A stretch of DNA of 64,000 nucleotides from Actinomycetes bacterium (GCA_021799035.1 JAJZBG010000008.1:1-64000); one strand, 5' to 3'. Positions 1 through 64,000 are shown, counted from the first letter of the stretch. The notes: generated by a model not told the origin, from the letters alone. Numbers and translations are program-made.

Positions 1-326
1 GCTCGATGGCCCAGGTGCGCTTGGCAGCTCAGATAGTGGGAATCGTGCCGACGCCAGATGGCCACGGCTACTGGATGGTCGGAGCTGACGGCGGGGTGTT
101 CACCTTCGGAGACGCCGGCTTCTACGGTTCGATGGCCCAGGTGCGCTTGGCAGCTCAGATAGTAGGCATAGTGCCAAGTCCCGACGGTCTTGGGTACTGG
201 TTGCTAGGCGCTGACGGTGGCGTGTTCACCTTCGGTGATGCCCACTTCTACGGCTCGATGCACCAGTATCGTCACACGGCGGCCATAACCTGTATGGCAA
301 GAGTAGGTTTTGCTAGCGCATCTTAG
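1..326 (+). CDS. C-terminal end of a GADGGVFTFGDA-repeat protein (5' truncated)
   Basis: The frame is open from the window edge, so the true start lies outside; about 108 codons are visible. The protein consists of tandem 42-residue units with a GIVP-PDG-GYW segment followed by GADGGVFTFGDA and FYGSM, and it ends in a short non-repeat tail (GFASAS). Repeats of this kind are common in large surface or secreted proteins of acidimicrobial actinobacteria and look beta-propeller-like; the function is unknown and the fold is inference. Two units are almost identical at DNA level, which suggests recent duplication or gene conversion. A strong hairpin follows the stop codon. Confidence 0.75.
   Translation, partial: SMAQVRLAAQIVGIVPTPDGHGYWMVGADGGVFTFGDAGFYGSMAQVRLAAQIVGIVPSPDGLGYWLLGADGGVFTFGDAHFYGSMHQYRHTAAITCMARVGFASAS
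6..257 (+). repeat. Two tandem 126-bp coding repeat units
   Basis: Unit one runs from 6 to 131 and unit two from 132 to 257; a third diverging unit begins at 258. The first 40 or so bases of both units are nearly identical. The period is exactly 42 codons, so copy number can change without loss of frame. Confidence 0.85.
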
Positions 327-336
327 TCTTGCATGA

Positions 337-369
337 GACTGCGCACCTTGGCATACGAGGTGCGCAGTC
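337..369. terminator. Bidirectional hairpin between convergent genes
   Basis: A perfect 12-bp stem (GACTGCGCACCT at 337-348 with its complement at 358-369) encloses a 9-nt loop. It lies between the stop of the + strand repeat protein (326) and the stop of the - strand methyltransferase (390). No long U-tract follows on either strand, so it would be a stem-only terminator, as is often seen in actinobacteria. Confidence 0.75.
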
Positions 370-389
370 ATTGTATCCAAAGCTCAGTT

Positions 390-1280
390 TCAGAACCTTT
401 TCTGCGTAATTGCCGCTTTTCGAGTGAAAAGTCTCTGAAACCTTCCGATTCCACTTGTTCTCTTGCGGATTGCAATTCCAAAAGATGTGATGGCGAATCC
501 GTCGTGCTCAAGTCGAAGATGGGCGCCTGACCAGGGCGGGCGGTCGATATGGCGATCAAATTCGGTTACGCCTAGTGTGAAGTCCAGCTTCATTGATCCG
601 CCCACTTTTCGCAGAAGTCTAGCCAGCCTCTGGAGGTCTTTTCTTCGAAAAAGCACCGTAGGGCCGCTAGAAATAGTGTTTGAGTTGGAACTGACGTTGA
701 ATTCGGTTGTGTGGGCTGCTATTCCCCCGGGGCGAAGGCAGTCCATCTGGTTCAGCACAAAGCGGATGCCTTCCTCGATCGTTCCGAGGTGTTCGAAAGC
801 GCATGAAGACCAGGTGAAGTCAAAGTCTCTTAGTTCACCAGGGATATTACGCATGTCCGCAGTCCTGTAGCACACAAGTTCGTCAAAAAGCTGCTGGCTG
901 CAAAGGCCGTGTTCGTTCAGGTGATTGGCCTCTCCAGCGAACTGATTCGATTCACTCCAACCTGATGTCCTAGCGGCGTCGGCAGACTGGTCAGTCGCCA
1001 CGATTTGGCAGCCAAGCGACGCAAAGAGTGGAACTAGCGGTTCTTTCCCGACTCCGAATCCCAATCCACGCATTCCTGGTTTGAGCATTTCATGGCGGGC
1101 AAGAGTGTTCGCAATGAAAGCCCACTCCCATATCTTTCGATGAACTGGTAGATCCATTCCAATCCCCGCCTCATCCCAGTAGGGGCGCATCAACTCTGCC
1201 CAGCGCCTGAGGTCTGGCGAGAAAAGCGACTCATAGGAGCACGGTTGTGAAACTGTGAGATATCTGCCTGTCGAGCCCAC
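390..1280 (-). CDS. Probable class I SAM-dependent methyltransferase
   Basis: A 296-residue protein starting at GTG with an AAGGA ribosome-binding site 5 nt upstream. Around residue 75 it has a glycine-rich motif I (GLGFGVGKE) followed by an acidic turn ending beta-2 (IVATDQS), then FDFTWSSCAFEHLG and a CLRPGG segment. These are the order and spacing of the SAM-binding Rossmann fold of class I methyltransferases. The acceptor substrate cannot be read from the sequence. The N-terminal 60 residues are rich in aromatic residues and may form a substrate cap (inference). It stands alone between two - strand neighbours. Confidence 0.7.
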   Translation of the reverse strand: MGSTGRYLTVSQPCSYESLFSPDLRRWAELMRPYWDEAGIGMDLPVHRKIWEWAFIANTLARHEMLKPGMRGLGFGVGKEPLVPLFASLGCQIVATDQSADAARTSGWSESNQFAGEANHLNEHGLCSQQLFDELVCYRTADMRNIPGELRDFDFTWSSCAFEHLGTIEEGIRFVLNQMDCLRPGGIAAHTTEFNVSSNSNTISSGPTVLFRRKDLQRLARLLRKVGGSMKLDFTLGVTEFDRHIDRPPWSGAHLRLEHDGFAITSFGIAIRKRTSGIGRFQRLFTRKAAITQKRF

Positions 1281-1408
1281 TATCTTCCTTCAGTTTTCCA
1301 GATCGGCAAATTGTATCAGTTCAGGGACAGATTTTCAGAGGCAAGCCGGTCCATGATGCAGCTGACAGTGCCCTGAAAGATGGTCGTCAAAGAGTGGATA
1401 TGGCGATG

Positions 1409-3412
1409 TCATCTCCCTCTTCTTCGTTTCTGACCCTTGCGAGAGTGGCTGGCGACCCGAAACCTTGCTTTTGCCACGATGAGGTCGGTTCGCTTCGAGA
1501 GAGCAGTCGTCAGAGGCAGATCGAGCTGATTGTGCAAAATTCTATACCTGAACCGGTCTGGAATTGCCACAGGTATTAGAACCACGATCTGACCCTGGAT
1601 GGTTCTTCTCAGCTCGTCTATGAAGCTGACGATTGGCTCGACTACGGATGCGTATTCGCTTCTTATAATCTCAAGGCGAACGCCGGGGTTCCACTGCTGC
1701 CATTTGGTTGCCAGATCCTCATCGTTGGCATTCTCATCGGGAGCCACGTTCATCACGTATACCGCAATCACTTCTTGTCCAAGCGATAGGGCTTCCTCTA
1801 TGGCAAACTGAGTCAGCTTGGAGATCTGAGCTATCGGTATTATGACGGTGGTTTGCCGGGGTTCGGGGGGAGCGGGGATGGAGTCGATGGCGAGTACCTT
1901 TCCGGCACGGAGATAGTAGGTTTCGATCCTGAGAAAAAGGAGGATCAGGCCGGGAACTGCCACAAGCACCAGCCAGGCACCTTCGGCAAATTTGGCAAAG
2001 ATGAATACGGCTGTAGAGATGGCAGTTGCCAGCGCACCTAGTCCATTCACCATGATTCTTCGGCGCCAGCCCTGCTTTCTCAGTCTCCTCCAGTAGACCA
2101 CAAGTCCGGTTTGGGAGAGAGTGAACCCGACGAACACGCCTATTGCGAACAACGGGATGAGTTCGTTGGTGCTTCCATCGACCCCGATCAGAAGCGCAGC
2201 AGCTGCAACTGCCAGGGCCAAGATGCCTGAGTTATGCACCTGGCGCTCGCCCCGGAGCGAAAATCTGTGGGGCAGGAAATTGTCTTTTGCCAAGATGCTT
2301 GTGAGCACCGGTAGACCCCCGAACGATGTGTTTGCTGCTAAAGCAAGGACTGTGGTGATCGTGATCGAGAGAGCGTAGTAGGGCCATCCGTGACCAATTG
2401 CAATTGCGATGATCTGACTGAGCACAGTTGTATGGCTGCTTGGAGCGATATTCCAACGTTGCGCCAAGAATGCCAATCCGAGTAGAAGAGATCCGAGCAG
2501 AATTCCCAGCAGCAGTTCTGTTTTCTTAGCGGTTCGCGCGCGAGGTTCCCGGAATTGAGGTGTACCGCTTGCGATCGCCTCGACTCCCGTTAGGGCGCTG
2601 CATCCCGCAGAAAAGGCTTTAAGGATTAGCAGTACACCTATTGCCTCCTGGGGGCTCGCCACAGGGGCTTGATATAAAGTTGTGTTGCTGATCGCCAGCG
2701 GGTGGGCCACGCCTATAAATACCACCGTAACAAGGCCAATGATGAAGATCAGTGTCGGAAGCAGAAAGGCACGTGCCGTCTCTCCAAGGCCCCTCAGGTT
2801 CATCAATGTGATGATTCCTAGAATCACAAGGCACAGCTGCACCGTATATGGTCCCAGAGCAGGATAAGCCGATATCAGTGAGGCCACTCCCGCGGAGATC
2901 GAGACGGCAACCGTCAGGGTGTAGTCGACTATCAAAGAAGCAGCTGCTACGAGGCTTGCATTTCTGCCTAACTGTGATTTTGAGACGGCATATGCGCCGC
3001 CCCCACCCGGAAATGCCTCTATCACTTGTCGATATGAAACGACGAGGACAGCGAGAAGCACGACTATCACAATTGTGACCGGCATCAGAAAATGAAGCGC
3101 ACCAGTTCCCGCTTCTGCAAGAATTACCAGCAATGCTTGGGGCCCATATGCTACAGAAGTCAAAGCGTCAAGCGACAGTGCTGATAGGCCTTCTACCGAA
3201 TTTATCTGCTCTTTCGAAGATTCTGATGATTTGAGCGGTTTGCCGGTGAGCAGACGCACGACTTTGCGTGCCTTGCCAACCTGCCGCTGAAGTCGGGCCG
3301 GCCTTCTACGTATGTCTGGTCTGGACGCTTCTTTGAGGGCGCTGCGCTGGTGGTTCGACATAGCTCCATCTGGGATAGCCGTTCTCGCGGCAGATCCAAT
3401 AGGACACAGCAT
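1409..3412 (-). CDS. kimA: KimA-like APC-superfamily potassium transporter
   Basis: A 667-residue membrane protein with about 12 predicted transmembrane segments. It matches Bacillus KimA (YdaO) throughout as I recall that sequence: SVAYGPQALL in TM1, SYRQVIEAFPGGGGAY, VDYTLTVAVSISAG, FSAGCSALTGVEAI and LAANTSFGGLP, followed by a cytoplasmic C-terminal domain of about 170 residues. KimA is a proton/potassium symporter of the APC superfamily inhibited by c-di-AMP in Bacillus; regulation here is inference. Annotators may simply call it an amino acid permease. The ATG at 3412 has no Shine-Dalgarno sequence but sits 6 nt after a TAACTT -10 element, supporting a leaderless start; an internal ATG at 3361 is the alternative. 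Confidence 0.8.
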   Translation of the reverse strand: MLCPIGSAARTAIPDGAMSNHQRSALKEASRPDIRRRPARLQRQVGKARKVVRLLTGKPLKSSESSKEQINSVEGLSALSLDALTSVAYGPQALLVILAEAGTGALHFLMPVTIVIVVLLAVLVVSYRQVIEAFPGGGGAYAVSKSQLGRNASLVAAASLIVDYTLTVAVSISAGVASLISAYPALGPYTVQLCLVILGIITLMNLRGLGETARAFLLPTLIFIIGLVTVVFIGVAHPLAISNTTLYQAPVASPQEAIGVLLILKAFSAGCSALTGVEAIASGTPQFREPRARTAKKTELLLGILLGSLLLGLAFLAQRWNIAPSSHTTVLSQIIAIAIGHGWPYYALSITITTVLALAANTSFGGLPVLTSILAKDNFLPHRFSLRGERQVHNSGILALAVAAAALLIGVDGSTNELIPLFAIGVFVGFTLSQTGLVVYWRRLRKQGWRRRIMVNGLGALATAISTAVFIFAKFAEGAWLVLVAVPGLILLFLRIETYYLRAGKVLAIDSIPAPPEPRQTTVIIPIAQISKLTQFAIEEALSLGQEVIAVYVMNVAPDENANDEDLATKWQQWNPGVRLEIIRSEYASVVEPIVSFIDELRRTIQGQIVVLIPVAIPDRFRYRILHNQLDLPLTTALSKRTDLIVAKARFRVASHSRKGQKRRRGR

Positions 3413-3418
3413 TTATCC

Positions 3419-3424
3419 AAGTTA
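3419..3424 (-). promoter_or_regulatory. -10 element of a probable leaderless kimA transcript
   Basis: TAACTT (TANNNT type) ends 6 nt before the ATG at 3412, which puts the transcription start on the start codon. No Shine-Dalgarno sequence is present. A clear -35 element is not visible. Confidence 0.45.
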
Positions 3425-3638
3425 TTCAACTCATTTTCTATCACGTGGCATGAGTCACGTGAGGTCGGCAGCTTGCAGCAATGGTGGTGTGTCTGTCTTG
3501 TCGATGAGGCTGAGTAATTTTCCATCCAGCGAATCGGGAATTGCGAAGGTCTGTTTTGGTGTTAACCTTTACGTTCACGTAAACTAATGATAGTTCAACG
3601 AGGTTCTTATATGAGGCTTCTCTTTCGGAGGCTTGTCA

Positions 3639-5423
3639 ATGACAAGTGACTTGACGGTAGAAAAGGCGGTTGTTTCGGCACGCAAGAAGCATCGCATCGA
3701 ATACAAGTGGATTGCTCTTTCCAATACCACCCTTGCGGTGTTGTTGGCCACTATCAACTCCTCGATCATGCTGATAGCTTTGCCGGACATCTTTCGCGGA
3801 ATAAACATGAATCCGTTGATTCCTAGTAATACCGGCTACCTGCTTTGGCTGATGATGGGATTCATGGTGGTGACGGCAGTTCTGGTGGTTAGTTTTGGCC
3901 GGATAGGCGACATATTTGGAAGGGTAAGGGTCTTCAATCTTGGCTTTGTGATATTTTCAGTATTCTCGATACTTCTTTCAGTGACATGGATGAAAGGCAC
4001 TTCGGGGGCAGTCTGGCTGATTGCGATGCGGATACTTCAAGGAATTGGCGGAGCATTCCTTTTTGCCAACTCATCCGCAATCCTCACCGACGCATTTCCT
4101 AAAGACGAACGAGGCTTGGCACTTGGGATAAACAACGTGGCCGCAATTGCCGGATCTTTCTTGGGGTTGGTTCTTGGGGGCCTTCTCGGACCCATCGATT
4201 GGCATCTCGTTTTCGTAGTCTCTGTTCCGTTTGGTGTTGCGGGGACAGTCTGGTCATATCTGAAGCTTGAGGAGCACGGTGTTCGGACACCCTCGCGAAT
4301 TGATTGGTGGGGCAATCTCACCTTTGCGGTCGGTCTCATAGCGGTTCTGGTTGGAATCACTTATGGCATAATGCCCTACGGACACTCCAACATGGGGTGG
4401 AATAGTCCGTCAGTTCTCTTGCTGCTAGGGCTTGGCGTGGCTATACTTGCGGCTTTCTTGGTCATCGAGACTAAGGTCCCGGATCCTATGTTTAAGCTGT
4501 CACTCTTCAGGATTCGAGCCTTTGCGGGAGGGAATATTGCCAGCCTTCTCGCTTCCCTTGGTCGAGGTGGAATGATGTTCATCTTGATCATTTGGCTTCA
4601 GGGAATCTGGCTTCCTTTGCACGGATATTCCTTTCAGGTCACGCCGCTCTGGGCGGGCATTTATATGCTGCCTCTGACGGTTGGTTTTCTGGTTGCGGGT
4701 CCGGTCTCTGGGATATTGTCTGACCGTTTCGGGGCAAGGCCGTTTGCAACGGGCGGGATGGTGTTTGCGGCTTTAAGCTTCCTACTTTTCACTATCTTGC
4801 CGATTGACTTCTCTTACGTCTGGTTTGCGCTGCTTCTGCTTCTCAATGGGATCGCAATGGGAATGTTTGCGTCGCCAAATCGAGCTGGAATCATGAATAG
4901 CCTTCCTCCCGACCAGAGAGGTGCAGGTGCAGGAATGGTTTCAACTTTTCAGAACTCTGCGATGGTGCTTTCAATTGGCGTGTTCTTTACGCTGATAATC
5001 ACTGGTCTTTCAGCCAGCTTGCCGGGTGCGTTCTTTGCAGGTTTGACGAGGCAAGGAGTGCCTGCGGCCTCCGCGAGCGTCATTTCGCACCTGCCTCCGA
5101 CGGCTACGTTGTTTTCAGCCTTGCTAGGATACAACCCTGTAAAATCACTTCTTGGACCCACTCTTGTGCATCTGCCTGCTGCAAAGGCAGCTTATCTGAC
5201 TGGCCGGGAGTTCTTTCCGAAGTTGATTGCCTCATCGTTCAGAAAAGGACTTGACGAAGCGTTCTATTTTGCGTTCATTGCTACAGTGATAGCAGCGGTG
5301 GCATCTGCGCTTCGCGGTGGCAAGTACCACCATGAAGATGGGGAGGCACTTGACCCGGCTGTGCAAGCACTCGCGGGACAAGGCCTTTCTGTGGAGTCCA
5401 AGCTTGTCAGCGATGCTAAATAG
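3639..5423 (+). CDS. MFS drug/solute transporter, DHA2 (EmrB/QacA) type
   Basis: A 594-residue protein with about 14 hydrophobic segments. It carries the MFS motif A variant GRIGDIFGRVRVF in the loop between TM2 and TM3, the antiporter motif in TM5 (AGSFLGLVLGG) and a second-half loop GILSDRFGARP, typical of proton-coupled DHA2 exporters. ATG 3639 is chosen because GGAGG lies 7 nt upstream; a TTG at 3633 would be too close to it. A MerR regulator follows 81 nt downstream. The nearby aromatic catabolism genes suggest export or uptake of an aromatic acid or antimicrobial, but the substrate is unknown. Confidence 0.85.
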   Translation: MTSDLTVEKAVVSARKKHRIEYKWIALSNTTLAVLLATINSSIMLIALPDIFRGINMNPLIPSNTGYLLWLMMGFMVVTAVLVVSFGRIGDIFGRVRVFNLGFVIFSVFSILLSVTWMKGTSGAVWLIAMRILQGIGGAFLFANSSAILTDAFPKDERGLALGINNVAAIAGSFLGLVLGGLLGPIDWHLVFVVSVPFGVAGTVWSYLKLEEHGVRTPSRIDWWGNLTFAVGLIAVLVGITYGIMPYGHSNMGWNSPSVLLLLGLGVAILAAFLVIETKVPDPMFKLSLFRIRAFAGGNIASLLASLGRGGMMFILIIWLQGIWLPLHGYSFQVTPLWAGIYMLPLTVGFLVAGPVSGILSDRFGARPFATGGMVFAALSFLLFTILPIDFSYVWFALLLLLNGIAMGMFASPNRAGIMNSLPPDQRGAGAGMVSTFQNSAMVLSIGVFFTLIITGLSASLPGAFFAGLTRQGVPAASASVISHLPPTATLFSALLGYNPVKSLLGPTLVHLPAAKAAYLTGREFFPKLIASSFRKGLDEAFYFAFIATVIAAVASALRGGKYHHEDGEALDPAVQALAGQGLSVESKLVSDAK

Positions 5424-5504
5424 TCGCAATCCACGGACAAAAAGCGTGCCACCCGATATGGTTTTGTGCAGAGCAATTTTCGACGTGGAAAGTGACGGAG
5501 GAGG

Positions 5505-5963
5505 ATGAGCGGTAGGGTGACAGAAATGAGCCCATCCAAGGTGGACGCGCCTCTTGTCCGGATAGGAGTCGTCGCCGAGCAAATTGGAATATCTGAACGC
5601 ACCGTTCGCTATTACGAGGAGTACGGGCTGGTTTCGCCCAGTGCATACTCGCGGGGCGGGGCGCGCCTGTACGACGAGAAAGCGATAAGTCGCGTAAGTA
5701 GAATACGTACGCTCCAGTCACTCATGGGTTTCAACCTCGAAGAGATCAAAGATATCCTAAAGGCTGAGGACCATCTCGAGAATATCCGAACGGCGTACAG
5801 AAAGGCGTCCAAGCCCAAGAAAGAGCTTCTCGAAGCAGCCATGAACATATTGCAAGACCTTCAAGCCAAGGTAAACGAGAAGCAGAGTCGTTTGCAGGAG
5901 TTTCAGGACGATTTGCAGTCGAGATTGGAAAGGATCAAAGCCCTCATCAGTGACCAGCAATAG
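5505..5963 (+). CDS. MerR-family transcriptional regulator
   Basis: A 152-residue protein. Residues about 22-90 form the MerR winged-helix DNA-binding domain (GISERTVRYYEEYGLVSP, then the wing with ARLYDEKAIS and a MGFNLEEIKDIL segment). Residues 95-150 form a long coiled coil (dimerisation helix). There is no cysteine, so it is not a metal- or redox-sensing member; a short C-terminal effector domain is possible. GGAGGAGG directly precedes ATG 5505; a second ATG at 5526 also has an AGGGTGA site, so the start is uncertain. It probably controls the upstream MFS transporter or the neighbouring hydrolase (inference from position). Confidence 0.8.
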   Translation: MSGRVTEMSPSKVDAPLVRIGVVAEQIGISERTVRYYEEYGLVSPSAYSRGGARLYDEKAISRVSRIRTLQSLMGFNLEEIKDILKAEDHLENIRTAYRKASKPKKELLEAAMNILQDLQAKVNEKQSRLQEFQDDLQSRLERIKALISDQQ

Positions 5964-6115
5964 GGTGACGGGTTTTCGAGTTTCAGAAACACCTGATACC
6001 TCCGGCTCGGCTAGCTTGTTTTCAAAAGCGGTTTGTGAGTTCGTGAACGGTACGACTTGCGGTTGAGCGATTTTCGAGTTCCGTCGAGTCGTGCCTGTGT
6101 TCGTTGGGGGTCGTG

Positions 6116-6916
6116 ATGGGCTGGTTGGATGTAAATGGCGTGAGCATCAACTTTCGAATCGAGGGGAAGGCTGACGGTCCGCTCGTGATTTTGCTCCACG
6201 AGATAGGTGGCAGCATTGAGAGCTTCAGCCCCGTTGTTCCTTTCTTATCCTCGCACTTCAGGGTACTATCATTCGATCAAAGGGGCTCTGGACTTTCGGA
6301 GAAGGTTCGCTCCTCGTTCGGCATCGATGATCTTGTCGATGACATAAACAGTCTCATCGAGGAGATCTCGGTAGTGACGTCAGTCTGCAATTTCGTTACA
6401 GTTGCAGCCGCAGGTCTGCAGGCTCTTCGATTCTATGAACGGTATCCAGACAGAGTTGCGTCTATTACTCTGTGCAATCCAGCCTTAGGAGTTGATTCGG
6501 CAAGAGCTACCGCGTTGCTAGAGAGAGCTGATTTTGCCGAGCGAAATGGCATGAGGGCAGGGCTTGAGACAACGCTGGACAAGTCTTACCAGCTGGAGTT
6601 GAGAGACGACGTAATCTTTCCAGAAGTCAGGGGGAGATATCTCGCTAACGATCCTTACGGATTTGCAGAGTCGAATCGCGTGCTTGCTAGGACTGATCTT
6701 CGCCACCTCTTGCCTGACGTCGCGTGCCCGGTGATGGTTGTGGCAGGACGCTACGACCAGGTGAGGCCACATAAAGGTAGCGAGGACGTTGCGCAGCAGA
6801 TTCCTGGGGCTCGTTTTGAGCTGGTCGACGGTGGGCATTTCCTTCCGTCTACTGCAGGCAAAGCTCTTGGCGGTCTGATTGTGGATTTTGTCGGCTCCGT
6901 CAATGAAGATCGCTAA
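6116..6916 (+). CDS. Alpha/beta-hydrolase-fold protein lacking the nucleophile serine
   Basis: A 266-residue protein with the alpha/beta-hydrolase landmarks: LLHEIGG (oxyanion region), FDQRGSGLSE, a late acid strand VMVVAGRYDQV and the histidine motif DGGHFLP. The nucleophile elbow, normally G-x-S-x-G, reads VAAAG here (GTT GCA GCC GCA GGT near 6410), so the catalytic serine is replaced by alanine. It may be a non-hydrolytic member or use another mechanism. ATG 6116 has a GGGGG box 5 nt upstream; GTG 6113 and TTG 6104 are alternatives. It lies beside the MerR gene and converges on the decarboxylase-like gene, with a strong hairpin between. Confidence 0.8.
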   Translation: MGWLDVNGVSINFRIEGKADGPLVILLHEIGGSIESFSPVVPFLSSHFRVLSFDQRGSGLSEKVRSSFGIDDLVDDINSLIEEISVVTSVCNFVTVAAAGLQALRFYERYPDRVASITLCNPALGVDSARATALLERADFAERNGMRAGLETTLDKSYQLELRDDVIFPEVRGRYLANDPYGFAESNRVLARTDLRHLLPDVACPVMVVAGRYDQVRPHKGSEDVAQQIPGARFELVDGGHFLPSTAGKALGGLIVDFVGSVNEDR

Positions 6917-6918
6917 AT

Positions 6919-6953
6919 GCAGAAATGCCATGGGTAGACCATGGCATTTCTGC
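6919..6953. terminator. Perfect bidirectional hairpin terminator
   Basis: A perfect 15-bp stem (GCAGAAATGCCATGG at 6919-6933 and its complement at 6939-6953) with a 5-nt loop sits between the convergent stops at 6916 and 6973. No U-tract follows. Confidence 0.8.
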
Positions 6954-6972
6954 GAGTCTCGTCTAACGGCTG

Positions 6973-7956
6973 CTACAAACCGTAGGTCGGAACGAAGAGA
7001 TCGTCGACCGGAACGGGCTCTGCAATCAAGTCCTGGTCAACAAGGTAGGTCACCAGGGCTTCGAGGGTAGGTCTATTCTTTTCAAGTCCGTAAGGCCAAG
7101 GGTCCCCGTCGAAGACATCGTAGATCTCATCGATGTCACGCATGAGCCAAGGAGTCATATACTTGAGCGCTCGCAGGTTGTACATCTTTTTCAGGGCAAT
7201 CTTCTTCGATTCAACGAAAGCGTTGTAAAGGCTTGTAGCTACAAATGGATATCGCTCGTAGACCTCTTTCTTGATGGCAATGAGGTGCATTATCGGATAG
7301 ATGCCAGTCCGCTTGAAGTACTCCTTTTCGAGTTCCACATAATCGGGAAAGAGTCGGTCAACCTTGGGGTTGGTTCGGATCGACTCAGGGAGGCTCGTGC
7401 CGATCGTGCCGTCGATGGAGCCTTCGTCGATTAGTTCGCTGAGTGATTTTCCGGAGTTATTGACCTCTATGTCGGCAGGCTTGAGGAGGGGGAGTATCGT
7501 GGGGCTGCCATGGCTTCCAACGGTGTTGACAGCGCCCTCCACCCATTTAATGCTCTTAATGTCGACGCCACACTCGTGCTGGAGATATCCGCGAATGAAT
7601 ATGGCTGCGGTGATCGTGTAAAGCGGAACTCCGATCCTCCGTCCCTCGAGATCTTTGGGTGACTTGATTCCACGGTCAGTCCGTATCGAGATGAAGCCAG
7701 TCCGAAATGCCCGGGACGGAAAGATTGGTATTGCGACAAAAGGGCACTCTTTGCGGGCGAAGCGCTGAATAAACTCCGAGCTGGAATACTCCGATACATC
7801 GAATTCCAGTCCGCCTGACATGCGGTCGAAGATGACTCTAGGCTCGTCGAAGTGCATGAAATTGAGTTCGATGCCATCCGGCTGAACCTCGCCGGTGTAG
7901 AGAGGCTGCATCCTGTCATAAAGTGCTGAGGCAAACGAAAGTTTGAGCTTCGCCAT
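6973..7956 (-). CDS. 4,5-dihydroxyphthalate decarboxylase-like protein
   Basis: A 327-residue protein resembling the 4,5-dihydroxyphthalate decarboxylase (Pht5) family, which has the fold of periplasmic binding proteins but acts in the cytoplasm; no signal peptide is present. Visible family-like segments are LSFASALYDRMQPLYTGEV at the N-terminus, FDVSEYSSSEFI, PIFPSRAFRTGFI, LEGRRIGVPLYTITAA and a C-terminal WPYGLEKNRP. Known members decarboxylate dihydroxyphthalate to protocatechuate; the substrate here is not certain. ATG 7956 is chosen because GGGGG lies 6 nt upstream. It is followed upstream by the FAH and bicupin genes on the same strand, so a role in aromatic carboxylate breakdown is likely. 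Confidence 0.7.
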   Translation of the reverse strand: MAKLKLSFASALYDRMQPLYTGEVQPDGIELNFMHFDEPRVIFDRMSGGLEFDVSEYSSSEFIQRFARKECPFVAIPIFPSRAFRTGFISIRTDRGIKSPKDLEGRRIGVPLYTITAAIFIRGYLQHECGVDIKSIKWVEGAVNTVGSHGSPTILPLLKPADIEVNNSGKSLSELIDEGSIDGTIGTSLPESIRTNPKVDRLFPDYVELEKEYFKRTGIYPIMHLIAIKKEVYERYPFVATSLYNAFVESKKIALKKMYNLRALKYMTPWLMRDIDEIYDVFDGDPWPYGLEKNRPTLEALVTYLVDQDLIAEPVPVDDLFVPTYGL

Positions 7957-8050
7957 TTGTGTCCCCCTGTAGGTCAATATTCCAAGTTACATTAGTGGTG
8001 AGTTCGGTCCCTGCAAAAACAGATGCGCGATAGAGTAAGAGTACCACTAG

Positions 8051-8905
8051 CTAGTCTTCGTCTCTGACTGTGTTTCGCAGTGTGCCGATTCCATCAACGT
8101 CTACTTCGACGACGTCTCCAGGGACCAGATAGGTTGGCGGACTCATGTGAGCTCCTGCGCCGACGGGAGTGCCAGTCAGAATCAGGTCGCCCGGCCGGAG
8201 TGTGATGAATGTGCTTATGTAGTTGATGAGTTCATCGAAGTGCCAGAACATGTTCTTGGTCGAGTCGTTTTGGCGCATCTCACCGTTCACCCTCGTAGTG
8301 ATAGTGATGTCGTCCGATGGATCCAACTCATCCGTGGTGACTATCCATGGCCCCATGCTTCCAGATCGTTCAAAGTTCTTTCCCTGGGTGATGTTCTTGG
8401 TTCCATGCTTTAGCCAGTCCCTTACTGTTCCCTCGTTGGCGGCAGTGAGGGCTGCCACATGGTCAAGCGCTGTGTCTCGCGTGATGTGGCGCCCTGGCTT
8501 ACCGATGACAAGGACAACCTCTCCCTCGTAGTCGAGCTGCTCGGAGACTTTTGGTCTTATGATTTCCCCACCGGGTGCAGAAAAAGATGTGGGAAACTTC
8601 ACAAACAGGTTAGGGTATCCGCCTCGTTTGAGGTCCCCCTTGTACTCCTCTTCGCGCTCGGGGTAATTGATTCCCACGCAGATGATTTTTTCACTACCTT
8701 GGATGGGAATGCGAAGCGCCACTTCGCTTAGCGCATAGTCGGGCCTTTCATCCGAGAGATCTTTGGCCTTGTCGAGGGCGTTGGCGACCAAGAGGTCGAG
8801 CAAAGATCTTTGTTCGAGGCGCTTCCCGAGGTCAACGATACCTCCGTCTGGGGAGACTATGCCATAGGAGTCGCGGCCGCCCACGTTGAACGATGCAAGT
8901 CGCAT
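8051..8905 (-). CDS. Fumarylacetoacetate hydrolase (FAH) family protein
   Basis: A 284-residue protein. The C-terminal two thirds is an FAH domain: ICVGINYPEREEEYK, FVKFPTSFSAPGGEI, then the metal-binding DYEGEVVLVIGK segment (acidic ligands), AANEGTVRDW and GDLILTGTPVGAG. Family members are divalent-metal hydrolases or decarboxylases that cleave C-C bonds of fumarylpyruvate, acylpyruvates or homoprotocatechuate ring-fission products. ATG 8905 is supported by GGAGGA 7 nt upstream. Adjacent to a gentisate-dioxygenase-like gene, it most plausibly acts as a fumarylpyruvate- or maleylpyruvate-type hydrolase (inference); no maleylpyruvate isomerase is visible here. Confidence 0.85.
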   Translation of the reverse strand: MRLASFNVGGRDSYGIVSPDGGIVDLGKRLEQRSLLDLLVANALDKAKDLSDERPDYALSEVALRIPIQGSEKIICVGINYPEREEEYKGDLKRGGYPNLFVKFPTSFSAPGGEIIRPKVSEQLDYEGEVVLVIGKPGRHITRDTALDHVAALTAANEGTVRDWLKHGTKNITQGKNFERSGSMGPWIVTTDELDPSDDITITTRVNGEMRQNDSTKNMFWHFDELINYISTFITLRPGDLILTGTPVGAGAHMSPPTYLVPGDVVEVDVDGIGTLRNTVRDED

Positions 8906-8937
8906 TGATTTGTTCCTCCAATTCACAAGTTTCATGT

Positions 8938-8954
8938 TCGGAAGTAAGTTCCGA
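8938..8954. repeat. Small inverted repeat upstream of the FAH gene
   Basis: TCGGAA and TTCCGA flank a 5-nt spacer, 33-49 nt upstream of the FAH start. It could be an operator half-site pair or a minor RNA hairpin; no partner copy was recognised. Confidence 0.35.
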
Positions 8955-8975
8955 TGCGTTCAAGACAAATGGGAA

Positions 8976-9007
8976 ACAGGCTCCGGCCGAAAAATGGCGG
9001 AGCCTGT
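8976..9007 (-). terminator. Hairpin just after the bicupin stop codon
   Basis: ACAGGCTCCG (8976-8985) pairs perfectly with CGGAGCCTGT (8998-9007) around a 12-nt loop. On the - strand it begins 3 nt after the bicupin stop (9011) and is followed by a T-rich stretch, as expected of an intrinsic terminator or attenuator between bicupin and FAH genes. Confidence 0.65.
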
Positions 9008-9010
9008 CTA

Positions 9011-10249
9011 TCAGACTTCGAGCTGGATTACGTTACCCTCTTTGTCTTTGCCCTGTGCCCGGTACTGCCCGATATTTCTCATCAAAGCGGCATCAGAAAC
9101 GCTATACAGGATCGCTTCCTTGTCGGAGGTATTCACGTGGCGTCTCCACAAGAAGTTGGGAACGGCAATGACATCGTTCGGCTTCCAATCGAACTTTTGC
9201 CCGCTGATCTCCGTGTAGCCTTCTCCCTCTATCACGACATAGTAGCCGCTCGAGGTCTCTCGCTTCAGCTGAGTGGCTTCGCTGGGACGCAGAAGCTGCG
9301 CACCATAGCGAAGCGTTGGAAATACCGGCTCACCCGTAACGGGATTGACGAGTTCCATATGTATACCCTCGTAAGGATCACCAGCCTCATCTTTGAGAGC
9401 TATGAGGGCGTTTTGGATGTCGACACCGCTGTAGTGAAACAGCGGTGTCAGCCTCTGGCTGAAACCGCGCTGATGGGAAACGAACGTGGGTTTCAGGCCA
9501 CCATTGTTGTAAAGCTTCTGCGAGTATCCGTCGATGTGCCTCATCGGCTGGATCCTGTCAGTTGTCTCGAATGCCGCCTCGTAGTCCTGATCCACCCAGG
9601 CGCAGTCAAGATACTCCATGAGGGGCCAGTCGAGAGTGTCGATCCAAATGACCGGCTCGTTCCCATCGTTACCGTGATCGTGCCACGTTCCATTTGGTGT
9701 CAGAATCACGTCTCCACGGCGTGCCTCACAACGCTCTCCTTCAATATTTGTGTAGCCACCATTGTTTGTGAGGATTGTGCGGCTGGCATTTGGACTGTGC
9801 ACATGTGCCGGTGCGATGTCGCCAGGATTATAAATCGAGATTGAGCACCGTATGGTATTCGTGACCTGGATTCTGTCGGTCAGCCCGGGGTTCATGAGAA
9901 CAATGCTCTGCCTGTCGGCAAACTCCACCGGAGCGACATCGGCACCAGCTGCAATCTTGGAGATCTTTTCCAAATATGGCCGGTAGTCACTCCAGCGCCA
10001 CCGGTAGGGTAGAGGCTTGAGCTGGTTTTTTCCAACCTGTCCTGGGGCAAGCCTGCCGACGTCGTCTTTGCCGGCAGCAGAGAACCATGGCTGCTGAGAA
10101 GGTGCATTCTTCTGAGTTCTGATCCAAAACTGGAGCTCTTTGGCTTCGGGATTGAGAGCCTCCATCTGGTCTCGAGCGCTTATCTTTTCGTCCTCGGCCG
10201 CTTCCATGATCGGACTCATTATCTGCGTTGGATTCTGCTGTACTGTCAT
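9011..10249 (-). CDS. Gentisate 1,2-dioxygenase-like bicupin
   Basis: A 412-residue protein with two cupin domains. The N-terminal cupin (about 140-240) has the iron-ligand pattern PAHVHSPNASR and a GTWHDHGN box, followed by IDTLDWPLM, as in gentisate and 1-hydroxy-2-naphthoate/salicylate 1,2-dioxygenases. The C-terminal cupin (about 310-400) includes SGYYVVIEGEGYT and PNFLWRRHVN. Such Fe(II) enzymes open the ring of gentisate or related hydroxybenzoates between the hydroxyl and carboxyl carbons. ATG 10249 has AGGAGCG 8 nt upstream. It is preceded by the PcaD-like gene at 73 nt and followed by a hairpin. The exact substrate is not assignable from sequence. Confidence 0.8.
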   Translation of the reverse strand: MTVQQNPTQIMSPIMEAAEDEKISARDQMEALNPEAKELQFWIRTQKNAPSQQPWFSAAGKDDVGRLAPGQVGKNQLKPLPYRWRWSDYRPYLEKISKIAAGADVAPVEFADRQSIVLMNPGLTDRIQVTNTIRCSISIYNPGDIAPAHVHSPNASRTILTNNGGYTNIEGERCEARRGDVILTPNGTWHDHGNDGNEPVIWIDTLDWPLMEYLDCAWVDQDYEAAFETTDRIQPMRHIDGYSQKLYNNGGLKPTFVSHQRGFSQRLTPLFHYSGVDIQNALIALKDEAGDPYEGIHMELVNPVTGEPVFPTLRYGAQLLRPSEATQLKRETSSGYYVVIEGEGYTEISGQKFDWKPNDVIAVPNFLWRRHVNTSDKEAILYSVSDAALMRNIGQYRAQGKDKEGNVIQLEV

Positions 10250-10321
10250 CTAGTTCGCTCCTTTCATTCTTGATTCTTTCATTTTTTGACTCCGTTTTCA
10301 GTTGATAGCCGGGGTCGCGAT

Positions 10322-11095
10322 TTAGAGAAGGTCGGTAAGCGCCGACAAAAAGCCTTCGGGATTCTCCAGGTTGCAGAGGTGCCCTGCCTTCGCCACCGCT
10401 ATGAATTTGGAATCCGGAACTGCTTTGGAAAGGCTTCGCGTCCCCTCGATTACTGCATCGTGCTCTCCGGCGATGAAAAGGGTTGGAACACGTATATCCT
10501 CAAGTCCTGGACGGAGGTCGAAGGTCGCGAGCGCGTGTGCGGAGCCGATAAAGCCGTCGTTGGGGGTATTGCGGATCATGTCGGCCACTGCCTCGACGAT
10601 AGAACTCTTGGAATCTAGCGTTTCCTTGGTGAACCATCTGCCGAGGGTCTCATCGATTATTGACTCCATCCCCTTCTCTTTAACCGCTTCGATGCGTTGT
10701 AGCCATTGGTTGGCAGAGGCTGGGCTAGCGGCTGGACCACAGTCGCACACCACGAGCTTGTCGACAAGCTGCGGATGTCTCTTGGCCAAGGTGAGAACCG
10801 TCATTCCTCCCATTGAGATTCCGACCAGATTCGCTTCGCGAATATCGAGAGAGTTCATCAGGTTGCGCAGGTCGTCAGCAGCCAGGTCGATGGAGTACTC
10901 GCCTGATGGCGCGTCACTCTTTCCATGGCCCCTTTGGTCGTATCTGAGAATGCGAAAGCGACTCTTGAGAGCTTGCACCTGAATGTCCCAGAGGCTCAAG
11001 TCAGTGGCGACCGAGTTTGAGAATACAAGCCACGGCAGGTCTGGCTCACCGTCAATTTGATAGTTCAGCTCAACTGTTCCAACTTTCGATTTCAT
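10322..11095 (-). CDS. Alpha/beta-hydrolase, 3-oxoadipate enol-lactonase (PcaD)-like
   Basis: A 257-residue hydrolase with a complete triad: nucleophile elbow GISMGG, acid in FIAGEHDAV and histidine in KAGHLCNLE, plus YDQRGHGKSD and SNSVATDLSLW near the N-terminus. This layout is typical of PcaD, which hydrolyses 3-oxoadipate enol-lactone in the beta-ketoadipate pathway, but related hydrolases share it. ATG 11095 has GGGAG 5 nt upstream. It is the first gene of the - strand catabolic run. In contrast to the hydrolase at 6116, all catalytic residues are present. Confidence 0.8.
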   Translation of the reverse strand: MKSKVGTVELNYQIDGEPDLPWLVFSNSVATDLSLWDIQVQALKSRFRILRYDQRGHGKSDAPSGEYSIDLAADDLRNLMNSLDIREANLVGISMGGMTVLTLAKRHPQLVDKLVVCDCGPAASPASANQWLQRIEAVKEKGMESIIDETLGRWFTKETLDSKSSIVEAVADMIRNTPNDGFIGSAHALATFDLRPGLEDIRVPTLFIAGEHDAVIEGTRSLSKAVPDSKFIAVAKAGHLCNLENPEGFLSALTDLL

Positions 11096-11491
11096 ATCAT
11101 CTCCCGGTGCAAAACTCGCGCTGTTGGTCAACAAGCGATGCTCAGGAAAGCGGCATTACCGTCTCTATGGGTAGTTCTCGGGTGTTTGTCGCGTTGGCAC
11201 CTTCGAAGCCTGTGGCATAAGTGCTCTGGAATTTGTCGGCAAATGCCTTACCTCAAATGCAAGTGGAAGACCTAAATTGAAGCCACACAAGATTCCAAAG
11301 ATGCCACCACTTTGCTCCGCACCCCCCGGCGAGTTGTCAACCTGTCACAACAATAAGGAACTCAAAAATACTCGACTCAAAAAATCGTTTTCAATTGCTC
11401 AAACAATATCACCATTGAGCGCTCTTTGGCGCCGGCGCACATGGCCTGAGAGGGTGCGTAGATCTTATCTGGCGGTCTTCGCTCTACGGCT
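11096..11491. other. Intergenic region with candidate operator
   Basis: This 396-nt stretch holds no convincing gene. It should contain the promoter of the - strand catabolic genes. An imperfect palindrome with arms GTTGT (11333-11337) and ACAAC (11347-11351) could be an operator, and a TTGACA-like -35 box reads on the - strand at 11340-11335, but I see no matching -10. The part from 11340 to 11420 is A/T-rich compared with the surroundings. Confidence 0.35.
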
Positions 11492-12712
11492 CTAGCCCAG
11501 ATGAGCCTGAATAAATGATTTTAGTGCCGTGTCGTAACGCTGGGGATTCAGGTTCCATGATTCCAGGTGCCCTGCTCCTGGAGTGGTGATATAGGTGACT
11601 AGGTTCGGCTTATCCTGAGCAAGTTCGTTGGAGGTCACTGGTGGGACGGTCTGATCTTTCAGCCCCTGAAACAGAAGAACAGGAGTGTGAAGCGCCTTGA
11701 CCTCTGCGAGGTAGTTGAGCTTGCTCCAGGCGACGCCGTATCTCCAGGAGGAGATCCATTTGGCGACATCCGTCAGGCTCTGAGGCAGAGCAATTCCCAC
11801 TAAGGGAAGGTTCATCTCCGAGGCATCGTAGTCAACCGTTTCAGAAAAGTTCTCCATCGGAGCATCGAGTACAGCCCCGCTTACATCGCTCGCGAGCTTT
11901 GATCGAAGCAAGAAATTTGTTACAATTCCTCCTCCCATGCTGTATCCCAGCAAAATGACATGTTTTGCGCCATGCGAGAGTGCATATGCAACCGCTGCCT
12001 GCACGTCCTGCCATTCCGTCAATCCGTAGCGCAGCAGGTCCGACTTTGACTCTGGCGCGCCTGGGTCATTTCTGTAGGTGATCAGCAGAATCGGTAGCCC
12101 CAAGCTATGCAGCGTCGGGACTGCCTTCATCCCGTCTAGGCGCGTCATGGCGTTTCCGTGCACCGTAATCGCCCAGGTGCTGCTTGTTCCGGGGATGAAC
12201 CAAGACGGATAGCTGCCGAGAGGTCCTTTGTAATAGACGTTCTGGTAATTCATGCCGAAAGCCACCTTGGGATTGTCGGGGAAGGCTTCCGAATCGATTG
12301 CAACTCTTTGCCCCGTTGCCGGATTGCTTCCGGTCATCAGTTTGAAAGCCCAGTTCACCTTGCCGCTTGAGAGGTTATTGATCGACGTGATCTGTCCGTA
12401 GCCGGCTGGCCACTGGAGACCCCATGTTCCGTTGGTTGTTGCTTCATATGGAGTTGAAGAGGTGATCCCGAGAGTTATGGAGCTAGAGGTGACTGACAGT
12501 ACCGGGATATCGTAATTGGGCTTTAGGGAGCGTCTGGCGGATCCGGAGAGGCCTAGGGTGAAAAGCTTGTTAGAGAAGTACCACCCTCCGCCTCCGTAGA
12601 AGAGCGCCGCAATGATGGCGATTAGCACAATGGCCCACTTTGCGGTGCGTCTCAGCCGCCTTTTCAGAGGTTGTGACTTCTTGACAAGTTGTGAGGTTGA
12701 ATCTGTTAGCAT
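11492..12712 (-). CDS. Membrane-anchored serine alpha/beta-hydrolase
   Basis: A 406-residue protein. After a basic N-terminus (KKSQPLKRRLRR) there is one transmembrane segment at about 28-48 (AIVLIAIIAALFYGGGG), so the catalytic domain is probably outside the membrane. The hydrolase domain has WAITVHGN, ILLITYRNDPG, the nucleophile elbow GYSMGG, an acid strand LLFQGLKDQTVP and GAGHLESWN at the C-terminus, giving a complete Ser-Asp-His triad. It resembles the BAAT/prolyl-oligopeptidase-like hydrolases often called lysophospholipase-like; the substrate is unknown. AGGGGG lies 8-13 nt before the ATG. It appears monocistronic. Confidence 0.8.
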   Translation of the reverse strand: MLTDSTSQLVKKSQPLKRRLRRTAKWAIVLIAIIAALFYGGGGWYFSNKLFTLGLSGSARRSLKPNYDIPVLSVTSSSITLGITSSTPYEATTNGTWGLQWPAGYGQITSINNLSSGKVNWAFKLMTGSNPATGQRVAIDSEAFPDNPKVAFGMNYQNVYYKGPLGSYPSWFIPGTSSTWAITVHGNAMTRLDGMKAVPTLHSLGLPILLITYRNDPGAPESKSDLLRYGLTEWQDVQAAVAYALSHGAKHVILLGYSMGGGIVTNFLLRSKLASDVSGAVLDAPMENFSETVDYDASEMNLPLVGIALPQSLTDVAKWISSWRYGVAWSKLNYLAEVKALHTPVLLFQGLKDQTVPPVTSNELAQDKPNLVTYITTPGAGHLESWNLNPQRYDTALKSFIQAHLG

Positions 12713-12960
12713 CCGAGAGGCCCCCTATCCCATTAGCGGCAAATCTTAGTGGTATGCGCAGCGAACGGCACTTGCTGAGCGAAAGAGCCAACTCAGTGAT
12801 AATACGATCTTTTGGAAAGGCGTGGACGGATGAACCATGCATCATCACTGCGAAGTCAAGATTCTTTGCTGCCGGCAATGATCCTAAAAAGTGCATTCGG
12901 GTTGTGCTTTGCCTATAGGTAGCTCTTCCCGCTCAGGAATCCGGCAAGTGGCTGGAGGCT

Positions 12961-13467
12961 CTAGTCGAGGTCAGCTGGCGTGACGAAGGTTGATTTTGAA
13001 ATTATCGGTTCCGAGATATCCCACGTCCTGTTTCTGAGCTCGATAGCTGCCAGTGCCGCGGTGGGGTACTTGGTAGCAATCTTCTGTCTCAGAGACCCTG
13101 GGGACGTGAGCTGAAACGCCAAGTTTTGAATCGCCGGATTATGGCCGATCACCAATACGCACTTTATATCCGGAGGCACCTTTTTGACCCTTTCTAGTAC
13201 CTCGGACGCATCGAAGGTGTATAGGAGATCTTCGATGAAGATATCGGTTTTGGATTTGAGCACTGATCTCAAGGCGTCCAGAGTCTGAGTTGTTCTGAGT
13301 GCAGATGAGCAGAGTACCATCTCGATAGGTGGCTTGACGTGTTGGAGATGGCGAGCAATCTTTTGGGCATCGCGCAGCCCTCGGTCTGAGAGCGGCCTCT
13401 CAAAATCTCCGAGGGTCGGATCGTTCCAGAGGGATTTTGCATGTCTCAGCAAGTAGAGGTAGCGCAT
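12961..13467 (-). CDS. sixA: SixA-like phosphohistidine phosphatase
   Basis: A 168-residue protein of the histidine phosphatase superfamily. It begins with the catalytic YLLRHAKS motif (RHG-type phosphohistidine), continues with DFERPLSDRGLRDAQ, CSSALRTTQT and the second catalytic histidine in VLVIGHNPAIQ. Length and motifs match SixA, which removes phosphate from histidine in phosphotransfer domains; actinobacterial members may act on other substrates. ATG 13467 is preferred over the upstream TTG because the catalytic motif begins within a few residues of the N-terminus in this family; a weak GAGAG box precedes it. It follows the UbiB-like gene on the same strand at about 160 nt. Confidence 0.8.
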   Translation of the reverse strand: MRYLYLLRHAKSLWNDPTLGDFERPLSDRGLRDAQKIARHLQHVKPPIEMVLCSSALRTTQTLDALRSVLKSKTDIFIEDLLYTFDASEVLERVKKVPPDIKCVLVIGHNPAIQNLAFQLTSPGSLRQKIATKYPTAALAAIELRNRTWDISEPIISKSTFVTPADLD

Positions 13468-13624
13468 ATTTTCTCTCAAATCTCGCTTCCAACTTGATGC
13501 TAGCAGAGAGATTCTTCAATTGCCAGGAACAGGATCGCAACGCTTGTCCGGGCAGAGTTTTTAGGTCTCCTGCTGGCGAGACGTGGCCAAGGTCTTGTGA
13601 CCGATTGCCTGAAATGGGACAGAC

Positions 13625-15013
13625 TTACCAGTCGCGCTTGCCGGTATCGCGCAACCACTTCTGTTCGAGCTCCCCCATGGGGGTGGCTGGTGGCCCTTGT
13701 ACGAAGGTCCAAATCTCCTCAGCAATCTTGCGCCAGTTCGCTTTGGCTCTAAGTCTTGCGAGTAGGGCATAAAGTCCGAGATTGATTCGCTGGATGATTA
13801 CGAAATACTCGGGGACGTCTATGTACTTCGCTATACGAGAGGACACGTCGAAGGTGTGCCTGAAGATTGCTGAGGCAAACTCGGAGGAGAGTTCCACTTC
13901 TTCCTCCGAAGTGAGAAATGCGTAGAAGTGCTCGAAATACTCCACTATCTCCGCTGTTGCCAGTGGCGAGTCCGGTGGAATAAGGCCTGCCGATTCGATG
14001 ACTTTTCTGAACTCGTCGGGATTCGGTTCTATGAGGATGGTTCTTATCATCGACTCGAAGACGAATAGGTGAGCCGGCTGGAATACCTTAGTGAGGCCGA
14101 AGTCTAGAAAGGTCACGCGACCAGCTTTGTGAAAGATGTAATTCCCCGGATGGGGATCGCCGTTGAAGGCAGCGACACGGTATAGTGAGCCGAACACGAA
14201 CCTGTAAATAGTCTCTGCAGCAAGATTGCGTTCGTGTTGGGACCAAGTCATTGCTTCATCGAAGCTGCTCCCGGTGACAAGCTCGGTGACTAAAAGCCGT
14301 TTGCTCGAGAGTTCCGAATAGATGCGCGGTATATGGATGAATGGGTGGCCTTTGTAGTAGTTGTAGAAAAGCAACTGGTTTCTGGCCTCAATCTCGTAAT
14401 CCAGCTCCTCCAGCATTCTTTCACGAATCTCGCTCACGACCCGCTTGGTGTCGATGCTCGGAAAGGCCAGCCCAATGATGCGTGACATTGCATCGGTGTT
14501 GGCAAGGTCGGCAGCCATCGTCGAGGCAGCATCGGGATACTGAATCTTGACGGCGACCGCATTACCTGACTTCGTGATTGCCCGATGCACTTGCCCAATC
14601 GAGGCCGCGGCGATCGGATCAAGGTCAAATGATGCGAATACGCTGTCAAGTGGAGCACCGAGTTCGGCCTCGATCGTCTGTTCCGCGAGTTCGCGAGTCA
14701 TGGGAGGCACGCTGTTATAGAGGGCCCCTAATGTTGCCTTCACGTTGTCTGGGATCCCGTCGTCGAGGTAGCCGGCCATCTGCCCCAGTTTCATCATGAC
14801 CCCTCGCATCTGGCCCAAGGTTTCCACCACCTGGTTGGCACTTTTTATCTCAAATTCCCTGTTGAGCTCCTCCTTGCGAGACGCGTTGGAGAATATGGTT
14901 CTCGACTTGAAGGTCAGGTAAGTCGCGGCAATTTTCGCGGTTAGCGTCGACATCTTGGCCAGGCGCTTAAACCTGGTTCCCAGGGCTCCCTTTCGTGCGC
15001 GGGATCTTTTCAT
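13625..15013 (-). CDS. ABC1/UbiB-family protein kinase-like protein
   Basis: A 462-residue protein with the hallmarks of the ABC1 (UbiB/ADCK) atypical kinase family: KLGQMAGYLDD (the KxGQ motif near residue 76), the alanine-rich loop AAASIGQVH in place of a normal P-loop, the lysine strand AVAVKIQYP, DPHPGNYIF as catalytic loop and FLDFGLTK as the metal-binding DFG. The family supports isoprenoid quinone or lipid metabolism through ATPase activity. In an actinobacterium that probably uses menaquinone the role is unclear. It lies 13 nt downstream of the epimerase gene, so the two are likely cotranscribed. Confidence 0.85.
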   Translation of the reverse strand: MKRSRARKGALGTRFKRLAKMSTLTAKIAATYLTFKSRTIFSNASRKEELNREFEIKSANQVVETLGQMRGVMMKLGQMAGYLDDGIPDNVKATLGALYNSVPPMTRELAEQTIEAELGAPLDSVFASFDLDPIAAASIGQVHRAITKSGNAVAVKIQYPDAASTMAADLANTDAMSRIIGLAFPSIDTKRVVSEIRERMLEELDYEIEARNQLLFYNYYKGHPFIHIPRIYSELSSKRLLVTELVTGSSFDEAMTWSQHERNLAAETIYRFVFGSLYRVAAFNGDPHPGNYIFHKAGRVTFLDFGLTKVFQPAHLFVFESMIRTILIEPNPDEFRKVIESAGLIPPDSPLATAEIVEYFEHFYAFLTSEEEVELSSEFASAIFRHTFDVSSRIAKYIDVPEYFVIIQRINLGLYALLARLRAKANWRKIAEEIWTFVQGPPATPMGELEQKWLRDTGKRDW

Positions 15014-15026
15014 CTAAGTTCTGCGT

Positions 15027-15923
15027 TCATGTCAGTAGGTCCAAAAGGGCCGATTCAAGTTGGGGAAATTTGAATTCAAAGCCTTCTTTGACGAGTGCAG
15101 CCGGCGTCACGCGCTGTGACACCAAAAGCATTTCGTCCGCAAACTCCTTCCCAAAAGCCAACTCCAGAATGAATGCCGGCGCTTTGAAAAGAAGGGGCCG
15201 GTGAAGAGCCTTTGCGAGAGCTCTGGAGAATACCAAGTTTGTCACGGGATTCGGCGACACCAAGTTCACGGGCCCGGAAATTTGTGCGTTCGTAAGGGCT
15301 GCGAGTATCGCCCTTATTTCGTCTTCGATATGAATCCAGCTAAGGTATTGATTTCCGTTTCCCAGAACTGCTCCGAGGCCCGCTCTAAAGAGCGGAAGCT
15401 GTTTTGCGAGCGCGCCTCCGTGCGCTGCAAGAACCACCCCTGTTCTCAAGTACACAACTCGGTCAGCCACTTCTCGTGCTTTGCTTGCCTCATGTTCCCA
15501 GTCCAGGACTAGGGAGGCAAGGAAGCCGTTTCCTGGATCAGAGGATTCGTCAAGCACCTCGCTTCCACGGTCGCCGTAGACCCCAATAGCAGAAGCTGAC
15601 ACGAAGACATTTGGTCTCAGCCCAGATTCGTCCAGCAGATCGATCAGAAAGCGGGTGCTGTCTAGTCGGCTGTCCACGATCCTTTTCTTCTGGCTCGGGG
15701 ACCAGCGTTTGTCCCCTATGGATTCGCCGGAAAGATGAATGACGGCGTCGAGCGATTCTATGTCTGCCAAACTGCTTGTTTTCGACGCTATGTCCCACTT
15801 GAAAGTCTTGGGTTCCCTGGTTTCTTTTCGGCTCAATATGTAGACGTCGTGTCCACCTGCCATCAGCGCTTGTCTGACCGCCGATCCGATGAAGCCACTT
15901 GCTCCGCTGACCAAAACTCTCAT
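15027..15923 (-). CDS. TIGR01777/YfcH-type NAD(P)-dependent epimerase
   Basis: A 298-residue extended SDR protein. The N-terminal Rossmann fold shows VSGASGFIGSAV (nucleotide binding). It continues with VIHLSGESIGDKRW, SRLDSTRFL, SASAIGVYGDRG and the C-terminal segments PVNLVSPNPV and FGKEFADEMLL, which are characteristic of the YfcH/SulA-like TIGR01777 family. The reaction is not known for the family. ATG 15923 has GGAGGAA 6 nt upstream. It is the upstream partner of the UbiB-like gene. Confidence 0.85.
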   Translation of the reverse strand: MRVLVSGASGFIGSAVRQALMAGGHDVYILSRKETREPKTFKWDIASKTSSLADIESLDAVIHLSGESIGDKRWSPSQKKRIVDSRLDSTRFLIDLLDESGLRPNVFVSASAIGVYGDRGSEVLDESSDPGNGFLASLVLDWEHEASKAREVADRVVYLRTGVVLAAHGGALAKQLPLFRAGLGAVLGNGNQYLSWIHIEDEIRAILAALTNAQISGPVNLVSPNPVTNLVFSRALAKALHRPLLFKAPAFILELAFGKEFADEMLLVSQRVTPAALVKEGFEFKFPQLESALLDLLT

Positions 15924-16193
15924 TGTGCTTCCTCCGCCTGACCTTTGCCGCCTTTAGAAATATCAGGGATCCTCAACTGTCAACCTGCAAATCAACGAAG
16001 TCATTTCCAAAATCGCGCAACAATTCAGACCCTTGCTGGTTTCCTCTACGCCGGGTTTCGACGGAAGTCGTGACATAGATTCTATTTCACGTGGTCGCCC
16101 GGGTCACTAGAGAGTTGGGGCAAAACATTTGTCGAAAGAGAATCTGACCGTCGCAAGCGCTCGCGAAATCTGACGGGGGACTGGCAAGCGCCC

Positions 16194-17030
16194 CTAGCAA
16201 ACCGCAATCAGCTGGCTAATGAGTTCACCTACTTTTTCCGGCCTTCGAAGGTGTACCCCATGGTTGGTGTCTGGAACAACCTCAAGCCTGGAGTTGGGTA
16301 TGTTTTCTGCAAGGTACAGTGTGCCTTTCACATGTCTTTCTGGCGCATTTTCTGATCGGGCGATGATCGCTGGCACCGAGATGAGCGATGGATCTAAGAC
16401 AGGGAAGAGGTGGGCCATAGAGCTCATTTCTGAGGCCATGGTCACACCTTCGGATTCTCGGGCCAGCTTTGTCTTCACGGGTAGCCGATTCCAAGCCTCC
16501 TCGCCAATTTGCGCTATCATGAATCGGCGCGCTTCCCGTTTGGCCCATTCAGAGTCGATTTCATCGGTTGGGTCCAGTGAATGGGCGGACCATCGAGACC
16601 AGCCTTGCCACCAGGAAAGCGGAGGTTCGAAGGTAATGATCCCGAGTAGGTTTTCAACTCTCCGCTCGGCTGCCAGAAGCGTCAATGTCCCTCCATAAGA
16701 ATGCCCGAATACGACGGTTGGCTTTTCATGGATTATTTCTGCCAGATCTGCGAGATGTATCTGCCAGCTAACCTTTCGGGGCTCTCCGTTCGATTCCAGA
16801 AACGGCGAAGTGCCGTAACCGCGCCGGTCATAGGAGACAACCTCGTAGTCGCTTAGATATCGGGCTGCCTTTTTAAATGATGTGGATCGGTCCATTGTTC
16901 CGTGAACTAGAAGTATGCGCGGCCAACTATTATGCGGTGGATGGGTGCCCAACTGAATAACATGCAATTTCGGCAATCCGGATTCCGGGAGCCTTCGCTC
17001 GTCTGACTCTGTTGGGTTGGGCTGAGGCAT
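16194..17030 (-). CDS. Alpha/beta-hydrolase
   Basis: A 278-residue soluble hydrolase: ILLVHGTMDRS (oxyanion region), YDRRGYGTS, the nucleophile elbow FGHSYGG and the terminal histidine in DTNHGVHLRRPE. The catalytic acid probably lies in the strand VPAIIARSENAPE, which has Glu or Ser where Asp is usual, so this residue should be treated with care. The substrate is unknown. ATG 17030 is chosen because GGAG lies 5-6 nt upstream; the upstream in-frame start at 17051 has none. It is divergent from kgd across a 445-nt gap. Confidence 0.75.
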   Translation of the reverse strand: MPQPNPTESDERRLPESGLPKLHVIQLGTHPPHNSWPRILLVHGTMDRSTSFKKAARYLSDYEVVSYDRRGYGTSPFLESNGEPRKVSWQIHLADLAEIIHEKPTVVFGHSYGGTLTLLAAERRVENLLGIITFEPPLSWWQGWSRWSAHSLDPTDEIDSEWAKREARRFMIAQIGEEAWNRLPVKTKLARESEGVTMASEMSSMAHLFPVLDPSLISVPAIIARSENAPERHVKGTLYLAENIPNSRLEVVPDTNHGVHLRRPEKVGELISQLIAVC

Positions 17031-17475
17031 CTGTGCTCCGAGATTGTACAAAGTTCCGAAACTGTCACATGGAGTTTCACCAGCTTACACTTGTTGCGAA
17101 CAAGCGAAGCTGCGTGAGCGGCGCCAGGCAAGACCCACTCTACTGGTTGTTGAACGGTTTCTTTGGACATGTTCGGAACAATAGCCAGACACTTTGGCAG
17201 ACGAACTGCAGAATGGGATCTGAGTGAATTTTGATGAGAAATCGGAAGGTATTCTGAAATTCATTAGTGGAGCATCGCTGAGCCAGCTCGGATCTGGGAA
17301 TTCAGTTAGCCCTTTGCATCTGCGGTGTTACTGGACGGCAGGACCGTTTGCATGCAGTAATGTCGTCGTTTTTATTTCTCGATGCAGGGGATAATTTAGG
17401 TATTTCTCACCTAGTTCTTACTAGCCTGTTATAACGGCTCTAAATACTTTCAAAAGGTAGGGTACGTCTAATCTC
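17031..17475. other. Long divergent intergenic region upstream of kgd
   Basis: These 445 nt separate the - strand hydrolase from kgd and hold no credible gene. A -10-like TATAAC lies at 17430-17435 upstream of kgd without a good -35 partner. An AGGTAGGG box ends 13 nt before the kgd ATG, an unusually long spacing. Confidence 0.3.
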
Positions 17476-20400
17476 ATGGCGAACAATAGGTCGTTAACTT
17501 ATGGGGCGTTTGGCCCCAATGCGTGGCTCGTAGATGAAATGTACGAGCAATTCTTGAATGATCCAGGTTCTGTTTCACCAAGCTGGCAGGAGTTCTTCGC
17601 TGACTACACGCCAATCTCGGAGCAGGTGGCTCAGGCTAACGAATATGTAATAGACGCTAGCTCGCAGATGTCTGCTCCACAGCAAACCTCAGCGCCAGAA
17701 AAGGTGACAGAGTCTGATTCTGCCAAGGTTGATGTTCACGCAGAAGCTCCTCAGGTCAAAAGCTCGAACAATGGCATCACAGCAACAGTGAAAGCGCCGA
17801 TTCCCCCTGTTCAGCCAGCTACATCAGCGCCTGTGGAAGGTGCCATCATCTTGCGTGGCGCAGCATCAAAGATCGTTGCGAACATGAAGACTTCTTTGGA
17901 GGTGCCGACAGCAACCTCTGTTCGCACGGTTCCTGCGAAGTTGCTCGAGGTCAACAGGACCATAATCAATAATCAGCTTGCGAGGGTGAGGGGCGGCAAG
18001 GTCAGCTTCACCCACCTCATCGGATATGCGATAGTGCAGGCAATGAAAACTGTTCCGGTGATGAACTCGGTCTTTGTGCCCGATGCCGACGGAAAGGGCA
18101 ATCCAGGAGTTATCAGATCTGTCGCGATCAACCTCGGAATTGCGGTAGATGTCGCGAAGGCCGACGGAAGCAGAACTCTTTATGTTCCAGTAATCAAAGG
18201 CGCAGAGTCACAGAATTTCGCCCAGTTTGTGAATTCCTATGAGGAGCTCCTGAGGAAGGTGAGGACCAACAAGCTCTCACCTGACGACTTTGCAGGCGCG
18301 ACCGCTTCTCTTACCAACCCGGGAACCATTGGCACCGAGCATTCCGTCCCACGCCTGATGGCAGGCCAGGGAGTGATCGTAGGGGTAGGCTCGCTCGCCT
18401 ACTCATCTGAGCTGGCATCCGTTGATCCAAACACCCTTGCAGAGCTGGGGATATCAAAATCTGTGACAATCACATCCACCTATGACCACCGGGTTATTCA
18501 AGGAGCGGAGTCGGGCCTGTTTCTTGCTCGGGTATATGAGCTATTGATCGGCAAGCATAGTTTTTACGAGGATGTGTTCAGTTCTCTTGGAATTGCAGAT
18601 CGCCCAGTTGCCTGGCAGGAAGACAGGCACGTCGGTGATTCGGAGTCATCGAAAGCTGCAAAGCAGGTACATGTCCACACTCTGATAAACAACTACCGGG
18701 TGAGAGGCCACTTGATGGCGGATCTCGACCCTCTTGGCCTTATGAAGCCGTCGTTTCCTGCAGAGCTTGACCCCTTTACTTATGGTCTGACGGTATGGGA
18801 CCTGGATCGGGTCTTTTTTGCAGACGGTTTCGCGGGCAAGGACAAGATGACCTTGTCGCAGATCATGACTGTGCTCAAAGACACCTATTGCCGAACGGTC
18901 GGCTATGAGTACATGCACATCTCCGATCCGGATCAGAAGAAGTGGATCCAGAGGCAAGTTGAAGGTGTAGCCGACGAATTCGATGATGATGACAAGCGCT
19001 ATATCCTGTCCCGGCTGAATGCAGCTGAGGCATTTGAAAGATTCCTGCACACCAGGTACATAGGGCAGAAGCGGTTCGGTCTGGAGGGCGCTGAATCGGC
19101 TGTTCCATTTGTGGACGAACTTCTCCAGATGGCTGCTGGTGCAGGTTTTGAGGAAGCCGTGATCGGAATGGCCCATCGTGGCCGGTTGAATGTTCTTGCC
19201 AACATCGTGGGCAAGTCTTACGGCCAAATCTTCAAAGAGTTCGAGGGGAATCTTGACCCCAATACCGTTCAGGGCTCCGGTGATGTCAAGTATCACAAGG
19301 GCGCGGTTGGCAGATTTGTAGCTCGTTCCGGTGACGGGATCACAGTGAGTTTGGCGTCCAACCCGTCCCACCTTGAGGCGGTGAATCCGGTGGTGGAGGG
19401 GATGACCCGGGCCAAGCAGGACATGATCAAAGATCGATCGGATTTTCCGGTGTTGCCGATCTTGGTCCACGGCGATGCGGCTTTTGCAGGCCAGGGTGTT
19501 GTTGCCGAAACGCTGAACCTCTCGCAGCTGCCGGGCTACCGGACGGGCGGAACTGTTCATCTGGTGATCAACAATCAGGTTGGTTTCACCACCAACCCCG
19601 AGCAGGCTCGCTCCACTACTTATGCGACGGACATCGCCAAGATGATCCAGGCTCCGATTTTCCACGTCAATGGTGACGATCCCGAGGCTGTGGTGAAAGT
19701 TGCACGACTGGCGTTCGAATTTCGCCAGCAGTTCAAGAAGGACGTGGTAGTTGACATGGTCTGCTACCGTCGGTTCGGTCACAATGAGGGGGACGAGCCA
19801 AGCTACACCCAGCCAAAGATGTACGAGGTGATCGAGGCACGGCGGTCGGTCCGCAAGCTCTATACCGAGTCGCTTGTCTCAAGGGGTGATCTGACGGTTG
19901 AAGATGCCGAAAAGGCGCTCGACGACTTTCTTGACAGGCTGCAGGTTGCGCTCGATGAAACGCGCTCTCAATCGGCACCTAATCCGACGAGCATACCTCC
20001 CGCGCCTCTCAATAATGTGCCGCTTGAACGGGTTGAAACCGGGGTTTCGAGAGAGGCTCTCCAGAAGCTTTCAGACCAGCTGCACAGCTGGCCAGAGGGT
20101 TTTACGATTCACCCCAAGCTGTCGCGGCAGCTCGAAGGTCGCAAGGCTCTTTTCGCATCCGGCCAAATCGACTGGAGTCTAGGTGAGGCCTTCGCATTCG
20201 GGACATTGCTTATGGAGGGGGTGGATGTCCGCTTTGCTGGCCAGGATTCCAGGCGCGGCACATTTAGCCATAGGCATGCTGCTTTCATCGACTTCAAGAC
20301 AGGCGACGACTACGTACCTCTGGCAACGCTTTCCAGCGAAGGAGTCGTCACCGAGTCAGGCAAGCCTGTTGGCCGTTTCATGATCTATGACTCGCTGCTC

Positions 20401-21288
20401 TCAGAGTATGCCGCACTTGGTTTCGAGTATGGTTACTCGGTTGTGCGCAAAGATTCTCTGGTCTGCTGGGAAGCACAGTTTGGGGATTTTTCAAACGGAG
20501 CACAGATAATCATCGATCAGTTCATAGTGGCTGCGGAGGACAAGTGGGACCAGAGGTCCGGCTTGGTGCTTCTCTTGCCGCACGGGTACGAAGGTCAAGG
20601 GCCTGAGCATTCCTCGGCGAGGATCGAGAGATTTCTGCAGATGTGTGCGGGTACCAATATTGCGGTTGCCAACCCGACGACCTCAGCGCAGTTTTTCCAC
20701 CTTCTTCGAGCGCAAGTGCTTAGGACCCATCAGCGTCCTTTGGTCGTCTTCACACCGAAGTCGCTCCTCAGGGCCCGCCAGTCGCGTTCCAGTGTTGAGC
20801 AACTCGTATCAGGCGCGTTCAGCGAGGTCATAGATGACACGCTGGTTACTGCTGGTGGAAGGACGATAGATCTCAAGGATGTCAGAAGGCTGGTTCTATC
20901 TTCAGGCAAGGTCGCTTTTGACGCTTTGGCGAAGAGAGATGCAATTGCAGACGGCAAAGAGCCTGGTGAGATTTCTGCGGTGATCCGGGTGGAGCAGCTC
21001 TATCCATGGCCGGTAGAGGAGTTGAGCAAAGTCTTTGCCAAGTACCCGAATGTGAGAGAAGTGGTCTGGCTGCAAGAGGAGCCGGAAAACATGGGTGCGT
21101 GGAACTTCTGCCATGGCCAGCTGCATGCCCTGTTGCGGAAGAATTTTACCCTGCGCCATGTCTCGAGGGTTCCCGCTGGGTCGCCCGCTACAGGTTCGGC
21201 TGCAATGCACGCTCTTGAGCTTCAAGACCTGCTTTATCGTGCCATGACTGTAGATGTGGATTCGATAACGCCTTCAGATTACCACTAG
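17476..21288 (+). CDS. kgd: Multifunctional 2-oxoglutarate metabolism enzyme (E1/E2 fusion)
   Basis: A 1270-residue protein of the actinobacterial Kgd/OdhA type. Residues 1-40 carry the N-terminal helix found in E1 proteins (FGPNAWLVDEMYEQFL). A Pro/Ala/Ser-rich linker (45-115) follows. Residues 125-370 form an E2 succinyltransferase core with the active-site motif TYDHRVIQGAESG (histidine 338) but no lipoyl domain. Residues 398-1270 form the thiamine-diphosphate E1 domain (GMAHRGRLNVL, HGDAAFAGQGVV and INNQVGFTT). In mycobacteria the enzyme works with Lpd and a lipoylated E2 as 2-oxoglutarate dehydrogenase and can also act as decarboxylase and carboligase. No GarA/OdhI regulator is visible nearby. 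It looks monocistronic. Confidence 0.97.
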   Translation: MANNRSLTYGAFGPNAWLVDEMYEQFLNDPGSVSPSWQEFFADYTPISEQVAQANEYVIDASSQMSAPQQTSAPEKVTESDSAKVDVHAEAPQVKSSNNGITATVKAPIPPVQPATSAPVEGAIILRGAASKIVANMKTSLEVPTATSVRTVPAKLLEVNRTIINNQLARVRGGKVSFTHLIGYAIVQAMKTVPVMNSVFVPDADGKGNPGVIRSVAINLGIAVDVAKADGSRTLYVPVIKGAESQNFAQFVNSYEELLRKVRTNKLSPDDFAGATASLTNPGTIGTEHSVPRLMAGQGVIVGVGSLAYSSELASVDPNTLAELGISKSVTITSTYDHRVIQGAESGLFLARVYELLIGKHSFYEDVFSSLGIADRPVAWQEDRHVGDSESSKAAKQVHVHTLINNYRVRGHLMADLDPLGLMKPSFPAELDPFTYGLTVWDLDRVFFADGFAGKDKMTLSQIMTVLKDTYCRTVGYEYMHISDPDQKKWIQRQVEGVADEFDDDDKRYILSRLNAAEAFERFLHTRYIGQKRFGLEGAESAVPFVDELLQMAAGAGFEEAVIGMAHRGRLNVLANIVGKSYGQIFKEFEGNLDPNTVQGSGDVKYHKGAVGRFVARSGDGITVSLASNPSHLEAVNPVVEGMTRAKQDMIKDRSDFPVLPILVHGDAAFAGQGVVAETLNLSQLPGYRTGGTVHLVINNQVGFTTNPEQARSTTYATDIAKMIQAPIFHVNGDDPEAVVKVARLAFEFRQQFKKDVVVDMVCYRRFGHNEGDEPSYTQPKMYEVIEARRSVRKLYTESLVSRGDLTVEDAEKALDDFLDRLQVALDETRSQSAPNPTSIPPAPLNNVPLERVETGVSREALQKLSDQLHSWPEGFTIHPKLSRQLEGRKALFASGQIDWSLGEAFAFGTLLMEGVDVRFAGQDSRRGTFSHRHAAFIDFKTGDDYVPLATLSSEGVVTESGKPVGRFMIYDSLLSEYAALGFEYGYSVVRKDSLVCWEAQFGDFSNGAQIIIDQFIVAAEDKWDQRSGLVLLLPHGYEGQGPEHSSARIERFLQMCAGTNIAVANPTTSAQFFHLLRAQVLRTHQRPLVVFTPKSLLRARQSRSSVEQLVSGAFSEVIDDTLVTAGGRTIDLKDVRRLVLSSGKVAFDALAKRDAIADGKEPGEISAVIRVEQLYPWPVEELSKVFAKYPNVREVVWLQEEPENMGAWNFCHGQLHALLRKNFTLRHVSRVPAGSPATGSAAMHALELQDLLYRAMTVDVDSITPSDYH

Positions 21289-21685
21289 GGGATTTGTGTT
21301 GAAGGAGGCATGGCAACACCAAGACTCCTAGTGCTGATGCATGATTTAAGGGATGGGAGTTCTACGAACTTCTTTTCGCCTTTAGTTCAGTTTTAGTTAG
21401 TTCAATACGGCGGACCATTAGGCTTTATAGCTAACAGAGGCGTGTTCCGAATCTGAGTTCCCTTGGGTAGGTCTTGAGATTGACAGTGTTATGTGCAGCC
21501 TGGAGTGATTCGAAGGCTGATTCGAACAAGCGCTTTTATTCGAGTCAGCTTGTTCGGGAACGTTTTGTGCCTCAAGACGCGCTGGCCGCGATACGGCTTG
21601 GCACTTTGTCAGATTGCCCTGCGATAGGTGATGCAATGATCACATCTACCCGCAAGGTAGTCGCGGTTCGGGAAGGTGAAGTCAT
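21289..21685. other. Intergenic region after kgd with an inverted repeat
   Basis: This 397-nt gap has no convincing gene. CGAACAAGC at 21523-21531 pairs with GCTTGTTCG at 21548-21556 (16-nt loop) and is followed by a short T-run; it may end kgd transcription although it lies 235 nt after the stop. GATTCGAA occurs twice just before it. A smaller hairpin, CTACC/GGTAG, lies near 21647-21661 ahead of xthA. Confidence 0.35.
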
Positions 21686-22462
21686 TTGAGGGTTGCAACC
21701 TGGAACGTGAATTCGCTGAATGCCAGGATGCCGCGTTTTGTCGCATGGCTCAAAGAGGCAGAACCTGACGTTGTGTGCATCCAAGAGACGAAGCTGAAGC
21801 AAGATGCTTTTCCGCATCTGGAATTGGAGATGCTTGGATATGAGGCGACGCATTTTGGCCAGGGCCAGTGGAATGGGGTTGCCGTCATCTCAAGAGTTGG
21901 CTTGAAGAATCCGATATTTGGCGTCGAAGGTAGCGATAACCCGGAGTCAGAGGAGGCTCGAGCAATTTCAGTGGAGTGCGGAGCCATTGAGATTGTTTCA
22001 GTATATGTCCCGAACGGGCGCAGCGTAGATAGTGATCACTATAGGTACAAGCTGAGATGGTTGGCTGATCTCAAGAAGCACCTGGAAAGGCATTACAAGC
22101 CTACAGACAACGTCATTGTGGCGGGGGACTTCAACATAGCTCCGACGGACAAAGACGTCTGGTCGCCTCAAGCCCTCGAAGGAAGCACGCACGTTTCAAG
22201 ACCGGAAAGGCAAGCGCTAGAAGACCTGATGGAGTGGGGTTTGGTGGACTCTTTGAGACATTTCTACGACCAGGAGGGTATCTTCACCTGGTGGGACCAC
22301 AGGGGTGGCGCATTTCACAAGAGGCAGGGTCTTCGTATCGATTACCTTCTGGTGTCAAAGCCACTCGAATCTTGCTTGAACTGGGCACTTGTAGACCGCA
22401 ATGCGCGCAAGGGGACCAAGCCGTCTGACCATGCGCCTGTGATAATTGATTTTTCGATATAG
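21686..22462 (+). CDS. xthA: Exodeoxyribonuclease III
   Basis: A 258-residue member of the exonuclease III/AP endonuclease family. In order: RVATWNVNSLNAR, CIQETKLKQD (metal-binding Glu), SVYVPNGR, the catalytic GDFNIAPTDKDVW, TWWDHRGGAFHKRQGLRIDY and the terminal KPSDHAPVIIDF with the catalytic Asp-His. It repairs abasic sites and degrades 3' ends in duplex DNA. The start is TTG at 21686, with a strong GGAAGGTGA ribosome-binding site 6 nt upstream; the first conserved strand begins at residue 2, so no earlier start is needed. The thioesterase gene follows after 16 nt. Confidence 0.93.
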   Translation: MRVATWNVNSLNARMPRFVAWLKEAEPDVVCIQETKLKQDAFPHLELEMLGYEATHFGQGQWNGVAVISRVGLKNPIFGVEGSDNPESEEARAISVECGAIEIVSVYVPNGRSVDSDHYRYKLRWLADLKKHLERHYKPTDNVIVAGDFNIAPTDKDVWSPQALEGSTHVSRPERQALEDLMEWGLVDSLRHFYDQEGIFTWWDHRGGAFHKRQGLRIDYLLVSKPLESCLNWALVDRNARKGTKPSDHAPVIIDFSI

Positions 22463-22478
22463 CAGCCGGGAGGAGAAG

Positions 22479-23207
22479 ATGTCGCAGGACAGCGAAATTG
22501 AAACTGAGATGAAGGCTAGAGGTCACTGGGCCGAGAGGTTCAAGGAGTTCCAGTCAGATAGAGGAAATCCCCGGCGTGTTGCATTCGCGCGTGTTGGAGA
22601 TGCCACCAGGCGCGTGATCGAACGCCTCGTAGCTACCATGACTACCAACGAAGAGCTTGACAATATTGCTGCCCAGATAGAGGGCATTGCGAATGCCCTG
22701 GAGCGGTACCCGATGGGTCGAACCTATGAGGGCTTCTCTGAAGCGGCCAATGCCGGCTCGCCTGGAGGATTCTTTGATCACTCACCGATTTCCGGCGTTG
22801 CCAACCCTATCGCACCGCCACTGAAGTTTGAAGCTCCTGATCTAGATGGCGACAGCGAGAAGAAGATCGTGGCTCATGTGAACTTCGGTTCTGCCTACGA
22901 AGGCCCTCCTGGTTGCGTTCACGGGGGATACTTGGCTGCCGCTTTTGACGAGCTTCTCGGTCGTGCGCAGTCGCTCTGCGGCAACCCTGGAATGACGGCA
23001 AACCTCACAATAAACTATCGCAAGCCAACTCCGCTCAAAGCTGATCTGGAGTTCGAGGGTGTGCTCGTAAAGGTTGATGGCAGAAAGGTCTACACGCGCG
23101 GGAGATGCATGCACAACGGAGTGCTTACTGCCGAAGCGGAAGCTTTGTTCGTGAGCATAAACTTTGAAAAACTAGCGGAGCTAGCACAGTTGCAGCGTCG
23201 CGCATAA
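22479..23207 (+). CDS. Hotdog-fold (PaaI/4HBT-type) thioesterase
   Basis: A 242-residue protein. The first 100 residues are helical and of unknown role; residues about 120-235 form a 4HBT hotdog domain with GPPGCVHGGYLAAAFDELLG, where the HGG and the acidic residue on the central helix match the catalytic features of PaaI-like acyl-CoA thioesterases, followed by TANLTINYRKPTPL and GRKVYTRGRC. It probably hydrolyses an acyl-CoA; the chain is unknown. ATG 22479 has a strong GGGAGGAG site. It is probably cotranscribed with xthA and converges on uvrD2. Confidence 0.8.
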   Translation: MSQDSEIETEMKARGHWAERFKEFQSDRGNPRRVAFARVGDATRRVIERLVATMTTNEELDNIAAQIEGIANALERYPMGRTYEGFSEAANAGSPGGFFDHSPISGVANPIAPPLKFEAPDLDGDSEKKIVAHVNFGSAYEGPPGCVHGGYLAAAFDELLGRAQSLCGNPGMTANLTINYRKPTPLKADLEFEGVLVKVDGRKVYTRGRCMHNGVLTAEAEALFVSINFEKLAELAQLQRRA

Positions 23208-23230
23208 CCTGCTCGGTTCTCAATGACCAA

Positions 23231-25336
23231 CTAGGAGCTGATGCATCGCAGAAGGTCAGCTCCGAACTTTGATGCCTTAGCGCTGCCTATACCTGCAATC
23301 TTTGCAAGAGCTTCGACTGTCGAGGGCAAATGGGTAGCCACCATGCGAAGGCTGTTGTCGTGGAGAATTAGGTGAGCTGGAACTCCGAGTTCCTTTGACT
23401 TCTTGGATCGCCAAAGGCGAAGAGATGTCATGACTGCTTGCTGCTGGTCCGTCAAGGGTGTGCCGGATAGTTGTAGCTTGCGCCTCGCGCTTCTGATTGC
23501 CGTGAGGGCTTGTTCATTAGTTGCGATTTGCCCCGACAGCACTGCAATTTCATCTTGCAGCTTTGCCAGATATGGTGATGGATCCCTGTGGAGCTGGTGG
23601 TCGCCAAAGCTACGCTGTTTGGCCCAGCTCAGATGAAGGTCTCTTTGAGCTCGTGTGATAGCGACATACAAGAGCCGCTGCTCTTCTTGAAGAGCAGCCC
23701 TTGACTCAGCCCTTGCGATCGGTACCAGGCCATCCTCCATTCCGACAATGAACACGGTTTTCCATTCGAGGCCCTTTGCTTTGTGAAATGTGCTCAGGCT
23801 CACAGCATCGCGGTTGATGTCTGCCTTAGCATTTTGTGCTTCTATGCGGAGCCATTGGGCCAGAGCCAGAGCATCGCTTTCCGGAGAAGATGCTAGATGC
23901 TCGTGCGAGAGTTCCAGAAAGAGATTGAGGTTCTGATAGGCCGGACTTGTCTCGGGAAGGTTTCTGAGTGCCGCTTCTACGGTTGCCTCAAGGCGAGAGT
24001 AAAGAGAGCTTCCCCGCACAGAGCTGTTGTCTCGCTCTAGAATCGTCAAAATCGCCCTGACTTCGCTTTGGGAAAGATAATTTGACTCCCCAGCGAGAAA
24101 GACAGGAACGCCAAGCTCCTTGAGCTTTGTTTGAAACGGTATCAGCTGAGCGTTGGTTCGGGCCAAGATCGCTATATCTGCCCAGGTGGTTCCTGGCTGG
24201 TGGGCCAACTTTGCTCGCACGGCAACTGTGTTGGTTTCGGCCCGGTCGTCGCCGAATGTTCTTATCGACGGTATGGGGCCGTCTGGAAGATTTGCCACGA
24301 GTTCGGTGGCGTTTTCGCCCAGGAGATTCTGTCCTTTGAGGAGAGTCCCAGCTAGAGCCAGTATTTGAGGTGTTGAGCGGTAGTTCTGTGCCAACGCGAT
24401 GGTTTTTGAAGTTGGATACTTGGCAGCAAGGGTGGCAATGAGCTTCGGTTCAGCTCCGTTCCATGAGTAGATCGCTTGGTTTGGGTCTCCGACCACGCAC
24501 AGGTCTTGCCTGCCTCCGAGGAGGGCATTTACAAGACTCATTTGAACGGGGTTGATATCTTGAAATTCGTCGATGTAGAGATGCCGCATTCTGTAACGTT
24601 CCGTTGCTGCGAACTGTTGATCAGATGTAAGTGCATGTGTTGCCCATATGATCAAGTCGTCATAGTCGATTTTGCGGAGTCTGACCTTGATCGCTTCATA
24701 GCTCCGGAAGATGTCTCTGATTTCCGATGCAGTAAGTGGTGTGATTCGATTCGAACCTACGGCGGCATCAGGATATCCGTCGGGATTGATGCCTCGGGCC
24801 TTGGCCCACTCGATCTCGGCTGTGACAGCAGAGATAACAGACCGTCGATTCAGTTCGCTTTCTGCAGCTCCTGCTTCGAAGCGTCGGAGTGGTCTAGCGT
24901 GGCTTCTTGCCGTGGTGCCTACAGATGCCATCGCTTCGGAGACGATCCTAAACTTTGACTCGACCAAGTCGAAAGGGAGCTGGCCCTTTGATTCCCAGTA
25001 TCGTTGCAGAATCCGGAGAGCTGCTGCATGAAAGGTGTATGCGTCTATCTCGTCTCTCATGTGGAATGCTCGAAGGCGCTGTTTGAGTTCATTAGCGGCT
25101 TTTTTAGTGAAGGTTACTGCTAGGGTGTGGCGCGCATCAGCATCTCCCGTGAGGATCCTATGTGCGATTCGGCGTGTGAGAACCCTGGTCTTACCTGAGC
25201 CAGCCCCCGCAATAATTATTAGTGGGTGTTCTTTGGCGGTAACCGCTTCCAGCTGCTCTTTATTGAGGTTGGTGAGAATCCGCTCAATATTCGCAGACAC
25301 TGGTGACTGGTAGCTGATGCCCGGGTTCATTGCCAT
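23231..25336 (-). CDS. uvrD2: UvrD2-like superfamily I DNA helicase with HRDC domain
   Basis: A helicase of about 701 residues. Motif I is IIAGAGSGKTRVLTR, followed by LAVTFTKKAANELKQR (Ia), LYIDEFQDINPVQ (II), VVGDPNQAIYSWNGA (III), ALAQNYRST (IV), LSTFHKAKGLEWKTV (V) and LLYVAITRAQRDLHLSW (VI). The last 70 residues form an HRDC domain (VPAHLILHDNSLRMVA, AKIAGIGSAKASKFG), matching mycobacterial UvrD2 in length and architecture. The tetracysteine linker reported for mycobacterial UvrD2 is absent. ATG 25336 has AAGGT 5-6 nt upstream; ATG 25330 and ATG 25411 are alternatives. Confidence 0.88.
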   Translation of the reverse strand: MAMNPGISYQSPVSANIERILTNLNKEQLEAVTAKEHPLIIIAGAGSGKTRVLTRRIAHRILTGDADARHTLAVTFTKKAANELKQRLRAFHMRDEIDAYTFHAAALRILQRYWESKGQLPFDLVESKFRIVSEAMASVGTTARSHARPLRRFEAGAAESELNRRSVISAVTAEIEWAKARGINPDGYPDAAVGSNRITPLTASEIRDIFRSYEAIKVRLRKIDYDDLIIWATHALTSDQQFAATERYRMRHLYIDEFQDINPVQMSLVNALLGGRQDLCVVGDPNQAIYSWNGAEPKLIATLAAKYPTSKTIALAQNYRSTPQILALAGTLLKGQNLLGENATELVANLPDGPIPSIRTFGDDRAETNTVAVRAKLAHQPGTTWADIAILARTNAQLIPFQTKLKELGVPVFLAGESNYLSQSEVRAILTILERDNSSVRGSSLYSRLEATVEAALRNLPETSPAYQNLNLFLELSHEHLASSPESDALALAQWLRIEAQNAKADINRDAVSLSTFHKAKGLEWKTVFIVGMEDGLVPIARAESRAALQEEQRLLYVAITRAQRDLHLSWAKQRSFGDHQLHRDPSPYLAKLQDEIAVLSGQIATNEQALTAIRSARRKLQLSGTPLTDQQQAVMTSLRLWRSKKSKELGVPAHLILHDNSLRMVATHLPSTVEALAKIAGIGSAKASKFGADLLRCISS

Positions 25337-25340
25337 GCGG

Positions 25341-25547
25341 TTACCTTGAGCCGCAAACTGGGAGTCGATGCGTTGAGAATTGAGGAGAGTCGGAGGCAAA
25401 CAAGCCGCCATGAATGCATTTATCGGTCATCTCATTCTGTTGTGATCCGGATAGCCAAACGCGATACCCGGCTGGACCCTTTGTGTCGGTGCAGCCAGCA
25501 GTAGTCGGCAGGTTGTCGCCCATGAGGGCAACTCTCTTGGTGGTCAT
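25341..25547 (-). CDS. Possible small leaderless gene, 68 residues
   Basis: A short open frame not recognised as any family. Arguments that it is real: a TAGACT -10 element (25554-25559) ends exactly 6 nt before the ATG, as in leaderless actinobacterial genes, and its TAA stop lies within the AAGGTAA ribosome-binding region of the uvrD2 start at 25336, an operon-like junction. The product is polar with three cysteines (residues 19, 44 and 65) and no membrane segment. It lies between the radical SAM gene and uvrD2. It may also be chance coding in a uvrD2 leader. Confidence 0.3.
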   Translation of the reverse strand: MTTKRVALMGDNLPTTAGCTDTKGPAGYRVWLSGSQQNEMTDKCIHGGLFASDSPQFSTHRLPVCGSR

Positions 25548-25643
25548 GGCGTTAGTCTAACTCAGGGGTATGACCACTTTTCGACCCCACCACAATCCAT
25601 CTGTTGTGAGTTGACCAAAAAAGATTGCCCCATTTTTGGGTGT

Positions 25644-27077
25644 CTATTGACCCTGACAACCAACCTCAGAGGGCGAGCCAAGCTGATTGGTTTGGGACTT
25701 TGTGGGTTCAGCGCAGCAAAACCACGACTCAGTTAACCTGGGCTTGCTTTCACACGTTGGAATACTTCTGTGAGGTGGTGCTGGCATGTTGAAGCGTCGG
25801 TAGATAGCCTCTCGCATCAGGGAAAAAACCGTGAAGGGATCAAGATCGTCGCACTCGGCATCTTCCGCAATTGAAGCTAGCTTCTGTTGAAGATCGTCGA
25901 TGGCGGGATCACTGCTGTGCCACTCGTAGGAAAGTGCCTCGGGATTCCAAGGGCCAAACTCGATATCGGCTTCACCCAAAACCAAGGAGCCGAGTGGCAC
26001 AAGGAGACGGATGGTCAGCTGAACAGGATCGACACTGTTCACAAGTTGGTTCTCGAAAAGGAACTCTACTAGATCGAGGAGGTTTTCGCGTGTCGTCCAA
26101 GGTGTGAACGGCATGAGCGATGGCCTCACCTCGATTCCCTTTTGGCGGAGCAGGCTTAGGGCTTCAAGGATATCTGAACGGGTGTGGCCTTTTCCAAGTC
26201 GTTTGAGGATCTCGTCGGAAGTGTGCTCGAAAGCTGAGACTATGAACTTGAGACCAAGGGTACTCAGTTCGTCCCAGATCCATCTGTTCTCGAGCACATG
26301 CTCGACTTTCACTGTTGCGTCGAACGTGAGGTCCGGATGGGCCGCATTCATCGCTCGCGCTATTCTCAAGGCATGCATCGGTCCATTCAGAAAATCAGGA
26401 TCTCCAAACGTTATATGCCTTGCGCCATTCTGATAGAGCTCGTTTATCTGAGCTAGGACAGTTTGTAATGGTACTGCCTTGAACCTGCCTCCGAAAACAA
26501 CGGGAACTGGGCAGTGGAGGCATTCATGGGCGCAACCAATCGTCGATTCGACGTAGCCCACAACCTTTTGTTCTACACCTTCTATAAGGTGCGCATAATT
26601 GGCCAGCCCGGGGAGTTTGGACCTATCGGGAATCAAGTTCGTCTCGTTCTTTTGGGTGGTTGATTGCGGGTCAACTCCGATTGCGCTCAAGATCTCGCCT
26701 CTGTTGCCAGATGCGACAGCTTGGTCAAACGAGGAAGAAGACGCCAGGGCCACTTTGGAATAAAGTCCCAGGGCGATGATTGTGATTGAGTCCCCGAAGA
26801 GCCTTCTTGCCCTGTCTGCTATCGCTCTGGCGAGCTGGGTGGCTGTGTGCATAGGCACCGATATGATCAGGTGCGTTGGCGGCATCTGATCTTCAAGTAG
26901 GAAGTCCTCAAGTCGGGTGAACGTTCGCTTGTCAACTGAGTTGTCACAAAGTGAGTACTCAATTCCGGCGGAATTCAGGATTGCTGCTATCCTCGCCAGC
27001 ACAAGCGGCTGCTGACCAAGTTCGTAAGTAGAAATTGCCAGCAGCCTGATCGGGGTGTTGCTTGAGGGTGTGGTCAT
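25644..27077 (-). CDS. CCAEP-tail radical SAM protein with B12-binding-like domain
   Basis: A 477-residue protein. Residues 10-135 resemble a cobalamin-binding-type Rossmann domain, but the DxHxxG cobalamin motif is not evident. The radical SAM core follows with the cluster motif GCAHECLHC (Cys 182, 186, 189), FGDPDFLNGP and VKVEHVLENRWIWDEL. The tail contains CCAEP at 454-458 (25704-25718), the signature of the CUAEP/CCAEP-tail radical SAM (seleno)protein family; both cysteines are TGC codons, so this is the Cys form. The reaction of the family is unknown to me. The start ATG overlaps the ATP-grasp stop as ATGA, showing tight translational coupling. Confidence 0.85.
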   Translation of the reverse strand: MTTPSSNTPIRLLAISTYELGQQPLVLARIAAILNSAGIEYSLCDNSVDKRTFTRLEDFLLEDQMPPTHLIISVPMHTATQLARAIADRARRLFGDSITIIALGLYSKVALASSSSFDQAVASGNRGEILSAIGVDPQSTTQKNETNLIPDRSKLPGLANYAHLIEGVEQKVVGYVESTIGCAHECLHCPVPVVFGGRFKAVPLQTVLAQINELYQNGARHITFGDPDFLNGPMHALRIARAMNAAHPDLTFDATVKVEHVLENRWIWDELSTLGLKFIVSAFEHTSDEILKRLGKGHTRSDILEALSLLRQKGIEVRPSLMPFTPWTTRENLLDLVEFLFENQLVNSVDPVQLTIRLLVPLGSLVLGEADIEFGPWNPEALSYEWHSSDPAIDDLQQKLASIAEDAECDDLDPFTVFSLMREAIYRRFNMPAPPHRSIPTCESKPRLTESWFCCAEPTKSQTNQLGSPSEVGCQGQ

Positions 27078-28297
27078 ATTATTTCCATCTTCAGTTTCTG
27101 AACTGCTTCTTCAAGGGCCCTGACCACTGCTTTAGTCGTAGGTGCCTTCGCAAAAACGAATCCAAGGTATTTAGCATCATAAGGGATGGGAAAGACCTCG
27201 GTGTTTTCTGAGTAGGTCATGTCCACTCCCGTCACCCATTTCACAGCTCGCGCCTCATCAATTCCTGCAATCAGTTTTAGAGTCCCTTTCCGTGGCACTG
27301 GAATCATGTATACCCCGGAAGCTTGGTTCTCAAACGATAGCTCCGGGGGTGAGATTCCTGCAGCTTCGGCAAGTATAAGTTCCTCGATACTTCTTCCTGC
27401 TGATAGAGGGACGGCTTTCGAACAAGTGCCGCCAATGGATCTGGCCGCAAGCTCAATGAAGTAAATATCACCGGAGTCAGCAATGCGAAATTCAGCGTGG
27501 ATCGGCCCCGTCGTTATTCCCAGCTCTATCCTTGCTGTGTCGAGAGCCGCAAAGAGAGCATCGATCGACTTATGTGGAAGCGAGGTTGGGGTAACGTAAA
27601 TTGTCTCGGCGAAGAAAGGCCCTAGTAGCGGTTGAGGCTTATCGAAGATGGCTAAGAGCTGAAGCTGACCCGCTATCACTATCGCTTCGACGGCATGTTC
27701 GTTTCCGTTTACGTATTCCTCGATCAGTAAAGGTTGGCTGGAATCGCATCCGTGCAATGCTTGAATCGAACGAACAAGTGGAATCTTCTCGCGAACTTCT
27801 TCCAGCGAATTTGCTCGCATGACCCCAATCGATCCAGAAAGGGTGGCTGGTTTGATCACAACCGGCATCGTTCCTACCAGCGACAACTTTTCTTCCAAGC
27901 TTTCTGAGTCGTCATACGTTTGAAATTTCGGCTGAAGGACCGTCGCGCCGGAAAGCCTCTTTCTCATGGCTATCTTGTTTTGCGCCAGATCGGTGGTGGA
28001 TGTGGAGATGTGTTTCAATCCGAGCTTTTCGCTGGCTAGAGCCGCTGTTCTGAGCCCGGTGTCATCGATTGAGACTACTGCGTCGAAAGGTCTTGCCTTG
28101 TGTGCTTCTTGAATCTGGCTAGCTCCGATATCTGGATTCTCCAGAGAGACGACGATGGCCCTTCCATCCATGCGATGGGCCATTGGCAGGAGATCCTCAG
28201 AGGCAATGGTGATTGCGATGTCGAGGCGGGCTGCAGCATCGACGAAGGCCTGGGCTCTGTATGTTTCAGTGGGTACGAGAAGCAGGACGTTTTTCAC
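27074..28297 (-). CDS. ATP-grasp family ligase partner of the radical SAM gene
   Basis: A protein of about 407 residues. The N-terminal pre-ATP-grasp domain (KNVLLLVPTETYRAQAF) is followed by PVVIKPATLSGSIGV (the lysine strand and glycine loop), LLIEEYVNGNEHAVE and the Mg-binding FRIADSGDIYFIELAARSIG, as in ATP-grasp carboxylate-amine or peptide ligases such as L-amino-acid ligases. It should activate a carboxylate as acyl-phosphate and join it to an amine or thiol. The start is uncertain: GTG 28297 places the first beta-strand at the N-terminus and lies 10 nt after a TAGAAT -10 box; TTG 28345 has no better signal. The gene overlaps the radical SAM gene by 4 nt. Confidence 0.8.
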   Translation of the reverse strand: MKNVLLLVPTETYRAQAFVDAAARLDIAITIASEDLLPMAHRMDGRAIVVSLENPDIGASQIQEAHKARPFDAVVSIDDTGLRTAALASEKLGLKHISTSTTDLAQNKIAMRKRLSGATVLQPKFQTYDDSESLEEKLSLVGTMPVVIKPATLSGSIGVMRANSLEEVREKIPLVRSIQALHGCDSSQPLLIEEYVNGNEHAVEAIVIAGQLQLLAIFDKPQPLLGPFFAETIYVTPTSLPHKSIDALFAALDTARIELGITTGPIHAEFRIADSGDIYFIELAARSIGGTCSKAVPLSAGRSIEELILAEAAGISPPELSFENQASGVYMIPVPRKGTLKLIAGIDEARAVKWVTGVDMTYSENTEVFPIPYDAKYLGFVFAKAPTTKAVVRALEEAVQKLKMEII

Positions 28298-28399
28298 TTG
28301 ACTTAAGATTCTACTAGCCAGGTAGTATTTATTAGTTGTGCGCAATACTTGGAAAAGAGATTTGCGTAGATTCGATCTTTCGCAAAGGTTGGAGTTCTC

Positions 28400-29056
28400 G
28401 TGGAAAGCGTCTTTGGTTCAAATAACACCGGGGTTCTGGAAGTAAGCGATAGGGCCCTATCTGAAATTCTTGAAATTCGATCTCAGGAACCCGACCCAGA
28501 CAAGCTGGCACTTTGGATCGAGATATCCGGAGTCAATGGTAACAGCTACTCTTACGACGTTTACTTTCAAGATAGAAGCGATGCCGGAGGAGATGACGCC
28601 ATTATTGAGCTGGGTGGGATAGCTGTGGTTGTTCCGTCGAGCAGTGTCGCCTCGATATCCGGGTCGAAGCTTGACCTCGGCGGTGATGACGGGTCTGGCG
28701 GCTTGATGATCGTCAATCCTAACTCCCCGCCCAGCCTAGATTCGGGGCTCCCTGAGGAGCTGATGGATGCCGACCTGAGCGGTCCGCTGGCGCAAGAGAT
28801 AATTCGCGTGCTTCAGGATGAGATCAATCCGGCAATCGCATCTCATGGAGGAAGGGCGGATCTCGTGGCAGTTGCAGATTCGACCGCATACCTTCGTCTC
28901 TCAGGTGGATGCCAAGGGTGCGGAATGGCGTCTGTGACTCTGTCGCAAGGGATTGAAGTGGCAATAAAGGAGGCCGTGCCTGCGATTACGTCTGTCAAAG
29001 ACGTCACTGACCACATGAACGGCGCCAATCCCTATTACGGGGCATCGAAGAAGTAA
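28400..29056 (+). CDS. NfuA-like Fe-S cluster carrier protein
   Basis: A 218-residue protein. Residues 10-105 resemble an A-type (HesB/IscA) domain without the cysteines needed for cluster binding (degenerate). Residues 125-200 form a NifU C-terminal domain with the CxxC motif GGCQGCGMAS (Cys 171 and 174). This two-domain layout is that of NfuA, which carries a 4Fe-4S cluster between two subunits and hands it to client enzymes. GTG 28400 has GGAG 5 nt upstream. It is divergent from the ATP-grasp/radical SAM genes across about 100 nt, so supply of clusters to that radical enzyme is possible (inference only). Confidence 0.85.
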   Translation: MESVFGSNNTGVLEVSDRALSEILEIRSQEPDPDKLALWIEISGVNGNSYSYDVYFQDRSDAGGDDAIIELGGIAVVVPSSSVASISGSKLDLGGDDGSGGLMIVNPNSPPSLDSGLPEELMDADLSGPLAQEIIRVLQDEINPAIASHGGRADLVAVADSTAYLRLSGGCQGCGMASVTLSQGIEVAIKEAVPAITSVKDVTDHMNGANPYYGASKK

Positions 29057-29113
29057 ATGCAATGATTCGGCGGCAACTCTTGGCCGATACCTGATGTGCC
29101 GCCGATGAATCCC

Positions 29114-29671
29114 CTAGGCCTTGATGAGCTGGATCTCCAGTGAGATCTGAATCTTGTCGCTGACAAGAACACCGCTTCCCTCGAGCGGAACATTCCACTC
29201 CATGCCGAAATCCTTGCGAGAGATTTCACCTGTTGCCGAGTATCCCGAACGAGTATTTCCCCACGGGTCTTTTGAAACGCCGTTGAATTCCAGGTCAAGC
29301 GTGACGCTTCGCGTGGCGTCTCGTATGGTCAGATTGCCAGTGAGCGCATAGTGGTCTCCAGCGGGTGTTACAGAGGTGGACGTGAATGCAATCTTTGGAA
29401 ACTTCTCGACGTCGAAAAAGTCGGCTGACTTGAGGTGGTTGTCGCGCTCTGTCTCACCGGTAGAGACCGATGCCACGTCTATTTCTGCCGATATCTTTGA
29501 TTGTGACAAGTCATCCGCAATTTCCACGGAAGCCGAGTAGCTCGAGAATGAGCCACGAACCTTGGTGACGACAAGGTGCCGAGCAGTAAATTCGACTGCG
29601 GAGTGTGCGGGATCGAGGTTCCATATGCCTGGCTCAATCGAGAGATCTGACGCTTTTGTTGGTGAAGCCAT
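29114..29671 (-). CDS. YceI-family lipocalin-like protein
   Basis: A 185-residue protein of the YceI family: GIWNLDPAHSAVEFTARHL at the N-terminus, FPKIAFTSTSV, LTIRDATRSVTL, KDFGMEWN and DKIQISLEIQL at the C-terminus. These form an extended beta-barrel that binds polyisoprenoid chains in the structurally studied members. There is no signal peptide, so it is cytoplasmic. ATG 29671 has GGAGG 5 nt upstream. It is divergent from a MarR regulator with a shared 65-nt promoter region that contains inverted repeats, an arrangement common for YceI in actinobacteria. Confidence 0.9.
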   Translation of the reverse strand: MASPTKASDLSIEPGIWNLDPAHSAVEFTARHLVVTKVRGSFSSYSASVEIADDLSQSKISAEIDVASVSTGETERDNHLKSADFFDVEKFPKIAFTSTSVTPAGDHYALTGNLTIRDATRSVTLDLEFNGVSKDPWGNTRSGYSATGEISRKDFGMEWNVPLEGSGVLVSDKIQISLEIQLIKA

Positions 29672-29683
29672 CTTGTCCTCCAT

Positions 29684-29729
29684 TATCTTGTATATTTAGA
29701 AACTTCGATGGATAAGCATATACGAGATA
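29684..29729. promoter_or_regulatory. Candidate MarR operator, long inverted repeat
   Basis: TATCTTGTATAT (29684-29695) and ATATACGAGATA (29718-29729) are inverted copies matching at 11 of 12 positions with a 22-bp spacer, filling most of the region between yceI and the marR-like gene. Placement over both promoters suggests autoregulation plus control of yceI. Confidence 0.6.
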
Positions 29730-29730
29730 G

Positions 29731-29742
29731 TTGCACATGCAA
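29731..29742. promoter_or_regulatory. Short palindrome over the marR-like start codon
   Basis: TTGCA and TGCAA flank a 2-bp spacer that, with the following T, gives the ATG at 29737. TTGCA/TGCAA arms are typical of MarR-family binding sites. It could be a second, weaker operator or chance. Confidence 0.4.
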
Positions 29743-30219
29743 TCAAATTTAGCAGACAAATCTTCTGGATCTGGTGTCCATTGGCTCGATGACGTCGAGA
29801 TGCGAGCCTGGAGGGGCTTGCTCTCAGTTCATTCTCAGCTTTACAGCAAGCTGGATGAGGAACTGATTAGGGCTCACGGAATAACCTTTGCTGAGTACGA
29901 GGTCCTGGTTCATACATCGGAAGGCCTTGGTGGTTCTGTGAGAATGTCTACGCTTGCCGAAGCTGCCTTGGTATCAAGGTCAGGGCTGACCAGGCGTGTC
30001 CAGCACCTTGTTGCGGTCGGTCTTTTGGAACGGAGAAAGTGCAAGGAGGATAAGCGGGGCACCTTCGCGGTGCTCACTCCTCTTGGCTGGGAGAAGCTGC
30101 GGGCTGCAGCTTCTACTCATCTCAAAGGGGTTCGCGAGCATATGATCTCGAAGCTTTCCCGAGCCGAGCTTGAAGCGCTCGCTGCGGCTTTTGAAAAAGT
30201 CACCGCTTCCGACGCCTAA
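29737..30219 (+). CDS. MarR-family transcriptional regulator
   Basis: A 160-residue winged-helix protein. Dimerisation helices lie at about 15-45 (MRAWRGLLSVHSQLYSKL), the helix-turn-helix at about 65-105 (MSTLAEAALVSRSGLTRRVQHLVAVGL, with the typical S-R-LTRRV recognition helix) and the wing at KCKEDKRGTFAVLT. Members repress target genes and release DNA on binding small phenolic or oxidant ligands. ATG 29737 is preferred over TTG 29731. It is divergent from yceI; inverted repeats cover the shared promoter, so it probably controls both itself and yceI. Confidence 0.88.
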   Translation: MQSNLADKSSGSGVHWLDDVEMRAWRGLLSVHSQLYSKLDEELIRAHGITFAEYEVLVHTSEGLGGSVRMSTLAEAALVSRSGLTRRVQHLVAVGLLERRKCKEDKRGTFAVLTPLGWEKLRAAASTHLKGVREHMISKLSRAELEALAAAFEKVTASDA

Positions 30220-30296
30220 GTTTTTCGCCGAGGCAGCACAAATCGCTGCTTGGTTGACACGCGGTATCATAAGCATCGACGCTTGATTCTGCGGTG

Positions 30297-32129
30297 CTAA
30301 CCTCCTGGCGGCAGTGTTGTGGAAGGCGATGGCACTCGAGTCGTTGTTGTGGTGGTGGATGCACTTCCGTTTGCTGCAGTCGTGGTGGTGGAGCTCGAAT
30401 TGGGAGCAGTCGTTTTCGTCGACTGTGGAATTGTAGTAGTAGTAGTGGTCGTAGTGGTCGTAGGAGGCGGGACGGGCCGCATCGCGGGAATTGGCGGGTA
30501 TCTAAAGACTTGCATCGCGTTTGGCAACGATGGATGCTTGATGCCGGGCAGTCCAGAACCAAATGCGGTAAGAACGTTCTTGGTGATTTGCACGACCGGC
30601 GCTATCGGGCAATTTCCCATAAAGGTTGGACACGGCGATCCAAGAGCAGCGACCCACAGGTTTGTCCCGGTCGCAAATACCCCTTCCCCTTGCGGAGTGG
30701 TGTAATAGCTCATGTCTGAGAAGCCAGGTTGATTGCGGCACAATACCGGTGAATTCGCCAGAAGTTGAAGGCTGCTGGGATAGGGGCTGTAGGGATCGAA
30801 GCCGTCATACTCGCTACCCACCAGATTGTGGATTCTCGAGCCAAATTTCAGGCCAGTATTGGCAAATATCCAACTGGAGGGATCTGTGATGACCATGTCA
30901 TAGCGCACGGGATTGCAAGCGTACTGAATCCCAATGAGCGCACTTTCGGGGCGCGGATCGGGTCCTGCAGGCCAGTTGGTCGTTACTTCTGCATTGTTGA
31001 CCCCGTTCATTGGATCCAGGCTTGCCACACGGTAGTTCACTTCGATCCGGTCTGGGCCAAGTGAAGTGCTCTCGAATCTGATGCGCCTAAAAATTGCATT
31101 GGCGCCTAGGAACATGAGATTTGTTCCATTCTGCTGTGCAACGGTAAGTGCGTGCCTCATCTGTGGCGAGTAGTATTCGTCATGTCCGAGCGATATGAGC
31201 ACCCTGTGGTTTGAGATGAGGCTTGGGCGCTTCTGCAAATCTACGTCTGTTATGTAGGTGACGTTCAGACCCATCTTTTCGACCAGAGCCACCAGCGGGA
31301 GCTCATTTCCGTAGAAGTCGGCCGCTCCTTGTCCGAAGTAGTAGTCGTACGGCCGATCAAAGGAGACTTTCGTTGCGCGGTCAGAGTATCCGTTTGGACC
31401 GCTGTAGAGGTCGTAACCGCCGTAGAGGTTGTACGCTTCCCAGGTTGTGACAGCGTTTACGACCACAACAGCGGCGTTCGACTGGTCATTTCTTACTGTG
31501 ATCGGAACCCATTTCTGAGCCCCGTTGTTGCCCACCAGCTTCAGCAGGTAATCACCCGGAAACCAGCTCGAATTGGTTTTAATGGTGAGTGATGGCTTCC
31601 AGTTGCATTCAACGGTATTGCTAGGCTTCAAAATTGGACATGCGGGCTGTTGGAAGCCTGTCAGAGTTGGTGAGGTCCAAATCAACCTTCCTAACAGTCC
31701 TTGGTAGTATCCCATGCGAAACGCCTCAACGACATAGCTCTTCGAGGTGGTGGAGACGAATAGAGTGAAACTGTTGCCTTGGTTCACACTCACTTTGGAG
31801 GCATAGCCCTCTATGTTTGTCGGCGTTTGGTTGCCCGTGATCCTCCATGCGCTCGTTCCAGGTTTAGCATTCTCTGCTTTCACTGCGGCAGAGTAGAGGG
31901 AGCCAGGAGTGCCCTTGAACAAAGTTGTAGAAGTCGTGGAGGCGGAGCCACCTGCTGAGGTTGTAGTTGTTGGTGGCAAAGACTCAGCTTTGGCTTTGGC
32001 CCCAGTTGGAAGCACGGCGGCTACAACTAACCCTATGATCAGCAAAACTGCAACAACCGAGATTGTCGCAGTGGTGCCTTTCCGGCCGAAATGAAATCGC
32101 GAAAACAAATTGAACTTGGCAAAACTCAC
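30297..32129 (-). CDS. Exported N,N-dimethylformamidase beta-subunit-like protein
   Basis: A 610-residue protein. A basic N-terminus and one hydrophobic segment at about 21-42 (TISVVAVLLIIGLVVAAVLP) indicate a membrane anchor or signal sequence. A Ser/Thr-rich stretch follows, then a large domain with VEAFRMGYYQG, WEAYNLYGGYDLYSG, VLISLGHDEYYSPQMR and FLGANAIFRRIRFE, which I recognise as the domain of the N,N-dimethylformamidase large subunit. The last 70 residues are a Thr/Ser/Pro-rich tail. An amidase role is not shown; such domains are common in large exported actinobacterial proteins. GTG 32129 lies 6 nt after TAGAGT, indicating a leaderless start. Confidence 0.75.
   Translation of the reverse strand: MSFAKFNLFSRFHFGRKGTTATISVVAVLLIIGLVVAAVLPTGAKAKAESLPPTTTTSAGGSASTTSTTLFKGTPGSLYSAAVKAENAKPGTSAWRITGNQTPTNIEGYASKVSVNQGNSFTLFVSTTSKSYVVEAFRMGYYQGLLGRLIWTSPTLTGFQQPACPILKPSNTVECNWKPSLTIKTNSSWFPGDYLLKLVGNNGAQKWVPITVRNDQSNAAVVVVNAVTTWEAYNLYGGYDLYSGPNGYSDRATKVSFDRPYDYYFGQGAADFYGNELPLVALVEKMGLNVTYITDVDLQKRPSLISNHRVLISLGHDEYYSPQMRHALTVAQQNGTNLMFLGANAIFRRIRFESTSLGPDRIEVNYRVASLDPMNGVNNAEVTTNWPAGPDPRPESALIGIQYACNPVRYDMVITDPSSWIFANTGLKFGSRIHNLVGSEYDGFDPYSPYPSSLQLLANSPVLCRNQPGFSDMSYYTTPQGEGVFATGTNLWVAALGSPCPTFMGNCPIAPVVQITKNVLTAFGSGLPGIKHPSLPNAMQVFRYPPIPAMRPVPPPTTTTTTTTTTIPQSTKTTAPNSSSTTTTAANGSASTTTTTTRVPSPSTTLPPGG
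30431..30470. repeat. Trinucleotide low-complexity tract encoding a Thr run
   Basis: A GTA/GTG/GTC trinucleotide tract on the + strand encodes 11-12 consecutive threonines of the - strand protein. It can change length by slippage without frameshift. Confidence 0.7.
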
Positions 32130-32135
32130 GCAATT

Positions 32136-32141
32136 ACTCTA
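32136..32141 (-). promoter_or_regulatory. -10 element of a probable leaderless transcript
   Basis: TAGAGT ends 6 nt before the GTG at 32129, and no ribosome-binding site is present. Confidence 0.45.
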
Positions 32142-32354
32142 GATGATTGCGCCGGTCGCGTACTTGTCGAAGGGGTGAATCTCTCTGCTTCTTTCTCGAC
32201 TGAAGCAGAATATTCAAGACAAGCCGATCGTAAAACGCTGAGGTCTTTGTGATTGATTGTAACTTTGTTGTCTGCTAATAGCGTGGTAGTGACATATGGT
32301 CAGATTCGGGGTTTGTGCTGAAGAGTTCGGTTCGACTATGCCGAAGGATTAGTG

Positions 32355-32846
32355 ATGATCGTCTTAGTTGGTTTCATGGGAGCCGGCAAGAGCACCGTTG
32401 GCTTCTTATTGGCCGAAAAGCTCAGTATGCCGTTCATCGACATCGACATGGTGATCGAACGGAAAGAGAACCGTTCGATCAGCCAGATTTTCGAAGAGAA
32501 CGGAGAAGAGGACTTCAGAAGAATCGAACATGAGACTATTGTGAGAATCCTTGAAGGTGGCGAAGCTGTAGTAGCTCTCGGGGGAGGAGCTGTAGAACAT
32601 GCTGGCACCAGGGAGGCCCTCGAATCTGCGTTCGTCATATACCTCGAGGTTGACTACGATCAGGTTACGCGTCGGATTGGTCACGATGCAAACAGGCCTA
32701 TGCTTGCACGGCCGAATATCGGCGCTATATTCACGAGACGCCTTCCGCTCTATCGCCAGGTCTCAAACATGACTATCCGTACCGATGGCAAACAACCTGG
32801 GCAGATCGTGACGGAGATCATTTCTAAGATGACCACCCCTCCTTGA
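32355..32846 (+). CDS. aroK: Shikimate kinase
   Basis: A 163-residue P-loop kinase: Walker A GFMGAGKST at residues 6-14, the shikimate-binding DIDMVIE, FRRIEHETI, the GGGAV segment and RPMLARPN in the lid. It phosphorylates shikimate with ATP in the chorismate pathway. ATG 32355 is preferred over GTG 32352 because AAGGA lies 6 nt upstream. It is the first of a shikimate gene set (aroK, aroQ, aroC, aroB) on the + strand, though a 418-nt gap separates it from aroQ. Confidence 0.93.
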   Translation: MIVLVGFMGAGKSTVGFLLAEKLSMPFIDIDMVIERKENRSISQIFEENGEEDFRRIEHETIVRILEGGEAVVALGGGAVEHAGTREALESAFVIYLEVDYDQVTRRIGHDANRPMLARPNIGAIFTRRLPLYRQVSNMTIRTDGKQPGQIVTEIISKMTTPP

Positions 32847-33264
32847 TGCTCATTTTGAAGATTGGTCGGCGGTATGACCTCCGGTGACATGGGTTTTCTT
32901 GAAAAAAATCTCAGAAATTTTCGATTCCAAATGAGGACCGAGCTGGTTGCCCAGTTTGTGAAAATGATAGGTGTTTAAGTGTGCATCTCTCTGTGAACGG
33001 AAGGGCAGTTGCTTCAGCTGCTGATAGGCGGATTGGATACGATCATCGGAGCATTTCCTTCGAGTATGATCGGAGATACTTACCACGGACGTTGTTGTGC
33101 AGCTGTGTGACGAACTGTATTTTGGCCGAGTTGCTTGGGGCCTGATGGAGTCTTGCATCCAGACTCTGTCATGCAATATGACTGCGCGGGAGGGCCTCTC
33201 TTGGACGGGACGCGTTTTTCGCAGAGTTCAATGAGAGCCGGCATCTCGGGGAGAGGAGAAGAGT
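32847..33264. other. Long gap between aroK and aroQ with repeats
   Basis: No convincing gene is seen in these 418 nt. Two related motifs, ATCATCGGAG and ATGATCGGAG, occur near 33042-33051 and 33066-33075; the second is framed by GTAT/ATAC. An inverted pair TTGCAT/ATGCAA lies at 33152-33157 and 33170-33175. It may hold the aroQ promoter and a leader structure. Confidence 0.3.
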
Positions 33265-33744
33265 TTGCCAAGTGGAAGTGTTGCATCTGAAGAAATCTCG
33301 ACGTCGGTACTGCTTCTTAATGGTCCAAATCTGAATCTTCTTGGAGCCAGAGATCCCAAAGTATACGGTTCCGCAACTCTAAAAGAGGTTGAGAGTCGCG
33401 TCACGGAACTCGGTGTGGAGCTCGGGGTGGATGTAAGGTGCGCTCAGTCAAACAGTGAAGGTGAGATAATCGATCTTTTACATGAGGCTCGTCACGGGAT
33501 GGGGGTTATTATCAATCCAGGAGCTTACGGTCATTACAGCTATGCAATCCGTGATGCGGTGGAGGCATTGGAAATCCCAGTCGTCGAGGTTCACATCTCA
33601 AATATCCACGCGCGTGAGGAGTTCAGGCATGTGTCAGTGATATCCCCGGTGGTGAACGGATTTGTCTCCGGTTTCGGTGTGCTTGGATACGAACTTGCCT
33701 TGAGGGCTCTAGTTCAGCATTCGAAAGACGTTCTTCGACCATAG
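33265..33744 (+). CDS. aroQ: 3-dehydroquinate dehydratase, type II
   Basis: A 159-residue protein of the type II dehydroquinase family: VLLLNGPNLNLLGARDPKVYG with the flexible-loop arginine and tyrosine, QSNSEGEIID, INPGAYGHYSYAIRDA and EVHISNIHAREEFRH with the catalytic histidine. It dehydrates 3-dehydroquinate to 3-dehydroshikimate as a dodecamer. The start is TTG 33265, preceded by a purine-rich GGAGAAGAG box. The N-terminal 13 residues before the first strand are longer than usual, so a start a little further in cannot be excluded. panE follows 15 nt after its stop. Confidence 0.93.
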   Translation: MPSGSVASEEISTSVLLLNGPNLNLLGARDPKVYGSATLKEVESRVTELGVELGVDVRCAQSNSEGEIIDLLHEARHGMGVIINPGAYGHYSYAIRDAVEALEIPVVEVHISNIHAREEFRHVSVISPVVNGFVSGFGVLGYELALRALVQHSKDVLRP

Positions 33745-33758
33745 GTGAAATGCACGGC

Positions 33759-34688
33759 ATGAAAGTTGGCATCGTAGGAGCGGGCTCTCTTGGCAGTGTA
33801 TTTGCCGGAGTACTTGCACAAGCCGGAGCAAGTGTGCATTTGATCAGCCGGCACCTAGATTACATTCGCGAGGTCAATCACAGCGGCCTCCGGCTCGTCG
33901 AGGATACCGGAATCCGCGTTACACATCCGCAGGCAACTGACCGGCCCGATGCGGTGGGCTTTGTGGATCTGTTGTTGGTCATGGTCAAGTCATACGACAC
34001 ACGAGAAGCCATGGGATTTGCTTCGTCGTTAGTGGGCCCTGGGACGATCATTCTTTCACTGCAAAATGGCTTGGGGAATGAGGAAATTATTGCGGAGATG
34101 TTCGGTTGGGATCGCATTATCTATGGCAGGACGTTTGTCGGAGGCGATTCGGTTGATAATGCCAAGATTGTTGCTGGCATTAGGGGCAAGCCCACAATCA
34201 TTGGCGAGCTGAATGGCCAACTTTCGGAGCGAGTGATGGGGATTGCGGAGCTATTCAATGGAGCTGGACTTCTCACTGACGTGAGCGACAATGTACTCGG
34301 GGTTGTGTGGAACAAGCTGCTGGTAAACGTATCAACGGGAGCCCTGGCTGGCATTACCGGCCTGAGCTACGGATATCTTTACCAGGTTCCGGATCTGCTT
34401 TCCGTTGCAGTGGCCGCTGTCAATGAGGGGATTGCTGTCGCAAAGGCAAAAGGAGTTGAACTTCCTAACGAGGATGCTGAAGAGATATGGTTGAGCGCAG
34501 GCAGGGGACAACCGGCGTCATTTCGAACATCGATTCTACAAAGCCTTGATCGAAAGTCTAAGACCGAGATTGACTATATCAACGGAGCAGTAGTCAGGCT
34601 TGGCGCGGAAGAGGGGATTCGAACCCCTGTCAATCAGGCCCTCGTAGCTTGCGTGAAAGCACTGGAGTTCAGATCTTCGGTCGAGTAG
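33759..34688 (+). CDS. panE: 2-dehydropantoate 2-reductase
   Basis: A 309-residue NADPH-dependent ketopantoate reductase. The N-terminal Rossmann motif is KVGIVGAGSLGSVFAG; catalytic residues of the family are seen as the lysine in VWNKLLVNVS and the glutamate in KTEIDYINGAVV. It produces pantoate for pantothenate and coenzyme A; coaBC lies 20 kb downstream. Two ATG codons (33750 and 33759) are possible: an AGGTGA box lies too close to the first and slightly far from the second; 33759 matches the usual N-terminus. It appears cotranscribed with aroQ. Confidence 0.88.
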   Translation: MKVGIVGAGSLGSVFAGVLAQAGASVHLISRHLDYIREVNHSGLRLVEDTGIRVTHPQATDRPDAVGFVDLLLVMVKSYDTREAMGFASSLVGPGTIILSLQNGLGNEEIIAEMFGWDRIIYGRTFVGGDSVDNAKIVAGIRGKPTIIGELNGQLSERVMGIAELFNGAGLLTDVSDNVLGVVWNKLLVNVSTGALAGITGLSYGYLYQVPDLLSVAVAAVNEGIAVAKAKGVELPNEDAEEIWLSAGRGQPASFRTSILQSLDRKSKTEIDYINGAVVRLGAEEGIRTPVNQALVACVKALEFRSSVE

Positions 34689-34890
34689 ATCCGCTACACG
34701 CAAGTTGCAAAGGTTTCTGGTCCGCCAAGAGCTGTTGAGTTGGCCATTGCTTGGTGGAATTGGGCGGAGCATAATAGATCGGCAGTGTTCCGCAGCTTGC
34801 CGGCGGATGGTTGTCAAAGGTCACTACTCGGAGCGGACCATTTGAAGCAAAAGGCTCCCGAAGAATCTTCACCTCTAACCAGGACGTGTT

Positions 34891-35541
34891 TTGCTAGAGT
34901 CTGCGCTGCTTTCGGTCCTCGATTATGTAGTCGGTTTTACCATCGCATCTAGGTGTGTTTACTACCTAAATAGGTCTGTTCAAATCTGGCCATTTCCTAA
35001 TTTGGGGACTGTGCTGCTGGCGAGCATCTGGCTGGTGCTCTCGGTCAGGATTGTGTTTCTAGGACTTGCAACGCATGGATGGGACTCAGGAGTTTCATCT
35101 GCGACACAGCTCATTATATTCCCGATGCTGGCCGCGATTGATCTAGAGGTTCGGCGTGTTCCGACCGCGCTGGTGAGAGCCGGATCAATCTTGACTTTGG
35201 GCGCCGTTGTTGCCAGCGGAGGGATTTCGTTACTTATTTCGGCCATGGGTGCGTTGCTGCTGTTTGCTGCTCCACTAATTCTTGTGAACATCTTTCAGCC
35301 AAACGCCATAGGTTCAGGCGATATTCGGTTGGGTGTCTACCTTGGACCGCTATTGAGCCTGGGTAGTCCGCCCTTAGCTGTTCCGGTTGCTCTGTGGCTG
35401 GCTTGTCTCTTAACAATTATCGTCTCTGTTGCTTACCGGATTGTCTTTCGAAGGTCGCTGAAGAGAATTCCGCTGGTTCCTTTCATCCTTTGCGGGGTCG
35501 TACTCGTGCAGATCATGCCGGTCTGGTCGCACCTTAGCTGA
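34891..35541 (+). CDS. Type IV prepilin peptidase (A24 family), peptidase domain only
   Basis: A 216-residue polytopic membrane protein with about 6 hydrophobic segments. The two catalytic aspartates of A24 peptidases are visible: AAIDLEVRRVP after the second or third segment and the signature IGSGDIRLG. The N-terminal methyltransferase domain with its zinc-binding cysteines is absent, so it is a peptidase-only form like archaeal and some actinobacterial enzymes. It would cleave prepilin-like signal peptides at the membrane, but no pilin genes lie in this window. The start is TTG 34891 with AGGA 6 nt upstream. A similar peptidase lies near shikimate genes in Mycobacterium. Confidence 0.82.
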   Translation: MLESALLSVLDYVVGFTIASRCVYYLNRSVQIWPFPNLGTVLLASIWLVLSVRIVFLGLATHGWDSGVSSATQLIIFPMLAAIDLEVRRVPTALVRAGSILTLGAVVASGGISLLISAMGALLLFAAPLILVNIFQPNAIGSGDIRLGVYLGPLLSLGSPPLAVPVALWLACLLTIIVSVAYRIVFRRSLKRIPLVPFILCGVVLVQIMPVWSHLS

Positions 35542-35584
35542 GCGGGATTAGGGGATCCGGCGAGCCCCAACTGTAGAAGTCGAT

Positions 35585-35590
35585 TAGATT
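35585..35590 (+). promoter_or_regulatory. -10 element of a probable leaderless aroC transcript
   Basis: TAGATT ends 6 nt before the aroC ATG at 35597, and there is no Shine-Dalgarno sequence. Confidence 0.45.
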
Positions 35591-35596
35591 CTTAGC

Positions 35597-36775
35597 ATGC
35601 TTAGATTCTTTACGGCCGGTGAATCTCACGGCAAAAGCCTCGTTGTTATTGTGGAAGGGCTGCCAGCGGGCTTGGAAATCACCAAGGAAGAGATCCAGGG
35701 GGAGTTGGCGAGGAGACGGCTCGGCTATGGAAGAGGGCCGCGAATGAAATTCGAGCAAGATGAGCTTACGCTCCTTGCCGGAATTCGACACGGTCGGACG
35801 CTTGGCTCGCCAGTGGCGCTTGAGATCGGGAACACGGAGTGGCCCAAGTGGACCAAGGAGATGTCTCCAGATCCTGGCCGCCCGGAGAAAAGACTGAGCC
35901 AGCCGAGGCCTGGCCACGCTGATCTCGTTGGGATGCAGAAGTATGGTTTCGATGATGCGAGGGATGTGCTGGAAAGGGCCTCTGCTCGCGAGACTGTTGC
36001 ACGCACAGCCGCAGGGTGTCTCGCCAAGGCTCTACTTGCCAAGCTAGGGGTGTCTGTGCTCTCACATGTGGTTCAGCTTGGTTCGGTATCGGTTGGAAGC
36101 GCTCCGAAACCGGTGCCATCTGATCTGGAGAGGATTGACGAGTCGCCAGTTAGATGCTTTGACCCTTCGTTTGAAGAGGCCATGGTGGAAGAGATAAAGG
36201 CGGCTGCCAAGGTCGGTGACTCCTTGGGCGGTGCTGCAGAGGTTCTGGTATACGGCGCTCCGGTCGGTCTCGGAAGCCATGTCCATTGGGATCGAAAGCT
36301 TGACGGAATGATCGCTCAGGCACTGATGAGCATCCAGGCAATCAAGGCGGTCTCACTTGGAGAAGGGCACGTCGTTTCCGGTCTTCGGGGTTCAGAGGCT
36401 CATGACTCGATTCGCTGGGATCCTGAGACTCAGACCTATTTGAGGGACACACTCAGAGCTGGTGGACTCGAAGGGGGCATGTCTACTGGCGGTCTCATTT
36501 CGGTCACAGCTTGGATGAAACCGCTTTCAACCCTAAATAGGCCAGTTATCAAGACAGTCGATGTGGTGACCAAAGAGGAGACTGTCTCCTTTAAGGAGCG
36601 GACCGATGTTACGGCAGTCCCCGCAATGGGCGTGGTGGCAGAAGCCATGGTAGCTTTGGTGCTCGCTAATGAGGCGCAGCGCAAGTTTGGTGGGGATTCT
36701 GTCGCAGAGATGGTGAGGAACCTGGAATCGTTCAATTCTCATATTCACGAAACACCTTCTGCGGCTAAGGGTTGA
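35597..36775 (+). CDS. aroC: Chorismate synthase
   Basis: A 392-residue FMN-dependent synthase that converts 5-enolpyruvylshikimate 3-phosphate to chorismate. The family signatures are clear: LRFFTAGESHGKSLVVI at the N-terminus, RRRLGYGRGPRMKFEQD, PGHADLVGMQKYGFDDARD, ERASARETVARTAAG and, near the C-terminus, RTDVTAVPAMGVVAEAM. The ATG at 35597 lies 6 nt after a TAGATT -10 element and has no ribosome-binding site, so it is probably leaderless; the conserved region begins at residue 2, fixing the start. aroB follows. Confidence 0.96.
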   Translation: MLRFFTAGESHGKSLVVIVEGLPAGLEITKEEIQGELARRRLGYGRGPRMKFEQDELTLLAGIRHGRTLGSPVALEIGNTEWPKWTKEMSPDPGRPEKRLSQPRPGHADLVGMQKYGFDDARDVLERASARETVARTAAGCLAKALLAKLGVSVLSHVVQLGSVSVGSAPKPVPSDLERIDESPVRCFDPSFEEAMVEEIKAAAKVGDSLGGAAEVLVYGAPVGLGSHVHWDRKLDGMIAQALMSIQAIKAVSLGEGHVVSGLRGSEAHDSIRWDPETQTYLRDTLRAGGLEGGMSTGGLISVTAWMKPLSTLNRPVIKTVDVVTKEETVSFKERTDVTAVPAMGVVAEAMVALVLANEAQRKFGGDSVAEMVRNLESFNSHIHETPSAAKG

Positions 36776-36873
36776 GTCAATCTCACTAAGACCGATCTAA
36801 GTGTGAAGGATGAATCGTCCCTTATCCAGTGGTGCCAGTTGTCGTAGACCAAGTTGAAAGTGAAAGGTCTCAG

Positions 36874-37911
36874 GTGTCTACCAGTACACACGATGAAGTA
36901 GTTGTGAATCTCGGGGATCGAAGCTATTCGGTATATGTTGGCTCTGGCCTTTTGGATCGGATTGACTCGATCATTCCCGAAGGGGTGGGAAAGGTTGCAA
37001 TCGTCACCCAAAAAAACATCGGAATTCTGCCGGAGCTGAAGTTGCCATCAAGGGTCTTCTACATCGGTGACGGGGAGCAGGCGAAATCGCTTTCGACGAT
37101 CGGCGAACTGTGTAGTGGTTTCGCCCAAATGGGCATCAATCGAAAAGATCTGGTTCTTGCAATCGGAGGAGGCGTTGTCAGTGACACGGCTGGCTTTGCT
37201 GCCGCCTCGTTTCATCGTGGAGTCCGCTACGGCATTATCGCGACAACCTTGCTAGCCCAGGTGGATGCCGCAATTGGCGGCAAGACAGGCGTGAACATCC
37301 CTGAGGGCAAGAATCTGGTTGGTGCATTCTGGCAACCGAGTTTTGTGATTTGCGAATTGTCAGCACTCTCTTCTCTGCCGGAGCGCGAAAGGCTTTGTGG
37401 ATGCGGGGAGATGGCAAAGTACGCATTCCTAGGTGCCGAGGAGCTCGATAAGCTGCCATTAGAGTCGCAGGTGGCCGCCTGCGTCCGGGTCAAAGCCTCC
37501 TTCGTTGAAAGTGACGAGAGGGAAGGTGATCGCAGGGCGCTGCTCAACTACGGCCATACGCTAGCGCATGCAATTGAGGCCGTTGGTTTCGAGGATCCCA
37601 GAATAGATCTCAAGCATGGTGAGGCAGTGGCCATCGGTCTGGTATTCGCGGCCTTGCTTGCGAAGAAGCTTGGCAGAATAGATCAGTCTCGCGTTGAATA
37701 TCATCTTCGTGTAGTGAGGTCCTACGGTCTCAAAACGGTGCTTCCTGTTGACTTGGATCCGGATATGTTGATCGAGGCTATGTTCAAGGACAAGAAGTCC
37801 TTTGGAACGCTGACGTTCGTGCTCGATGGCAACTCTGGTGTCGAGATCGTGCGCGATGTGGATGTTGCAATAGTGCGTGAGGTCCTTGGGGAGATGGGAA
37901 GTCTAGCCTGA
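36874..37911 (+). CDS. aroB: 3-dehydroquinate synthase
   Basis: A protein of about 345 residues that cyclises DAHP to 3-dehydroquinate with NAD and a divalent metal. Signatures: LGDRSYSVYVGSGLLD, the NAD site AIGGGVVSDTAGFAAASFHRG, TTLLAQVDAAIGGKTGVN, and metal ligands in FLGAEELDKLP and NYGHTLAHAIE with KHGEAVAIG. GTG 36874 is chosen because AAAGG lies 6 nt upstream and the conserved first strand follows within ten codons; GTG 36829 would add 15 residues but lacks a ribosome-binding site. It converges on nusB. Confidence 0.92.
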   Translation: MSTSTHDEVVVNLGDRSYSVYVGSGLLDRIDSIIPEGVGKVAIVTQKNIGILPELKLPSRVFYIGDGEQAKSLSTIGELCSGFAQMGINRKDLVLAIGGGVVSDTAGFAAASFHRGVRYGIIATTLLAQVDAAIGGKTGVNIPEGKNLVGAFWQPSFVICELSALSSLPERERLCGCGEMAKYAFLGAEELDKLPLESQVAACVRVKASFVESDEREGDRRALLNYGHTLAHAIEAVGFEDPRIDLKHGEAVAIGLVFAALLAKKLGRIDQSRVEYHLRVVRSYGLKTVLPVDLDPDMLIEAMFKDKKSFGTLTFVLDGNSGVEIVRDVDVAIVREVLGEMGSLA

Positions 37912-37964
37912 GATCTGCTGAAAGGATTCTGCCTTCGCGTTTTGGCTGATTTGCAGCATCGTCA

Positions 37965-37990
37965 TGAAGCCACTCGAGGCCAAGGCTTCA
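37965..37990. terminator. Possible hairpin between convergent aroB and nusB
   Basis: TGAAGCC (37965-37971) pairs with GGCTTCA (37984-37990) over a 12-nt loop in the 144-nt gap between convergent aroB and nusB. There is no U-tract. Confidence 0.35.
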
Positions 37991-38055
37991 ATAGAGCCGC
38001 CTTCGTTGAGCACAGACCTCCACAAGCTGATCATCTTGAGTATCACGCAATGAAC

Positions 38056-38553
38056 TCATGAAGAATGCCTGAGTTGTTTAGCAGCAGCGGAGAGAAGCCC
38101 GTTTATAAATTTTCCTGAGCTCTCGGTTGAGTACTTTTGTGCCAATTCTACAGCTTCTGAAAGGATGACTCCAGAGGGGACTTCGTCGCAGAAGAGGAGT
38201 TCATACATTCCAAGGCGCAGGATGGCATAGTCGAGAAGCGGCATCCGTGATGGATCCCAGTCCAGCGAAAGCCGTTTGATCTCGTTATTCAGCCTTTCCT
38301 CGTTCTCGCAGATACCAAGAAATCGCTCTGTGACGAAGGGGTCCGGCCTCAACGTGAGGTCGTCGAGGATTTCTTGGGCTGAGCTATTCTTCATCTCCAT
38401 TTCATAGAGCAGAGAGACTACCCTCTCGCGGCCTTCGCGCCTCGAGCTTATGGGCACAACCCAGTCTTCACTGTGCTCGTCGTCGCCGTCGTGGCGATCG
38501 TTAGAGTGGACCTGGTCAGACTCTTGTTCGAACTCGTCTTCCCGCCTAGGCAC
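38056..38553 (-). CDS. nusB: Transcription antitermination factor NusB
   Basis: A 165-residue protein. After an acidic, low-complexity N-terminal extension of about 35 residues (DEFEQESDQ and [10 protein letters not shown]) comes the helical NusB domain: [48 protein letters not shown] and [28 protein letters not shown]. It binds boxA RNA with NusE during rRNA transcription. The GTG start at 38553 overlaps the end of efp by 8 nt, so it is translationally coupled to it. Order efp-nusB is conserved in actinobacteria. Confidence 0.92.
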
Positions 38554-39112
38554 GGGTTAGATACTCTCCGGTTCTAGTGTCGACCTTGATCTTCTCGCCC
38601 GTCTCTATAAAGAGGGGAACCTGAAGGACCAGACCTGTTTCAACTGTCGCCGGTTTTCTGGCACCCGAAACACGATCTCCTTGCACTCCTGGCTCGGTTT
38701 CCGTCACTGTGAGCTCTACTGCTGCCGGGAGTTCAACTGCTACGACTTCTCCTTCGTATTGACTGATGGTGGCGGAGTCTCCCTCTTTCAAGAAATTAGC
38801 AGCTGATCCGAGCGTACTTGGCTCTATCTGGATCTGATCGTAGGAGGTGGAGTCCATGAACACGTACTGGGCACCGTCCCTGTAAAGAAACTGCATATCT
38901 CGCTTCTCGATTATTGCCTGATCCAGCTTCTCGTCCGCCCTGTACGTGCGTTCGATTACCGCTCCAGTTCGCAAGTTCTTGAGCTTGGTGCGCACAAATG
39001 CCCCACCTTTTCCTGGTTTGACATGCTGAAATTCAACCACCGTGAAAAGCCCGTCGGATAGGTCGAGCGTCATGCCGTTTTTTAGGTCATTTGTTGATGT
39101 TGATATTGCCAT
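38546..39112 (-). CDS. efp: Elongation factor P
   Basis: A 188-residue three-domain factor that rescues ribosomes stalled at consecutive prolines. Domain I carries the tip [17 protein letters not shown] with lysine 35 at the position modified in other bacteria. Domains II and III show [19 protein letters not shown] and [19 protein letters not shown] with [23 protein letters not shown] 39112 has GGAAGGA 5 nt upstream. It lies downstream of pepQ on the - strand and overlaps nusB. Confidence 0.96.
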
Positions 39113-39222
39113 GAGATCCTTCCAGCAGGCTAAAGACAAAGCATTTTTGAACGCGGTTCACATTCTAACCATTTGTCCAGGCTGTACATTGCGCGCCAGT
39201 GCGCAGATTGCAGCCTTGTGAA

Positions 39223-40329
39223 TCAGTAGATCAAAGGCGATTTTGCGATGTTGGTGAGGCGCTCGCTGCCTGATTGTGATATTGCTATCGTGTCTTCGAT
39301 TCTGACGCCCATTTCGCCAGGCAGGTATACTCCGGGTTCGACAGTCATGACATCTCCAACGGACAAGGCAGATTTGTTATCTTTGTGTATCCAAGGTAAT
39401 TCGTGTACTTCAAGCCCTACGCCATGTCCAGTGCTATGAGTGAAGAACTCGTCTAATCCGGCTTGGTGGAGAGAATCTCGGCATGCGTTGTCAACCTTTG
39501 ACGCCGCCGTTCCAACGAGGGCTGTCGCCGAACCGGCAAGCTGCGACGCTTCGACAGCTTCGTAAACTCTCTTGAATTGTCGGGAAGGCGTGCTGCCTAA
39601 AAAGTAAGTCCTAGTGCAGTCTGAATGGTAACCGTCCCAGATTGCACCGAAGTCAACCACCACCGGGTCACCCTCGATGATTCTTTTATCTGTGGGCCGG
39701 GCATGTGGCATAGCGGAATGCGGTCCGGAAGCTACGATGGTGTCGAACGAAGGTCCTTGCGCGCCCAGCATCCGCATGTGAAACTCCAGTTCAGCTGCGA
39801 ATTCGATTTCCGTCGGTTCGTCCTTGAGTCGCGGGAGAACCTTTTCGAGGGCCTGGTCCGCTATTTGGCATGCTCTTCGAATAGCGTCTATCTCGTTATC
39901 ATCTTTGCACTGCCTTTGGGTTTCCACTTTGACCTCGCTGACCGCAATCGTCTTCTCGAGCGCGCTGGTCCAGGCATAGAACGAGGTAAGAGATGTGGAA
40001 TCTCCTTCAATTGCTGTTTTTGAAGATTTCGCCGCGAAGAGCCTTGCCATTTCATACTGCCGCGATAGGTTGCCAATGACGATTTCAACCAGCGCACCGG
40101 ACCCGGACTCGTTGACCTGTTGCTCGGATTGTTCCATGTAGCGCGAATCAGTGAAAAGAATGCCGGGGCTGTCGCTGGTGTAAGAAGCCGAGCTGATGAT
40201 AAGAGATCCTGCAGAGCCGCTGAATCCTGTCAGATATCTTACGTTCAAAAGATTTGTGATGATCAGGACGTCTATGCCAGCTTCGTCCAGCCTTCTGCGG
40301 AGTTCGATGATGCGATGGTTTGTATTCAT
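39223..40329 (-). CDS. pepQ: Xaa-Pro peptidase, M24 family
   Basis: A 368-residue metallopeptidase. The N-terminal creatinase-like domain (LITNLLNVRYLTGFSGSAG, LFTDSRYMEQ) is followed by the pita-bread catalytic domain with the five metal ligands: VVDFGAIWDGYHSDCTRTYF (two Asp), HSTGHGVGLEVHE (His), MTVEPGVYLPGEMGVRIED (two Glu). It removes residues before proline in peptides. ATG 40329 has AGGA about 9 nt upstream. The run pepQ-efp-nusB matches the mycobacterial order; functionally it pairs with EF-P only by proximity. Confidence 0.92.
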   Translation of the reverse strand: MNTNHRIIELRRRLDEAGIDVLIITNLLNVRYLTGFSGSAGSLIISSASYTSDSPGILFTDSRYMEQSEQQVNESGSGALVEIVIGNLSRQYEMARLFAAKSSKTAIEGDSTSLTSFYAWTSALEKTIAVSEVKVETQRQCKDDNEIDAIRRACQIADQALEKVLPRLKDEPTEIEFAAELEFHMRMLGAQGPSFDTIVASGPHSAMPHARPTDKRIIEGDPVVVDFGAIWDGYHSDCTRTYFLGSTPSRQFKRVYEAVEASQLAGSATALVGTAASKVDNACRDSLHQAGLDEFFTHSTGHGVGLEVHELPWIHKDNKSALSVGDVMTVEPGVYLPGEMGVRIEDTIAISQSGSERLTNIAKSPLIY

Positions 40330-40581
40330 TTTCAACTTGATCCTGCTCGGAGCTTTCTTGATTGCTGGACTGATAGGGTGGAGTAAAATTCACGGTAAAG
40401 AAGTTGTGATTCGGGAAGTTTTCTCAGTTATTAGCCATTTTAGTAAATCTAAGATCTAGACAAAGGTGTTGCAAGCTCTTACAGCCCATTCAAGGGTAGT
40501 AGCAAGGGCTTGACCTCATATTGCTAGATGCGACGGTGCAGACGCGGTGACGATGCTGGGGAAGATAATCGTTAGGTTTAT

Positions 40582-41487
40582 ATGAACTTAGTTGTAGGTA
40601 CTGTAAGACGACGAAGCGGGATCAGGGTGGTGGGTAGCTATGTCGCCCTGATGAAGCCTCGCATAATCGAACTTTTGTTGATAACTACGGTCCCAGCGAT
40701 GATTGTCGCAAAGCAAGGGATACCAAGCGTGTGGCTTGTTCTCATGACGCTGGTTGGCGGTACCTTGTCTGCGGGTGGTGCCAACGCCGTTAATATGTGG
40801 GCCGACCGGGATATCGATTCAGTCATGAAGCGGACTCAGAAAAGACCGCTCGTGACTGGAGAAGTGAGTCCCACGGCTGCGCTGACATTCGCCGTGGCTC
40901 TTGAGGCTCTTGCATTTCTTGAGCTGTCATTGCTGGTAAATGTGTTGAGCGCTGTTCTGGCCCTGGCGGCAGCACTTTTTTACATCTTTGTCTACACACT
41001 CTGGCTCAAGAGGACGTCTTCACAAAACATAGTGATCGGCGGAGCGGCTGGTGCGGCCCCTGTTCTTGTAGGTTGGGCTGCCGTGACCCACTCACTCTCT
41101 TGGACACCAGTTGTGATGTTCATGATCATCTTCCTCTGGACACCCCCGCATTTCTGGGCTCTGGCTTTTCGATATAAGGATGATTACTCGCGAGCCAATG
41201 TTCCGATGCTTCCCTCGATTGCAAGCTCCAAAAGAACCGCTGGGGAGATAATCGTATATACCATCATTTTGTGGGGGGCTACCCTGGCTCTCGTCCCAAC
41301 TGCCCATCTCGGCGCCATATATGGCGTGTCGGCTTTGGGGCTTGGCGCTGGATTTCTCGCTTATGCAATAAGTTTGTACAGAAACTGCTCTCCTAAGGTT
41401 GCAATGCGAGTATTCAGCTATTCCATTTCGTATTTGACCCTGTTGTTCCTATCGATGGGAATCGACATTCTTGTCAGGCATCACTGA
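40582..41487 (+). CDS. ctaB: Protoheme IX farnesyltransferase (heme O synthase)
   Basis: A 301-residue membrane protein of the UbiA prenyltransferase superfamily with about 9 hydrophobic segments. It has the two Asp-rich motifs NMWADRDIDSVMKRTQKRP and the loop YKDDYSRANVPMLP, along with WTPPHFWALA, specific for CtaB/CyoE. It farnesylates heme B to heme O for terminal oxidases. A GATAAT -10 box at 40564-40569 leaves only a very short leader before ATG 40582. It overlaps the following TlpA-like gene by 17 nt. It is divergent from pepQ. Confidence 0.93.
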   Translation: MNLVVGTVRRRSGIRVVGSYVALMKPRIIELLLITTVPAMIVAKQGIPSVWLVLMTLVGGTLSAGGANAVNMWADRDIDSVMKRTQKRPLVTGEVSPTAALTFAVALEALAFLELSLLVNVLSAVLALAAALFYIFVYTLWLKRTSSQNIVIGGAAGAAPVLVGWAAVTHSLSWTPVVMFMIIFLWTPPHFWALAFRYKDDYSRANVPMLPSIASSKRTAGEIIVYTIILWGATLALVPTAHLGAIYGVSALGLGAGFLAYAISLYRNCSPKVAMRVFSYSISYLTLLFLSMGIDILVRHH

Positions 41488-42088
41488 TCTTTTTCGCACG
41501 GGTCGCGTAGGTCGTTCAAAGACGAAAAGGCTCACCCTCCTGGGACTATTGGTTGCATTGGCGGCGATAATGGTCTATTCGGTTGTTCAGTCATTGAATG
41601 CGAGCACCGCTATATCAGGACAGTCGCCTCTGGCTCAGGCGCTTAAAGTCACCGTTGGAGGACCTTTGTTGGGAAAGCCTGCGCCGGGCTTTGCTCTTCC
41701 AAACGTCCACTCAGATGCACGCAATATCAGCACGGCAAGCTTCAAGGGAAAGCCGCTAGTAATTAATTTCTTTGCTTCTTGGTGCGTGCCCTGCAAGACC
41801 GAGCTGCCAGAATTTGCAGATCTTTCGAGAGCAGAAGCTGGAAAGGTTCAGTTTGTCGGCGTGGATGAGAATGACACAAGTTCAGGGGCGCTCTCACTCC
41901 TACAAAAGAGTGGAGTTCATTATCCTGCAGCGTTCGATCCCAGTGGGAAGCTGGAACAGCCGTATCATCTGATAGGGCTTCCAACCACGGTGTTCATTAA
42001 TTCCAGGGGAGTTGTAGTCGCAATGGTGGCAGGCCAAATCAGCTCGAGCGCGTTGGCTGATTATGTTTCCAGCATTGCAATCAGCTGA
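41471..42088 (+). CDS. Membrane-anchored TlpA/ResA-like thioredoxin
   Basis: A 205-residue protein. One transmembrane segment at about 22-40 (LTLLGLLVALAAIMVYSVV) anchors an extracytoplasmic thioredoxin-fold domain with the active site FFASWCVPCKTELPEF and the cis-proline in LIGLPTTVFIN. Such proteins reduce cytochrome c apoproteins or other exported thiols; next to heme O synthase a role in oxidase or cytochrome assembly is plausible (for example copper or thiol delivery), but this is inference. The start is TTG 41471 inside the ctaB end, indicating coupling; a GGGA box precedes it. Confidence 0.85.
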   Translation: MSGITDLFRTGRVGRSKTKRLTLLGLLVALAAIMVYSVVQSLNASTAISGQSPLAQALKVTVGGPLLGKPAPGFALPNVHSDARNISTASFKGKPLVINFFASWCVPCKTELPEFADLSRAEAGKVQFVGVDENDTSSGALSLLQKSGVHYPAAFDPSGKLEQPYHLIGLPTTVFINSRGVVVAMVAGQISSSALADYVSSIAIS

Positions 42089-42106
42089 GCGCAATAGCTA
42101 GCGCGG

Positions 42107-42127
42107 GGCACCACACCTGTGGTCGCC
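42107..42127. terminator. Hairpin between convergent tlpA-like and LCP genes
   Basis: ACCACA (42110-42115) and TGTGGT (42118-42123) form a 6-bp stem with flanking GGC/GCC able to extend it around a 1-nt bulge. It lies in the 57-nt gap between two convergent stops. Confidence 0.5.
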
Positions 42128-42145
42128 AGAAAATCGAGGTGGACG

Positions 42146-43687
42146 CTAGGCAATAGGAGTCACCTTTGCTCCTGCTGGACACGCTCTAGGATCCCATGGT
42201 TGAAGTGGCGTTACAGATGCTGTGGCAGGAAGTGTAACCGGAGCCAAAGTTGTCGAGGTAGAGCCACCGGGAGTGCTGCTTGCGGTTGAGCTGGCCTGCG
42301 AGGTTGTTGTTGCCTGCGGCTTTGCGACCGTCACGGTAGTCCCGGTTACCAGCTCCACTGGAGCACCTGTCAATGTGGAGGACTCACCCATGATGATTGA
42401 GCCCGATAGGCTGTTGCGCAGCAGTTCCGCCTGCTGGAGATAGCCTGGCTTGTAATAGATGATTGTCTCAACATTCTTGCTTAGGATCTTGGCGTTTCCG
42501 GTCGAGCTTACATTGAAGCCATCGGCTCTGAGCTCGCCAGCGACGGATGCCGCCTGTTGGTTGACTCCAGAGCCATTTAGAACCGAGATCTGAAAGCTGG
42601 ATCCGTTCACTGTTGGCGCAGGAACATCCAGGTACTGGTTTATCACTGCTTGATCTTGCGGTTGAGCTGGGAAGACCACGTCTCCATAGTTGGCTCCATT
42701 GTAGGTGTAGTTGTTTACCAGGGCCACGGGTAGGGTGGCGGTGGGGATAGTGTTGGGATTCACGCTTCTGAACTCTGTAGCGAGCGAGATCATGTCACCT
42801 AGAGAGAATCCCGAGTCTACTTGCAGATCAGGGGTAACAGACGAGAGGATGGAGTTCAGTTTCAAAGGATTTGAAATCCCCTTCTGCTTAACGGCGGAAA
42901 ACAGCACTCTCATGAATTCGTGGTCACGGCGGATTCTGGACAGGTCTCCGAGTGGGTCCTCGATCCATTGACCAGAAGAGGTCTGGTACTCAAGGTGTCT
43001 TGCCCGGACCACTGCTAATGCCTGGAATCCATTGAGATAATGACAACCCGTGTTTGGAACATTCAGTCCTGAGTAGGCATCTTTCACGGGGTAAGGGAAG
43101 TACATGTCGAGCCCACCAAGGGTCTGGACAATGCTTTGAAACGTATCGAAGTTGAGTTCGACGTAATGTGAGATGCTGATGCCTAAGTCCTGCTCTACCG
43201 TCTTGACCAACTGGCTGGGGCCAGCATTCAGTGAGGCATCAACTCTGTTCGATAGCGGGCTTCCCGGGATCGGCATGAACAAGTCTCGAGGTATTGACAT
43301 AAGCGAGAGCGAGTGGGTCTTGGGGTTGACGTGAAGGATCATTGTGACATCGCTTCGGGCACCTCCCACTTGTTGGGCTGTGCCAAAAGCAGAGGCCTGT
43401 TTGCCATTTAGAGCGGCCCTGGAGTTTGAGCCGACAATGAGAATGTTGATGGGCTGACTCGAAGATGCCGGTTTCGTCAGATTTCCAACCGAGAGTTTCT
43501 TGATCTGGCCGTAGCGGTATCTTATGTACCCATACCCAGCGATGGCAACAACTAGCAGTATCCCGGCAAAGATGATTGCTATATTTCTGGCTCTCTTGGT
43601 GCGTGACCGCCGTCTGTAATGCCTCCGTCTTCTTGATTGGGCCTGTCGTGGACCGTTCTGTTCACTTGGCTCAACTGGAAAAGTCAT
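42146..43687 (-). CDS. LytR-CpsA-Psr (LCP) family cell-wall ligase with LytR_C domain
   Basis: A 513-residue protein. An Arg-rich N-terminus (RRRRHYRRRSRTKRAR) and one transmembrane segment at about 34-56 place the rest outside. The LCP domain (about 80-270) shows ILIVGSNSR, GARSDVTMILHVNP, LSLMSIPRDLFMPIPG, NRVDASLNAG and ARHLEYQ with SRIRRDHEFMR, including the conserved arginines and aspartates that bind polyprenyl phosphate. A LytR_C domain follows (about 345-440, SFQISVLNGSGVNQQA), then a Ser/Thr-rich tail. These enzymes attach polymers such as arabinogalactan to peptidoglycan. ATG 43687 has AGGAGA 10 nt upstream. It is divergent from the pyr operon. Confidence 0.92.
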   Translation of the reverse strand: MTFPVEPSEQNGPRQAQSRRRRHYRRRSRTKRARNIAIIFAGILLVVAIAGYGYIRYRYGQIKKLSVGNLTKPASSSQPINILIVGSNSRAALNGKQASAFGTAQQVGGARSDVTMILHVNPKTHSLSLMSIPRDLFMPIPGSPLSNRVDASLNAGPSQLVKTVEQDLGISISHYVELNFDTFQSIVQTLGGLDMYFPYPVKDAYSGLNVPNTGCHYLNGFQALAVVRARHLEYQTSSGQWIEDPLGDLSRIRRDHEFMRVLFSAVKQKGISNPLKLNSILSSVTPDLQVDSGFSLGDMISLATEFRSVNPNTIPTATLPVALVNNYTYNGANYGDVVFPAQPQDQAVINQYLDVPAPTVNGSSFQISVLNGSGVNQQAASVAGELRADGFNVSSTGNAKILSKNVETIIYYKPGYLQQAELLRNSLSGSIIMGESSTLTGAPVELVTGTTVTVAKPQATTTSQASSTASSTPGGSTSTTLAPVTLPATASVTPLQPWDPRACPAGAKVTPIA

Positions 43688-43760
43688 TCGAATATTTTCT
43701 CCTAAAAATGGACGGTTTTTGTGTCACCGCCATGGCCAGCGCCGAGCACATGGGCTATAG

Positions 43761-43776
43761 ACTAGTTGAGGCTAGT
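43761..43776 (+). promoter_or_regulatory. Small hairpin at the start of the pyr leader
   Basis: ACTAG and CTAGT flank a 6-nt loop, immediately ahead of the PyrR-binding hairpin. A TATAGA/TAGACT -10 sequence overlaps its left edge (43756-43763), so it may be promoter DNA and not RNA structure. It shares the GAGGCT element with the PyrR loop. Confidence 0.35.
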
Positions 43777-43777
43777 G

Positions 43778-43808
43778 CCGTCAAGTGAGTTCAGCGAGGC
43801 TCATACGG
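43778..43808 (+). promoter_or_regulatory. PyrR-binding RNA hairpin upstream of pyrR
   Basis: The sequence at 43788-43801 (AGTTCAGCGAGGCT) matches the PyrR-binding-loop consensus ARUCCNGNGAGGYU at 13 of 14 positions. CCGT (43778-43781) pairs with ACGG (43805-43808) and GTG with CAT around it, giving the expected stem. The hairpin ends 4 nt before the AGGAGG ribosome-binding site of pyrR. In Mycobacterium smegmatis PyrR binding at such a site represses translation; here the geometry favours the same mechanism. Confidence 0.8.
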
Positions 43809-43822
43809 AATTAGGAGGGGAT

Positions 43823-44389
43823 TTGACGCCCGAAAACGGGTCAATTTCAGGCCGTTCTTATTCAGCTACGTCCGAGGTAATGACGAGTTCGGACGTGAGT
43901 CGTGTTCTCAGCCGGATAGCTCATGAAATCGTGGAGCGCAACAGAGGCTGTACTGAACTCATAGTTGTGGGTCTTCAGACCGGTGGCGTTTGGATAGCAG
44001 AGGAGTTATGCAAGCGCCTCTATGAGATATCTGACTTCTCGTGTATTCTGGCATCGCTTGATACATCTTTTTATCGAGACGATCACGCCATTAGACCCTT
44101 TGTGCGCAGCTCTTCTTCCGATGTCCTTTCGTCGGTTGATACGAAAACCGTTGTTCTTGTCGATGACGTTCTGTTCACCGGCAGGACCGTGCGTGCCGCG
44201 TTAGAGGCAATTCTCGATTTTGGACGCCCCACAGCCATTCAGCTTGCTGTGATGGTTGATCGCGGTCATAGAGAGCTTCCAATAAGACCTGATTACGTAG
44301 GGAAAAATTTGCCGACTTCAAGGAGCGAGATGGTTGAGGTAACTCGTGACGGTGTCAGAATTCTTAAAGAGGTAGGAAATGTCTCGTAG
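43823..44389 (+). CDS. pyrR: Pyrimidine operon regulator/uracil phosphoribosyltransferase PyrR
   Basis: A 188-residue phosphoribosyltransferase-fold protein: VMTSSDVSRVLSRIAHEI, LIVVGLQTGGVWIA, the PRPP loop VVLVDDVLFTGRTVRAAL and the C-terminal DRGHRELPIRPDYVGKNLP that is specific to PyrR. It binds UMP and the leader RNA of pyr genes and usually has uracil phosphoribosyltransferase activity. The start is TTG 43823 with AGGAGG 4 nt upstream; the frame stays open upstream to another TTG at 43766, which lies in the regulatory hairpin region and is unlikely. Its end overlaps pyrB by 11 nt. Confidence 0.93.
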   Translation: MTPENGSISGRSYSATSEVMTSSDVSRVLSRIAHEIVERNRGCTELIVVGLQTGGVWIAEELCKRLYEISDFSCILASLDTSFYRDDHAIRPFVRSSSSDVLSSVDTKTVVLVDDVLFTGRTVRAALEAILDFGRPTAIQLAVMVDRGHRELPIRPDYVGKNLPTSRSEMVEVTRDGVRILKEVGNVS

Positions 44390-45323
44390 CCTGACCTCTA
44401 TTGCCGATTTATCTGATGATGATATTTCCCAATTGCTGGAGCTCTCAAGGATCTTCTTAGAGGTAAATCAGCGTGAGATTCCGAAGGTACCGGCACTTCG
44501 AGGCAAGACCGTTGCGACACTCTTCTTTGAGAACTCGACTAGGACGAGGTTATCGTTCGAGCTGGCGGCCACCAGGTTGTCGGCCGATGTCCTGACATTT
44601 ACCCTGACAACCTCATCTGTGTCAAAGGGAGAGTCTTTGCGCGATACCGCGGAGACGATTGAATCGCTCGGAGCCGACCTGATTGTCATGAGGCATTTCT
44701 CGTCGGGATCAGTCCAGCTGGTGAGTTCTTGGCTCGAGATACCTCTGGTCAACGCCGGTGATGGAGCTCATGAGCACCCAACGCAGGCACTTCTCGATGC
44801 GTATGCGATTATGGAACATTTCAATACCGGTAAAAGATTGGATGGAATCAGCGTCGCAATTGTGGGTGACGTCCTCCATTCCCGAGTGGCGCGATCAAAC
44901 GTTCAGCTTTTGAGTCGTCTCGGTGCTCAGGTGACTTTGGTGGGTCCACCAGCTCTGATTCCACTTGATCTTTCACTGTGGCCGGCAAGAGCTACCAACT
45001 CTCTTGAAGATGTGCTGTCTGAGAGTGACGTCATCTACATGCTGAGAGTTCAGAGTGAAAGATTCACGGAGTCACTGATTCCTTCAATGAGCGAGTTCTC
45101 CCGGCTGTTTTCCTTGACGGCAGAACGCCTCGAAAGGACAAGGAAGGAGGCGGTGGTGATGCATCCTGGGCCAATCATCAGAGGGGTGGAAATCGCTGCC
45201 GAGGCCGCAGATTCCTCACGCTCGCTGATTCGCACTCAGGTGACAACTGGAGTTGGGGTGAGAATGGCAGTTCTCTACTGGCTTCTCGGCGCAAATCAAG
45301 GACGTTTGGAGTCGATATGGTAG
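44379..45323 (+). CDS. pyrB: Aspartate carbamoyltransferase catalytic subunit
   Basis: A 314-residue enzyme joining carbamoyl phosphate and aspartate. Signatures: the carbamoyl-phosphate loop FFENSTRTRLSFELAA, SSVSKGESLRDTAETI, NAGDGAHEHPTQALLDAY, VAIVGDVLHSRVARSN and MHPGPIIRGVEI. No regulatory subunit (PyrI) is present, as usual in actinobacteria. ATG 44379 lies inside the end of pyrR, and the stop overlaps the pyrC start by 7 nt, so the genes are translationally coupled. Confidence 0.96.
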   Translation: MSRSLTSIADLSDDDISQLLELSRIFLEVNQREIPKVPALRGKTVATLFFENSTRTRLSFELAATRLSADVLTFTLTTSSVSKGESLRDTAETIESLGADLIVMRHFSSGSVQLVSSWLEIPLVNAGDGAHEHPTQALLDAYAIMEHFNTGKRLDGISVAIVGDVLHSRVARSNVQLLSRLGAQVTLVGPPALIPLDLSLWPARATNSLEDVLSESDVIYMLRVQSERFTESLIPSMSEFSRLFSLTAERLERTRKEAVVMHPGPIIRGVEIAAEAADSSRSLIRTQVTTGVGVRMAVLYWLLGANQGRLESIW

Positions 45324-46666
45324 CCAGGTCTCGCAAATACCTTATTCGGGGAGGCAAACTCATTGACTCCAATGGTGTGAGGATCGCAGAACTGCTGGTC
45401 GACGATGGCAAGATTGAGGCCATAGAACAACGAATAGACCCGCCTCGGGGTTGTGTCGAGATCGATGCCCGGGACCTGGTGGTCTCGCCTGGTTTTGTCG
45501 ATCTTCACACTCACCTCAGGCAGCCCGGAAACGAGAGATCTGAGACAATACTCAGCGGGAGCTTGGCAGGCGTTCTCGGCGGATATACAGCCCTTTTGGC
45601 GATGCCGAACACTTCGCCTCCCATTGACTCTCCGGAGGTTGTCAGCTACGTGAAGGAGCTCTCAAGAGAAGCTCTTCTCGACGTGTATTTTGCGGGTGCG
45701 ATCACTAAAGGTCGGAATGGTGAGAGCCTCGTGGAGATGGGGAAGCTTGCAGAACTCGGGATAAGACTTTTCACTGACGATGGAAATGGCGTACAGGACG
45801 CACAGCTGATGCGGCGTGCCCTGGAGTATGCCAGGGGGATAGGTGTCACCCTAGCCCAGCATTGTGAGGACTTGTCGCTTGCCAATGGCGGTGCGGTGAA
45901 CGAGGGTGCGGTCTCTTCAGTCTTGGGGCTAAGGGGTATTCCCAACGCAGCTGAAGATGTCATGGTTGCCCGTGACATTGAGCTTGTCAGGCTTACCGGT
46001 GCAAGAATGCATTTTCTGCACATATCCACGTCACGTTCGGCTGAGCTGGTGCGTTGGGCCAAGCATGATGGAATGCCAATAACTGCCGAAGTCACGCCAC
46101 ATCATCTGGTCCTCTCTGAAAAGAACATATCTGGATACAATCCGATTTTCAAAGTCAACCCGCCACTGCGCTCTGAGGCCGATCGGTCAGCCTTGTGGAG
46201 TGCGTTGAACGAAGATGTCTTCGATGCGATTGCAACGGATCACGCACCCCACCATGTCGAGGCAAAAGAAACCACCTTTGATCAAGCGGCCTTTGGAATG
46301 ATCGGTTTGCAGACTGCTTTGGGGGCGGTGCTTGGAGAGATGAACCGCAGTCTCAGCTTGTCGGATGGCGAGACGCTCGTAGCGGGTGGGGTATCGGACG
46401 AGCAACTTATGCACCTGGTTGGCTTGTTAACGTCGCGACCAGCAAGAATCGCCGGAATAAGCGACGTTCACGGGGGGCCACTAGTTGAAGGCAGACCAGC
46501 GAACATAGCAATATTCGACCCACAACTGAAATGGAGATTGAGTGAATCGGAGATCGTGTCGCGATCAAAGAACTCACCGTATCTAGGCGTTGATCTGACG
46601 GGAAGGGTCTTATACACGATTGTAAATGGGGAACTCAAGCTAAGAGAAGGAGAGTTGTGTCTTTAA
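45317..46666 (+). CDS. pyrC: Dihydroorotase
   Basis: A 449-residue type I dihydroorotase of the amidohydrolase superfamily: VDLHTHLRQPGNERSETI (first His-x-His metal pair and substrate arginine), FTDDGNGVQD (where type I enzymes place a catalytic Asp), HISTSRSAELVRWAK, TAEVTPHHL and TDHAPHHVEAKE (Asp general base). The strand-4 metal bridge, normally Lys or Asp, is in this central region. It closes carbamoyl aspartate to dihydroorotate. ATG 45317 overlaps pyrB; the stop overlaps carA by 10 nt. Confidence 0.95.
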   Translation: MVARSRKYLIRGGKLIDSNGVRIAELLVDDGKIEAIEQRIDPPRGCVEIDARDLVVSPGFVDLHTHLRQPGNERSETILSGSLAGVLGGYTALLAMPNTSPPIDSPEVVSYVKELSREALLDVYFAGAITKGRNGESLVEMGKLAELGIRLFTDDGNGVQDAQLMRRALEYARGIGVTLAQHCEDLSLANGGAVNEGAVSSVLGLRGIPNAAEDVMVARDIELVRLTGARMHFLHISTSRSAELVRWAKHDGMPITAEVTPHHLVLSEKNISGYNPIFKVNPPLRSEADRSALWSALNEDVFDAIATDHAPHHVEAKETTFDQAAFGMIGLQTALGAVLGEMNRSLSLSDGETLVAGGVSDEQLMHLVGLLTSRPARIAGISDVHGGPLVEGRPANIAIFDPQLKWRLSESEIVSRSKNSPYLGVDLTGRVLYTIVNGELKLREGELCL

Positions 46667-47784
46667 GACATAAAGAGGAAGCTGTTCAAGTACGCCCCGC
46701 CGCCTTGGTTTTGGCTGACGGTGCGGTTTTCGAAGGTGAGCTCGTGACTCTGGAGGCTGGAGGCTTTCCGGAGCCTGTGACTGGTGAAGTAGTTTTCAAT
46801 ACCGCTCTCACCGGTTATCAAGAGATCATTACTGATCCCTCATATGCGGGCCAGATTGTGACCTTTACATACCCCCATCTGGGGAACTATGGGATCAATC
46901 CGTCGGATTTTGAGTCTGAAAGGCCTCACTGTAGGGCGGTTATCGCTCGTGAAGTGAGCACTTATTTCTCCAACTGGAGGGCTACGGAGGGCTTGATCTC
47001 TTATCTTTCACGCCACGAAGTCTCAATTCTGAGTGGCGTCGATACGAGAGCGCTTACTAAGCACATTCGAGCTCACGGAGCGCTCTCCGGAGCAATTGGC
47101 ACATTAGATGTGGGCGAACTGTCAAACCTCGCCAGATCAGAAGGGGGGACGCTTGGAAAGGACCTTGTGCGAGAGGTCACAACTGATCACGTTTATCAAA
47201 TTTCCGGCGGCCCGAAAAGGGTTGTAGCTATCGACTATGGGATAAAAAGGACGATCCTAGATCAGCTAGCAGAGTTCGCCTCGATCACGGTGGTGCCTGC
47301 ATCGATGTCCGCGGAGGAGATTCTTGATCTGAGCCCTGATGGAGTGTTCTTGTCTAATGGTCCAGGGGATCCGGCAGCCATAGGTTACGGCGTTGCAACG
47401 ATTCGCGCCTTGCTGGGGCATGTGCCAATATTTGGCATCTGTCTAGGTCATCAGCTACTTGCTCAGGCGATAGGTGCCAAGACCTTCAAGATGGAGTTCG
47501 GGCATCACGGGGGCAACCACCCCGTTCAACGCCTAGAAGATGAAGTGGTGGAGATAACGAGCCAAAACCACAACTACGCGGTGGATGCAACTTCCTTGGA
47601 GGACCTTACGGTCGAGGTCCGAGTCTCGCATCGGAATCTCAATGACAATGTCGTGGAGGGTTTCGACATCCCAGGTCTTGGGGCATTTTCGGTTCAGTAT
47701 CATCCTGAGGCTGGTCCCGGACCTCATGATTCTCGCTACTTATTCTCCAAGTTTGAAGTCCTCATGAACAAGAAGGCGAGCTGA
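46657..47784 (+). CDS. carA: Carbamoyl-phosphate synthase small (glutaminase) subunit
   Basis: A 375-residue subunit. The N-terminal half has [30 protein letters not shown] and [10 protein letters not shown]; the C-terminal class I glutamine amidotransferase domain has FLSNGPGDP, the nucleophile elbow [13 protein letters not shown] (catalytic Cys) and [12 protein letters not shown] (His and Glu of the triad). It supplies ammonia to CarB. GTG 46657 has AAGGAGAG upstream and overlaps pyrC; carB follows 2 nt after the stop. Confidence 0.96.
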
Positions 47785-47786
47785 TC

Positions 47787-50700
47787 GTGCCGCGCAGAAA
47801 TGATTTTTCATCAGTGTTGGTGATTGGATCGGGCCCAATCGTCATTGGGCAAGCATGTGAATTCGACTACTCGGGATCCCAAGCTTGCAGGGTTCTCAAA
47901 GAGGAAGGCTTCAAGGTTATTCTCGCGAACTCGAATCCTGCAACCATTATGACTGACCCTGGGTTCGCAGATAGAACCTACTTGGAACCCCTGGACCTGC
48001 AAATTCTCACGTCGATAATCGAGAAGGAGAGGCCGGAGGTGTTGCTTCCCACGCTAGGCGGGCAGACAGCACTAAATCTGGCAATGGAGCTATCGGAGGC
48101 TGGCGTCCTCGACCGCTTTGGTGTCGAGATGATTGGTGCTAACGCTCGTGCCATAAAGACGGCTGAGAACAGAGATCTTTTCAAGGCCGCTATGCAAGAA
48201 ATCGGTCTGAAAGTTCCAGAGTCGGGTTTCGCGCACTCGATGAAAGAGGCTTTGGAAGTCGCTTCTCAGATTGGCTATCCGCTTATGATCAGACCGTCGT
48301 TCATCCTTGGTGGAGCAGGCACGGGTATCGCGCGAAGCGACGAAGAATTCGCTTCTTTGGCTTCTCAGGGACTGGCAGCGTCTCCAGTCTCAGAGATACT
48401 CGTTGAACGTTCTATCGCCGGATGGAAGGAATTCGAGTTGGAGGTCATGAGGGACTCCAACGATAACGCGGTTATCGTCTGCTCCATCGAAAACTTCGAT
48501 CCGATGGGTGTTCACACTGGTGACTCGATTACTGTCGCTCCTGCCCAGACACTGACTGACGTCGAGTACCAGAAAATGCGAGATGCAGCTTTTGCAGTGA
48601 TCAGAAGGATCGGTGTTGAGACTGGCGGCTCCAATATTCAGTTTGCCATCGATCCTGAGTCCGGGGAGATGGTTGTCATCGAGATGAATCCGAGGGTCTC
48701 GCGGTCGAGTGCACTTGCGTCGAAGGCAACGGGCTTTCCTATTGCAAAGATTGCCACAAAGCTGGCAATAGGATACAGCCTTGCAGAAGTACAAAACGAT
48801 ATTACCAGAGTGACTCCAGCGTCTTTTGAACCGACAATCGATTATGTCGTGACCAAGGTGCCAAGGTGGGCATTCGAGAAGTTTCCGGGCGTTCAAGATG
48901 TTCTTGGCACGCGTATGCAGTCGGTTGGCGAAGCAATGGCCATAGGCAGGACATTTGCGGAGTCGATTCAAAAGGCATTTCGTTCAATTGAACTTGGGAG
49001 AAGCGGACTGAACGGTGATCCAGCTGAAGCTGCAATTGATACCATTCCCGTTGATGAACTGCTGGACGAGATCAAGATCGCCACACCTATGCGACCATTC
49101 CAAATTGAGTCTGCACTTCGTCGGGGCGCGACAATTGAGCAGGTGTACCAAGCGTGCAAAGTAGATCCTTGGTTCTTGGCACAGATACGACAGATCTCGA
49201 GAGTTCGAATTGAGCTTGGCAGCAAGACCCTTTCCGAACTGACCAAATCCGAGCTGACGAAAGCAAAAAGAATGGGATTCTCGGACGACCAGATTGCGTA
49301 TCTAACAGGTGCTATGGAGTCGGAAGTGCGAAAGCATAGGCTCGCCTTGGGCATTCGCGCGACATTCAAGGCGGTTGATACCTGTTCTGCGGAGTTTGAG
49401 GCGTTTACCCCGTATCACTACTCGACCTATGAGGACGAGGACGAGGTTGCTGCAACCGATGGCAAGCGAGTGGTAATCCTAGGTTCAGGGCCAAACCGGA
49501 TCGGACAGGGAATCGAATTCGATTACTGCTGCGTTCACGCCAGTTTTGCTCTCAGGGAGGCCGGTTACGAGACTGTCATGGTGAACTGTAATCCGGAGAC
49601 CGTCTCAACAGACTACGACACATCGAATCGTCTTTATGTAGAGCCATTGACCCCAGAAGATGTTGCCAACGTCATTGAGGCTGAGCAGGCACGCACAAAG
49701 GGGGGAGGCGAGTTCGTTGGAGTCGTAGTTGCTCTTGGGGGCCAGACTCCACTCAAAATTGCCGGCTCAATCGACCCGAGCCTTGTGCTAGGGACGTCTC
49801 CTGAGGCAATAGACATCGCTGAAGATCGACAGAGGTGGTCCGATCTTTGTTCGAGACTGGATATTCCGCAGCCGGCGGGTGCCACTGTCTATGATCTTGG
49901 CCAGGTGCTCGACGTCGTGCAAAGGATCGGGTACCCGGTTCTGGTAAGGCCGTCTTACGTGCTTGGTGGAAGGGCGATGGAGATTGTGTACAACGAGGAT
50001 CAGCTGCGCGCTGCCATGTCGCGCTTGGCCCAGTTGCACGCCGAAGGGAAGCAGGCTTCCAAGAGCCCGGTCCTGGTTGATCGATTCCTAGAGGATGCAA
50101 TAGAAGTGGATGTCGATGCGATCAGGGATCGTGAGGGAGATCTTTACGTGGGGGCAATAATGGAGCACGTAGAAGAAGCCGGGATCCATTCGGGCGATTC
50201 TGCTTGCGCGATACCTCCCCCGACTCTTTCTGATCAGACAAAAGATGTGATACGGGACTATGCACGTTCCATTGCCGACGCTCTCTCTGTGGTTGGCCTT
50301 ATAAATATCCAGTTCGCGGTGAAGTCCGGACAGGTTTTCGTGATCGAAGCAAATCCAAGGGCTTCCCGGACAGTTCCGTTTGTCGCCAAGGCTACAGGAG
50401 TCCCTCTTGCCAAATTGGCAGCACTTGTCATGGTTGGAAGCACGCTTAGGGAGCTGAGGGATAGTGGATATTTCGTTCCCAGCAGTGAACTCAACTATTC
50501 ATGCGTGAAAGAAGCGGTGTTGCCCTTCTCGCGCTTTCCCTCTTCTGATATCCTCCTGGGCCCGGAAATGCGTTCCACTGGCGAGGTCATGGGAGTTGAC
50601 TCAAGTTTCGAAATGGCATTCGTAAAGTCCCAGCTTGCTGCCGGAACGAAGCTCCCCTCGAGTGGGCTGGTGTTCCTCTCCCTCGCGGATCGAGATAAGG

Positions 50701-51107
50701 CGGTTGGCGTAGAGTTGGGAAGACAGCTGGTTGGTGTTGGATTCAAGCTGGCTGCAACGGCGGGAACGGCGCGGGCGCTCAGCGATGCCGGGGTTCCGGT
50801 CGAGAGGGTGGTTGCCAAGTTGGGCCAGCGGAGCAATGGATATGAAAGTGACCCAGTTGAGCTCATATCCTCTGGCGAAGTCGGTCTCGTAGTGAACACT
50901 CCAAGAGGTTCTGGACCGCGTACTGATGGGCATCACATCCGTACAGCTGCACTGGGCAACAAGGTTGCTTGCGTGACAACCATGGCGGCTGCGCGGGCTG
51001 CCGTTTCGGGCATGGTTCAGTGGTCTGGCAAGCCTCTCGAGGTTCTCGCCATTCAGGACTACCATCGCAACGATAGCGAGCCAGGTACTGGATTTAGGTA
51101 CAATTAG
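47787..51107 (+). CDS. carB: Carbamoyl-phosphate synthase large subunit
   Basis: A 1106-residue protein with two homologous ATP-grasp halves: N-half [38 protein letters not shown] and [21 protein letters not shown]-half [39 protein letters not shown] and [20 protein letters not shown]; then a C-terminal MGS-like allosteric domain (about 960-1090, [17 protein letters not shown]). It makes carbamoyl phosphate from bicarbonate, ammonia and two ATP for both pyrimidine and arginine synthesis. The length is normal. The start is GTG 47787, immediately after carA. Confidence 0.97.
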
Positions 51108-51123
51108 TCAGCTGGGAGGCGTA

Positions 51124-52047
51124 GTGTCAAAAGTTGATCTTTCCACTTCGGTGGGGCCTATGCATCTGGCGAATCCGGTTATGAGTGCGGCTGGCACTTC
51201 AGGCCATGGTGCCGAGTTGCAGGAATACATGGATCTTTCCGAGCTGGGTTGCATTGTGGTGAAGTCCCTGGCACATTTCAGCTGGGAAGGGAATCCCTCT
51301 CCAAGGATTGTTGGCGCAGGTCCGGGAATGCTGAATTCCGTTGGCTTGCAAGGCCCCGGGATCGACCGCTGGAAGCGGGAGTTCCTTCCCGACCTTGTCT
51401 CCAGCGGTGCCAAAGTCATGGTGTCGGTATGGGGCAGGACTGTCGAAGACTTCGCTGTCGCCAGAGCATCTCTAGAGGACGTTCCTGATTCGGTGATTGG
51501 AATAGAGGTCAATGTCTCATGTCCCAATATTGAGGACAGGTCAAACATGTTCGCACATTCCGCTGCTGCGACCAGGGAAGTGATGAAGCAGTTCCAGGGA
51601 TTCTCGCGTCCCTTCTTCGCAAAGCTATCGCCAAATACCCATCAACTTATCGAAATTGCTGAGAGCGCAATGGAAGCGGGAGCAACAGGCCTGACTTTGA
51701 TTAACACAGTCATGGGTATGCGGATTGACACAAGGACCAGAAAGCCACTTCTTGGCGCAATTCGAGGTGGACTTTCTGGGGTAGGTGTTCATCCAGTGGC
51801 CGTAAGGGCAATATATGACGTTCGTGAAGCAATTCCAGACGTGCCGATCATTGGTGTGGGTGGGGTTAGCACAGGTCTTGAGGCTATCGAACTCATCTTG
51901 GCAGGGGCTGGTGCTGTAGAAGTTGGAACAGCCACTTTTGTGGAACCTAGAGCGATGGCTCGTGTTCTGCGAGAGATCGAAGAGTGGTGTGAAGAAAATT
52001 CCGTTTCGCGCATTGCGGATCTCATCGGAGTCGCTCATGACGTATGA
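51124..52047 (+). CDS. pyrD: Dihydroorotate dehydrogenase, class 1 (1B-like)
   Basis: A 307-residue FMN enzyme: VMSAAGTSGHGAELQEYMDL, VKSLAHFSWEGNPSPRI, EVNVSCPNIEDRSNMFAHSA with the catalytic cysteine that marks class 1 enzymes, KLSPNTHQLIEIAESAMEAG, GGLSGVGVHPVAVRAIYDV and GVGGVSTGLEAIELILAGAGAVEVGTA (read in two overlapping parts). Class 1B enzymes normally work with the Fe-S/FAD subunit PyrK, but no pyrK is present in this operon. It is cytosolic, without the N-terminal membrane helix of class 2. GTG 51124 has GGGAGG upstream; its end overlaps pyrF by 11 nt. Confidence 0.92.
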   Translation: MSKVDLSTSVGPMHLANPVMSAAGTSGHGAELQEYMDLSELGCIVVKSLAHFSWEGNPSPRIVGAGPGMLNSVGLQGPGIDRWKREFLPDLVSSGAKVMVSVWGRTVEDFAVARASLEDVPDSVIGIEVNVSCPNIEDRSNMFAHSAAATREVMKQFQGFSRPFFAKLSPNTHQLIEIAESAMEAGATGLTLINTVMGMRIDTRTRKPLLGAIRGGLSGVGVHPVAVRAIYDVREAIPDVPIIGVGGVSTGLEAIELILAGAGAVEVGTATFVEPRAMARVLREIEEWCEENSVSRIADLIGVAHDV

Positions 52048-52738
52048 GCTAGCTACAGATAAGCGTTTGGCCCTTGCACTGGACACGGATGATCTTGAAA
52101 AGGCAATTAGATGGGCCGGAGAAGTCAAGGGAATTTTCGGAGTTGTAAAGGTTGGACTCCAGCTTTTTGCCTCGCAAGGTCCAAGCGTAACGCGAAGGCT
52201 CTTGGATATGGGATTTGAGGTGTTTCTTGATCTCAAGTTTTATGACATACCGAATACGGTGGAAAATGCCTCAAGGGTTGTCGGGGAACTGGGAGTCTCC
52301 TACCTGACAGTTCATTCCGCCGGCGGCGTTGACATGGTGAAAGCTGCACTAAACGGCTTGCGGGAGGGTGCTGACCGCACAGGTAACCGACTTCCTAGAC
52401 TGCTCGGTGTTACAGTGCTCACATCTTTTGCCGCTGCATCGGAAGCCGATCTGGTCGAGAGGGTCTCAATACTTATAGAGGCCGGAGCGGACGGACTGGT
52501 ATGCGCTCCTACGGATTTGGAGTTTATCCGCTCGCATGCGCCCGGTTTCATCAAGGTTGTTCCAGGAATTCGCCGGCCAAATGACGCTTTGGGTGATCAG
52601 GCAAGAGTGGCCAGTCCTGAAGCAGCAATAGCTGCCGGAGCAGATGTTCTGGTGATCGGAAGGCCAGTCACTGCTTCTGAGAATCCTCGCAAAACTGCGA
52701 TGGAGATCAGGTCGTCGGTCGAATTTGCTCGAAAATGA
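52037..52738 (+). CDS. pyrF: Orotidine 5'-phosphate decarboxylase
   Basis: A 233-residue TIM-barrel enzyme of the short (group I) type: RLALALDTDDLEKAIRWAG, VKVGLQLFASQGP, the catalytic Asp-Lys-x-x-Asp pattern in FLDLKFYDIPNTV, LTVHSAGG, LLGVTVLTSF, VVPGIRRP and VLVIGRPVTASENP. It decarboxylates OMP to UMP, the last step of the operon pathway. This differs from the longer mycobacterial-type PyrF. ATG 52037 lies inside the end of pyrD. Confidence 0.95.
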   Translation: MTYELATDKRLALALDTDDLEKAIRWAGEVKGIFGVVKVGLQLFASQGPSVTRRLLDMGFEVFLDLKFYDIPNTVENASRVVGELGVSYLTVHSAGGVDMVKAALNGLREGADRTGNRLPRLLGVTVLTSFAAASEADLVERVSILIEAGADGLVCAPTDLEFIRSHAPGFIKVVPGIRRPNDALGDQARVASPEAAIAAGADVLVIGRPVTASENPRKTAMEIRSSVEFARK

Positions 52739-52754
52739 CACTCGGAGTGTAACT

Positions 52755-52782
52755 TTGACGCAAAAATTGATACAAATATTGC
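52755..52782 (+). promoter_or_regulatory. Possible promoter upstream of mihF
   Basis: TTGACG (52755-52760) and TATTGC (52777-52782) with a 16-bp spacer resemble a housekeeping promoter about 55 nt upstream of mihF. Confidence 0.35.
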
Positions 52783-52823
52783 ATCTTTTGTCGTAAAACG
52801 CAGCGCAAGGGCCAAAAATCGGC

Positions 52824-52829
52824 TAATTT
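52824..52829 (+). promoter_or_regulatory. -10 element of a probable leaderless mihF transcript
   Basis: TAATTT ends 7 nt before the mihF ATG at 52837, where no ribosome-binding site is present. It competes with the more distal promoter candidate. Confidence 0.4.
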
Positions 52830-52836
52830 TCAAATC

Positions 52837-53157
52837 ATGCCTTTGCCTCCATCTTTAACACCAGAGCAACGGTCAGCAGCACTCGAAAAAGCAGCTGAAG
52901 CCCGTCGCCAAAGAGCGGAACTGAAAGAGAAGTTGAAGATGGGTAACGTTACCCTCTCTTCGCTTCTAGATAGAGCATCAAAGGAAGAGCTAGTGGGGAA
53001 GATGAAAGTCGTCTCCGTCCTTGAGTCCCTTCCTGGGATCGGAAAGGTCAAAGCTCGGAAGTTGATGGACCAGATCGGAATAAGCGAGACCCGGAGATTG
53101 CAGGGTCTGGGTGCAAACCAGAGAGCCCGCCTCATAGAGGAGACCTCTCGCTCCTGA
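52837..53157 (+). CDS. mihF: Actinobacterial integration host factor (mIHF)
   Basis: A 106-residue nucleoid-associated protein. The N-terminal half is a long basic helix (PEQRSAALEKAAEARRQRAE) and the C-terminal half has a helix-two-turns-helix DNA-binding part (LPGIGKVKARKLMDQIGISE, TRRLQGLGANQRARLIEE), as in mycobacterial mIHF. It bends DNA and is essential in mycobacteria. The ATG has no Shine-Dalgarno sequence and appears leaderless. Its TGA stop overlaps the probable CTG start of gmk, and mihF-gmk-rpoZ is the conserved actinobacterial order. Confidence 0.93.
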   Translation: MPLPPSLTPEQRSAALEKAAEARRQRAELKEKLKMGNVTLSSLLDRASKEELVGKMKVVSVLESLPGIGKVKARKLMDQIGISETRRLQGLGANQRARLIEETSRS

Positions 53158-53690
53158 TAGTAGTTATATGCGGGCCGGGTGGCGTTGGGAAAGGAACCAT
53201 AGCCTCTCGGCTGGTGACTGAAGTAAAAGATTTGAGTCTGAGTCGTTCGTGGACTACTCGACGGCGTCGTCGTGGGGAAGCGAACGACTCTTATTACTTT
53301 GTCACCAGGAAGCAGTTCGAGGATGCCATAGCAAAGGGCAAGTTCTTTGAGTGGGCAGAATTTCTCGGAAATCTCTACGGGACTCCTCGGCCGGATCCAG
53401 AATTGGCAACGGATCTATTGTTGGAGATCGATATACAAGGCGCAAAGCAGGTTCGCGAAAAGGACCCCAGTGCAGCGATAATCTTGCTGTTGGCGCCGTC
53501 TTCCCAGGAACAGCGACAGCGGATGCTGTCCCGTGGCGATCAGGCCGATAGTATTGCTGAGCGCGTCAGCGTTGGCGAGCAAGAGGTTTCAGAAGCCTTG
53601 AAGTTTGCCGACTACGTTGTTGTCAATGACGACCTGGACCGTGCTGTTTCCCAAATATCATCTATAATCAGTTCGTTGCGGTCTGCATGA
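53154..53690 (+). CDS. gmk: Guanylate kinase with a probable CTG start codon
   Basis: A 178-residue enzyme phosphorylating GMP to GDP. The P-loop reads CGPGGVGKGT, followed by LSRSWTTRRRRRGEANDSYY (GMP-binding region), FEWAEFLGNLYGTP, LLLEIDIQGAKQVREKDP and YVVVNDDLDRAV. No ATG, GTG or TTG occurs in this frame between the upstream part of mihF and the GTG at 53214, which lies after the P-loop and would give a dead enzyme. The CTG at 53154 overlaps the mihF TGA (CTGA), has GGAGA about 10 nt upstream and places the first residues exactly as in other guanylate kinases. ATA 53157 or ATT 53097 are less likely. Confidence 0.88.
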   Translation: MIVVICGPGGVGKGTIASRLVTEVKDLSLSRSWTTRRRRRGEANDSYYFVTRKQFEDAIAKGKFFEWAEFLGNLYGTPRPDPELATDLLLEIDIQGAKQVREKDPSAAIILLLAPSSQEQRQRMLSRGDQADSIAERVSVGEQEVSEALKFADYVVVNDDLDRAVSQISSIISSLRSA

Positions 53691-53723
53691 TACCGCGAGT
53701 CAAATCCAGGATCAGGAGATGTT

Positions 53724-54062
53724 GTGGCTGAAGAGTCAAGCTTGTCAATGATGAAGCCCCCGATTGAAGCGCTGCTTGATGCTGTCGATTCGAAATTCAC
53801 CTTGGTCACAATTTCTGCTCGGCGGGCACGCCAGATAAACGCCTACTTCTCGCGACTCGGCGATGGCATCGGTTCTATAGTTCCACCTCAAGTTGACTCG
53901 ATAAGCAAGAAATCTTTGACGGTCGCTTTCGAAGAGATTGCTGCCGGAAAGATCACTTATTCCCGTCCAGAACCAATGCCAGTTCAGGAAGAGCAGGATG
54001 AAGCTGTACCTTCCGAGGTCAACGAAACTGATGTTGAGCAGGAAGCTAAGGCAGAAGATTAG
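53724..54062 (+). CDS. rpoZ: RNA polymerase omega subunit
   Basis: A 112-residue protein. Residues 10-80 match the omega fold (PPIEALLDAVDSKFTLVTIS, ARRARQINAYFSRLGDG, KSLTVAFEEIAAGKI), and the last 30 residues form an acidic tail (EEQDEAVPSE and EQEAKAED). It assists assembly of beta-prime into RNA polymerase. GTG 53724 has AGGAG 7 nt upstream. It follows gmk by 33 nt, in conserved order before coaBC. Confidence 0.92.
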   Translation: MAEESSLSMMKPPIEALLDAVDSKFTLVTISARRARQINAYFSRLGDGIGSIVPPQVDSISKKSLTVAFEEIAAGKITYSRPEPMPVQEEQDEAVPSEVNETDVEQEAKAED

Positions 54063-54147
54063 CTGAGTTCGGCGTCCCCGGGATTTTTTGGTATTTGCCC
54101 TAGGCGGTTGCGGATTACAACTGCTTGTTGGCCTAGGCTTTAGGGAA

Positions 54148-55380
54148 ATGTCAAATTCATCTCCGTTGGCTGGAAAAAGGATCGTGCTCGGCGTTGGTGG
54201 AGGAATCGCGGCCTATAAGTCTGTCGAGCTTATGCGCAGGCTTGTGGATGCAGGTGCATTTGTTTCCCCGGTCCTGACGCGCGCCTCTCTCAGATTTGTA
54301 GGAAAGACAACATTCTCAGCTTTGGGTTCCGAGCCTGTCCGCACCTCACTTTGGGACGCGGCAGATCCCATCCCGCATACTAGGCTCGCCCAGCAAGCAG
54401 ATGCGATTATTTTGGCTCCCGCGACAGCCGACCTGATTGCAAGATATGCAACGGGGATAGCTGATGACCTTCTCACCACAACTCTTGTTGCTACCAAGGC
54501 TCCCGTTGTGGTGGTGGCAGCAATGCATACAGAGATGTGGCAGCATCCGAGTGTCGTAGAAAATATTGCAACTCTTAGAAAAAGAGGAGTTGTTGTCATC
54601 GAGCCTGAAGTGGGGCGCTTGGCCGGCGGTGACAATGGAGTGGGCAGACTAGCTGCTACCGAGAAGGTGCTGGCGGCCGTGGAGGAGCTTTTCTCCGGAG
54701 GCAGAGGGCAGATTTTGCACGGGAAAAAGGTCCTCGTGACGGCAGGGGGCACAAGAGAGGCGATCGATCCAGTTCGCTATCTCGGAAATAGATCCTCTGG
54801 GAAGCAAGGGATCGCCTTTGCTGCGGCTGCAGCGACGTTTGGGGCAGAGGTGACGTTGGTGTCTACCGTGCCGGTGCCAGAAAGCTTAGGTTTAAAAGTG
54901 GTTTCCGTTGAATCTGCGCAAGACATGTTCGATGCAGTTTCCACGGAGGCTGCTCAATGCGATCTCGTTGTCATGGCTGCGGCTGTTGCGGACTTCAGGT
55001 GCAAGGAAATCAGCCCGGTAAAAATTAAGAAGAGCCAGGGAGCCCCTCAAGTTGTGCTGGAGCCAACGCCAGATATCTTGGCTTTTCTTGGTTCAGCAAA
55101 GCCAGGCCACCAGGTCCTGGTTGGTTTTGCCGCAGAGACAGGGGAGCTCGAAGCGGAAGCTCGGCGCAAGCTCCGAGAGAAGCACGCAGATTTCATAGTC
55201 GCAAACAACGTGGCAGAACACGATGCTGGCTTTGCCGTCGATACTAACAGGGTGACACTAGTCTATGAAGGTTCTGCTCTGGCCTTGGATCTTGCCGATA
55301 AGCGGCGCATTGCCGAAAAAGTATTAGGTTTCGTGGCAGAATGGGCACGGAACAAAGGTGTTTGGAAGGACCAAGGTTAG
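54148..55380 (+). CDS. coaBC: Bifunctional CoaBC (PPC synthetase/decarboxylase)
   Basis: A 410-residue protein. The N-terminal flavoprotein CoaC (1-190) has LGVGGGIAAYKSVELMRRL, PHTRLAQQADAIILAPATAD and the AAMHTEMWQHP substrate loop. The C-terminal CoaB (195-410) has KKVLVTAGGTREAIDPVRYL, GNRSSGKQGIAFA, VVMAAAVADFRCKE and VGFAAETGELEAEA. It joins phosphopantothenate with cysteine and decarboxylates the product in coenzyme A synthesis. The ATG at 54148 is chosen for the N-terminus; an AGGGA is very close to it. An upstream TTG at 54088 would add 20 atypical residues. Confidence 0.93.
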   Translation: MSNSSPLAGKRIVLGVGGGIAAYKSVELMRRLVDAGAFVSPVLTRASLRFVGKTTFSALGSEPVRTSLWDAADPIPHTRLAQQADAIILAPATADLIARYATGIADDLLTTTLVATKAPVVVVAAMHTEMWQHPSVVENIATLRKRGVVVIEPEVGRLAGGDNGVGRLAATEKVLAAVEELFSGGRGQILHGKKVLVTAGGTREAIDPVRYLGNRSSGKQGIAFAAAAATFGAEVTLVSTVPVPESLGLKVVSVESAQDMFDAVSTEAAQCDLVVMAAAVADFRCKEISPVKIKKSQGAPQVVLEPTPDILAFLGSAKPGHQVLVGFAAETGELEAEARRKLREKHADFIVANNVAEHDAGFAVDTNRVTLVYEGSALALDLADKRRIAEKVLGFVAEWARNKGVWKDQG

Positions 55381-55407
55381 CCCGAGATAGGTAGAAGGGA
55401 TCTATCG

Positions 55408-56598
55408 GTGAGATATTCGTTTACTTCGGAGTCGGTTACAGAAGGTCACCCCGACAAGATGGCTGATCAGATCTCAGATGCGGTTCTGGACGCCATACTC
55501 TCGCAGGATCCGTATGGAAGAGTGGCGTGCGAAACGCTCCTGACGACGGGTTTGGTTGTAGTTGCCGGCGAGATCTCGACGAGTTCCTATGTGGACATTC
55601 CACGGCTGGTGCGAAAGACCATCTGCGACATCGGTTACGATCGCGAGTCATACGGATTTGACGGAAACACTTGTGGCGTCATCATATCGATAGGTGAACA
55701 GTCCCCTGACATTTCTTCTGGAGTTTCGACTGCCTATGAAGTCAGGAACGGTGTTGATGGCTCCAATGAGCTTGACCTGCAGGGTGCGGGGGACCAAGGC
55801 ATGATGTTCGGCTACGCCTGCAATGAGACCGAGGATCTGATGCCCTTGCCTATCTGGCTTGCTCACCGGCTTGCACAGAGGTTGTCCGAGGTCAGGCGCG
55901 CGAATATTCTCCCTTATCTTCGACCGGACGGCAAGACTCAGGTAACCATTGAATATGACCAAGGACGACCTGTGGCATTGAAAACCGTGCTTGTGTCAAC
56001 CCAACACCAACCTGGGATCGATCTAAGGACGCTGTTGCTTCCAGATCTGACCGAGTCAGTCATCATGCCGATGATTCCAAAGAACCTCGATATTTCCCAA
56101 ATGAAGATCCTGGCGAATCCCACAGGTCGGTTCGAGTTGGGAGGTCCGCACGCTGACACCGGATTGACGGGCCGGAAGATCATCGTTGATACTTATGGTG
56201 GAATGGCTCGCCATGGGGGTGGAGCATTCTCGGGTAAAGATCCTTCGAAAGTTGACAGGTCGGGTGCTTATGCGGCGCGTTGGGTGGCAAAGCACGTAGT
56301 CGCCTCTGGGGCTGCAGACAGATGCGAGATCCAGGTTGCATACGCAATTGGCGTTGCACGGCCGGTATCGATAATGGTGGAAACATTTGGAACTGAGAAA
56401 GTCAGCCCTGAATCCATTGCGAAGGCAGTTGAAGAGGTTTTTGATCTGAGGCCTCTTGCAATAATAAAGGAGCTGGACCTGAGACGTCCGATCTATCGCC
56501 GTACAGCCGCCTACGGGCATTTTGGGAGATCCGATAAAGGGTTCACCTGGGAGGAGACAACGAAGCTCCCTGAGTTCAAGCAAGCACTCGGCCTGTAA
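55408..56598 (+). CDS. metK: S-adenosylmethionine synthetase
   Basis: A 396-residue tetrameric enzyme making SAM from methionine and ATP. Signatures: [20 protein letters not shown], the [12 protein letters not shown] loop, [40 protein letters not shown] and [13 protein letters not shown]. The start is GTG 55408, 28 nt after coaBC, with AGAAGGGA upstream; the conserved region begins at residue 2. No SAM riboswitch fits in the short gap. Its product would serve the methyltransferase and radical SAM enzyme in the window. Confidence 0.97.
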
Positions 56599-56629
56599 CT
56601 GCGACAGGCCGGCAAGTCAAGGGGTGTCG

Positions 56630-58525
56630 GTGGGTAACCAGAGCTCTTTGCCAGTCAGGGTCGCAGAAGTGCTGATTGATTCCGTTGGTCTGTCGAGGAT
56701 TTTCTCCTATCGGATTCCCGACAAGATGCAGGCGGATATTGGCGTTGGCAGCTATGTGTCGGTAAAGCTCGCCAATTCGAGGTCGAAAGGGTGGGTCGTT
56801 GGGCTCAAAGAGCTCTCTGTTGATGAGGCAGAGTCTCTGCCATATGAGTTATTGCCGGTAAGTCGCCTTCTGGGAGGTGGGCCAACTCCTGAAGTTGTTT
56901 CCCTCTGTAAATGGGCAGCATGGCGGTTCGTAGGCTCTCCAGTAAATTTCTTGACTCACGCGAGTCCAAAGCGCCGAATTAGCCCTACGCCGGGAGGTGA
57001 GCTGGACTTTCACAGTTGTGAGGAGAAGTTTTTTCACAGTCGTGGAGATTCGCTAGTGGTGCGCATCCCCCCGACGCACTCCAGAGTTCGCTGGGTGATA
57101 GAGCATCTTGGAGATCCGGCGGAACTAGTTGGAACGGCCATAGTCGTCTGTGCTTCCCAGGCATTGGTGAAGCAATTCGCTAGGCAGCTAGCGGAAAATG
57201 GCTACAGAGTGGCGATTTTCCCGGATCATTTCGAAGATGCAGTCAACAATGCGCATGTAGTAGTCGGTGCGAGGAATGCGGTTTTTGCATCAGTATCGCG
57301 CTTGAGTGAGGTCATAGTGGTAGATGCTGACGATCCTTCGCACACAGAATCCTCCTCTCCTTCATGGAGCAGCTACATTGTTGCGCAGGCGCGTGTCGGC
57401 GAGGGTCAGAAGGCAGTCTTGCTTTCCTCAGCTCCAACGTTAGACATGCTGTATGGTTCGAAAACGATGTCGCTTTCCCGAAGGGTTGAGAGATCAGGGT
57501 GGCCGAAGATTCGTATAGGCAACATTTCCGAGCCAAGTAGAGGGGGCCCACTGATCTCCGGCGATCTTCTGGGAGTCATAACCTCCGTACTGCGAACAAA
57601 AACAATTCCCCCAACCTTTACGAATGAGGGCCTCATAGATTACGACGGCGTAATTGTCTTGTACAACAGGCTTGGTGGCGCCAGAACCCTAGTGTGCCAA
57701 AGGTGCAACCAGGTTGTGAGCTGCGAGGTGTGTTCAACGACGTTAATGCAAGCGATCTCAAGCCAGCAGAGTGCTGTGTGGCAAGATCGAGGTGAGATGA
57801 ACAGAATGGTAAAGGAGCGTTTGGCTCTCTTTGCCTTGACTTGTCCGAGATGCAAAAAAGAGTACCCAGTAATTTGCACTCACTGCATGTCCACTTCGCT
57901 AAAAGTCGTTACGTTCGGTATAGATCGCTTCAAGGACCTCCTGCAAGCAGCGCTCGGGACGCCGGTTGGTGAAATAAGGGCAAATTCGGAGGTTCGGCTC
58001 GCGGATCTGCCCTCTGTAATCATTGGCACGGAGGCGGTGTTTTCTCGCTTCACATCGGCCAAATTGGTTGTCGTGGCCGACTTTGATCACTACCTGTATG
58101 CTCCGTCGCTCGATGCGAGGGAGAAAGCCTTCGCACTTGTGGCGCGGGCTGCCAGGCTGGTGCCTTCGCGAAGCGTAGACACTGGCAATGTGCCAATCTA
58201 TCTTCAGACTAGAGATGTTGACAGCCCTGTCATCAGAGCTGTTGTTGCCGGAGATCCGCGTTTGTTGACTTCAAAGGAGGCTGCGATGCGCAGGCGTCTT
58301 GGCTTGCCTCCGTTTGGTGCAATAGTGCGCTGTTATGGACCGAAGGCACAAGAGTGGATTTCGCGCTCTGATATTGCCGGGGCTTTGGAGATCGAAGTGA
58401 TTTCGGTGAGGGACGGGGTCTTTGACATACGATCCGGTTCTTTGGATCGCTTATTGGATTCTCTAAGCGAATTGAGATCGAAACTGAGCTTTTCGGGTGT
58501 CCACTTTTCTGCAATACCAGCCTAA
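56630..58525 (+). CDS. priA: PriA-like primosomal protein with degenerate helicase motifs
   Basis: A 631-residue protein. The N-terminal 3'BD-like domain (RVAEVLIDSVGLSRIFSYRI, VGSYVSVKLANSRSKGWVVG) and the zinc-binding cysteines (four CxxC pairs between about 356 and 420, e.g. CQRCNQ, CEVC, CPRC, CTHC) are kept. The helicase core is degenerate: no Walker A GxGKT is found, and the DEEH box is replaced by VVDADDPSH. This is the state known for actinobacterial PriA, thought to load the primosome without helicase activity. GTG 56630 has AAGGGG 5 nt upstream. Its stop overlaps the convergent gene by 4 nt. Confidence 0.9.
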   Translation: MGNQSSLPVRVAEVLIDSVGLSRIFSYRIPDKMQADIGVGSYVSVKLANSRSKGWVVGLKELSVDEAESLPYELLPVSRLLGGGPTPEVVSLCKWAAWRFVGSPVNFLTHASPKRRISPTPGGELDFHSCEEKFFHSRGDSLVVRIPPTHSRVRWVIEHLGDPAELVGTAIVVCASQALVKQFARQLAENGYRVAIFPDHFEDAVNNAHVVVGARNAVFASVSRLSEVIVVDADDPSHTESSSPSWSSYIVAQARVGEGQKAVLLSSAPTLDMLYGSKTMSLSRRVERSGWPKIRIGNISEPSRGGPLISGDLLGVITSVLRTKTIPPTFTNEGLIDYDGVIVLYNRLGGARTLVCQRCNQVVSCEVCSTTLMQAISSQQSAVWQDRGEMNRMVKERLALFALTCPRCKKEYPVICTHCMSTSLKVVTFGIDRFKDLLQAALGTPVGEIRANSEVRLADLPSVIIGTEAVFSRFTSAKLVVVADFDHYLYAPSLDAREKAFALVARAARLVPSRSVDTGNVPIYLQTRDVDSPVIRAVVAGDPRLLTSKEAAMRRRLGLPPFGAIVRCYGPKAQEWISRSDIAGALEIEVISVRDGVFDIRSGSLDRLLDSLSELRSKLSFSGVHFSAIPA

Positions 58526-59382
58526 ACGCCAATGGGATTGGCAGCAGGAAAGCCGACATAGTCTCTTACGAGTTCAGATATCGCTCGGAGGACTTGTTCA
58601 ATTCTTGCAAGCTTGGATGAGTCCATAGACGACCAAGGGTCGGAATATTGATCGGTCTGTGCCTCAATTCTTTGTTTCACTGTTTGACCAAGCTCTGTAA
58701 GGATTGGCTGCTGTGAATTGCTGTAAACGGACAGCAATCCCGCCGAGACGAGCCTCTCAAAGCCCTCGTTCCACGCCTCCACCGACCATCCCCTCGTCGG
58801 GAAGATTACATCGTGGGTCACAGCTCCCGTCGCTATTTGTAATAAGTGAGACTGGACTCCGTCAATTCCATGGGCAGCTAGGGCAGCATTGTGAGTATCG
58901 CCACGATGCTCTCGAAGCAGAGTTGCCGCCCCAAAAAGGCGGAGTTCGGTGGAATCGCCCCAATCAATGCCCAGATGCGCTGCGTATAGCGCTCTTCCAC
59001 TGATAGGCAGCGATCGTGCAGCTTCGAAAAGCTCCAGTGAAAACTGCCCAAGGGTGTCCTCGCCGATATTCGATCCGGCCCCGTTTTTAATCGCGTCGAC
59101 CGCGAGCTCGTGCCGTATTCGCAGAATCTCTGCCGGCCGAGCGAGCTGCCATGACGCGGGGATGGCACGCCTTACGAGGGCAGGCGCAAAGTGATAGAAG
59201 AGAGCTTCCACGACCTGAGGACTCGGGGTGCCAAGCGCGGCTGACCTCGAGGCGAAGTAGCTCATCCAGCCCCCCTTCATGCCAATGGAGCGGTATTTGT
59301 GGGGGGCATCGGGGTGGAAGTAGACGACTGAATGTATCGGCTCGTAGAGTCTCCACATTGCTCTGCTAATGTGCTCTTCCAT
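58522..59382 (-). CDS. SCO6745-family helix-rich protein
   Basis: A 286-residue protein of the actinobacterial SCO6745-like family, recognised by RLYEPIHSVVYFHPDAPHKY, MKGGWMSYFASRSAALG, VEALFYHFAPALVRRAIPAS and a C-terminal winged-helix-like region (LLSVYSNSQQPILTELGQTV). The family has no known biochemical role; the C-terminal part resembles MarR DNA-binding domains, so regulation is possible. ATG 59382 has a weak GGCGG upstream; ATG 59409 is an alternative. It is convergent with priA and divergent from def. Confidence 0.75.
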   Translation of the reverse strand: MEEHISRAMWRLYEPIHSVVYFHPDAPHKYRSIGMKGGWMSYFASRSAALGTPSPQVVEALFYHFAPALVRRAIPASWQLARPAEILRIRHELAVDAIKNGAGSNIGEDTLGQFSLELFEAARSLPISGRALYAAHLGIDWGDSTELRLFGAATLLREHRGDTHNAALAAHGIDGVQSHLLQIATGAVTHDVIFPTRGWSVEAWNEGFERLVSAGLLSVYSNSQQPILTELGQTVKQRIEAQTDQYSDPWSSMDSSKLARIEQVLRAISELVRDYVGFPAANPIGV

Positions 59383-59540
59383 CAGGTAACCGCCTCGATA
59401 GCTTGACATTTACAATTAGACCTTAAAAATGCGCGTTTAGCGACATCAATTTCGATCGGGAATTGGACGAAGTCCCATTCGCTGGGCTGACGGGTTATCT
59501 CGAAGGTTGGAGGCCGGAATGCTATCCTCCGAATTTCGCA

Positions 59541-59546
59541 TAGTAT
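59541..59546 (+). promoter_or_regulatory. -10 element of a probable leaderless def transcript
   Basis: TAGTAT ends 6 nt before the GTG start of def at 59553, with no ribosome-binding site. It would drive the def-fmt-rpe-mog-rib gene run. Confidence 0.5.
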
Positions 59547-59552
59547 GAATAT

Positions 59553-60083
59553 GTGGCAACGTATCCTATTAGGACTTATGGTGATCCAGTCCTGCGTCAG
59601 GTGACAACCGACGTCGAAAATGTCGATGATTCGATTGTCAAGCTTGTAGAGGACATGATCGAGACGATGCACGAGGCGCCTGGCGTTGGCCTCGCGGCAT
59701 CTCAGGTTGGGGTGCAAAAAAGGATCTTTGTTTATGATATTGGGGACGGCCCGTCAGCGGTTCTCAATGGGAGGATCACTGAGTCGAGCGGAGAATGGAC
59801 CTACGAAGAGGGATGTCTGTCAGTTCCGGGTCTTTACTGGCCCATTACCAGGCCAAATCATGTTCTGCTCGAGGGTATCGACCTAGATGGTAAAGAACTG
59901 AAGATCGAAGCGTCTGAGCTTCTCGGGCGAGTATTCCAGCATGAGATAGACCACCTTGACGGCGTTCTGTTGATCGAAAGGCTCGACCCGAGTCAACGCA
60001 AGGAAGCATTGAAGATCCTTCGCTCCCAGTCTCTCAGCGCAGATGAGCAAAGAGCAAAACACAAGCTGTTGGGCAGGGGATAG
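59553..60083 (+). CDS. def: Peptide deformylase
   Basis: A 176-residue Fe(II)/Zn enzyme removing the N-formyl group from nascent proteins. The three signatures are complete: GVGLAASQVG (motif 1), EGCLSVPG (motif 2, Cys ligand) and QHEIDHLDG (motif 3, two His ligands and catalytic Glu). The start is GTG 59553, apparently leaderless. It forms an operon with fmt, the enzyme that adds the formyl group. Confidence 0.96.
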   Translation: MATYPIRTYGDPVLRQVTTDVENVDDSIVKLVEDMIETMHEAPGVGLAASQVGVQKRIFVYDIGDGPSAVLNGRITESSGEWTYEEGCLSVPGLYWPITRPNHVLLEGIDLDGKELKIEASELLGRVFQHEIDHLDGVLLIERLDPSQRKEALKILRSQSLSADEQRAKHKLLGRG

Positions 60084-60108
60084 TTTTCTTGGGCTCTAGG
60101 TTTGTCTT

Positions 60109-60987
60109 GTGATCAGGAGAATAGCATTCCTTGGAACGCCGGAAGTTTCAGCATCTACACTGCGATTCATAGCTGATGCCGGCTATGAGATTCCTGTCGT
60201 AGTCACGGGGGAAGACAAGAGGCGAGGGCGTGGCTCTGGCGTTGTGGCTTCCCCGGTGAAGCGTCTGGCGGTCGATTTGGGACTTAACGTAGCTCATGAC
60301 CCGAGAGTGCTTCTCCAAACGGAGTTTGATCTTGCCGTGGTTGTGGCGTATGGAAGGCTCATCTCAGACGAACTGCTCAAGAAGGGCCTCTTTGTGAACT
60401 TGCACTTTTCCCTTCTTCCGAGATGGCGCGGTGCTGCTCCGATGGAGAGAGCCATCCTTGAAGGAGACAAGGAAACCGGAATATGCCTGATGCGTCTGGT
60501 GAAAGAGCTGGATGCAGGACCGATCTATCAGACGAGGCGAATTGCCCTGGATGACGAGATTAGTCTTTTTGATTTGGCAAGGAAGCTAAGCGAACTTGCC
60601 AATGAGGCTCTTGGAGATGAGCTCTCGCTTGGTGAAGATGCATTCAAGTCCGCCACTGATCAGGTGGGAGAGCCCACCTATGCGCACAAATTGACAGTGG
60701 ACGATCTACGAATTGACTGGTCTTCAACAAGTATTGAAATTCTTCGAAGAGTCAGGCTCGGTAGAGCGTGGACCACTCTAGGGGGGGCGCGATTCAAGAT
60801 TCTTTCGGCGTCGAGCACTATAGACCATGCGTTAGACATTGCGCCTGGGCAAGTATCCGGGGTCTACGTTGGGACTGGCGGGGGAGTGCTCGAACTGCGA
60901 CACGTTCAGCCGGAGAACAAGAGGATCATGGAGGCCAAAGACTGGATAAACGGGATGAAGAATGTCAAGGATCTTCGTTTTATCTGA
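60109..60987 (+). CDS. fmt: Methionyl-tRNA formyltransferase
   Basis: A 292-residue enzyme transferring formyl from 10-formyltetrahydrofolate to initiator Met-tRNA. Signatures: IAFLGTPEVSASTLRFI, VVVAYGRLISDELL, FVNLHFSLLPRWRGAAPMER (catalytic Asn and His), TGICLMRLVKELDAGPIYQ with the catalytic Asp, and YAHKLTVDDLRIDW leading into the C-terminal tRNA-binding domain. It is slightly short in the C-terminal domain relative to E. coli. GTG 60109 lies 25 nt after def. rsmB, which often follows in actinobacteria, is missing. Confidence 0.95.
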   Translation: MIRRIAFLGTPEVSASTLRFIADAGYEIPVVVTGEDKRRGRGSGVVASPVKRLAVDLGLNVAHDPRVLLQTEFDLAVVVAYGRLISDELLKKGLFVNLHFSLLPRWRGAAPMERAILEGDKETGICLMRLVKELDAGPIYQTRRIALDDEISLFDLARKLSELANEALGDELSLGEDAFKSATDQVGEPTYAHKLTVDDLRIDWSSTSIEILRRVRLGRAWTTLGGARFKILSASSTIDHALDIAPGQVSGVYVGTGGGVLELRHVQPENKRIMEAKDWINGMKNVKDLRFI

Positions 60988-61027
60988 TTACCATCGGCAA
61001 TTGAGCCGGCATAGGTAGGATTTAGCT

Positions 61028-61696
61028 GTGATAGAGATTGCTCCATCAATACTTTCGGCTGATTTCGCTTATCTTGGTGAGGCGATTCATGCAGTCGAGC
61101 CAGAGACCTCTTGGATCCATGTCGATGTGATGGACGGCCACTTTGTTCCCAACCTCACCATTGGACCGCCAGTCGTTGCCTCGATCAGAAGACATACCAA
61201 GAGCTTTCTCGATTGCCATTTGATGATTACAGACCCCTGGGATTATTTGTCTGACTTTGCAAAAGCGGGAGCTGACTCGGTCTCATTTCACTTCGAAGTG
61301 GGTCGCACAACTGAGCTGATAAATATGACCCGTGATCTAGGAATGAAGGTAGGCATGGCGGTGAATCCAGATGCCAAGTTCGATGACTATGCACAATTCA
61401 TTGCTCAGGTGGACATGCTCCTTGTCATGAGCGTGTTTCCAGGATTTGCTGGCCAGTCGTTCATTGCGTCGGTGCTCGAGCCGCTGCGAAGAGCTCGACA
61501 GCTCATTGACTCCCAAGGTGCCCAAACCCTTTTGCAAATCGACGGGGGAATCTCGCTTGATACCATTGGCGAATCCAGTCGCGCTGGAGCAGAGATCTTT
61601 GTGGCTGGTTCGGCAGTATTTGGAAATCCGGATCCGGCAATGGCGGTGAGGGGTCTCAAGGCAGCTGCTCTAAGTGCATTAAGGGAGCATGGGTGA
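61028..61696 (+). CDS. rpe: Ribulose-phosphate 3-epimerase
   Basis: A 222-residue TIM-barrel enzyme interconverting ribulose 5-phosphate and xylulose 5-phosphate. Signatures: IAPSILSADFAYLGEAI, WIHVDVMDGHFVPNLTIGP (metal-binding His and Asp), LDCHLMITDPWDYL, DMLLVMSVFPGFAGQSFI and QIDGGISLDTIGE. Ribulose 5-phosphate is also a substrate of the downstream riboflavin enzyme RibBA. The start is GTG 61028 with GTAGGATTTAG upstream; its stop overlaps the next ATG. Confidence 0.96.
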   Translation: MIEIAPSILSADFAYLGEAIHAVEPETSWIHVDVMDGHFVPNLTIGPPVVASIRRHTKSFLDCHLMITDPWDYLSDFAKAGADSVSFHFEVGRTTELINMTRDLGMKVGMAVNPDAKFDDYAQFIAQVDMLLVMSVFPGFAGQSFIASVLEPLRRARQLIDSQGAQTLLQIDGGISLDTIGESSRAGAEIFVAGSAVFGNPDPAMAVRGLKAAALSALREHG

Positions 61697-62184
61697 TGGA
61701 GTTGTTGGCAAAGATTCTTACGGTATCAGATGGTGTGATGGCAGGGACCAGGGAAGACCGGTCCGGTCAAGCCCTTGAAGACCTGCTTGAGCAGAGAGGT
61801 TTCAAAGTTGTCGAGAGGCGTGTCATCGAAGATGGCGTCGAGAGCGTGTCAAATGCCCTCGCCTCTCTGGCGAATGATTTTTCCGGTTTGGTGGTGTCTA
61901 CGGGCGGGACAGGATTTGGGCCTAGGGATCTGACTCCAGAGGGTACGAAGGCGGTGCTGGATAGGGAAGCACCGGGGATAGCTGAGGCAGCCAGATTGGT
62001 GTCGCCGCTTGGGAGGCTTTCGAGGGCCGTTGCTGGGACCAGAGGGTCGGCGCTGATAATCAATACGCCAGGCTCGCCTGGCGGCGCTACGGAGACCCTT
62101 TCTGCTGTTTTGGACGTTATTCCTCATGCGCTCGAGTTGCTTGCAGGTGTCTCAAGCAGCCACGAGAGCATACAGGGGCGATAG
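61696..62184 (+). CDS. MogA/MoaB-type molybdenum cofactor protein
   Basis: A 162-residue protein of the MoaB/MogA fold: AKILTVSDGVMAGTREDRSG, VIEDGVESVSNAL, VSTGGTGFGPRDLTPEGTKA and INTPGSPGGATETL. These match the molybdopterin adenylyltransferase fold, which activates molybdopterin for metal insertion; GTGFGPRD and the PGSPGG loop bind the nucleotide and substrate. Other moa or moe genes are not in this window. ATG 61696 overlaps the rpe stop (TGATG), with GGGAG 8 nt upstream; the stop overlaps ribD. Insertion between rpe and ribD is a point of difference from Mycobacterium. Confidence 0.85.
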   Translation: MELLAKILTVSDGVMAGTREDRSGQALEDLLEQRGFKVVERRVIEDGVESVSNALASLANDFSGLVVSTGGTGFGPRDLTPEGTKAVLDREAPGIAEAARLVSPLGRLSRAVAGTRGSALIINTPGSPGGATETLSAVLDVIPHALELLAGVSSSHESIQGR

Positions 62185-63209
62185 TGGCAGACGAGTCCTC
62201 GACGGACCATTTTGAAGAGAAGATGCTCCTTGCGGTAAGCGAAGCTGAGAAGGCGCGTCTCTTGTCTCCTCCAAACCCTTGGGTGGGGGCCGTTCTCGAG
62301 AGCGAACAAGGCATGGTGGTGGGTCACACTCATCGGCCAGGGAACTTTCATGCCGAGATCGATGCGCTGGAAAGGGCCGGTTCAGCCGCCGCCGGTGCGA
62401 CCTTATATGTGACGCTCGAACCCTGCTCGCATCACGGCAAGACGCCACCTTGTGCGGAGGCGATCGTGACGGCTGGAGTAAAGCGCGTGGTTGTCGGAGT
62501 GGTGGATCCAGATGACCGAGTTAGGGGTACCGGCTTGGAGTACCTCAGGGATCATGGCGTTGAGGTAGTTGAAGGGATAGCCAAGGACGCGGTGAAGTCT
62601 CAGCTTGCGCCATATCTCAAGCAAAGATCGACCGGGCTCCCATGGGTGGTCTTGAAGCTTGCAGTTACCCTCGATGGCCGCATTGCGGCAAATGACGGAA
62701 GTTCCAACTGGATCACTGGCGAGATGGCAAGGCATCGTGTTCAAGAGCTTAGAGCTGAGTCAGATGTCATTGCGGTTGGCGCACACACTGTGGCGGTCGA
62801 CGATCCCCAGTTGACGGTCAGGATCCCCGGGATCAATAGGACTCCGCGTCGAATTGTGTTCGGTCGCATTCCAGCCAGTGCCAGGGTGTTGCCCGCAGAG
62901 GAGTTTTTCGGAACAGCGGAGGAGTTTGTGTCTTCGTTGCAAGGCAGCGATACGATTCAGGTTCTCCTAGAGGGAGGGGCATCACTGGCCAAGAGCTTTC
63001 TTGAAGCGGACCTTATAGATCAGTACGTGTTCCACATCGCGCCTGCCATTTACGGAGGGGAAGATGGGAAATCAGCGTTTTCGGGTCACGGTGCCGCAAC
63101 TATTAAGGATATCAGAAGACTTGAATTCAAGAGCATGACTTCTCTTGGGAGTGATGTTGAGATTGTGGCCTGGTCGAAGCGGGCTTCCGAATTGATTCGA
63201 TTGCTATGA
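62184..63209 (+). CDS. ribD: Bifunctional riboflavin deaminase/reductase RibD
   Basis: A 341-residue protein. The N-terminal deaminase domain (1-145) has NPWVGAVLESEQG, the zinc-binding HAEIDALERAG and LEPCSHHGKTPPCAEAI. The C-terminal reductase domain (150-341) has LKLAVTLDGRIAANDGSSNW, SDVIAVGAHTVAVDDPQLTV and VLLEGGASLAKSFLEADLID. It carries out steps two and three of riboflavin synthesis. GTG 62184 overlaps the mog-like stop (TAGTG) with AGGGG upstream. No FMN riboswitch is visible before it. Confidence 0.95.
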   Translation: MADESSTDHFEEKMLLAVSEAEKARLLSPPNPWVGAVLESEQGMVVGHTHRPGNFHAEIDALERAGSAAAGATLYVTLEPCSHHGKTPPCAEAIVTAGVKRVVVGVVDPDDRVRGTGLEYLRDHGVEVVEGIAKDAVKSQLAPYLKQRSTGLPWVVLKLAVTLDGRIAANDGSSNWITGEMARHRVQELRAESDVIAVGAHTVAVDDPQLTVRIPGINRTPRRIVFGRIPASARVLPAEEFFGTAEEFVSSLQGSDTIQVLLEGGASLAKSFLEADLIDQYVFHIAPAIYGGEDGKSAFSGHGAATIKDIRRLEFKSMTSLGSDVEIVAWSKRASELIRLL

Positions 63210-63249
63210 AGTCGCATAAGCTGATTTGTCAGTCCAATGGAGGCTCATG

Positions 63250-63843
63250 ATGTTTACTGGTTTGGTCGAAGGACTAGGTTCCTTCAAATCTAAAGATGGC
63301 GACAGGTTCACCTTTAGCTGGCCTGGCAATGACACGCCCTTCTCTTTGGGCGAGTCAATAGCGGTCAATGGATGTTGTCTTACTGTTGTGGACTTTCGGG
63401 GGGAGGATTGGACTGCAAACGTGATATCAGAGACCTTGGCCCGCACGAACCTCGGATTTCTCAGTCCTGGCGATCTGGTTAATTTCGAAAGGCCAGTCAA
63501 GGTATCAGATCGCCTGGGTGGCCACATAGTACAAGGCCACGTGGACACAATCGGTATCGTGAGGCAGCCAGCTCCGAATCTGGTTGTTGGATTTGATCGC
63601 CAGTTTGCAAAGTATGTCGTTGAAAAGGGCTCCATTGCGATAGACGGGGTTTCCCTTACCGTAGTTGAGGCTGGAGAAGATTTCGCATCGGTCTCCCTTA
63701 TCCCACACACTAGCTCGGTGACTACACTTGGTGTCAGGAACGCTGGCGAGAGGGTGAATTTGGAGTTTGACATAGTTGCTAAGTATGTTGAACGTATGCA
63801 CACTCTTGAGATTCGAGATCAGGCGGAGAGGGCTCTTTCATAA
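63250..63843 (+). CDS. ribE: Riboflavin synthase, alpha subunit
   Basis: A 197-residue protein with two similar lumazine-binding barrels: [40 protein letters not shown] in the first and [28 protein letters not shown] in the second. The C-terminal helix mediates trimer formation. It dismutates two 6,7-dimethyl-8-ribityllumazine molecules into riboflavin. ATG 63250 is chosen as GGAGG lies 6 nt upstream; the preceding ATG 63247 is only 3 nt away. RibBA follows. Confidence 0.95.
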
Positions 63844-63851
63844 TAGACAGG

Positions 63852-64000
63852 ATGAATACAGTGGGACTAGGAACCATCGAAGAGGCCGTAGCGGCGATAA
63901 GTCGTGGCGAGATGGTTGTCGTGGTCGACGATGAGGATCGCGAAAACGAAGGCGATTTAATCATGGCCGCTCAGTACGCGACACCAGAAGCCATTTCGTT
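63852..64000 (+). CDS. ribBA: 3,4-dihydroxy-2-butanone 4-phosphate synthase (RibBA), 3' truncated
   Basis: Only about 50 codons lie in the window. They show [20 protein letters not shown], the catalytic acidic loop [16 protein letters not shown] and ATPEAISF, the start of the RibB domain that converts ribulose 5-phosphate to dihydroxybutanone phosphate. Whether a GTP cyclohydrolase II (RibA) domain follows cannot be seen, but the fused form is usual in actinobacteria. The start may be ATG 63852 or GTG 63861; an AGGAT box at 63848-63852 fits the GTG better. Confidence 0.9.

What the first reader, a model, noticed from the sequence alone, without database searches (positions are those of the whole stretch)
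25644..28297. ATP-grasp plus CCAEP-tail radical SAM pair: a two-enzyme pathway of unknown product
The ATP-grasp and radical SAM genes overlap by 4 nt (ATGA) and read as a closed two-gene unit. The radical SAM protein has the CxxxCxxC cluster (Cys 182/186/189), a B12-binding-like N-terminal domain and the CCAEP tail at residues 454-458, the Cys form of a family in which some members carry selenocysteine at the first of these cysteines. A radical enzyme tied to a carboxylate ligase suggests synthesis or modification of a small peptide-like or thiol-bearing molecule. The CC pair may act as a redox or acceptor site; both are inference.
Basis: partly seen in the sequence, partly recalled or inferred. 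Interest (0 to 1): 0.75.

Follow-up and report, generated by a model that had tools for sequence, protein, structure and literature searches.

The report
Radical-SAM, amino-acid ligase, iron-sulfur module
Two neighbouring enzymes, a radical enzyme related to the one that builds the arsenic antibiotic arsinothricin and an amino-acid-joining enzyme, always occur together and sit beside iron-sulfur-cluster genes in many bacterial phyla, which points to an undiscovered small molecule probably linked to iron-sulfur upkeep.

Summary
The gene pair is real: the ATP-grasp gene (27074-28297, minus) and the radical SAM gene (25644-27077, minus) overlap by ATGA. The radical SAM protein has CX3CX2C at 182/186/189 and the tail WFCCAEP. 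It falls in the CUAEP/CCAEP-tail clade (NCBIfam NF040546, below NCBI's cut-off). Its nearest characterised relative is ArsL, which makes the carbon-arsenic bond of arsinothricin. It is not in a known B12 methyltransferase clade. Where selenocysteine occurs (32 of 80 relatives), it replaces the second tail Cys, not the first. The ATP-grasp is an L-amino-acid-ligase type, closest in fold to BL00235. All 55 radical-SAM-positive genomes among 98 order-level relatives also carry this ATP-grasp, as do 15 of 15 genomes, mostly from other phyla or classes, where the genes are apart. The unit is not closed: an Nfu-type iron-sulfur carrier gene adjoins the ATP-grasp in 56 of 58 genomes, even where the radical SAM gene lies elsewhere. 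In other lineages yggX adjoins the radical SAM gene. Best reading: ArsL-like transfer of the aminocarboxypropyl part of SAM onto a soft acceptor held by the Cys-Cys/Cys-Sec tail, then ligation to an amino acid. The product probably serves iron-sulfur homeostasis. Co-occurrence and linkage are shown; chemistry and product are inferred.

The parts
25644..27077 (-). CCAEP-tail radical SAM enzyme, 477 aa (second gene of the operon)
   Evidence: NF040546 E 9e-137, 456.5 bits against cut-off 500; NF040542 (ArsL) 217.5 bits; PF04055; model pLDDT 94
26511..26534 (-). CX3CX2C radical SAM cluster motif, Cys182/186/189
   Evidence: invariant in 66 aligned relatives
25704..25718 (-). C-terminal CCAEP tail, residues 454-458; Sec replaces Cys455 in 32 of 80 relatives
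27006..27032 (-). N-terminal S-x-[YF]-E-x-G-x-Q-P motif shared with ArsL, in the loop where B12 enzymes have DxHxxG
27074..28297 (-). ATP-grasp amino-acid-ligase-type enzyme (GTG start; ORF open to TTG at 28345); overlaps the radical SAM gene by ATGA
   Evidence: PF13535, PF18130, LAL_C2 PF18603; profile match to 3VOT E 9e-66; fold match TM 0.82; overlap
28400..29056 (+). Nfu-like iron-sulfur carrier (NifU domain with CxxC), divergent from the ATP-grasp gene; third member of the conserved neighbourhood
   Evidence: PF01106 E 4e-20; adjacent in 56 of 58 ATP-grasp-positive relatives
28312..28327 (-). conserved dyad TACTACCTGGCTAGTA just upstream of the GTG start of the ATP-grasp gene, possible operator
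   Evidence: same in L046, L048, L049; perfect palindrome TACTACCCGGGTAGTA in L047; function inferred

Best explanation
A two-enzyme biosynthetic pathway tied to iron-sulfur cluster upkeep. Shown: the radical SAM and ATP-grasp genes co-occur almost without exception. The ATP-grasp gene adjoins an nfu-type gene in the order and in several other phyla; in other lineages yggX adjoins the radical SAM gene instead. The radical SAM protein is the sister family of ArsL, and both families end in a vicinal Cys pair. [quoted passage not shown] The ATP-grasp ligase, of the type of the Met-accepting L-amino-acid ligase BL00235, then joins it to a second amino acid. The small peptide-like product acts with Nfu or YggX in iron or iron-sulfur handling. 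The acceptor and product are unknown. Selenium and arsenic methylation are not required. My separate estimates: conserved pathway 0.95, functional tie to iron-sulfur metabolism 0.6, ArsL-type aminocarboxypropyl chemistry 0.4; the whole chain is scored in the confidence field.
For: Co-occurrence 55/0/3/40, Fisher p 2.5e-24, and 15 of 15 genomes with the genes unlinked. ATP-grasp within 250 nt upstream on the same strand in 32 of 65 loci with enough sequence. ArsL relation is reciprocal: 217.5 bits for the window protein against the ArsL model, 312-366 bits for ArsL-type proteins against the CUAEP model, and under 80 bits to any other family either way; full-length alignment with aligned CC tails; two clades, each with support 100. 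ArsL alone makes AST-OH from As(III) in E. coli (PMC8552651). ArsL-type clusters on plasmids also carry ATP-grasp genes. The ATP-grasp is closest to BL00235, which makes Met-Gly and Met-Met (PMC6920838). Nfu or YggX near the radical SAM gene in 50 of 80 loci, never both. ATP-grasp next to Nfu in 56 of 58 genomes, 8 of them with the radical SAM gene elsewhere or not found intact, and in 9 of 15 genomes with unlinked genes. The Nfu partners have different N-terminal domains in different phyla, which argues against mere inherited gene order. One locus lies at the end of a suf operon.
Against: No acceptor or product is known. No arsenic biosynthesis context in the neighbourhoods and ArsM is not associated. 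The ATP-grasps of the two families are only distantly related. ArsL's own mechanism had not been shown in vitro in the source paper. The closest solved fold, AprD4, uses conventional 5'-deoxyadenosyl chemistry (own knowledge). The Nfu link could reflect only the cluster needs of the radical SAM enzyme.
Confidence: 0.3

Rival explanations
1. Conventional 5'-deoxyadenosyl-radical enzyme (dehydratase, oxidase or epimerase type) in which the C-terminal Cys-Cys/Cys-Sec pair is a thiol redox pair or hydrogen-atom donor; the ATP-grasp ligates the modified amino acid.
For: Closest solved fold is AprD4, a B12-less dehydratase (Z 25). The tail is predicted ordered (pLDDT about 91). Sec and Cys interchange at least 12 times by parsimony, as for a redox residue.
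Against: By sequence the nearest characterised enzyme is ArsL, not AprD4 (217.5 against 24.4 bits), and the tail Cys pair aligns with that of ArsL.
Confidence: 0.3
2. Nfu and YggX are present only to build or repair the oxygen-sensitive cluster of this radical SAM enzyme; the product has nothing to do with iron-sulfur metabolism.
For: Nfu proteins serve damage-prone radical SAM enzymes such as LipA (own knowledge), and lipB/lipA lie downstream in Chloroflexota loci.
Against: Nfu stays next to the ATP-grasp, not the radical SAM gene, when the two enzymes are separated; several Nfu architectures are used; one locus sits in a general suf operon.
Confidence: 0.3
3. It makes an organoarsenical like ArsL does (AST-OH or an AST-containing dipeptide).
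For: Sister family of ArsL; ArsL clusters also carry an ATP-grasp gene.
Against: None of ArsM, ArsN1 or ArsQ found in 80 neighbourhoods apart from one weak partial ArsM hit; ArsM 15 of 55 against 9 of 43, p 0.49; the window genome itself has no ArsM match.
Confidence: 0.08
4. The ATP-grasp attaches the unusual amino acid to a protein, for example the conserved C terminus of the Nfu partner, rather than making a free dipeptide.
For: The Nfu partners share an invariant C-terminal D-x-T-D-H-x-x-G-x-N-P-Y region and adjoin the ATP-grasp.
Against: Domain make-up and fold are those of free-amino-acid ligases; similar Nfu C termini occur without the pair (own knowledge).
Confidence: 0.07
5. B12-dependent radical SAM methyltransferase.
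For: N-terminal Rossmann-like domain; fold similarity to OxsB, MgmA and TsrM.
Against: No Pfam B12-binding match; DxHxxG absent; methyltransferase families score at most 45 bits.
Confidence: 0.05

Closest known systems
CUAEP/CCAEP-tail radical SAM (seleno)protein, NCBIfam NF040546
   Same: Full-length match, CX3CX2C, WFC[C/U]AEP tail, same clade
   Different: Scores 456.5, below the curated cut-off of 500; Cys form although the genome has a SelD that itself contains an in-frame TGA
ArsL, arsinothricin biosynthesis radical SAM (NF040542, RCCLKC tail)
   Same: Full-length homology including the N-terminal domain and S-x-[YF]-E-x-G-x-Q-P; vicinal Cys at the C terminus; an ATP-grasp gene nearby in several clusters
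   Different: Tail is CCAEP not RCCLKC; no arsenic biosynthesis genes; chromosomal and widespread; separate clade; ATP-grasp only distantly related
AprD4 radical SAM 1,2-diol dehydratase (6FD2)
   Same: Closest solved fold over residues 8-432, Z 25.0, rmsd 4.2, 396 aligned
   Different: 14% identity; no CCAEP tail; only 24.4 bits by family model
L-amino acid ligase BL00235 (3VOT)
   Same: ATP-grasp_4, ATPgrasp_N and LAL_C2 domains; near full-length profile match and TM 0.82
   Different: 24% identity; substrates unknown; always with a radical SAM partner
NfuA iron-sulfur carrier
   Same: NifU domain with CxxC and C-terminal NPYY-like end
   Different: 94.7 bits against the NfuA cut-off of 269; N-terminal domain differs between phyla

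Membership tests
CUAEP/CCAEP-tail radical SAM (NF040546) | C-terminal W[FY]C[C/U]AEP | tested here: met
   WFCCAEP at 452-458
CUAEP/CCAEP-tail radical SAM (NF040546) | full-length match to the family model | tested here: met
   residues 13-464 to model 2-467 of 468
CUAEP/CCAEP-tail radical SAM (NF040546) | curated equivalog cut-off of 500 bits | tested here: not met
   456.5 bits; so I call it a divergent clade member under the naming threshold, not an NCBI-rule equivalog
CUAEP/CCAEP-tail radical SAM (NF040546) | groups with the CUAEP/CCAEP-tail proteins to the exclusion of ArsL | tested here: met
   80-row clade with support 100 against the five ArsL rows
ArsL (NF040542) | RCCLKC tail and 450-bit cut-off | tested here: not met
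   CCAEP tail; 217.5 bits
ArsL (NF040542) | arsenic gene context (arsM, arsR, arsQ) | tested here: not met
ArsL (NF040542) | aminocarboxypropyl transfer to As(III) | not testable with these tools
   needs expression or enzyme assay
cobalamin-dependent radical SAM methyltransferases | B12-binding domain with DxHxxG | tested here: not met
   no Pfam match; Ser16/Tyr18 at the Asp/His positions
cobalamin-dependent radical SAM methyltransferases | cobalamin binding | not testable with these tools
   needs protein; TsrM shows that binding without DxHxxG is possible (own knowledge)
L-amino acid ligases (LAL_C2 type) | ATPgrasp_N, ATP-grasp_4 and LAL_C2 domains | tested here: met
   all above Pfam gathering scores
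L-amino acid ligases (LAL_C2 type) | fold of BL00235/BacD | tested here: met
   top PDB match 3VOT, TM 0.82
L-amino acid ligases (LAL_C2 type) | ATP-dependent dipeptide synthesis | not testable with these tools
   needs enzyme assay
NfuA (TIGR03341) | NifU domain with CxxC | tested here: met
NfuA (TIGR03341) | equivalog cut-off of 269 bits | tested here: not met
   94.7 bits; called Nfu-like only

The most novel reading that the evidence does not exclude
A previously undescribed metabolite, a dipeptide-like compound carrying a SAM-derived methionine-like amino acid built by a Cys-Cys/Cys-Sec-tailed radical SAM enzyme, is a general iron-sulfur homeostasis factor that works with Nfu or YggX in Actinomycetota, Chloroflexota, Nitrospirota, Acidobacteriota, Gemmatimonadota and others.
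Probability: 0.25. Interest if true: 0.93.

Novelty: new variant of a known kind. Interest (0 to 1): 0.74.

Why it matters
The radical SAM family is named but has no assigned function. A 2026 review of prokaryotic selenoproteins does not list its model (PMC13188914), and no paper in the held library contains the string CUAEP (two papers by the likely annotator are not held). Showing that it is the sister of ArsL, always comes with an amino-acid ligase, and travels with Nfu or YggX turns an orphan enzyme into a concrete hypothesis: a new small molecule, made by carbon-heteroatom radical chemistry, that serves iron-sulfur cluster upkeep in phyla where this biology is little known. The gene set is small enough to express and test.

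Tried and rejected
Selenium as obligatory substrate: 35 of 55 radical-SAM-positive relatives have no SelD match. Arsenic as the general substrate: no arsM/arsN/arsQ context beyond one weak partial hit, no ArsM association. Mycothiol replacement: the MshC model matched 97 of 98 relatives below its cut-off, so no anti-correlation and no information. Orthology of the ATP-grasps of CUAEP and ArsL clusters: only 28-30% identity over part of the length, and better matches exist on plasmids, so the shared pairing may be convergent. Position of the tail relative to the cluster could not be measured: coordinates of the model were not available to scripts; only its confidence is known. An apparent TGA in G014 was the ordinary stop codon. 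Early sampling missed many Nfu and YggX genes because of ORF-calling artefacts in high-GC DNA; direct tblastn corrected this. The ABC-ATPase neighbour cluster mixes unrelated ABC ATPases and was dropped. Two genomes with ATP-grasp and no radical SAM match remain: G092, and G055 whose ATP-grasp match is weak.

Full report
Observation. On the minus strand an ATP-grasp gene and a radical SAM gene overlap by ATGA. The radical SAM ORF is 25644-27077 (477 aa). The first 14 residues of the long form have pLDDT under 50 in the model, and the DNA there carries a conserved dyad, so the GTG start is likelier. CX3CX2C (182/186/189) and the tail WFCCAEP (452-458) are present and invariant or nearly so in an alignment of 66 relatives. 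Only five Cys are invariant, the three cluster Cys and the tail pair.

Family. The best NCBIfam model is NF040546 (CUAEP/CCAEP-tail radical SAM), 456.5 bits against a cut-off of 500. The second is ArsL, NF040542, 217.5 bits; every other family is at about 45 bits or less. Reciprocally, ArsL-type proteins score 312-366 bits on the CUAEP model and under 80 on any other. They align over nearly the whole length with this protein, and the Cys pair of RCCLKC falls on that of CCAEP. In a tree of 85 proteins the CUAEP set with the window protein and the ArsL set are separate clades, each with support 100. The closest solved fold is AprD4 (Z 25), then OxsB, MgmA and TsrM. DxHxxG is absent and no B12-binding domain is found by Pfam.

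Selenocysteine. In 80 relatives from GTDB genomes the codon of the second tail Cys is TGC/TGT in 48 and TGA in 32; the first is always Cys. After the TGA the frame continues with AEP in varied synonymous codons. A hairpin of 6 bp or more follows about 15 nt downstream in 26 of 31 TGA forms against 9 of 48 Cys forms, p 1e-8, as expected for a bacterial SECIS. On the tree Sec and Cys change at least 12 times. Many carriers have no SelD match, so selenium is an optional improvement of this residue, not the substrate. The window genome has SelD with its own in-frame TGA, yet uses the Cys form here.

The pair. Among 98 genomes of the order, 55 have both enzymes, none the radical SAM alone, 3 the ATP-grasp alone, 40 neither (p 2.5e-24). 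Of the three, G039 holds a radical SAM fragment at a contig edge. In 15 of 15 genomes, mostly from other phyla or classes, whose radical SAM locus lacks the ATP-grasp, the same ATP-grasp family is found elsewhere. These genomes are related to one another, so the p value overstates independence; the unlinked cases from several phyla are the stronger point. The ATP-grasp carries ATPgrasp_N, ATP-grasp_4 and LAL_C2. It matches the L-amino-acid ligase BL00235 best by profile (E 9e-66) and fold (TM 0.82). BL00235 makes Met-Gly and Met-Met (PMC6920838).

The third partner. An Nfu-like gene (36 loci) or yggX (14 loci) lies near the radical SAM gene in 50 of 80 loci, never both. Where the ATP-grasp has moved away from the radical SAM gene, it is beside an Nfu-type gene in 9 of 15 genomes. 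Within the order, an Nfu-like gene lies within 1.5 kb of the ATP-grasp in 56 of 58 genomes, against 48 of 58 for the radical SAM gene. The linked Nfu proteins have different N-terminal parts in different phyla (none detected, A-type Fe-S_biosyn, or Nfu_N) but the same NifU domain. In an Ignavibacteriales genome the radical SAM gene follows a sufB-C-D-S-U-sufT-erpA series and precedes nfu and the ATP-grasp. This ties the pathway to iron-sulfur metabolism more generally than to the needs of one enzyme.

Mechanism. From ArsL, which alone makes AST-OH from arsenite in E. coli by proposed aminocarboxypropyl transfer (PMC8552651), I infer that this enzyme transfers the same group to a soft acceptor bound by the tail Cys-Cys or Cys-Sec. 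A methionine-like amino acid would result, which suits a BL00235-like ligase. ArsL-type clusters on plasmids of Priestia, Alicyclobacillus, Klebsiella and Pantoea also hold ATP-grasp genes, though these are distant relatives. The acceptor is not known. Arsenic is unlikely as the general one. A conventional 5'-deoxyadenosyl reaction with a thiol or selenol redox tail is a serious rival.

Verdict. A real, widespread and, as far as the held literature shows, undescribed biosynthetic unit built from enzymes of known kinds. The linkage is well shown, the chemistry is moderately supported by homology, and the product is open.

Noticed in passing
L127, L128, L130, L131: Plasmid arsinothricin-type clusters of Priestia, Alicyclobacillus, Klebsiella and Pantoea contain an ATP-grasp gene beside the RCCLKC-tail radical SAM gene (arsM annotated in three of the four), suggesting peptide forms of arsinothricin.
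   Followed up: partly
L126:6959-8395: The Thermomicrobium roseum CUAEP protein is annotated as ending at WFC; the frame continues through TGA as WFCUAEP, so the record is truncated at a likely Sec codon.
   Followed up: yes
window 28312-28327: Dyad TACTACCTGGCTAGTA before the ATP-grasp gene, conserved in four relatives and a perfect palindrome in one; a MarR-type regulator lies nearby at 29731-30219 and is also conserved in neighbourhoods.
   Followed up: no
L051, L052, L055, L057, L058, L059, L104, L109, L117: In these Chloroflexota lipB, lipA and/or pyruvate dehydrogenase genes follow the radical SAM gene.
   Followed up: no
L051, L055, L058, L059, L078, L093, L096, L097, L106, L109, L110: A DUF169 gene (PF02596, function unknown) is a recurrent neighbour in 11 loci of three phyla.
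   Followed up: no
window 23231-25411: UvrD/Rep-like helicase with an HRDC domain downstream of the radical SAM gene; a UvrD-like helicase is also downstream in 6 related loci.
   Followed up: no
window 29114-29683: YceI-family gene beyond the Nfu-like gene, conserved in 6 related loci.
   Followed up: no
L080, L082, L083, L084, L085, L087, L125: A formyltransferase-domain protein (PF00551) is divergent upstream of yggX and the radical SAM gene in Ktedonobacteria.
   Followed up: no
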